The notes under the pieces: model-generated
Databases searched by the model: none
What the model was told of the DNA's origin: nothing
Seen by the model: the letters and a program-made list of their open reading frames with translations, nothing else
From: a virus
Length of the DNA: 29,264 bases
IMG/VR virus record: IMGVR_UViG_3300001533_001268
Span: 1 to 29,264 of that record
Direction: 5' to 3' (one strand)
Part shown: in pieces, positions 1-29,264 of the stretch
How the letters are laid out: every line of letters begins with the position of its first letter
Numbering within the stretch: position 1 is the first letter of the stretch
Translations under genes and position numbers: made by a program

Positions 1-2
1 AC

Positions 3-284
3 GACGAGGCAGATTATGAGCTTCCAAATGACGGCACTAATGTAACTGGAAAAACGACCGCTGAACTGTTTGCTCAATCGACATATACGAATTATGACTT
101 TAATTACGACGACCAGGATAGACCGGTATGGGTTGACTGGTTTGACGGATATAAACGGCCTTATGAAGTGAGAAGCACCCAGGAATGCGGGTTTGTCGGC
201 ATACCTAAATTTCTCACACAAATAAACTTTTTAACCGCAAGAAAGGAAGCCAATAATGGTACATCTAATTCTGTACAAATCTAA
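3..284 (+). CDS. C-terminal end of an unrecognised protein (partial)
   Basis: An open frame enters from the left edge and runs to a TAA at 282-284, giving about 93 residues. It is rich in Asp, Tyr, Asn and aromatic residues, for example the stretch VWVDWFDGYKRPYE. No catalytic motif or membrane segment is visible. The end overlaps the start of the next gene by 29 bases, which is in keeping with the tightly packed operon downstream. Its position just before the terminase genes would suit a virion or lysis-module protein, but that is only inference. I do not recognise the family. Confidence 0.6.
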   Translation, partial: DEADYELPNDGTNVTGKTTAELFAQSTYTNYDFNYDDQDRPVWVDWFDGYKRPYEVRSTQECGFVGIPKFLTQINFLTARKEANNGTSNSVQI

Positions 285-618
285 CGGTTTAAGCCTTAGT
301 GCACCGTATATACAGATCGTAAATGTAAAGCACAACGAGGTTTGGGATTTTACCAACGGAGAATTTACTGATACTCCGTCTTCGTATGCTGACACAACAA
401 GCGAGCTTGACCCTAAAGGTGACAGCTCTGGCGATCCGTCGGCTTTATATGGTGGCTGGCCGGTCACCCTGCCAAGGATCGGTGACGGGGAGTTTGATCT
501 TATTGTAAAGGACAACTCTACGCCGGCAAACACGGATTTAATCAAAACCGGTAAGAGGTTTGCAATTCGCGGCGAACAGTTAATAGCTCCGACGAAATTA
601 CCGTTCATAGACTTTTAA
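256..618 (+). CDS. hypothetical small beta-rich phage protein
   Basis: A 120-residue protein starting at ATG 256, with AGGAAG just upstream. The composition suggests beta strands and turns: many Gly, Pro, Ser, Thr and Asp, with no membrane segment and no cysteine. The C-terminal half contains LPRIGDGEFDLIVKD followed by TPANTD. This pattern (short beta strands around a 'GEYDLxxxDnxxPANTD'-like motif) is familiar to me from small phage structural or fibre-associated proteins, but I cannot name the family. It overlaps the preceding reading frame and is followed after 9 bases by a zinc-ribbon gene. A structural role is a guess from context. Confidence 0.65.
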   Translation: MVHLILYKSNGLSLSAPYIQIVNVKHNEVWDFTNGEFTDTPSSYADTTSELDPKGDSSGDPSALYGGWPVTLPRIGDGEFDLIVKDNSTPANTDLIKTGKRFAIRGEQLIAPTKLPFIDF

Positions 619-627
619 GGATAAATA

Positions 628-1005
628 ATGGAAGAAAAAATCAAAGGGCATAAATATAGGTTTTCAATTCACCCGGTTGCTTCAAGGCGTAAAGCCTGTT
701 GCAAGTGCGGCGAACCAAAACGGGCAGTGCTTATCAGGTTTAGGCGTAAACTTAACTCTGATGTGCATATATGCCACAACTGTCTTATAGACTATATCTT
801 GGCAGACGAACAGGCGGACTACACAGGCGATTACATACAGCTTGCAGTTCAGGTTGACCGTCTTGCAAAGCTTAAGCGTCGTAATTTCAGGTCGGACGGA
901 ACGCCGAGAACAGACGCATTAAAAGACGGGCTTGCTGAATACCAGCAGATAAGGTCACAGCTTTCAGATAAAATAATCGAGGCTTTAGATAATGCCGCAG
1001 AATAG
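628..1005 (+). CDS. small zinc-ribbon protein upstream of terminase
   Basis: A 125-residue basic protein with two CxxC knuckles, Cys24-x2-Cys27 and Cys49-x2-Cys52, separated by about 21 residues. This is the spacing of a treble-clef or zinc-ribbon fold. The region between is Arg/Lys-rich (RFRRKLNSD), as expected for a nucleic-acid-binding or recruiting domain. The C-terminal half (about 60-125) is predicted helical and charged. The ATG at 628 follows AAGGATAATA. The gene overlaps the terminase small subunit by 14 bases, so the two are probably translationally coupled. A role in packaging or late gene regulation would fit, but nothing in the sequence proves it. Confidence 0.7.
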   Translation: MEEKIKGHKYRFSIHPVASRRKACCKCGEPKRAVLIRFRRKLNSDVHICHNCLIDYILADEQADYTGDYIQLAVQVDRLAKLKRRNFRSDGTPRTDALKDGLAEYQQIRSQLSDKIIEALDNAAE

Positions 1006-1591
1006 TATCGACATAAACAAACTTTCTCAGAACCAAAGAGACGTTCTTGCACGGAAGATGCAGTTTCTGCATAAAAATATAATAGAGCAGAAAAACGTAA
1101 GCCAGTGTGCCAAAGAAATGGGCGTATCGAGAAAGACTTTGCACAACTACAGGAACTCCGAAGACTGCCGGCAGGCGGCCATTCAGATGGTAGAAGACAG
1201 TGCGGTTAAGGGTCTTGACGGTGTTATGACGAAGCTTGTCGATAAACTGGAAGCAAAACGTGTTGTGGTTGTTACTGACAAAGAAGGTAATCAGTCGGTT
1301 AAAAATGTAGCGGACGAAAAAATCAGACTTGATGCTATTAAGGAGCTCTGCAAGATTTATGGAGTTTACGCACCAACAAAAACAGATGCTCAGATTACTG
1401 TTTCCGTACAATCGGATGCAGATATTTTTGCAAAAATTGAAGAAATTGAAAGAGACTGCTGCTTTGAGCCCGAATACAAAGAAGGGCCAAATGGCTATGA
1501 ACTGGTTGCGAGAGAACAGGAAACTGGTCGAAGAAGTGTCGAATCGAGGGAAAGAGCCCTATTATGCGATGCTTCCGTACAGGAACCGTAG
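992..1591 (+). CDS. terS: terminase small subunit (DNA recognition)
   Basis: A 199-residue protein directly before the terminase large subunit. Residues about 20-60 form a helix-turn-helix of the terminase small subunit/Terminase_5 kind (SQCAKEMGVSRKTLHNYRNS), which would bind the packaging site. A basic, helical middle part follows (about 75-130, DKLEAKRVVVVTDKEG... IRLDAIKELCKIYGVYAP) of the sort used for oligomerisation. TerS recruits the large subunit to concatemeric DNA. The reading frame continues to 1591 and therefore overlaps the likely terL start at 1491 by 101 bases, which is unusually long. Either the last third of this tail is dispensable or terL starts later. The identification rests on the HTH, length and position. 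Confidence 0.78.
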   Translation: MPQNSIDINKLSQNQRDVLARKMQFLHKNIIEQKNVSQCAKEMGVSRKTLHNYRNSEDCRQAAIQMVEDSAVKGLDGVMTKLVDKLEAKRVVVVTDKEGNQSVKNVADEKIRLDAIKELCKIYGVYAPTKTDAQITVSVQSDADIFAKIEEIERDCCFEPEYKEGPNGYELVAREQETGRRSVESRERALLCDASVQEP

Positions 1592-3413
1592 TGATCTTGC
1601 ACCGTCCTGGCAGTATGAAATAATATGGAATACTCCAAGCTACAAGGGTCAGGTAGCTTGCGGTGCCAACCGTATAGGCAAACCGATATGTTCGGATGAA
1701 ATTGTTCGCATGGCGGACGGCTCTTTAAAAACAATAAATAAAGTAGTCATAGGCGATTATGTTCTATCGTATGACTTAAAAACAGGTATATCTGCTCCGT
1801 CAAAAGTGGTTAATTGCTTTGATAACGGAGAGCTTGAATCTTATCGTGTTACGTTTAGTGATGGTTCTTCCGTTTCAGCAGCCGGAGAACACCCATTTCC
1901 TGTTAAGCTGAGAAGCGGAAAGTCGTGGACTCATCACGGTAAACAAAAGAAAGTGGATGTTAAGCTTAAGACTTTAAATGAACTTTTACCACGAGTAAAT
2001 AATTCTGTTTCAATGAGAACTAGAATGTTAAGCCCTGTTGAAGTATATTACTCTAAAGGTGACAATCTGCCAATAGAACCATATGCTCTTGGAGTTATAC
2101 TTGGAGATGGGTCATTTAAAAGCCCGGCAATACATTCAGCAAGCCCGTCAGTGGCCGAACGTGCTATAAAGGGGCTGTCACCATACCTTACAGGTGTAAG
2201 CGTCACAGAGAGGCGTAACTGCCTTAGGTATGGATTAAAGACAAATCCTGACAGAAACGATAACGGTACGTTTGGGTCATGTAAGTTAAAAGCAGAACTT
2301 GAAAAGCTTGGTCTTGCTGAAATCACAACGGAAACAAAGTTTGTACCACAAATGTATTTATCTGCGCCAATAGAAGATCGAAAGCAGCTTCTGGCAGGCT
2401 TGATTGATACTGACGGGTTTAAGTACGGTTTTACTGTTAAATCTTTTGCTTTAGCTGACGGATTCAGGCAGCTTGTAAGAAGCATTGGCGGTAAAGCTAC
2501 ACTGCAAGCCGTCAAAAAGCGGTGCACAAATTCGTTAAATACAGAGCATAGCGACACTTACTATAACGTTACATGGCGGGCTTATGATATCCCGGTGGAA
2601 TTGAAATACAAAATGCCGGAAATTACTAAGCGGAATTATGATTATTCGGGCAGAATAATCAGAAGCATAGAGCCAATAGGCAAGAAGCATTGCTACTGCA
2701 TTGAAATTGAGCACGAAGATCACTGTTTTTTAATTGGCGACTTTATTGCAACATGTAACTCGCAGTTGGGAGCGTTCCAGACCGCTATGATAGTTACCGG
2801 GGATCATCCCAGGTACAAATCGCCTAAAGACGGCATAGTCTGGATTATAGGCAAAGATAGTGGTCTTATAGAGGCCGTACAAAGGCCGTACTTTGAAAAG
2901 TTTATACCAAAACGCTACACAGATACCGGCAAATTCAACGGTAAATACGGTTACTGGACTTTCGATTGTGACGGAAGAAAGTGGGAAGTGTGGTTTAAGT
3001 CGTGTGATTCGGGCCGTAAAAAGTTCGAAGGTGCGAAGATTGATTTCTTCTGGTGCGACGAAGAGCCGACCGATACCGGGGTATTCTCCGAGGCAGAGCT
3101 TAGGCTTGTCGATAACGAGGGAATTTGGCTTATGACAGCCACCCCGGTTGACGGAACAGCCTGGCTTAAGAAGACAATAGAGCGGCAAGACGTTTACTCT
3201 ACTATGGCCGGTATGAAAGAAAACCCATATCTGACATACAAAGAGATAGAGAAAATATCACAGCATATGACAGAGGACGAGCGGGCTGTACGTGTTGAGG
3301 GCAAGTATATAGTATTCGGCGGTAAACCTGTTTTCCCGTGGAAGTCTATTGATAGGCTTGCAGAACACGTCAGGCCGCCCGTAGAAGGGATTTTGATGCG
3401 TAATGCAGTTTAG
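1491..3413 (+). CDS. terL: terminase large subunit, ATPase half, interrupted by an intein
   Basis: The packaging motor ATPase. The precursor is 640 residues; removing the 359-residue intein leaves a 281-residue ATPase domain. The N-extein ends in GANRIGK (residues 58-64) and the C-extein starts SQLGAF (424 on). Joined, they restore a standard Walker A GxxxxGKS, matching the ANRxGK[ST]xxGA[YF] form typical of podoviral TerL. Walker B is the FFWCDEE stretch near 3057-3077, followed by the coupling motif LMTATP near 3129-3146. The chain stops at TAG 3411-3413, before the nuclease domain, which continues in another frame from 3403. The start ATG 1491 has AAAGAAGGG upstream; 1497 and 1569 are alternatives. 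The first 101 bases overlap terS. Confidence 0.85.
   Translation: MAMNWLRENRKLVEEVSNRGKEPYYAMLPYRNRSDLAPSWQYEIIWNTPSYKGQVACGANRIGKPICSDEIVRMADGSLKTINKVVIGDYVLSYDLKTGISAPSKVVNCFDNGELESYRVTFSDGSSVSAAGEHPFPVKLRSGKSWTHHGKQKKVDVKLKTLNELLPRVNNSVSMRTRMLSPVEVYYSKGDNLPIEPYALGVILGDGSFKSPAIHSASPSVAERAIKGLSPYLTGVSVTERRNCLRYGLKTNPDRNDNGTFGSCKLKAELEKLGLAEITTETKFVPQMYLSAPIEDRKQLLAGLIDTDGFKYGFTVKSFALADGFRQLVRSIGGKATLQAVKKRCTNSLNTEHSDTYYNVTWRAYDIPVELKYKMPEITKRNYDYSGRIIRSIEPIGKKHCYCIEIEHEDHCFLIGDFIATCNSQLGAFQTAMIVTGDHPRYKSPKDGIVWIIGKDSGLIEAVQRPYFEKFIPKRYTDTGKFNGKYGYWTFDCDGRKWEVWFKSCDSGRKKFEGAKIDFFWCDEEPTDTGVFSEAELRLVDNEGIWLMTATPVDGTAWLKKTIERQDVYSTMAGMKENPYLTYKEIEKISQHMTEDERAVRVEGKYIVFGGKPVFPWKSIDRLAEHVRPPVEGILMRNAV
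1683..2759 (+). other. intein with LAGLIDADG homing endonuclease, inserted in the TerL P-loop
   Basis: In-frame 359-residue intervening protein that should splice itself out of TerL. Block A is PICSDEIVRMADG, with Pro at position 1, Asp5 and Ala-Asp-Gly at 11-13, the same register as canonical inteins that begin with Cys. Block B ends in EHPF with the conserved His at 70. Two LAGLIDADG motifs (LGVILGDG at 136-143 and LLAGLIDTDG at 236-245) mark a DOD-type homing endonuclease. Block F carries Cys339 where most inteins have Asp, block G is T-C-N followed by Ser, so the penultimate residue is Cys instead of His. The usual Cys/Ser at position 1 is missing, which suggests class 3-type branching through the block F Cys. 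Block B position 12 is Phe rather than the class 3 Trp. Confidence 0.88.
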
Positions 3414-4116
3414 CTTCGAAGAACAACCGTTTGGCCCTCTAAAGCTGTTTAGAGAGCGTGAGAAAGGCATGGCGTACACTATAGGCGTTGATGCCTCTAC
3501 CGGGCTTGCAGACGACTTTAGCTCGATACAGGTATTTAGTAACACGATACCGTTTGAGCAGGTAGCGGTCTTTAGAGAACGGTGGCCGGTAAACGAAGTA
3601 ACGGCGTTTGTAAATAAACTTGGGTATTATTATAACGAGGCGTTGATTGTCTGTGAGATAAACTACCCGGGAAACTCAGTTCAGGATGCACTGCTGGAGT
3701 TTTACAGGTATCCAAGAAACTACCAGTCAGAGATGCACCTGGATGTAAAAACAGAAGTGACAAGTAAATATGGGTTTAGAACCACTGAAAATACTAAATG
3801 GCTGCTGATACACGAAGCTTTGCTAAGCATGCAGGCTGACGAGCTTATACTCCACGACGAGCAGACGATCGATGAGATGCGTAATTTTGTGTACAAAGAC
3901 AGCAGCAGAAAGAGCGGTGCCTCAGAAGGATTTAACGATGACACGGTAATTGCAATGCTGTTGGCACATCATGGGGCTCATTTATTTCCGTATATGATTC
4001 AGAAACGAGAGCCCGATAAAATAAAAACTCAGAACCCGGACGCACGTAAAGCGTGGCGGGACTTTAAATTAAAATTCTCAGGGATGGCACAAGAGCCACA
4101 AGGAGCAGTACTTTGA
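3403..4116 (+). CDS. terL: terminase large subunit, nuclease half (separate frame)
   Basis: A 237-residue RNase H-like nuclease domain of TerL. It cuts concatemeric DNA during packaging. Visible motifs are the first acidic strand YTIGVDASTGLADDFSS (about 25-41), the second acidic strand VCEINYPGN (about 84-92), and the C-terminal acidic pair in GFNDDTVIAMLLAHH (about 175-189). In most phages this domain is fused behind the ATPase domain. Here the ATPase frame closes at 3413 and this one opens at ATG 3403 in the +1 frame, overlapping by 11 bases. A purine-rich AGAAGGGA at 3383-3390 could serve as a ribosome binding site. The product may act as a separate subunit, or the two may be joined by a frameshift. 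The end overlaps the next gene as TTGA. Confidence 0.85.
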   Translation: MQFSFEEQPFGPLKLFREREKGMAYTIGVDASTGLADDFSSIQVFSNTIPFEQVAVFRERWPVNEVTAFVNKLGYYYNEALIVCEINYPGNSVQDALLEFYRYPRNYQSEMHLDVKTEVTSKYGFRTTENTKWLLIHEALLSMQADELILHDEQTIDEMRNFVYKDSSRKSGASEGFNDDTVIAMLLAHHGAHLFPYMIQKREPDKIKTQNPDARKAWRDFKLKFSGMAQEPQGAVL

Positions 4117-4346
4117 TAACTATTTTTAAAAAACAGAGAAGCATAAGCGACGAATTGGTTGCACGTGATACGTTCTTCCATTCATGCTGGAACCTTTTAA
4201 AAGCCAAACGTCCTGAGTTCAGGAACGATATGGACAAGATAGAGGCGTATGTTTCCGGGTACGATAAAGTAGATTATGAGCTTGATCCTGAAACAAACAA
4301 AGATAAAGGAGACGCTACAAATGCAGACAGCTCTTATATCCTCTAA
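4113..4346 (+). CDS. hypothetical small acidic-tailed protein (TTG start)
   Basis: A 77-residue unknown lying between the terminase and portal genes. The start is TTG at 4113, overlapping the terminase stop as TTGA, with AAGGAG at 4100-4105 seven bases upstream, so the start is well supported despite the rare codon. The N-terminal third is basic (FKKQRS), the middle has an amphipathic helix with a Cys and Trp, and the C-terminal third is strongly acidic and polar (DYELDPETNKDKGD). No known domain is recognised. Small proteins at this position are common in phages, and no function should be assigned. Confidence 0.55.
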   Translation: MITIFKKQRSISDELVARDTFFHSCWNLLKAKRPEFRNDMDKIEAYVSGYDKVDYELDPETNKDKGDATNADSSYIL

Positions 4347-4539
4347 AAATATAAGTTGCAGTAAATGCTACCGAAAGCTTTGTAAGGTTGTTGATAAGAA
4401 CGCTACAAAGCTTATAGAGTACCGGCATAAAAGCTCGTGTATTTATGCGTCTCAGGCAATAGTTAAATGTGTTGGTTGCGATACTATGTGGCTTGTAACC
4501 GCAGAGAGCATGGAAACAACGGAGGTTGACATTGAATAA
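4321..4539 (+). CDS. small zinc-ribbon protein before portal
   Basis: A 72-residue protein with two CxxC pairs, SCSKC near residues 13-17 and KCVGC near 50-54, plus one extra Cys in between, giving a compact zinc-ribbon. ATG 4321 is chosen over upstream frame starts because AAAGGAG (4305-4311) lies nine bases ahead of it. The gene overlaps the previous one by 26 bases and the portal start by 8 (TTGAATAA). It is the second zinc-knuckle protein around the terminase genes, after the one at 628-1005. DNA or protein binding near the packaging machine is possible. The sequence gives no catalytic clue. Confidence 0.6.
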   Translation: MQTALISSKNISCSKCYRKLCKVVDKNATKLIEYRHKSSCIYASQAIVKCVGCDTMWLVTAESMETTEVDIE

Positions 4540-6694
4540 CAGCAATGTAACACGCGACCAGTTTGTACTTACGGACGATGTTAGTATAAATCTGGCGACC
4601 ATAATCAATAAAAGGCGAAAGACGTATAATCCTCAACGCAGAAGGATGCTCCAGGAAGTGCGGGCTAATATCTCATATCTCGTTGGAGAACAAAACATTA
4701 TGCTTATAGGCGACACTATTCAGCCTATAAAAAACGAACGTCAGATATATTCTCCCGCGAACATGATACTGCCGGCTGTGAACAAGGATATTGCTCAGGC
4801 CACAAAAACACCGCCTGTGTTTGATATTATACCATCAGGGACGGATGATGACGATAAGGCCACGGCTCAGGCTGGTACGAAACTGTTTAATTATATACAG
4901 AGAGTCAACGATAAAGGATTGTACAGGGGCGATGTAGTTCTCTGGTATGATATTATAGGTATCGGCTGGAGAAAGGTTTATTGGGATCCTAACTATACAG
5001 TTAAAGGCATAAACCCAAGCCCGGTGAATGAAAACGGTGAACCTAATTCCGGCCATATACCTTCCTTACCGGTTGGTGCTCCTGTTATGCAGGGCGAGGT
5101 TGTTATAGAACCTGTTCCTGCTACACAGCTTATATACGATTATAGGGAAAAGAAGCTTGAAAGGCTTGACTGGATAATACATGCGAAGCGTCAGTCCGCT
5201 ACCTGGGTAGAGGATACGTTTGGGCCGGATGTATATGAAAAACTTAAAGGCAAATTCGCTGAAAATGCAGACAGCGAAAGCTCGTTTGAGACAAGGATTG
5301 ATTCGTTATTCGAGAAGTACAAAGACCTTAAGTATGAAGACCAGAGGAAATCGACTTCAAAGATGGCCAGTAACGCTAACGTCGAACTGGCTTCGGATAA
5401 ATATATTGACTATTACGAGTACTGGCAGAAACCAACAAAGACTATGCCGACGGGTGCTTATGCCATAATGCTTGGCGATCAGCTTGTATATCACACTCCG
5501 TATCCGGCTGATCAGTACCCGCACGGCGAACTTCCGTTTGTTCATGCAGCACCAATATCAGTTGGTGATGCTACGTTCGGCGGTATAAGCCGTATATCTC
5601 AGGCAAGACCGCTTCAAAGGGAATACAACAGGCTTAGAAGCCAGGTCGCGGAAAACATGGACATTATGGGTAATTCTGTGATGTTTGCACCACGAGAAGC
5701 AAAGCTCTCTTATAAGACATTATCTAACGGGGCCGGCAATTATATCGAATACGATGGAAGGCAGCCTCCAAGCCGTGATCCGGGTTCTCCGATGAACTCT
5801 CAGATATTCGCCTATATGACAGAGACCAGGGCGATTATAGAGTCTATTTTTGCCTTCCATGAGCCTACACGTGGTATCGCTCCAAGGAATATTGACTCCG
5901 GGACGGGTATAGCAATATTACAAAATGCGGACATAGAACAGCTTGGGCCGATGGTTGAAGGGTTTGAAAGTGCCGACGAGAGAGTGGTTATGCAGGCAAT
6001 CAGTGTCGGATTAAGCAATTACGAGAACGGCAGGATGATTAATATAGTCGGTACTGACTATGAGTGGACAACATTTACACTTGATCAGGAACAGATGCGT
6101 GGCAAGTGTAATGTTGTAGTTCGCCAAAGATCGTCATTGCCTAAAGATAAGGAGTCAGAAGCAGTTACAGCAGTGACTATTTGGCAGACAGGGCTGCTTG
6201 GTGATCCCGGAAGTCCTGATATCAAAGAGTGGGTGCTTAATCAGATGCACCTTGGCGGAACAGAACACCTGCTACAGAAGAACTCGAAACAGAGAAACTT
6301 TGCACACAAAGAGTTTATATCAGTTGAGAATAACCTTAAAAATATTAAACCAAGTACGGAAGGAATGACAGACGATGAAATAGCGGCTGAACTTGAAAGA
6401 ATACTGTTTGTACCGGTAATCAACCCGTTTGATGATGATATGGTTCATTTAATGGTACATAATGAGTGGATGATGGATAACTACTGGACGTATGCAGGTG
6501 ATCCTAATCCAATTAAACGTAAAGCCTTAGAATTTCTGATGATGCATATAACAATGCACGACCAGCGCGTTATGCAAAGGCAGCAGGCGGCAATGAACCA
6601 GGAAATACACTCAGAGATGCTTAAAAAAGGCAAAACACCAGACCAGATAGTCTTAAGTAAAATGAATTTTGAACAAAAGGAAACAAAAAAATGA
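4532..6694 (+). CDS. portal protein
   Basis: A 720-residue portal, the dodecameric ring at the capsid vertex through which DNA is packaged and ejected. The N-terminal third has the typical portal layout: an aromatic/basic helix, then NMILPAVNKDIAQATKTPP and a DDDDKATAQA stretch leading into a helix. WRKVYWDPNY follows near residue 150, and IEPVPATQLIYDYR with WIIHAKRQS lies near residue 200. The stem/crown half contains the long helices around FAYMTETRAIIESIFAFHEPTRG and an NSRI-type repeat of charged helices to the end. The start is taken as TTG 4532, six bases after GGAGG (4521-4525); the upstream in-frame TTG at 4526 is too close to that site. The stop overlaps the scaffold gene as ATGA. 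Confidence 0.88.
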   Translation: MNNSNVTRDQFVLTDDVSINLATIINKRRKTYNPQRRRMLQEVRANISYLVGEQNIMLIGDTIQPIKNERQIYSPANMILPAVNKDIAQATKTPPVFDIIPSGTDDDDKATAQAGTKLFNYIQRVNDKGLYRGDVVLWYDIIGIGWRKVYWDPNYTVKGINPSPVNENGEPNSGHIPSLPVGAPVMQGEVVIEPVPATQLIYDYREKKLERLDWIIHAKRQSATWVEDTFGPDVYEKLKGKFAENADSESSFETRIDSLFEKYKDLKYEDQRKSTSKMASNANVELASDKYIDYYEYWQKPTKTMPTGAYAIMLGDQLVYHTPYPADQYPHGELPFVHAAPISVGDATFGGISRISQARPLQREYNRLRSQVAENMDIMGNSVMFAPREAKLSYKTLSNGAGNYIEYDGRQPPSRDPGSPMNSQIFAYMTETRAIIESIFAFHEPTRGIAPRNIDSGTGIAILQNADIEQLGPMVEGFESADERVVMQAISVGLSNYENGRMINIVGTDYEWTTFTLDQEQMRGKCNVVVRQRSSLPKDKESEAVTAVTIWQTGLLGDPGSPDIKEWVLNQMHLGGTEHLLQKNSKQRNFAHKEFISVENNLKNIKPSTEGMTDDEIAAELERILFVPVINPFDDDMVHLMVHNEWMMDNYWTYAGDPNPIKRKALEFLMMHITMHDQRVMQRQQAAMNQEIHSEMLKKGKTPDQIVLSKMNFEQKETKK

Positions 6695-7710
6695 CAGATC
6701 AACCAAACTACACGGAGCCAAGAGCTACCAGTGATGGTCCTTTCCCCACAGATTTTAGATCCGGAACACCTCAACCGAGTACAGTGCCCGAACCGTCAGG
6801 GCCTGACCGGGTAGAACCAGGAATGGATCCTATGGCCCCTCAGAGGCCGCAGGAAGGACAAACGTATCAAGGGGTACCACAGGCACCCTCTGAGTCGGAA
6901 GTCTCTCCTGAGGCTAAGTTGCAGCGTTTACAGCAGTCGTTGGCCCAAAAGAACAAGCTTTTATCCGCTATTGGCATAGATCCTGCTTCGGATCTGGCCG
7001 AACAGTATGAAAGCGGGTTGATTACTGAGGAGATGGTTTCACGGCATATAGCCGGCCAGAGAGGCCAGACTACACCTGATATTCCGCAGCAGACTCGAAA
7101 TGACCCGTTGAGTGTTGCTCAGCAGCGGTATGAGCAGGCAAAGCAGGCTTATGACGCTCAGGTGCAGAGTGGGGAAGGGGTTGATTTCCAGGTAAATAAA
7201 GAACTTGTCGACGCTCAGAGTAATTATTTTGACGCTAAACTTGATACGGTTACGCAGCAAGTTACCGCCCGCGATAGACAGAGGCAGGTCAGCGAGAATG
7301 TGAACAGTGTGTTAAATGTTGCAAAGTCAGACCCTAACTACTCGAACTTTGATGAACAGTCAAGGAAGACGTATGAGCAGGTGCTTGTAAACCTTACCGG
7401 TTCTCTTGTTGATCAGGAGGCCGCAAGGATGGGTATGTCGCCCATGGAGTTTTCTCCGCAGCAGTTTGCTCATTTCGCGCAGCGTGCAGCACAGGAGCTT
7501 GCACCGCTTGCAAATCAGTACGTAGAAATGGGTCGCCGGCAGGCTCAGCAGTCGCTGGTTCCAAGGCACCCCCAATATAACAATACTCCGTCTCCTGCTC
7601 ATGCCGGCGGGCCTAACGTTCCGGTTTCCAATCCGTTTGCAAAGACTGATTACCGAAACCACAACGACATGGCACGCCAGTATTTAGCTAATACGGGACG
7701 GGTAATCTGA
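6691..7710 (+). CDS. scaffolding (capsid assembly) protein
   Basis: A 339-residue, Gln/Pro-rich, largely unstructured and helical protein placed between portal and major capsid, where phage scaffolds sit. The first 65 residues are Pro/Gly/Gln-rich and low in hydrophobic residues. A charged coiled-coil-like segment follows from about 70 (AKLQRLQQSLAQKNKLL) and again at about 145-215. The C-terminal 60 residues are polar with basic residues, as in scaffold tails that contact the capsid protein. There are no cysteines and no catalytic motifs. It starts with ATG 6691 overlapping the portal stop. A ClpP-like protease motif is not seen, so it is a plain scaffold rather than a protease-scaffold fusion. 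The call rests on composition and position. Confidence 0.7.
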   Translation: MTDQPNYTEPRATSDGPFPTDFRSGTPQPSTVPEPSGPDRVEPGMDPMAPQRPQEGQTYQGVPQAPSESEVSPEAKLQRLQQSLAQKNKLLSAIGIDPASDLAEQYESGLITEEMVSRHIAGQRGQTTPDIPQQTRNDPLSVAQQRYEQAKQAYDAQVQSGEGVDFQVNKELVDAQSNYFDAKLDTVTQQVTARDRQRQVSENVNSVLNVAKSDPNYSNFDEQSRKTYEQVLVNLTGSLVDQEAARMGMSPMEFSPQQFAHFAQRAAQELAPLANQYVEMGRRQAQQSLVPRHPQYNNTPSPAHAGGPNVPVSNPFAKTDYRNHNDMARQYLANTGRVI

Positions 7711-7724
7711 AAGGATAATTAACT

Positions 7725-9182
7725 ATGAGTACATATGCAGTACCTTCAACGCCTCAGGCACGACAGGATTTTCAGTATTCCTCGACTGTTGACGGTCTGT
7801 TGAAGAACGTTTACATTCCCGCTTTGAATAATACTATCTTCCACGCAACTCCCCTGCTTGAAATGTTCGGTGAGTTTGGCGGAACGATAGATTTTCAGGG
7901 CAACAAGATCATAAAAGCCTTTAAGTACCAGGGAGCCGGTGGTTTCCGTGGTATCTCTGAGGGTGGAGATTTCGTGACTCCTGCGAAACAGAAAGGTTTC
8001 CAGGGTTACGAGAGGCTCAAGTATCTCAACATCTACTTCGAGCTTACAGGCCCTGCGGCTTTAACCGTTCAGTCAGGAGAAGGAGCTTTTGTCTCTGCCG
8101 TTCAGTCGGCCATGGATGACACGCTCAAACTCGGACGTATGAACATGGAACGTATGGTGGCCGGAAGATGTTCGGCTGAGGTGGCTCGTTTCACTTCTGC
8201 TGATCATACTGAGACCGCTATGGCCAACGGAGAGTATCTGCCGGCAGCCGCTGAAGCAACAGATTCTTCATATTTGGCGTCAACCCACGACCTGACCGCA
8301 CTCAAGACCTGGGGCGGATACTCAGGTACCGCGTGGCTGTACAATGGGCTGGAAGTCTATCTGATGGTGACAGCGGATCTTACCACTGCACTTGAGGATT
8401 CCAACCAGGACGTGGTTCAGTCAACAGAGATGGCCGGCCCGTTCGAGGTAGAGTACGTTGATCATATCAACGGCACGTTCGCATTAAAGTACACTGGTAC
8501 AGATGCCCTGAACCTCACTGATGATTCAGCAGCGCATATCGAGCTTGGCGCTGAAAGCGTTTCTCTTGTACTGTCCGACTCTTACGGACAGATAGAGGAT
8601 GCCGGCGGCACAGATGCCAACAGGTGCCTTGAGATCAACGGGCTGCTTAACCTTGTCGATGACGGTGGTTACATCTGGAATCTGGCACGTTCTACCTACC
8701 CGAACTCGTTGAAGTCCAGGGTAGTAGATGCCGACGCTGCGGAGCTTACAGAGGACTACCTGACCTTGATACTTCTTGACCAGGTGAACCTGCAGCAGAA
8801 CACCCCGAACGTTGTGGTAACTTCGCCCAAGGCAAAGCAGACCTATTTCACCAACGTAAAGGACGACCGTCAGTTCAACACGTTCATCATGGACTCTCAG
8901 ACCGGTTACCGCAGGCTTGGTGTCACTATCGACAGCTATTCTATGTACCTTGAGACCATAGCGTCCCTGCCGTCAGACCACTTGCTTATGCTCAATACGG
9001 GCGATTTCAAGTGGGCTCGCGCAACGGACGGGTTCAAGTGGATCGAGAGCGGCGGACAGATCCTGCGTCCGAAGGAAAGCAGTGATAATATATTCGGTAC
9101 GGCAGTAAGTTACTGCAACCTTGTGTGCGAGAACCCTCGCGGTCAGACCAAGGTAGAGGATATCGAATACGATTACGTATAA
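7725..9182 (+). CDS. major capsid protein (HK97-like fold)
   Basis: A 485-residue shell protein. It comes after the scaffold and is followed by a hairpin and the connector genes. The N-terminal region has the long-helix and E-loop-like segment (LKNVYIPALNNTIFHATPLLEMF, FKYQGAGGFRGISEGGDF). The spine helix is near 120-150 (SAVQSAMDDTLKLGRMNMERMVAGR). A middle insertion of about 200-300 residues is beta-rich and acidic and may be an added surface domain. The C-terminal part (NTPNVVVTSPKAKQTYF ... WIESGGQIL) is typical of capsid A-domain strands. Codon choice differs from its neighbours, with ATC for Ile and C-ending codons dominating, in keeping with very high expression. ATG 7725 follows AAAGGATAATT. 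Confidence 0.85.
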   Translation: MSTYAVPSTPQARQDFQYSSTVDGLLKNVYIPALNNTIFHATPLLEMFGEFGGTIDFQGNKIIKAFKYQGAGGFRGISEGGDFVTPAKQKGFQGYERLKYLNIYFELTGPAALTVQSGEGAFVSAVQSAMDDTLKLGRMNMERMVAGRCSAEVARFTSADHTETAMANGEYLPAAAEATDSSYLASTHDLTALKTWGGYSGTAWLYNGLEVYLMVTADLTTALEDSNQDVVQSTEMAGPFEVEYVDHINGTFALKYTGTDALNLTDDSAAHIELGAESVSLVLSDSYGQIEDAGGTDANRCLEINGLLNLVDDGGYIWNLARSTYPNSLKSRVVDADAAELTEDYLTLILLDQVNLQQNTPNVVVTSPKAKQTYFTNVKDDRQFNTFIMDSQTGYRRLGVTIDSYSMYLETIASLPSDHLLMLNTGDFKWARATDGFKWIESGGQILRPKESSDNIFGTAVSYCNLVCENPRGQTKVEDIEYDYV

Positions 9183-9210
9183 TAACTCACCTACTTTTTC
9201 ATACTCCTGA

Positions 9211-9233
9211 GGCCCCTGGACATTCCGGGGGCC
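9211..9233 (+). other. intergenic hairpin after the capsid gene
   Basis: A 9-base-pair stem (GGCCCCTGG pairing with CCGGGGGCC, one G-U) closes a 5-base loop in the 70-base gap between the capsid gene and the next gene. It is not followed by a run of T, so it is not a normal Rho-independent terminator. It may protect the abundant capsid transcript from 3' decay or partially attenuate transcription into the connector genes. The next ribosome binding site (AAGGAG) follows immediately. Confidence 0.6.
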
Positions 9234-9252
9234 AAGGAGAGTTAAGGCGAAC

Positions 9253-9609
9253 ATGAATACAAATTTAAATTATCTTGTACCAAAAGAAGACGATCAGAAG
9301 GTGCTTAGGAAAAAGTTTCTATCGGAAAAGATAGTTTACGGATGGAACAGCAAGACAAAAAGACACGAAGCCTGGTATAAGCCCGGTACGTCTCCGCCTT
9401 ATGTAATAGGCAAGGGTCATGATTTCTGGGACATTGTCCGCCAGATAGCCCACCGAAGGGCATTTGATAAAATGAGAGCCGAGCAGATGCTTGAATATGT
9501 TGACGGGTACAACAAAAGGCTTCAAGACAAACAGGATGATGACGTGATGGCAGAAGCCAGGTCAACCCTGAGGCACGTAGCTTCGGGAAGAAAGATGTTT
9601 TTAACCTAA
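9253..9609 (+). CDS. hypothetical protein between capsid and connectors
   Basis: A 118-residue, basic and aromatic-rich unknown. Visible features are an N-terminal helix of charged residues (PKEDDQKVLRKKFLSEK), a central WYKPGTSPPYVIG turn that looks like a small beta domain, and a long amphipathic helix from about 65 to 118. The ATG at 9253 lies after AAGGAG and a second AAGG, with the capsid hairpin just upstream. Position suggests a capsid-completion, decoration or neck protein. No named family is recognised, and the function remains open. Confidence 0.65.
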   Translation: MNTNLNYLVPKEDDQKVLRKKFLSEKIVYGWNSKTKRHEAWYKPGTSPPYVIGKGHDFWDIVRQIAHRRAFDKMRAEQMLEYVDGYNKRLQDKQDDDVMAEARSTLRHVASGRKMFLT

Positions 9610-9619
9610 ACGGTGTACA

Positions 9620-10336
9620 ATGAGTTTATACACGACAGCAAGTTCTATAAAAGTCGAGCTCGAAGCCACTTATAAAAACCTGACAGGCAAACCTTGTTTC
9701 TCTGCTGCTGAGGCGGATATAGTAAATTCCAGTATCTTAGACGCAATACAGGAAGTAATGCTTGAATACGGCATAAGCGATTTTCAGTTTATACGTGATG
9801 ACATTACTCAGGACACAATATCAGGCCAGGCTTATGTGGATTTAACGTCCGGTATATTCAGGGTGGTCTCAGGTTCCGTACGAATCCCGGCTTATGATCA
9901 GGCTCTTAGCGTGTCTGATGAAGAAGCCATCTTTGCGGCCGATCCCGACCTGAGCGAATCTGGTCTGCCTCAAACATACACGCTTATGGCAAGTGACGAT
10001 CCGGATGTACTCAGGCTGAGACTGTGGCCTGCACCTGATGCCGTTTATACTATTTATATGACGGTAATGAAGATTCCAACACTTTCACTGACAAATAATG
10101 CAGCCGTTGGTATAGCCAATATGCCTCAAATGGTTCAATCCGCAATAAAATACAAAGCTAAAGCCCTTGCATGTATGCAGTTAGGCAGCATGGCGGCTCT
10201 TTCAGGGCCTTTAACCATGCAGTATGAGAGTATCATAACCAAGATTAAGAATGGATACAGGCATGATGGGCCGCTTCATATACAAAGGATTTCATACGGA
10301 TCTTCATCCAGATCTATAGAATCGAGGTGTCCATGA
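9620..10336 (+). CDS. head-tail connector/adaptor protein (P22 gp4-like type)
   Basis: A 238-residue protein in the slot of the adaptor that binds under the portal. The N-terminal 60 residues form helices (ILDAIQEVMLEYGISDFQFIRDD), followed by a beta domain (GQAYVDLTSGIFRVVSGSVRIP) and a motif common in such phage connectors, QTYTLMASDDPDVLRLRLWPAPDAVYTIYM. C-terminal helices follow. These are the landmarks of the short-tailed phage adaptor family as I know it, but the assignment is by pattern, not by alignment. The stop overlaps the next gene as ATGA at 10333-10336. A Cys is present near the start and end, which is probably not meaningful. Confidence 0.6.
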   Translation: MSLYTTASSIKVELEATYKNLTGKPCFSAAEADIVNSSILDAIQEVMLEYGISDFQFIRDDITQDTISGQAYVDLTSGIFRVVSGSVRIPAYDQALSVSDEEAIFAADPDLSESGLPQTYTLMASDDPDVLRLRLWPAPDAVYTIYMTVMKIPTLSLTNNAAVGIANMPQMVQSAIKYKAKALACMQLGSMAALSGPLTMQYESIITKIKNGYRHDGPLHIQRISYGSSSRSIESRCP

Positions 10337-10938
10337 GTTTTACAGCACAAAATGTATGCGATATGGCAAGCAGAGAGCTTGTCGATCTTTCCGATACGGC
10401 TTATCTCAGCGATATGGTTGAGTATATCAACGAAGGGATAAGGCGGCTTGCTACTAATACGCACTGCTGCCAGGAGCTTCTTGATTACGATCTCACAGGT
10501 TACAGGCTTACGTTCTCTACGATAAAGGGAGAGTTTTCGACCGTTGAGAGCGTCCTGACGATAGCCTCAGTCTATTTTGCTCCGTCAAACCAGTACTTAC
10601 TGCTCCACAAGGACGATACGGTCTCAGGGGCCGATTTCGCGGCTTCTACGCAAACCACTCCCTCAAGGTGGAAACAGTTTGGAAGTTCGATTATCTTTGA
10701 TGCAACCATGACTGCTATGTCTCTTAGGGTCTTGTTCTCGTATATACCGAAAATGCTTACGGTAAGGACAGAAACGATACCAATGCCCGACGAGTGTATT
10801 AACGCTCTGGCTAAGTATGTGGTGTACTGTGCAAGGCTTTCTGACAGGGATGCAGGGCTTGCTAATGGTGCGTTTGCTGATTTTGAGATAATGAGAGAAG
10901 CCTTAGCCAAGAAATATGCGTTGGAGATGGTGGCATGA
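10333..10938 (+). CDS. second head-tail connector protein
   Basis: A 201-residue protein similar in style to the preceding connector: an N-terminal helical region (SFTAQNVCDMASRELVDLSD, then YLSDMVEYINEGIRRLATN), a beta-rich middle (VESVLTIASVYFAPSNQYLLL, SSIIFDATMTAMSLRVLFSY), and a C-terminal helix of charged residues. The start is ATG 10333, six bases after GAGG (10324-10327), and not the in-frame GTG at 10327, which lies on that site itself. It overlaps the neighbouring genes by 4 bases on both sides, so it is translated in step with them. A head-completion or tail-adaptor role is inferred from the neighbourhood. Confidence 0.6.
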   Translation: MSFTAQNVCDMASRELVDLSDTAYLSDMVEYINEGIRRLATNTHCCQELLDYDLTGYRLTFSTIKGEFSTVESVLTIASVYFAPSNQYLLLHKDDTVSGADFAASTQTTPSRWKQFGSSIIFDATMTAMSLRVLFSYIPKMLTVRTETIPMPDECINALAKYVVYCARLSDRDAGLANGAFADFEIMREALAKKYALEMVA

Positions 10939-13091
10939 GAGGCAACTGGGTTACAGAGCGAAGATCGGTAGAGTATCAGGACACTCCGTTTGAGAGACTG
11001 TTTATGCAGGACTTCTCAGGAGGTATCAATGAAACTGACCCGGCTATATCGTTACAGGATAACCAGTTCAAGCAGCTTACCAATATGAGGCTTAACAGGC
11101 AGGGTCGTCTGGAGACCAGGCCGCCGTACAGACCGTACAACTTCGGGCAGGGTAGTGTGACAGATTGCGGCACAACTACTATTAACGATGGGGCAGCGGA
11201 CAGAACTATCTCTAAGATCGTTGATTACAAGGTGTTTAAAAGCGATTCCAGTTCATACGCTATTGATGGTTCTGTTCATGTCCTGATCGTAAAATACACG
11301 AACACGGAGACTTATATCGGGATAATGGCTTACAAAGGCTCTACTAATGCCTGGGTGACAGTGGATTCAGGTATTGCTGACGGTACATCAGTCTTTGTTG
11401 AGCTGTTTTCTGTGAATCAGGCCCATGACCTGCTTGTGTTCCGCGGCGATGCGACTCCGAAGCGATTCACATTGGCTAACGATACACTTACAAGCCTGGG
11501 TATGACGGCCCCGAATCCAAGTGCCTTGTTCAGTGAAAGTGAAGGCGATATCACTCTTTCAGCGGATATAACCACAAATATATACTATAAGTTTTCTTAC
11601 TTTTTTGACGATAACAATGTGAGTACAAAATATGGTGAAGGGGATATAAGCGACAGATACACTCATTCTTATGAGAGCACCAGCAGTGTTGACGAAGAAA
11701 AAAGCATAACAATAGACCTCACCGGAGTAGCAACCAGCGGTGTATCAAAGATTTATGTGTATAGAGCACCCAAAAATACGCCTGATGGGCCTTACAGGTA
11801 CATAGGGTATGCAGACATATCAAGCTCAAGCGTTTCGTTTACCGATGACACTCCGTGGGACACAGAGGGGCAGATAGCCTCCGTCAGCGGATCCAATCCT
11901 GCAACAGAGTCTTTGTATGTCATTAATCCATCAGTGGTTAGCGGTGTTGTGTTTGGCTTTGATAAAAACATGCCGTATAAACTTTTATGGTGTGATGCAG
12001 GATATCCGGACAGGTGGAACCCGCTTAACTTTGATTACCTTGAAGGTAACGGGCAGATAGCAGTCGGGTTTAACCGGAAAGTATATATATTTACAGATAT
12101 TAGCTGCTACGAAAAAGAAAATGCTTCTTCTCCGGCATATAAGATAAGCAATGTCGGAGTAAAAGACCGCAGGACGGTTTACGAGGTCGGGCGTGGTCTT
12201 ATATGGTGTGGAAACGATTCTGTGTATTTTGCCGACTATGTACAGCAGTACGGGTCAAAGGGAGATTTCCCAAGAGATATCGGGCATCCAATATCGGTTT
12301 CTGTTAAAAACATCGATTCAGATTATATCGTTGATGCCTGTTTTTTTGAACAGAGATACTATTTAAGTATTACAACAACACTTGAAACAAGCAGGATTCT
12401 ATATGTATATGATGTGGACTTTGGGTGCTGGACAAGATACAACATAACGCATGACTGTTTTCAGCCAAACCAGAGTACTCTTTTCTCGGCAGGAGAGGAT
12501 AGTGACGGAAAGGTGTATGTGTACGAGCATGACTATCTGGACTACACAACAAACGGAACAGAGTCGCTCAGGGACACAAAAGATTATACAAACGTAGAGT
12601 CTTCGGCTTACGCAAACAGCTCTGACATAGCCATAACGCTGGAAAAAGAGCTGGTTCATCTTGCCGGAGAGTACAGATGGTCTATGATATCGAGCATGTC
12701 TCTGTTGATGGAAGGCCAGCAGATTTCGGCAAGTGCCAGTTTTGTATGGGATGCCAATACTATAACGCTGAATTTTTCAGATGCCGGTACCGATATAAGC
12801 GGGCATTCTACAGATTATGTCTTTAAGTGGGGCGACGACTCAGGGAACGGAAGTCTTTCTCCTGACTCTGATTACGCGACAGAATACGCGTCTGACCCGG
12901 ACAGTGTTCTGGCTACCGCTACGGAATACGGGTTTGCAGGGACATCAAAATTGTATGCAAATATGCACAAGAAAGTGCGCAGACGGGTCAAGTCGGACAA
13001 GCTTGACATAACTATAACAGTAAGCCAGTCCAAAGAATCGAGTATTCTTGGTGTTGGCCTTTATTATAAACCTTTACCACAAAGGGCTTAA
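10935..13091 (+). CDS. large tail hub / nozzle-like stabilisation protein
   Basis: A 718-residue protein with a beta-strand-rich pattern of repeating blades throughout. Repeated motifs such as 'D-x-x-V-Y-x-Y-x-x-D' occur (for example GKVYVYEHDY and RILYVYDVDFGCWTRY), and the N-terminus is DFSGGINETDPAISLQDNQFKQL. That N-terminus is typical of the P22 gp10/T7 gp12-type 'stabilisation' or nozzle proteins of short tails, which close the channel under the connectors. No membrane segments are present. It starts with ATG 10935, overlapping the connector stop. The C-terminal 60 residues are basic. The call comes from context and N-terminal pattern; a search is needed to confirm the family. Confidence 0.65.
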   Translation: MRGNWVTERRSVEYQDTPFERLFMQDFSGGINETDPAISLQDNQFKQLTNMRLNRQGRLETRPPYRPYNFGQGSVTDCGTTTINDGAADRTISKIVDYKVFKSDSSSYAIDGSVHVLIVKYTNTETYIGIMAYKGSTNAWVTVDSGIADGTSVFVELFSVNQAHDLLVFRGDATPKRFTLANDTLTSLGMTAPNPSALFSESEGDITLSADITTNIYYKFSYFFDDNNVSTKYGEGDISDRYTHSYESTSSVDEEKSITIDLTGVATSGVSKIYVYRAPKNTPDGPYRYIGYADISSSSVSFTDDTPWDTEGQIASVSGSNPATESLYVINPSVVSGVVFGFDKNMPYKLLWCDAGYPDRWNPLNFDYLEGNGQIAVGFNRKVYIFTDISCYEKENASSPAYKISNVGVKDRRTVYEVGRGLIWCGNDSVYFADYVQQYGSKGDFPRDIGHPISVSVKNIDSDYIVDACFFEQRYYLSITTTLETSRILYVYDVDFGCWTRYNITHDCFQPNQSTLFSAGEDSDGKVYVYEHDYLDYTTNGTESLRDTKDYTNVESSAYANSSDIAITLEKELVHLAGEYRWSMISSMSLLMEGQQISASASFVWDANTITLNFSDAGTDISGHSTDYVFKWGDDSGNGSLSPDSDYATEYASDPDSVLATATEYGFAGTSKLYANMHKKVRRRVKSDKLDITITVSQSKESSILGVGLYYKPLPQRA

Positions 13092-13093
13092 AA

Positions 13094-13843
13094 ATGGCAA
13101 TAGAATCATTATCAATCAATGTGACCGATATAGTGGCAGACCAGGAACGGCCTTTCAGCTCAGAGAGGGCAAGGTGGACTCAGCTTGAAACCTGGGCCGC
13201 GTCTGTAAAGAATAACTGTCTGGTTCCGGACGCAATCGGAGTTGTAACCCTTGAGGGCAATCTTGATGTTGACGGTAACAAGATAACAACGGTCGGTACA
13301 CCAGAAAACAGCGGTGATGCGGCCACAAAAGGGTATGTTGATTCGGCGATAAGTTCTCCTTCATACACCACTAATATTGATTTCACCGTCGTTCAGGACG
13401 TTATAGATATATTTTATTCAGACGGGTACGATGACTGGAAGACAATACCAGGTACAGACGTAACGATAACCCCCGCCGTCGGCAGCCATGTACGTATTAC
13501 GGCATGTATCACGTGCGGCGCATTGGCTGGTAATGCAATGTATCTTACTCTTGGAAGACAGGTCGGTGGTGAGGCAAGTTATTCTATGCTTGCAGGGTGC
13601 AGAGGAACCCAGGACGCAGACGAAGAAGAAGTATCTGCTGCTATGGTTGAAGGCCTCTCAGCAATAATGATTGATTTTATAGACGAGGACGAAGGCTCAG
13701 ATTTCAACCCCGACACGGAAATAAAATACATTCTCATGGCAAAAATGGGCGGTTCAGGTCAAAAGGGATGGCTAAACAGAGACCGCCAAGATGATTTAAG
13801 GTCAATAACAACTATTATAGCGGAAGAACTTGTGCTGAGTTAG
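13094..13843 (+). CDS. tail fibre-like protein, copy 1
   Basis: A 249-residue protein with a helical N-terminal attachment part (about 1-50, AIESLSINVTDIV then SERARWTQLETWAAS). The common fibre linker motif NLDVDGNKITTVGTPENSG with KGYVDSA follows at about 54-93. The C-terminal half is beta-rich and ends in SITTIIAEELVLS, typical of small receptor-binding tips. It has the same overall design as the next gene, so the two are tandem paralogs. The start ATG 13094 follows AAAGGG. It most likely forms a trimeric appendage on the short tail. Tail or fibre is the inference, and the linker motif is what I see. Confidence 0.6.
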   Translation: MAIESLSINVTDIVADQERPFSSERARWTQLETWAASVKNNCLVPDAIGVVTLEGNLDVDGNKITTVGTPENSGDAATKGYVDSAISSPSYTTNIDFTVVQDVIDIFYSDGYDDWKTIPGTDVTITPAVGSHVRITACITCGALAGNAMYLTLGRQVGGEASYSMLAGCRGTQDADEEEVSAAMVEGLSAIMIDFIDEDEGSDFNPDTEIKYILMAKMGGSGQKGWLNRDRQDDLRSITTIIAEELVLS

Positions 13844-13851
13844 GTGATATT

Positions 13852-14607
13852 ATGGCAGATATAGCACTATTAGATTTAAACTTAGACAACATAAAGCCCG
13901 GAGTAAAAGCATACGCGGCTGATGATGCTGCAAGGTTTGCCGCGTTCCAGACCTGGGCCAACACTTATGTATATGACAATGTCGTAGAGGATGATCTTGG
14001 CGACAAGATAGACCTGGGCGGAAATAGAATTATAAACGTCCAGGACGATCCGACTGCTGACAGCGATCTTGCGAATATGCAGTATGTAATCGATGAGCTT
14101 AAAAGTGACGGCGGACAGGCGGTTCGTAATAAGGCCGCATTTTATTTTAAGAAAGGCAACGATGTTAATTTTACCGCTGGAAGCTATACCCAGGCGGAGG
14201 ATGCCAGCAGTAACACCTTTGAGGTTTCGATAACCACACAGAATCCCAACGCCAAGATACTGATAAAGTGCTCCATAAATATAACAAGAGTTCAACCTGG
14301 CTGGCCTCGATGGGCGAGGTTGTTTGTCGGGCTTAGAAAGTATTACGACAGCTCTTGGGCTGATATAGACGGAGCAATAGGAAACGAGGATGGTTCTAAA
14401 AATAGGGTTACAACTGCATCTTCTGCGTTTAGTTATAATTGTAATATACCAATAGTTTATGTTGACGAAACTTCGCACCCGGCTTCAACCACGATTAAAT
14501 ATTCTCCCTGGTTTAAAACAGCCGGGACTACTCCTCCACCTGGGCTTAATTATTTAACAGGGGAGTATATGGCGATGTCGAGTATTATTGTCGAGGAGAT
14601 TATGTAA
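13852..14607 (+). CDS. tail fibre-like protein, copy 2
   Basis: A 251-residue paralog of the preceding gene. Its N-terminus follows the same pattern (LDLNLDNIKPG ... ARFAAFQTWANTYV), then a linker IDLGGNRIINVQDDPTADSDLANMQYV, and a beta-rich C-terminal tip ending in MSSIIVEEIM. The two tip regions differ strongly in sequence while the N-terminal attachment and linker are alike. That is expected if the tips evolve against different receptors or if one supports the other. ATG 13852 is preceded by TAGGTGAT, and the stop overlaps the next gene as TAATG. Receptor binding is a reasonable inference. Confidence 0.6.
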   Translation: MADIALLDLNLDNIKPGVKAYAADDAARFAAFQTWANTYVYDNVVEDDLGDKIDLGGNRIINVQDDPTADSDLANMQYVIDELKSDGGQAVRNKAAFYFKKGNDVNFTAGSYTQAEDASSNTFEVSITTQNPNAKILIKCSINITRVQPGWPRWARLFVGLRKYYDSSWADIDGAIGNEDGSKNRVTTASSAFSYNCNIPIVYVDETSHPASTTIKYSPWFKTAGTTPPPGLNYLTGEYMAMSSIIVEEIM

Positions 14608-15014
14608 TGTGTGTTAAGGTTGACGTACAACAGAAAAACCAGATACTTGCTGAGGTCTCAGTTCTGTTCCATAAGCTTACCGGCAAAAACCCGTGTGTGT
14701 ATGCTGACTATTTACGTTCAAACCGCGACAGTATAAGCATATTTGTAATTTATGACGAATACGTTAAAGGTTTCGCAGAAGCCTACCTGCCGTCTCAGAT
14801 AGACCAGAAAACAGGATACGTAAGCCACTGCTATATAGAGCCGGGCACGTCTAAGAAAGCCGCTGAGGGCTTGCATAAGGCTATAGTGGAGTGGTACCGT
14901 GCTATCGGAGTAGAAAAGATAGAAATGGCCACAGAACGGAAGCCAGAGGTTTTCCTGAGGGCGTACGGGTATAAACCGTCAAAGAAGATACTTATGGAGT
15001 ACACCATTGAATAA
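14607..15014 (+). CDS. GNAT-like acetyltransferase protein
   Basis: A 135-residue protein that reads like a compact GCN5-related N-acetyltransferase fold. It has an N-terminal helix and strand (SISIFVIYDEYVKGFAEAYLP), a strand giving YIEPGTSKKAAEGLHKAIVEW in the place of the acetyl-CoA pyrophosphate loop and following helix, and a final strand/helix with YGYKPSKKILMEY, as in GNAT C-termini. A perfect QxxGxG/A loop is not present; it is SKKAAEG. Phages often carry small GNAT proteins next to tail genes. The substrate is unknown. It starts at ATG 14607 in a TAATG overlap and ends overlapping the next TTG start. Confidence 0.5.
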   Translation: MCVKVDVQQKNQILAEVSVLFHKLTGKNPCVYADYLRSNRDSISIFVIYDEYVKGFAEAYLPSQIDQKTGYVSHCYIEPGTSKKAAEGLHKAIVEWYRAIGVEKIEMATERKPEVFLRAYGYKPSKKILMEYTIE

Positions 15015-15795
15015 AGAGCGTGACATAGTATTTTACCGGCCGGACGAGAAGCCGGTTGATATATGCGGGATATACAAGGGATCCGCGTGCTTTATACTGG
15101 CTAACGGGCCAAGTGCAAATCTGAGGAGGCCTGAGTTCTTTAAAAGGCCGGGCGTTGTAACATTCGGGCTTAACAATGGCGTGAACTTCTGGAGACCTAC
15201 ACTGGCTAATGTGGCAGACCCGGCGCATAAGTTTCATCATTCGATCTGGCTTGACCCTGCAATAACTAAGTTTGCGGTTATAAATAACGTGGATAAGCAC
15301 TTTTACATAGATGATAAAGATTCGGGCATCTCTATTTCAGAGTGCCCTAATGTTGTTTTTTATAAAAGGGCCCATATGTCCGGAGAATTGTGGATGGACG
15401 AGAATGAGATATGCAGGGGAGTTACTGCTACTGACAGAAATTCGTTCGTAAGCATGTTCCATCTGGCATACAAACTTGGGTTCAAGCGTATGTATCTGTG
15501 GGGCTGCGACTTCAAGATGACTCAGAGCAACCAGTATTTCTTCGAGGAAGAGCAGAAGCACGGTGTGGTTATAAAGAACAACAATCTTTACCGTAAAATG
15601 AACGAGCTGTTAAAAAAGGCCAGGCAGAGGTTCGAAGACCGAGGGGTTACGATCTATAACTGTACTCCTGATTCTGGACTTAAGGCATTTGATTATATGG
15701 ATATAGATAAGGCCATAGATACAGAAGAAATTAAGCCGGCAGAAAGCGTTTTTAATATGTATAACAGAAACGAACCAGTTGGAGATAAAAATTGA
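15007..15795 (+). CDS. DUF115/MptE-like Rossmann protein, possible glycan-related enzyme
   Basis: A 262-residue protein with the landmarks of the DUF115/6-hydroxymethylpterin pyrophosphokinase MptE-like family, which also resembles some sialyl- and glycosyltransferase folds. These are an N-terminal FILANGPSAN strand-loop, a later RNSFVSMFHLAYKLGFKRMYLWGCDF (the usual 'NSG..AL.LA..LG.k.IyLlG.D' block), and a C-terminal VTIYNCTPDSGLKAFDY block. In bacteria these proteins appear in flagellin or surface glycan loci. In a phage tail module it could modify a virion or cell surface sugar. Start TTG 15007 overlaps the GNAT stop (TTGAATAA), and no other in-frame start is nearby. Confidence 0.6.
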   Translation: MNKERDIVFYRPDEKPVDICGIYKGSACFILANGPSANLRRPEFFKRPGVVTFGLNNGVNFWRPTLANVADPAHKFHHSIWLDPAITKFAVINNVDKHFYIDDKDSGISISECPNVVFYKRAHMSGELWMDENEICRGVTATDRNSFVSMFHLAYKLGFKRMYLWGCDFKMTQSNQYFFEEEQKHGVVIKNNNLYRKMNELLKKARQRFEDRGVTIYNCTPDSGLKAFDYMDIDKAIDTEEIKPAESVFNMYNRNEPVGDKN

Positions 15796-16421
15796 ACACT
15801 TTTAATTTTACACAAATACATGACGGTGCGGAGTTTAACCTTGAGTTCGCCCATAAATATTTCGGCTGGAACACCAGGTTTCTCGGCGGCAAGCCAAAGA
15901 CTCCAAAATCTTCTATGCCGGATACGGAAAACAAGGAGTATTTCAGGCAGCAGATATTCCCGCTGATACAGAGAGCTATGGAAGGCAGGGGTATGCTGCC
16001 TGCTTCTCTGGACGCGTCGCAAAAAATAGAACAGCTCAACGACTTAAACAAAGCGTTTGATACTTCCATGTCTGAGTTTAACTCAAACCTTAACCGCAGC
16101 CTTATGCCGCAGGACGATAGAGCCAGAAGTTACGCAGCGGCGTTGATGCATCAGGGCAAGGCGGCTGAAATAGACTCTATGCGAAGAGGCCAAAGGCAGC
16201 AGTATTATGACGATAAGATACTTGGCATGGGTATGGCAGCGGACTCTATAGCCAACGAGAAGCGTATGGGTATTATGGGTGCAGAGGCCTACAATAGCGC
16301 TGTAACACAATCGGCTGAAAACCAGTCTCAGTTCGGCACGTTCGGGACAAACCTTGCAGCCGGAGCGGGATCGATGCTTCCAAACCTGTATTTTGCTAAC
16401 CAGATGAGCAAGAAAGGATAA
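15792..16421 (+). CDS. probable ejection (internal virion) protein A
   Basis: A 209-residue protein starting at TTG 15792, overlapping the previous stop as TTGA. After an N-terminal 40-residue basic/aromatic part (HDGAEFNLEFAHKYFGW) it is almost entirely charged, Gln/Met/Ala-rich helix (about 50-165), ending in a Gly/Ala/Asn-rich stretch (FGTFGTNLAAGAGSMLPNLYFAN). This composition is typical of small ejection proteins that go into the capsid and out through the tail. Position, ahead of two other such genes and a giant virion protein, supports this. No enzymatic motif is seen. Confidence 0.55.
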   Translation: MNTFNFTQIHDGAEFNLEFAHKYFGWNTRFLGGKPKTPKSSMPDTENKEYFRQQIFPLIQRAMEGRGMLPASLDASQKIEQLNDLNKAFDTSMSEFNSNLNRSLMPQDDRARSYAAALMHQGKAAEIDSMRRGQRQQYYDDKILGMGMAADSIANEKRMGIMGAEAYNSAVTQSAENQSQFGTFGTNLAAGAGSMLPNLYFANQMSKKG

Positions 16422-16424
16422 GAC

Positions 16425-17333
16425 ATGTTACCATTACTCGGATCATTAGCAACGGGAATAATAGGCAGTATATTTGGCGGCGGAGCTGCCGCTTCAGAAG
16501 CCGCCGTGGCCGTGCCCGGATCCGGACTTGCTTTTTCGGAAGCGGCAGGACTTCAGGGAGCTTCTTCGTTTGGATTAACAGGAACTATAGGCCCTACTGT
16601 GGCAAACGCAGAAGTTATCGGAGGCGGCATAGGTTCAGTTTTACCCTCAACCACATCAGCTGGTATGCTTTCTCAGCTTGGCAACTGGGCTTTCTCGCCA
16701 ACGGTAGGCTCTCAGGCATGGTCAAGCCCTGCTATGCTGGGTATGACCGGCATGTCGCTTGCGTCCGGTCTTATGAAGTCAGGGCAGGCGTTCCAGGATA
16801 GAATACCGCTCTCAAAAGAAGGCGAAAAGCTACAGTCACGGTATTCAGATGCTGCACGTAAATATTTCAATATCGCTAAAGAAGGCGGCAATAAAGATGC
16901 AAGTTTCTCTGCTATGTCCGCTGATAATCAAGCAGAGGGACAGAGGTTCTCTACGTCTCAGGCAAATATGGCCGCACAGTACGCAGATATATCTAATGAC
17001 AATTTCAACCAGCGGGGAACACGTAAAACAGGCGGAGCGGACGTAGCATCGACTCTTGGAGAGGCCGGAAGCAGAATACAGGGACTTACGGCTCAGGGAA
17101 ACACAAAACGGCTCAGCCAGAGAGAAGAGCTGATAAACGCGTATAAACAGCTTGCGAATTTAAGCAACCTTGACAACCAGAGTGCCGCAGTGGCATATAA
17201 CTCCAGTCTGGCGAAATGGAACGCAGACCAGCTTAGAAGTGCACAGCAGGGGGCGACGATCGGTTCGGCTATGAAAGGCATGGGAACCGCTAATCTTATG
17301 AGCAGCTATTACAACCAAATGAGGACTTCATAA
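16425..17333 (+). CDS. probable ejection (internal virion) protein B
   Basis: A 302-residue protein. Its first 110 residues are Gly/Ala/Ser/Thr-rich and mildly hydrophobic (LLGSLATGIIGSIFGGGAAASEAAVAV and AGMLSQLGNWAFSP), a pattern seen in ejection proteins that form channels or line the membrane passage. From about 125 to 300 it is polar, helical and Gln/Asn-rich, with no cysteine. ATG 16425 follows AAAGGATAAGAC. The stop overlaps the following start as TAATG. The protein probably belongs to a set with the two flanking genes that leave the capsid with DNA to build a conduit through the cell envelope. Confidence 0.6.
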   Translation: MLPLLGSLATGIIGSIFGGGAAASEAAVAVPGSGLAFSEAAGLQGASSFGLTGTIGPTVANAEVIGGGIGSVLPSTTSAGMLSQLGNWAFSPTVGSQAWSSPAMLGMTGMSLASGLMKSGQAFQDRIPLSKEGEKLQSRYSDAARKYFNIAKEGGNKDASFSAMSADNQAEGQRFSTSQANMAAQYADISNDNFNQRGTRKTGGADVASTLGEAGSRIQGLTAQGNTKRLSQREELINAYKQLANLSNLDNQSAAVAYNSSLAKWNADQLRSAQQGATIGSAMKGMGTANLMSSYYNQMRTS

Positions 17334-19384
17334 TGTATAATCCGTATTACAGTAATTACAGCAGCGGGCAAAAGGGTATTCTTGCCGGGGCTTCGTTTAT
17401 GGACTCCGTTATGAGTTCATACGCTAATGCTCTTGGTATGATGGCAAACATCGACAGCGCAAAGACGCAGCGTAAAATGCAGCAGCAGCAATTAGACCTG
17501 TCGATGGATCAGTTTGAGCTTGACCAAAAATGGAAACGCAAAATGTTCCGGCAGGGCGTAAAGCAGGACAATATAAGCAATAAATTAGAAAGAGAAAGGT
17601 TAGATTATGCAAAAGACCAAAGCGATTTGGCTCAAAAACAGAAACGAACAGAGGCCTTTAACAAGGCGGCTATCCAAAGCAGAGATTACACTAATGATGC
17701 CGTCGGAAACTATGCCGACCTTGGAGGAAAAGCTTTCGAGCTTCATAAAACACATACAGAGCTTACAAGTCAAATCGACGCATTACGAGATCGCACTACT
17801 TCAATCAAGAATGAAGGTGTTGACTCCATGCAAAACGCCAAACTGCTTAAGGAAACAGAGGAGCAGTTAGAGCGGCTTACATCTGAACAGGACATGATTA
17901 ATGGCCAGATTGAGCAAGTTAAAGGTCTTCAGTCGTATTGGGGTGACCAGGTAGAATCTTTGACCGGGAAAAAGTTCCCGGCTCCAGCGACACAAAACAA
18001 TGCTGTTCCGGAAAGCAGGTATGGGGAGGGCAGAGGTGTCGCCGCTGATGCACAGCAAAACAATTATGGGCCGCGTCTGGGTATCGCCCAAAAAGAAAAC
18101 GGCACAGGCGGTATGGGAAGCATGTCTCAGCCTGAAGCTGACAAGACGAACGTTCTGCCAAATCCGGTTTATGATATGCTTGGTGTTCCTCATAGAGACC
18201 CAAGCATTAAAGCGTACGGCAGTAAAACAAAAGAAGGGCATCTTATATTCACTTCTGATAAGGACAGCTTTGAGAAAAAATACGCATACGATGCTGAAAC
18301 CGGCAGTATTTACGAGGTTGGTACGGTTAAAAATGAGTATGGTGTTGAAGTTCCAACGTCAGGTGACGCCGTTACTCCCGACCTTAAAAGATCTGGCGAT
18401 TATACGGCAACGGCCACTGGTTATGGTGCTTTGCAAGCCGATTATACGGCAAAGGCCGTTGACTGGCAGAACGACGAAGAGTACAGCAAGATGGCAGAGG
18501 AACTTGAGTCCGGAGACGCGTTTAACTGGAACCACTCGTTTCTTGGCAGAGCGGTTGACGCTGTAAAAGAAACCTTCACACCAAACTGGTTTTACACCGC
18601 AGCCGGCCCTGATTCTTTCCCGTCTCCGACAGAGTTTACAAGCAATATAGCTGAGAACCTGCTGGAAATGTACTCTAAACTCGATTTTGAGGCGTATGAC
18701 AACGGAAAACCGCTTCCCGGCTCTATTATAGACCTTACCGTCTCAAAGGCCAAGAAGGGCCTTGAGAAGGCTAAGAGCGACGGAGAAGTGGACGGAGATC
18801 AGTTCAAGGTGTACACTAAGGTGCTTGACAGTTTAAAGCGGGATGGAAGGCTCTCACTTACACGTGAGTTCAAAGGAGAGCCCGTTACCGTGTCTGTTCC
18901 GCTTGATAAATCACTGCACGATGTAATAAGCAGGGCAAAAGCAGCGACAGAAGGTGAGACTACAGACATTTATAAATACATAACAGGTCTTTTTTATTTT
19001 GGACACAGGTTTACCGAATCTGCTTTAGAGGAAGCTAAGGGCAGGCAGATCGGTCAGGTAAACGAAGCAGTTTCGGCTCTTGAATCAGCCCGGCTGGCCG
19101 CAAAAATAGTAGTCCTCGACCAGAACAATAACAGGGTACACGTATCTCCTGAGGAGGCAGTCAGGCTGATTGCCGGCAATATTCTTGATATTGAAGCTGA
19201 AAAACTTGTCAGGCCGCGTCCTGGTATGTTTAAATTCCAGAACAAAAAAGTAAAAGACCCTGAGCCGCCACAGGAAAATAGTACGAAGGCAAATAAGTTT
19301 AGGCCGTCTAAAACTAAAGGGAATCCGTATAGTTCATATTTTGGAACACAGCATCCAGTAAACAGTGGGTATCCTATTTATTAA
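17333..19384 (+). CDS. large probable ejection (internal virion) protein C with coiled coils
   Basis: A 683-residue, highly charged protein with no Cys. Residues about 40-110 are a long Gln/Lys/Glu/Asp coiled coil (QRKMQQQQLDLSMDQFELDQ ... YAKDQSDLAQKQKRTEAF), followed by more helix at about 145-185. The middle (about 215-400) is low-complexity, and the last third is again helical. The C-terminus is Lys/Asn/Pro/Ser-rich, ending in PVNSGYPIY. No transmembrane segment, peptidase motif or lysozyme motif was found. It starts in a TAATG overlap with ejection protein B. The size, charge and place before the giant protein fit an internal virion protein. Confidence 0.6.
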   Translation: MYNPYYSNYSSGQKGILAGASFMDSVMSSYANALGMMANIDSAKTQRKMQQQQLDLSMDQFELDQKWKRKMFRQGVKQDNISNKLERERLDYAKDQSDLAQKQKRTEAFNKAAIQSRDYTNDAVGNYADLGGKAFELHKTHTELTSQIDALRDRTTSIKNEGVDSMQNAKLLKETEEQLERLTSEQDMINGQIEQVKGLQSYWGDQVESLTGKKFPAPATQNNAVPESRYGEGRGVAADAQQNNYGPRLGIAQKENGTGGMGSMSQPEADKTNVLPNPVYDMLGVPHRDPSIKAYGSKTKEGHLIFTSDKDSFEKKYAYDAETGSIYEVGTVKNEYGVEVPTSGDAVTPDLKRSGDYTATATGYGALQADYTAKAVDWQNDEEYSKMAEELESGDAFNWNHSFLGRAVDAVKETFTPNWFYTAAGPDSFPSPTEFTSNIAENLLEMYSKLDFEAYDNGKPLPGSIIDLTVSKAKKGLEKAKSDGEVDGDQFKVYTKVLDSLKRDGRLSLTREFKGEPVTVSVPLDKSLHDVISRAKAATEGETTDIYKYITGLFYFGHRFTESALEEAKGRQIGQVNEAVSALESARLAAKIVVLDQNNNRVHVSPEEAVRLIAGNILDIEAEKLVRPRPGMFKFQNKKVKDPEPPQENSTKANKFRPSKTKGNPYSSYFGTQHPVNSGYPIY

Positions 19385-19396
19385 GAAAGACATCTA

Positions 19397-20779
19397 ATGG
19401 CTATAACCAGAGAAACAAAAACATCACCGGAGATGGAGCACAGGCTTGAGGTCGAAGACGGGCTCAAGCTACTCGGAAGAAAGAAAAACTTCAACACCGC
19501 TTCCATAATGGATATAACAGACGCGGCAAAGGCAGAGTCGTACGATAAGATCGCTAAGGCTATGGAAGTCGCGGCAAAGGTTTCAAGGATCATTCCGGAC
19601 ACTGAGACAGAACCGTACCGCAAGGTAATGAAGGCTGCTTCTGAGATCGTAAACAAGAAAGAGAGCTATCCTGAGAAGTCAGAAAAGCTCAAATTTGAGT
19701 TTGAAGACCTTGAAAACGAGAAGTATAAGAAAAAAATACAAGAGGCGGTAGAATCAGGTGAATACTCACAAAAGGCCCTGATAGATTACACAGAGAACGT
19801 AGCCCTGGCAGCAAGCAGGACGGAAAAATCAAGGTTAGAGGAATCATTTTACCATACTGCACAGATGCACAGAAACCTGGTCGAGGATATAAAGGATCCG
19901 GACAGGGGAAGATTCGGCTATGCGTTCGAGACTGTAAACAACTCCAGGGCTATGGGGTTTACCAGAGCTTATACAACGCCTCTGGTCACTGCTCTGCTTG
20001 GAGAAGAATACGGGCAGGCATACAAGCGGGCATCAGAGCTTGTTGCGGCTCACGAGCCTACAGGGGCTATGGACGAGCTTGTTCAGATGACTGCTCTGAA
20101 CGCTGACCAGCTTGCGGCTTCTACAGCGATTATGGCAGGCGGTGCTGCTTTATCTACTACCGGTGTCGGTTCAGCGATAGGGCCTGGCATAATCATGTCG
20201 GGTGCTTCTATGGCTGCTGCCGTTTACAGCGGGACTGGTATGGGCACAGAGACGTACCTTGACCTCAGGGAAGCCGGGGTGGACAAGAACGTTGCTATGC
20301 TTGGCGGTACGATAACCGGCACAATAGGCGGTGCGATAGAGATTTATCTTACTTCTGCCATTGCAAAACCGCTTGGAGCTACCGTGGCTCCTGCTGCCCG
20401 TATAGCAAACCTCTACGGTATAGGCTCTAAAAAAGCACTTTCTGCCGCGAATAGAGAGGTATTGGAGAAAGCTATGGGCAGAAAGGTCGTAGAGACAGCT
20501 AAAGCCATGTCAGGAAGCAAGCAGAGACTTGCAGCTAAGTCTTTACTTATAGATAACTTAAAAGAGATAATGAAACGTCCCGGTACCATAGAGACCATAA
20601 CTAGTCTGTCAAGAGATATTACGGTTACCGGTCTTGGCGGGGGATTGGAAGAGTTTACCCAGGAGCTGCTGGAGATGGCTGTTCAGGAGACCATCAGGCA
20701 GAACCACAGCGGGCGGTATATTTCTCGAAGGTGTCATGGGCGGTGCCGGCCCGATGCTTACGCTCAGGGGAAGGCTTAA
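19397..20779 (+). CDS. giant polyvalent virion protein, N-terminal frame
   Basis: A 460-residue frame that is most likely the N-terminal part of the protein continued from about 20715 in the next frame. Residues 1-180 are charged helix. About 235-280 (STAIMAGGAALSTTGVGSAI ... AAVYSGTG) and about 298-340 (VAMLGGTITGTIGGAIEIYL) are Gly/Ala-rich hydrophobic segments, as in phage internal virion proteins that enter the membrane. The motif LGGGLEEFTQELLEMAVQ (about 415-432) normally leads straight into a sequence such as GGxFLEGVxGGAG. Here that continuation is in the +1 frame. The tail of about 23 residues to 20779 is therefore probably read-through of a shifted frame. A weak GAAAG site lies before ATG 19397. 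Confidence 0.7.
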   Translation: MAITRETKTSPEMEHRLEVEDGLKLLGRKKNFNTASIMDITDAAKAESYDKIAKAMEVAAKVSRIIPDTETEPYRKVMKAASEIVNKKESYPEKSEKLKFEFEDLENEKYKKKIQEAVESGEYSQKALIDYTENVALAASRTEKSRLEESFYHTAQMHRNLVEDIKDPDRGRFGYAFETVNNSRAMGFTRAYTTPLVTALLGEEYGQAYKRASELVAAHEPTGAMDELVQMTALNADQLAASTAIMAGGAALSTTGVGSAIGPGIIMSGASMAAAVYSGTGMGTETYLDLREAGVDKNVAMLGGTITGTIGGAIEIYLTSAIAKPLGATVAPAARIANLYGIGSKKALSAANREVLEKAMGRKVVETAKAMSGSKQRLAAKSLLIDNLKEIMKRPGTIETITSLSRDITVTGLGGGLEEFTQELLEMAVQETIRQNHSGRYISRRCHGRCRPDAYAQGKA

Positions 20780-23700
20780 ATCCAACCGTGAGTTTAACAA
20801 AGTACTTGGCGACGTAAGGAGTTATGTAGATACGCTTGGCATAAAGTATAACGGTGAGAATATATCAACGTCAAATATGAGTGACAGTGTCCGGGATATG
20901 ATAGCCAGGGAACTTTTGTTCGAGTCTATTAACGCCGGTGAGAAGGCACGCAAGGAAGGCAACACGGGAAACCTTGATCAGATACAGAAGGATGTGATTA
21001 AAAAGGTGCTCTCAGAGGTCAGAAACGAACCTTTGGCGTACATCATAGCCGATAACTCAACCATGCAGCTCAAAAAGCTTAACGATGACGGGTCTGTAGT
21101 AATATCGATAGCCGGCAAGGATCATCTTCTCAGAAGCGGAGACTTGGTCAAGACAGGCAATAAGTACAAGACCGGACGTTATATACCCAACGAGAACGGA
21201 ATGCCCGTGATCGAGCTGGCAGGGCCGTTCCAGCAGCTATACGGGCATGAGAGCGGACACGCTGTTCTTGGCGTACTGGATCTGGCGACAAAGAAGAATA
21301 TTGTTGACGCTGTTGCTGACGCTAAGGGACTTAAAACCGCTCTTGAATCGGAAGAGGCTCTGGCTGACGAGTTTGCTGAGCTGATAAACCCGGAAGCAAG
21401 ACCGACGATTAAGATGTTCCTTAATGATATGACCAAGGGCGTGAGGCGTAAGTACAAGGATCAGACAAAAAGGATAGTCCAGGAAATGGCCATGGGCTAT
21501 CTCGGTTACGATATGGACTTCTCGTTCTTAGAGCCTAAGAGTGCTGTTACCGGAGAAAACATAGAACCGATAGCGGAAGAGGATATAAACCGAGGTTCAC
21601 AGAATCAGGAAGAAAAGTCAACTTCTCAAGAACCTGAATACGATGAAATACCCGGCTTTGAAGAGTTTAATAAGATAACACAGCTTAACAGGGTTCCGCC
21701 ACAGGCAGACACTGAACAGCAGGGAGAGCCAAAACCTCGCACCAGCGATATGCCTGAAAGCAACAATCGGATGCAAAAACCGGAGCAAAGAAAAAGATTA
21801 ACCCAAAAAAACTTTGTATCTCCTAACAGGAAGCCAAGGGAGTCAACCGGCAGTTCAACGCTTCAAGAGAAGGTTAACAGAAGGTTTGTAGGTCTCATAG
21901 GCAGACCGGATCCTCAGACGGGCCAGACACTTACCGTTGATTCGGCTATGACAAAGGCCGCCGCGGCCAACGAGTACATAAACGAGGTATCTCAGGGCAG
22001 GCGTAAACTTGGCGATGATAAGGTGATGCGTAAACATGGAGTACCTGTACCCGTTATAGCATATATAAACCAGCAGCTTAAAAAAGGCGGTACGTCGCAG
22101 CAGGAAACCGTAAACGTCCCTGCGGATATAAAAGTGATTTCAGGCGGACAGTCTGGCGTTGATATAGCCGGACTTGATGCGGCCTTTGAAGCTGGACTCA
22201 AAACAGGCGGAACTGCGGCAGCTAAATTCACAAGAGAAAACGATTCAGGCCAAAAATTTAATGATTATTCTCAGGCAGAAAAATACGGCCTTGTTGAAGG
22301 TAAATCCATAATCAGATCTGGTAGATACGGCACATACTCCGACGTTTACCATGACAGAACAATAAAAAACGCACAAGAAGCAGACGGTACAATATGGTTT
22401 GGAGACAAAACCTCTCCTGGAGGAAGGCTCACTCTTGGCCAGCAAGCACAGAAAAATAAACCTCAACCGTTAATTAACCCTAAGTTGGTGTATGATATAC
22501 ATCAATGGATGGATAAAAATAATATTAATACGGTTAATATTGCAGGGAACAGAGAAAAATCCAACCCTGGTATATATAAAAACGTTAAGACATTACTAAC
22601 ACAGGCATTTAAAACTTATAATAAAAGTGCTGTATCCACAGCTACCGTCGTTCCAACTCAAGAGGGCGAAGTAAACGTTATGAGAGGCCCGCAAGGCCGC
22701 CACATGAATAGTGACGGTATAAAACCTGGAGATGCTGGATGGCTCGGCAATCCGTTTAAATGGAGCGGTAACGGCGGCAGTGGGACTGTAGAACAGGCTA
22801 TATCTAAATTTAGAGATGCTTTTTACAAAAAGCTGAGCACAGACTCACAGTTTAAGGCTGCTGTTGACGGTCTGAAAGGTAAAAAGCTCGGCTATTACAG
22901 GCCGGGAAGCCCAAATCATGCCTCAGTAATAGCGGAATATCTTAACCGTAACAATAAGAAACCAGTCTCTAAAGCGAAATCTTTCTCTGCTCCAGCAGCA
23001 ACCAGCTACGCCCAAGCTGAATCAGATATGGACAGGATGACCAAAGAGCGGTCGTGGGCCGGCAAGGACGATAAGAGTGTATGGGATGCAGCAGCCCAGG
23101 GCAGAGAAGAGTACCCCGCTGAAATACGCCGTGACAGGACGCACGTGCCTACCAAGCGGGCTAAGGCAGAACGCGAGCTTGAGCTTGCCGTAGAGAGCGG
23201 TGCGGTTGAGAGGCAGTACGCAGAGGCTCAGAGAGGCCATAAGAACGCCACTGAGAAGCGGTTATCATGGTCACGTAAGCTCAACGAGGATCAGGGCTTT
23301 GATAAGCTGCACCCGGATAAAATGACGGATATGGAAGGCCAGATGAAGCAGTCCCTGAATACACTGTACGAGATGGCAAGAAACATGGACGATGTTGATT
23401 TTGACAAGATAACGGCAGAACAGATATCTCCTGACCATTCAGAACAGTTCTTCCCTGATAATTCCTTTGAAACAACCAAACAGGCGTACCGCAGATACGC
23501 ACGTATGAAACGTGAGTATGTGGATATAGCACATGCCAGAAAGATGGCAGAGTACGGAAGATGGGCTTCGAATCAGATCGAAGACATGTACCAGTCATAC
23601 AGGGATCCGCCCGCGCTGGCTCCTAAAAAACGTGAGCAACCGGGCGGGTTCGCTAAATCTATTGTAAAACATACCAGAAAGCCGCCAAAGTCGGCAGAGT

Positions 23701-26700
23701 CAAGCACTGTAGTAAGCGAGGGGTTAGACGTTTTAACCTCAAAACTGGGTGAATCAAACGCCGCTTTCATGTACGATCGCGACCTGGCCAAGATGAACGA
23801 AGATATGGGGCCCGATAACCCCGCAACACGTGAAATGCCTGTATATGACACAGAGCGGATGCAGGATATAGGGCTTGCCGGCTCAGACGAGATTCATGTT
23901 GCCTCAGAGACCGGCACACGAAGGCTTAAAGTGGTGTTCCCGAATAACGAAGAGCTGTATTTTGATACATTCTTCTCGATGCTGGACAAGTTTATCCCGC
24001 GAACGGGAAACAAGCTTATTGATATTGTTATTAACGGTATAGTAACTGAACAGGCCCGTCAGAGTATAGACCAGTTTGACACGACTGGAAGGCTCAAGAG
24101 CGTATCAGACCTTAAGATAGGCGGCTCCACGTATTATTCCGGAGCCGTTAAGCACCTTGAAGCAGCTCTTGGGCCGGCCTGGGCCCTTAAGCTCGAATGG
24201 GGGCAGATGCTTTACAAGCTGTCTCAAAGCCTTGAAAAGCTTGGTATCGTAGAGGATATGGCCGGTAACGAGATTGATCTTGATTCTGTAACCAGTGCTA
24301 TAGAAAAAGAGCTTAACTCGGTGGCCAGCGAGATGAGTGCCGCGGCAAAGTCGTACGAACCTAAGTACAACAGATGGTCAAACAACAGAAACGTTCTGTC
24401 ACTTTACCGTGCTGTCGACCAGATGGAAGGCTGGAAGGTGCAGGCGTATTCAAGTCAGTACATACGTGAGGGCATAAACAGGTTCTTCGAGGATAGAGGC
24501 TTTAAAAGAAGGCCGCCCGATGCAGATCCTTCGGAAGATTTAAGGCACGAAGCCTGGGACGTTCGCAGCAAACTAAGAGAGGACACCGACAATCCGGAGT
24601 ACAACAATGACCAGGACGATGCAGAATCCGGCATAAAAGGGTTCTCGTTCACTGATGCAGCAGGCATGAGAGCTGTTCACGGGATAGACCTTACAGCAGA
24701 GGGTCTTCAGGAACGTGTCACAAGAATACTCACAGAACGGCTTTATGACGAGGACTCAGCATACAATATACCAAAGGGTAACCGCCACCCAACCACTGCC
24801 GTTATGGGACTCATGAACGCTCCGTACGACAGCAGGAGCAAGGTAAGGATGTTTCATGCGGATAATATACGCTTTGAGATGGCTAATGTATTTGACGAGG
24901 TTCTTAAATGGGCTGAAAATGCGAGAAAATGCGACGCGTCTCAGCGTGAAGCGTTGGAGCTTGCAAGCATTGAAGATATAAACAGGGCACTTGAGTATCG
25001 CCAGCACGAGAGAGGCGTAAACAGGGCTACACACCTAATACGAAAAGAGCTTACCGGGCAGGCAACCCCGGAAGCTGTCGAGACCAACCCGCTTGATGTA
25101 TACGTCTCAGCACGCCAGATAAGCCGGAAGCTTGAAAGCGGTGAGCTGACAACGTCGCATCCGGAAGTAAAAGCTATAGTTGACGAGTTTGCAGACCTGT
25201 ATTTGTCACAGGATCCAAACGAGGATGTGAGGTTTAAGACTACTTCACTGGAAAAAGCGGAACAGAGAGCCGCTATGTACGAGCAGACACAAAAACTCTT
25301 CGGTGGACGTGATCTGGCTACTATGGATAACGATATACATATAAAAGAGCTTAGAGACGATCTGCTCAGGGACGTATTCATGGTACAACCTGACGAGAAG
25401 CTGAGAAGTATAATCTCTGACATGATAAAGACCGGTGCCAAAAAGGCCGCGGCAGTAACCTCAACGCTTGGCGTGACGAAACAGATCAAATCTGAGCTTA
25501 CCGGTACGGAAAAGCTTTCCAGGTATAACGATATAATGGGTGCTTCTATATTCGCGGCAGAGGCTTTAAGCGAAAACGAGACCACAATCGACCATATCGA
25601 AGAGGCAATAGACGACTTCTTATCCTCTCCGGAAGCGGCCAGCCCTAAAAACGCAGGCAAACGCAGGACGATGCAGCGATACAAAGAGCTTATGCCTGTT
25701 GCCCGTGACATAGTGAACGGAAAACAGGGCATCGAGGGCCGTATGCGTGAGTTTATTACGGGTAAATACAAGGAAAACAACAGCGGGTTTAACTCCAGGT
25801 TCAGGCTTTCAAGGTTCACCGACAGCCCGATACTGGATATTTACGTGCCAAGGCTGTATCTTCGGGATAAATTCGAGGGTGAATCAGGTCTGTTCAGTGC
25901 CGGATCGCCCGTAGCAGAGGACGTTATACGCGTCAAGGTCAATGAGGTTCCAGGTGCTCCGGGAAGCGGTCGATTTGTTAAACGTAAGCTTACTTTACCG
26001 GGATCGCTGGCTCAGGGACGTACTTTTAAGTCTGATAACCTGCTTGAGTTGCTTGAGACGGCACAGAATCAGGCGATAAACTACATAGCTGACAAGACCT
26101 GGGTGCAGCAGTCGCTGGATAACGGATTCCTCAGGGACATACCGGGAGTTGGATTTACTCAGCTCGACAGCCCGCGGGCGGTTAACTTCCAGTTTGAGTT
26201 CGAAGGGCAGCGGTTTAATACGTTCGGACAGGCACTTGAGTACAAAAAGTGGCTGTATAACAAATCCAGCCGACAGGATAAGGCAAGGCTTAAAAAAAAG
26301 GACATAAAACTGGAAAAGAGCCTGCTGTACGCTCCTGATGACTTCGCAAAACGGTTCAACCGGATAACGGCAAACAGTAAAATACGTGAAAACCAGTACT
26401 TATCCCAAATACTGGCTGCATCATCATCCCTTAAAGCTATAAAGATAGCGTGGGGTATGTTCCACAGACGCGCGTATATATGGAGCTCTTTGTTTGGCGG
26501 AGCAATACCAGGCCGCGGTAAAGACTATAACGCGTCTTTCTTAAGGCGGGCTCTTGGCTACGATCTGAGACGTGAACATGGGCTTAAGGCAATTAAACAG
26601 CACAATTTCCTGCTGCTGTCAATGGGTGTCCACGGGATGACACTGTTCAAGAGTCAGGACATAGCACGTAATTCTTACGGGTTCAACAAGAAAATTGCTC

Positions 26701-27755
26701 CGGTAATAGCTAAATCAGGTATGCTTTCCACAGTATCACAGTGGACACAGCGGAGTCAGAACGAACTGTTCACAGTATTCGGGTCATCGTTTAAGGCTTC
26801 TGCTGCCCTGAACGATTATTACATTCTGTTCGATAAGCATAAGACGCAGATCGAGAACGAAAAGACCGCTTCTGAAGAAACATCTAAATTATCAACTGCC
26901 GCTCAGACATACCTGGATATGTACGGCGTACTGCCGGATGGTGTCGATGTCAGGTACTCAAAGACGGAAGAAAAGATACTCTCAAGCGTGGCCGGGCTGG
27001 TAAACGCTGATTTTGGCGGTGAGAATCTTGGCCGGCTTGGTGTATCACCGACACAGATGGACGTTGCAAGGCTTCTTCTTCTTGGGCCTGACTGGACAAT
27101 CTCAAATACACGCAGTTTTATGAAGGGGCTCTGGCACAGAGACTCAGAGATAAGCGGTGCAGGCGGATGGGTCTCCGGCAATAACCTGGAGAGAAAGCTG
27201 TATTCCACGTTCTGGATGCGCGTCATGGGTAGATCACTGCTCTTGACTGCCGTTATAAACTCGCTTATGTCTCCCTTTGACGAGCGTGAGCCTGGCGAAC
27301 GTTTGCAGGATGCCTTCCGTGCCGGTGGGTTTAAGTGGCTTATGGCTGATATTACGCCGCTGATGAGAGCTTTTGGAGAGACGGACTCAGACTTCTACCT
27401 GAACACGTTCGGGCAGTTTATAGACCCGTTTAAATACGTAACTAACCCTCCGGAATCGTTTTACCACAAGATGGCTCCGCTGAGCAAGGCCGGCGTTGAC
27501 CTGTGGACTGGTACCAGGTGGGATAAGAAGCGTGCCGTTCCTCTGTCTCAGGTTCCGGAGAAGGGGCTTTACGCGTACAGTGACCGGACGGGAACAACTC
27601 AACCCGACGAGCTGGCCTCATATGCGATATGGCACCTGATCAATATGATGCCGATACAGGCTAAAAACCGGCTTGATCTTATAACCGGAGACTCGAACAG
27701 GGTAAAATCGATACTGGAATCAGTCGGAATTGACATTAAGCAGGAGTGGAAATGA
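20736..27755 (+). CDS. giant polyvalent virion protein, main frame (peptidase-like, SLOG-like, DUF4326-like domains)
   Basis: About 2,339 residues from ATG 20736, the first usable start after the frame change; GAAGG lies four bases before it. It is 2,785 or so residues if fused to the preceding frame. Domains in order: a helical region; HESGH at 171-175 with a downstream EEALADEFAELI, resembling the ImmA/IrrE-type zinc peptidase core; a low-complexity linker (about 290-400); a molybdenum-carrier/SLOG-like domain starting ISGGQSGVD (468-476) to about 630; a DUF4326-like domain (about 646-745, WLGNPF at 669). After that comes roughly 1,600 residues of helical, charged polypeptide ending with LLLGPDWTISNTRSFMKG, as in large polyvalent proteins of phages. 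It is probably packaged and injected. Its exact functions are inferred only. Confidence 0.75.
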   Translation: MGGAGPMLTLRGRLKSNREFNKVLGDVRSYVDTLGIKYNGENISTSNMSDSVRDMIARELLFESINAGEKARKEGNTGNLDQIQKDVIKKVLSEVRNEPLAYIIADNSTMQLKKLNDDGSVVISIAGKDHLLRSGDLVKTGNKYKTGRYIPNENGMPVIELAGPFQQLYGHESGHAVLGVLDLATKKNIVDAVADAKGLKTALESEEALADEFAELINPEARPTIKMFLNDMTKGVRRKYKDQTKRIVQEMAMGYLGYDMDFSFLEPKSAVTGENIEPIAEEDINRGSQNQEEKSTSQEPEYDEIPGFEEFNKITQLNRVPPQADTEQQGEPKPRTSDMPESNNRMQKPEQRKRLTQKNFVSPNRKPRESTGSSTLQEKVNRRFVGLIGRPDPQTGQTLTVDSAMTKAAAANEYINEVSQGRRKLGDDKVMRKHGVPVPVIAYINQQLKKGGTSQQETVNVPADIKVISGGQSGVDIAGLDAAFEAGLKTGGTAAAKFTRENDSGQKFNDYSQAEKYGLVEGKSIIRSGRYGTYSDVYHDRTIKNAQEADGTIWFGDKTSPGGRLTLGQQAQKNKPQPLINPKLVYDIHQWMDKNNINTVNIAGNREKSNPGIYKNVKTLLTQAFKTYNKSAVSTATVVPTQEGEVNVMRGPQGRHMNSDGIKPGDAGWLGNPFKWSGNGGSGTVEQAISKFRDAFYKKLSTDSQFKAAVDGLKGKKLGYYRPGSPNHASVIAEYLNRNNKKPVSKAKSFSAPAATSYAQAESDMDRMTKERSWAGKDDKSVWDAAAQGREEYPAEIRRDRTHVPTKRAKAERELELAVESGAVERQYAEAQRGHKNATEKRLSWSRKLNEDQGFDKLHPDKMTDMEGQMKQSLNTLYEMARNMDDVDFDKITAEQISPDHSEQFFPDNSFETTKQAYRRYARMKREYVDIAHARKMAEYGRWASNQIEDMYQSYRDPPALAPKKREQPGGFAKSIVKHTRKPPKSAESSTVVSEGLDVLTSKLGESNAAFMYDRDLAKMNEDMGPDNPATREMPVYDTERMQDIGLAGSDEIHVASETGTRRLKVVFPNNEELYFDTFFSMLDKFIPRTGNKLIDIVINGIVTEQARQSIDQFDTTGRLKSVSDLKIGGSTYYSGAVKHLEAALGPAWALKLEWGQMLYKLSQSLEKLGIVEDMAGNEIDLDSVTSAIEKELNSVASEMSAAAKSYEPKYNRWSNNRNVLSLYRAVDQMEGWKVQAYSSQYIREGINRFFEDRGFKRRPPDADPSEDLRHEAWDVRSKLREDTDNPEYNNDQDDAESGIKGFSFTDAAGMRAVHGIDLTAEGLQERVTRILTERLYDEDSAYNIPKGNRHPTTAVMGLMNAPYDSRSKVRMFHADNIRFEMANVFDEVLKWAENARKCDASQREALELASIEDINRALEYRQHERGVNRATHLIRKELTGQATPEAVETNPLDVYVSARQISRKLESGELTTSHPEVKAIVDEFADLYLSQDPNEDVRFKTTSLEKAEQRAAMYEQTQKLFGGRDLATMDNDIHIKELRDDLLRDVFMVQPDEKLRSIISDMIKTGAKKAAAVTSTLGVTKQIKSELTGTEKLSRYNDIMGASIFAAEALSENETTIDHIEEAIDDFLSSPEAASPKNAGKRRTMQRYKELMPVARDIVNGKQGIEGRMREFITGKYKENNSGFNSRFRLSRFTDSPILDIYVPRLYLRDKFEGESGLFSAGSPVAEDVIRVKVNEVPGAPGSGRFVKRKLTLPGSLAQGRTFKSDNLLELLETAQNQAINYIADKTWVQQSLDNGFLRDIPGVGFTQLDSPRAVNFQFEFEGQRFNTFGQALEYKKWLYNKSSRQDKARLKKKDIKLEKSLLYAPDDFAKRFNRITANSKIRENQYLSQILAASSSLKAIKIAWGMFHRRAYIWSSLFGGAIPGRGKDYNASFLRRALGYDLRREHGLKAIKQHNFLLLSMGVHGMTLFKSQDIARNSYGFNKKIAPVIAKSGMLSTVSQWTQRSQNELFTVFGSSFKASAALNDYYILFDKHKTQIENEKTASEETSKLSTAAQTYLDMYGVLPDGVDVRYSKTEEKILSSVAGLVNADFGGENLGRLGVSPTQMDVARLLLLGPDWTISNTRSFMKGLWHRDSEISGAGGWVSGNNLERKLYSTFWMRVMGRSLLLTAVINSLMSPFDEREPGERLQDAFRAGGFKWLMADITPLMRAFGETDSDFYLNTFGQFIDPFKYVTNPPESFYHKMAPLSKAGVDLWTGTRWDKKRAVPLSQVPEKGLYAYSDRTGTTQPDELASYAIWHLINMMPIQAKNRLDLITGDSNRVKSILESVGIDIKQEWK

Positions 27756-28261
27756 AAAGAACAATACTTTTAACCACGATCCCGGAACGGAAAAAGAATC
27801 TTGCTCCGATACTTCTGCTTTTACGGACTCAGGCGGATGAGGTGCGTGTCTCGTTTAACCGGTATAAAGAGATACCGGAGATCGCCGGGCCAAATATAGA
27901 ATCAGAGTGGGTTTATGGCGGTGAAAGGCTTAGAGACCGCCAAAGAGTTTACAAAAACGAGCTAAAGTACAATCCAACGGGTATGTGCCTTGTCGGGCAG
28001 AAATTTTTACATAGGTACCCGGATAAACTCTTGTACCATCCAGACTTCTACCAATTTGCCGCTCAAGAGATACACCGTCTCTGTATGTCAACGAAGAAAA
28101 AAACCTTCATACTCGAAGACAAGTACGTCGTAAAACACGGAAAACACCACTACGGAAACGACTGGATCGACAAAACACACTACGAAGCCAGAAAACACTA
28201 TAAACGCGACAGAAACACAAAAATTCTCTTCGCCAAACGCCCACCATACGGGCGTGCATAA
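27752..28261 (+). CDS. small glycosyltransferase-like protein
   Basis: A 169-residue protein starting at ATG 27752, with GGAG at 27743-27746 and an ATGA overlap with the giant protein's stop. The N-terminus KRTILLTTIPERKKNLAPIL, followed by RTQADEVRVSFNRYKEIP, matches the opening block of GT-A family proteins that read 'laTiPeR..nL...l.SLl.Q.D.i.vyLN.y.eiP'. The DDD-type sugar-nucleotide motif expected later is not obvious; ILEDKYVVKHGKHHYG is in its rough place. The protein is shorter than most such enzymes, so it may be a minimal or degenerate copy. The last 50 residues are very basic and use C-ending codons, unlike the rest. Activity is uncertain. Confidence 0.5.
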   Translation: MKRTILLTTIPERKKNLAPILLLLRTQADEVRVSFNRYKEIPEIAGPNIESEWVYGGERLRDRQRVYKNELKYNPTGMCLVGQKFLHRYPDKLLYHPDFYQFAAQEIHRLCMSTKKKTFILEDKYVVKHGKHHYGNDWIDKTHYEARKHYKRDRNTKILFAKRPPYGRA

Positions 28262-28290
28262 TCCTTTAATTCCTTCATTCTCCATATAAG

Positions 28291-28320
28291 GCCCTCAGGT
28301 TCGCCCTGGGGGCTTTTCTA
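28291..28320 (+). terminator. Rho-independent terminator of the late module
   Basis: Nine-base-pair stem, GCCCTCAGG with CCTGGGGGC (one G-U), loop TTCGC, followed by TTTTCTATT. It lies 30 bases after the last late gene's stop at 28261, so it should end the long structural transcript. There is no gene on the other strand that would need it. Confidence 0.8.
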
Positions 28321-28637
28321 TTACAGGGGCACCATGACAGGGGTCAACAATAGAAATGCCAACACAGGGCAATTTAAACAGGTTTAAACGTTATCTCCTA
28401 TAATTCCTCACAAAACGCGAAGCGTTCTCATATAAAAATCTCTCTGTAACACAGGATTTCAGATTTTTTATATATAATACGGGACTCCTGAGGTTTTTCT
28501 CTCACACAGAAACAAAACCTGCCCAGACCGAATTATCTGCCCCTGTACACAAACACGCAAACAGCGATGTAATGCAATACCAACCACCCGTTAATATAAA
28601 TACTGCTCTCTCTGCGAGACGGTAAAGTAGAAATATA

Positions 28638-28678
28638 GGGGGTACCCCCCTTTGGAACCGCCATAGGGGGGGGGAGGG
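28638..28678 (+). repeat. G/C-tract palindrome and poly-G run
   Basis: A perfect 12-base palindrome, GGGGGTACCCCC, sits at 28638-28649 (with one more C at 28650), followed 16 bases on by nine Gs (28666-28674), A, and GGG. The C tract can pair with either G tract, giving two exclusive hairpins, and the G runs could also stack as a G-quadruplex. The function is unknown. Homopolymer runs of this kind are also error-prone in sequencing. Confidence 0.55.
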
Positions 28679-28706
28679 TACTCCTTATAGCATAAGGACT
28701 TACGTG

Positions 28707-28722
28707 CATTAGCGTCGCTTGT
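28707..28722 (+). promoter_or_regulatory. repeated element, copy 1 (candidate promoter/operator)
   Basis: The 16 bases CATTAGCGTCGCTTGT occur here and again at 29084-29099. The match extends to 19 bases with one mismatch on the left (GTGC versus GTAC). Copy 1 ends 76 bases before the ATG at 28799. Its end overlaps a possible -35 TTGTTT (28719-28724), 17 bases before an ATTAAA box (28742-28747). It could be a promoter or an operator. Confidence 0.5.
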
Positions 28723-28798
28723 TTAGAGTGTGCGTTAGAGCATTAAATGGTTTATTGCTCTTCTTATGCATATCCTACTACATTCAAGGAGAATAATT

Positions 28799-29011
28799 AT
28801 GGATTCTAAAAAGGAAGTTTCGAAGACAAGTTACCTGCTAATTGCAATATGTATAGCCGCCGGATTGGCTGTACCTGTAGTTGGCCAGATACTCTTAGGC
28901 TTATGTGCTCTAAAGGCAGTATTTGCCATATGCCCAGGCCTCATACGTGATGGTATACGGGCAACTGCCCGAACCTGCAACAAAGTTGACCGGTTATTAA
29001 ACGAAGAGTAA
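28799..29011 (+). CDS. small membrane protein
   Basis: A 70-residue protein from ATG 28799, with AAGGAG at 28786-28791 seven bases upstream. The alternative start at 28766 lacks such a site and is rejected. The N-terminal 10 residues are charged, then residues 12-49 are almost entirely hydrophobic (YLLIAICIAAGLAVPVVGQI and ILLGLCALKAVFAICPGLI), giving one long or two short membrane segments. The C-terminal 20 residues are Arg/Lys-rich and would face the cytoplasm. It sits between its own repeated upstream element and its own terminator. It could be a membrane-acting host-interaction or lysis-related protein, but the family is not recognised. Confidence 0.7.
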   Translation: MDSKKEVSKTSYLLIAICIAAGLAVPVVGQILLGLCALKAVFAICPGLIRDGIRATARTCNKVDRLLNEE

Positions 29012-29012
29012 A

Positions 29013-29045
29013 GAGGGAGGGGCGCTTTTGCCCCTCTTTTTTTTT
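29013..29045 (+). terminator. Rho-independent terminator after the membrane protein gene
   Basis: GAGGGGC (29017-29023) pairs with GCCCCTC (29030-29036) around a GCTTTT loop and is followed by nine Ts (29037-29045). The gene's stop codon lies directly before it. This isolates the small membrane protein gene as a single transcription unit. Confidence 0.85.
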
Positions 29046-29083
29046 GCGCTTACAGGACGGTGTTTTGTATTGGTTGTGCTGTA

Positions 29084-29099
29084 CATTAGCGTCGCTTGT
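29084..29099 (+). promoter_or_regulatory. repeated element, copy 2 (candidate promoter/operator)
   Basis: The second copy of CATTAGCGTCGCTTGT, following the terminator and ending 68 bases before the next ATG at 29168. Downstream of the core, the two copies share only a TAATGGTT/AAATGGTT-like patch at slightly different distances. Two conserved copies in the two gaps between separate genes suggest promoters recognised by one factor. Confidence 0.5.
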
Positions 29100-29167
29100 G
29101 TTAAGCGGTGTTCGGTAATGGTTACCGTTCGTCTTTTACTTATTTACTTTATTGAAAGGTATTTACC

Positions 29168-29264
29168 ATGACAACTGAAGAAATTAAAGGGATGCTGGAA
29201 AGCATCAACACGCTGTTTGCAGAAGCAGCAAAACCGTCAGACCACCCGGAAGGTGAATTTGACG
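29168..29264 (+). CDS. start of an unrecognised protein (cut by window end)
   Basis: ATG 29168 follows TTGAAAGGTATTTACC (AAAGG eight to nine bases upstream) and the frame stays open to the end of the window, giving about 32 residues. They are acidic and polar (TTEEIKGMLESINTLFAEAA), predicted helical. There is not enough sequence to name it. It is under the second copy of the repeated upstream element. Confidence 0.65.
   Translation, partial: MTTEEIKGMLESINTLFAEAAKPSDHPEGEFD

Follow-up and report, generated by a model that had tools for sequence, protein, structure and literature searches.

An intein that begins with proline and lacks an N-terminal nucleophile raises the question of how its splicing could be initiated. 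Such an intein lies in the IMG/VR virus record IMGVR_UViG_3300001533_001268, of which the whole stretch analysed (29,264 nucleotides, positions 1 to 29,264) is referred to here as the window. The intein comprises 359 residues encoded at 1683-2759 and splits the ATPase P-loop of the terminase large subunit (TerL) in the form GANRIGK|P...N|S. Its sequence runs PICSDEIVRMADG...HCYCIEIEHEDHCFLIGDFIATCN, flanked by a Lys whose codon ends at 1682 and by a Ser encoded at 2760-2762. The terminase ATPase frame, 1491-3413, is open across the insert and ends with a stop at 3413. The insert is in frame, contains intein blocks A, B, F and G, and leaves a conserved extein upon removal, since excision joins GANRIGK to SQLGAF and thereby restores the Walker A motif. 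An identical intein is also found in the IMG/VR contig 3300001335_000521 (L001). The following features are referred to throughout the text.

1359..1682, plus strand: N-extein of the TerL ATPase, ending in the P-loop half GANRIGK; the start is predicted and the gene overlaps the TerS gene
1683..2759, plus strand: intein of 359 residues, Pro1 to Asn359
1683..1721, plus strand: block A (PICSDEIVRMADG), beginning with Pro1 and without a nucleophile
1758..1805, plus strand: stretch of 16 residues between blocks A and B, which exceeds its WCT class 3 counterpart by five residues and is common to class 1 P-loop inteins
1863..1904, plus strand: block B, with Ala67 (B:7), His70 (B:10) and Phe72 (B:12)
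2088..2117, plus strand: LAGLIDADG motif 1, LGVILGDGSF
2388..2417, plus strand: LAGLIDADG motif 2, LLAGLIDTDG
2688..2735, plus strand: block F, with Cys339 (F:4; codon 2697-2699), the proposed initiating nucleophile, and His347 (F:13)
2739..2759, plus strand: block G, DFIATCN, with Thr357 (G:5), Cys358 (G:6) and Asn359 (G:7)
2760..3410, plus strand: C-extein of the TerL ATPase, beginning with Ser+1 of the P-loop
3403..4116, plus strand: nuclease half of the terminase, a gene of its own

The best explanation, to which a probability of roughly three in four is assigned, is that this is a mobile intein at the TerL P-loop which splices in a class 3-like manner and belongs to a lineage derived from class 1 TerL P-loop inteins. 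Its junctions, the conservation of its residues, its kinship and its horizontal movement were observed directly; the splicing chemistry is deduced from them, as are the polarity of the change of class and its independent occurrence.

The identification of the insert as an intein is supported by its predicted structure. The AlphaFold2 model of the intein with five flanking residues on each side (pLDDT 89, pTM 0.88) has the HINT fold and matches many intein structures with Z scores of 15-28. The best matches are endonuclease-bearing inteins such as PI-SceI, the best full-length match (Z about 27), followed by many mini-inteins of both class 1 and class 3. In Pfam and NCBIfam, the intein and endonuclease matches remain below threshold, as is expected for a diverged intein, and a scan of genome contigs returned distant partial matches only. 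The intein carries a putative LAGLIDADG homing endonuclease, both motifs of which retain their acidic residues. All of the residues named in the first-pass annotation are present, namely Pro1, Cys3, Asp5, Asp12-Gly13, Ala67, His70, Phe72, Cys339, Thr357, Cys358, Asn359 and Ser+1.

The intein register, with Pro1 as residue 1 and junctions at K|P and N|S, is confirmed at the level of sequence comparison and structural modelling. The same junctions, and the lack of an N-terminal nucleophile, had been proposed from the window alone, and intein-free relatives, structural alignment and homologous inteins now agree on them. The intein-free relatives, mostly 39-63% identical, were found by scanning with the spliced TerLs; their P-loops read, for example, CGANRIGKSQMGAF (L269), CGANRIGKSQLGAF (L271) and CGANRIGKTRIGSF (L268). 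The motif G[ASG]N[RQ]IGK[ST] is uninterrupted in 17 of 18 close intein-free loci, some of them near-identical (L268-L272, L274, L276-L284, L286 and L289). The remaining close locus, L273, reads SANRTGKS, and the distant intein-free L292 reads AGNKTGKT. An uninterrupted TerL reading GKPIS, which had been named beforehand as the observation that would speak against these junctions, was seen in no intein-free relative read. In the structural alignments, residue 1 of Msm DnaB, Mtu RecA and PI-SceI coincides with Pro1 (model residue 6), and the last aligned intein residue of each coincides with Asn359 (model residue 364). The class 3 Msm DnaB intein (6bs8) matches the model with a Z score of 18.2.

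Three further viral contigs, designated L004, L009 and L031, carry a homologous intein at the same TerL site, 57-58% identical to that of the window. Together, these four inteins are termed FCT, after Phe at B:12, Cys at F:4 and Thr at G:5. Position 1 is Pro in the window and, in L004, L009 and L031, Glu, Ile and Pro, respectively, while position 3 in these three relatives is Thr, Asp and Arg. Consequently, Cys3 is not a conserved nucleophile; its candidacy was rejected because the position is variable, intein-free TerLs read GKS/T and the structural register begins at Pro1. All four inteins share, without exception, His B:10, Phe B:12, Cys F:4, His F:13, Thr G:5, Cys G:6, Asn G:7 and Ser+1, while residue 1 and B:7 are variable. 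An invariant Cys F:4 combined with a variable residue 1 is the pattern expected if Cys F:4 starts splicing.

As regards classification, a class 1 intein would have Cys, Ser or Thr at position 1, where the window has Pro1. The class 2 intein KlbA combines Ala1, Asp F:4 and Cys+1, in place of which the window has Pro1, Cys F:4 and Ser+1, and its host is TerL. Among the features of class 3, the absence of Ser, Thr or Cys at position 1, Cys F:4 and Thr G:5 are found in all four FCT inteins, and Trp B:12 is replaced by Phe in all four (Phe72 in the window). Under the operational rule for class 3, no Cys at position 1 and Cys at F:4 (PMC7891396), the intein counts as class 3, and the initial view that it fits no standard class is not upheld in that form. 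Of 1701 class 3 inteins, 6.1% have a residue other than Trp at B:12, and B:7 is unconserved in the class (PMC7891396). The biochemically proven class 3 intein AceL NrdHF has Met at B:12 and lacks His at both G:6 and F:13. Against a class 3-like mechanism with Phe72 stands the finding that aromatic residues at B:12 of AceL NrdHF abolished activity, though the native residue there is Met (PMC7891396). Two apparent peculiarities were dropped as unique features: Pro1 also occurs in the WCT-type inteins L044, L056, L059 and L215, counting from block A, and Trp B:12 is likewise missing in the WCT-group loci L098 (Phe) and L027 (Ile). The mixed signature thus stays inside the range of variation already documented, apart from the penultimate Cys, which occurs in no WCT row tabulated. 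On sequence grounds, the FCT intein appears to work like class 3 but is provisionally kept apart from the WCT class 3 clade, owing to the absence of Trp B:12 and to its phylogenetic place beside class 1 inteins.

This kinship was missed in the earlier class reading. Profile scans returned P-loop inteins closer to FCT than any WCT class 3 intein, and the nearest inteins outside FCT belong to class 1, with Cys1. The closest is L113 (stretch 1989-3068), which occupies the corresponding site, GNRIGK|S, of a related TerL encoded by two genes, combines Cys1 with Cys F:4, ends in AVGN|S, and is 46% identical to the window's intein over the intein and 43% over the splicing blocks. Identity to the window over the splicing blocks is 40% for L114, 39% for L033 and 37% for L115, compared with at most about 34% for the WCT rows. 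L115 also has Cys1 with Cys F:4 but at a neighbouring position, before SGK. Cys1 is accompanied by Asp F:4 in L033, L034, L118-L120, L193 and L195, by Asn F:4 in L114, L116 and L117, and by His F:4 in L123.

The class 1 P-loop inteins (L113, L115, L033, L034, L114, L116-L120, L193 and L195) are the best sequence matches to FCT and resemble it in several respects. Like FCT, they are inserted in the P-loop or adjoining it, with the window's own GK|S/T site used in L113, L033 and L034, and their block B is often HxFP. The stretch between blocks A and B has 16 residues in all four FCT inteins; of 14 class 1 P-loop inteins, 12 share this length and the remaining two have 14 and 15 residues. By contrast, it has 11 residues in 26 of 27 WCT inteins (12 in one) and in 11 of 11 class 1 helicase inteins. 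The penultimate His is missing from FCT and from the class 1 P-loop inteins, except L206, but is present in nearly all WCT rows. In contrast to FCT, position 1 of the class 1 P-loop inteins is Cys, while F:4 is Asp, Asn or Cys and G:5 is Thr or Val. One intein of this group, L193 (IMGVR_UViG_3300033141_004862), lies in an apparent SbcC/AAA-type ATPase rather than in TerL, so the P-loop intein group may have crossed host proteins.

The trees were calculated after removal of the trait columns (positions 1-3, B:12, F:4, G:5 and G:6) for two sets, one of 61 inteins and one of 56 rows, and the intein trees are unrooted. In the splicing-block tree of the first set, FCT is joined with ten class 1 P-loop inteins (98/86), while 31 WCT inteins stand apart (94/86), as do 15 class 1 helicase inteins. 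The full-length tree also joins FCT with class 1 P-loop inteins (98/99). In the second set, the WCT group is recovered at 99/99 and the grouping of FCT with most class 1 P-loop rows is weak (76/88). The placement of L123 and L206, long-branched inteins at the margin of the class 1 P-loop group, is uncertain. On the tree, two changes are required to account for the inteins without a position-1 nucleophile.

These results favour, somewhat beyond even odds, the view that block-F-initiated (class 3) splicing arose at least twice. FCT would then have lost Cys1 from a class 1 ancestor with Cys F:4, converging on Cys F:4 and Thr G:5 while having neither Trp B:12 nor the penultimate His. As Cys1 is present in both class 1 groups, its loss rather than gain is suggested, although the trees are unrooted. 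The combination of Cys1 and Cys F:4 proposed for the ancestor is still seen at the same site in L113. In the literature, class 3 is regarded as having a single origin (PMC4031507), and its direct descent from class 1 has been doubted (PMC7664689).

The strongest alternative is that the intein belongs to a monophyletic WCT class 3 clade, uses the block F mechanism of single origin, and has diverged with subsequent loss of Trp B:12 and the penultimate His. It is a possibility to be taken seriously, if clearly an outside one. The missing position-1 nucleophile, Cys F:4 and Thr G:5 are common to FCT and WCT, and the single WCT-group loci that deviate at B:12 (L098, L027) show such departures within that group. 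The AU test of trees uniting FCT with WCT, applied to two taxon sets and two column sets, gave p values of 0.15 and 0.092 in the first taxon set and 0.048 in the second; a single origin with WCT is consequently disfavoured but not firmly rejected. The inteins compared are short and diverged. Against this alternative, no bootstrap tree unites FCT with WCT (0 of 2,000, from 1,000 per set), the nearest neighbours of FCT are class 1 P-loop inteins, one of them at the same TerL site, and the 16-residue stretch and the loss of the penultimate His are common to FCT and class 1 P-loop inteins but not to WCT.

The distribution of the FCT intein also reflects horizontal movement. The FCT inteins form one clade, whereas the TerLs carrying them do not (AU p 9e-108). 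The TerL of L031 groups with L276 and, farther off, with the TerL of the class 1-bearing L113; the intein of L031 is 64% identical to that of the window over the splicing blocks, compared with 45.5% for the exteins. Many close TerL relatives are free of the intein. The discordant histories, together with the intein-free close relatives, indicate that the intein moves between phages, as would be expected for one whose endonuclease motifs are intact. Since the P-loop of the host ATPase depends on splicing, the intein must splice in its new hosts.

For the class 3-like reading, the following sequence of events can be proposed. His70 (B:10) would strain the Lys-Pro1 bond, which Cys339 (F:4) would attack to give a block F branched thioester. 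The N-extein would then move to Ser+1, Asn359 would cyclise, and an O-to-N shift would finish the extein, whose product GANRIGK-S would be a working P-loop. Thr357 may back the Cys/His pair, Phe72 may fill the place of Trp in the core, and C-terminal cleavage would proceed without a penultimate His. Each of the class 3 steps is established for class 3 inteins (PMC4031507, PMC5222942, PMC7891396). Cys339 had already been suggested as the attacking residue, and this assignment is likely, given that none of the four inteins without a position-1 nucleophile departs from Cys at F:4. Furthermore, F:4 and G:5 vary in Cys1 inteins and are fixed as Cys and Thr only where Cys1 is absent, which supports the block F route.

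It is improbable, by comparison, that Ser+1 attacks the Lys-Pro1 bond directly, as in class 2, with Cys339 merely assisting. KlbA likewise combines the absence of a position-1 nucleophile with a non-His penultimate residue (PMC4031507). However, the residues employed in class 2 are Cys+1 and Asp F:4 (PMC4031507), the Ser+1 found here is a weaker nucleophile, and Cys F:4 never changes among the nucleophile-less inteins, at a position that varies in their Cys1 relatives. Still less probable is a degenerate intein that has lost splicing or retains cleavage only. Several active-site residues are odd and a class 3-type pseudogene intein is known (PMC3196547), but four divergent copies preserve the reading frame and every key residue, packaging requires TerL, and the intein is still moving between TerL lineages. 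A class 1 intein beginning at Cys3, with the junction I|C, has the presence of a Cys two residues downstream in its favour but can practically be dismissed, as it would leave GKPIS where intein-free relatives have GKS/T, relatives have Thr, Asp and Arg at this position, and the structural alignment begins at Pro1.

Unspliced TerL must lack an intact P-loop. A timing switch through regulated splicing, raised in the first-pass annotation, is speculation. A redox effect through Cys339 and Cys358 is conceivable by analogy alone, since the role of an oxidative stress sensor has been described for a class 3 DnaB intein (PMC6195587).

The WCT class 3 inteins compared include MP-Be DnaB, Dra Snf2, MchDnaB1 and Msm DnaB, as well as mycobacteriophage TerL inteins (PMC5050341). 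Like FCT, they have no N-terminal nucleophile and have Cys F:4, Thr G:5 and His B:10; most carry a LAGLIDADG endonuclease, and they often reside in phage ATPases, including TerL. FCT differs from them in Phe for Trp at B:12, Cys for the penultimate His, a stretch between blocks A and B longer by five residues, and a phylogenetic position adjoining class 1. The split class 3 intein AceL NrdHF provides a proven block F mechanism without Trp B:12 or the penultimate His and, like the window's intein, comes from a phage-like metagenomic contig and has Ser+1 (PMC7891396). Unlike the latter, it is split, has Met B:12 and Ala1, and lacks the His F:13 present in the window; identity over the structural alignment (6zgq) is 12%. 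The class 2 intein KlbA shares the lack of a position-1 nucleophile and the non-His penultimate residue, but has Ala1, Asp F:4 and Cys+1 and resides in another host protein (PMC4031507).

The importance of this locus lies in the occurrence of class 1 and class 3-like inteins, 46% identical, at one site of one TerL family, with a natural form combining Cys1 and Cys F:4 standing between the two kinds. Such a natural pair makes the switch of class and the origin of class 3 testable. In addition, a class 3-like intein in which Phe replaces Trp and Cys replaces the penultimate His would broaden the range of active sites known to support splicing.

The host gene itself also calls for some correction. 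TerL probably starts at ATG 1359 rather than at 1491, because the N-terminus MEFTxQQ... is kept in L004 and is similar in intein-free relatives. The extein joint originally placed between Lys64 and Ser424 stands, but with this start Lys64 would become residue 108. A megablast search of the TerL ORF against phages gave no match. At 1359-1591, the last 233 nt of the TerS gene also form the beginning of the TerL gene, in a different reading frame. A comparison of seven phages showed such an overlap, 146-287 nt long, in every one, and conservation was higher in the TerL frame for 9 of 10 pairs, which suggests that protein is encoded in both frames. Elsewhere in the window, a 2373-aa ORF extends over 20634-27755; its sole PHROG match is weak and is to a family of unknown function. 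The terminase large subunit consists of two genes, for the ATPase and the nuclease, throughout the phage group of the window. In relatives with this two-gene terminase, the nuclease gene lies at the following positions.

L004, 5017-5730
L009, 4698-5402
L031, 3720-4424
L113, 3735-4481
L268, 3467-4174
L269, 3765-4475

In L004, a 120-aa ORF lies between the ATPase and nuclease genes.
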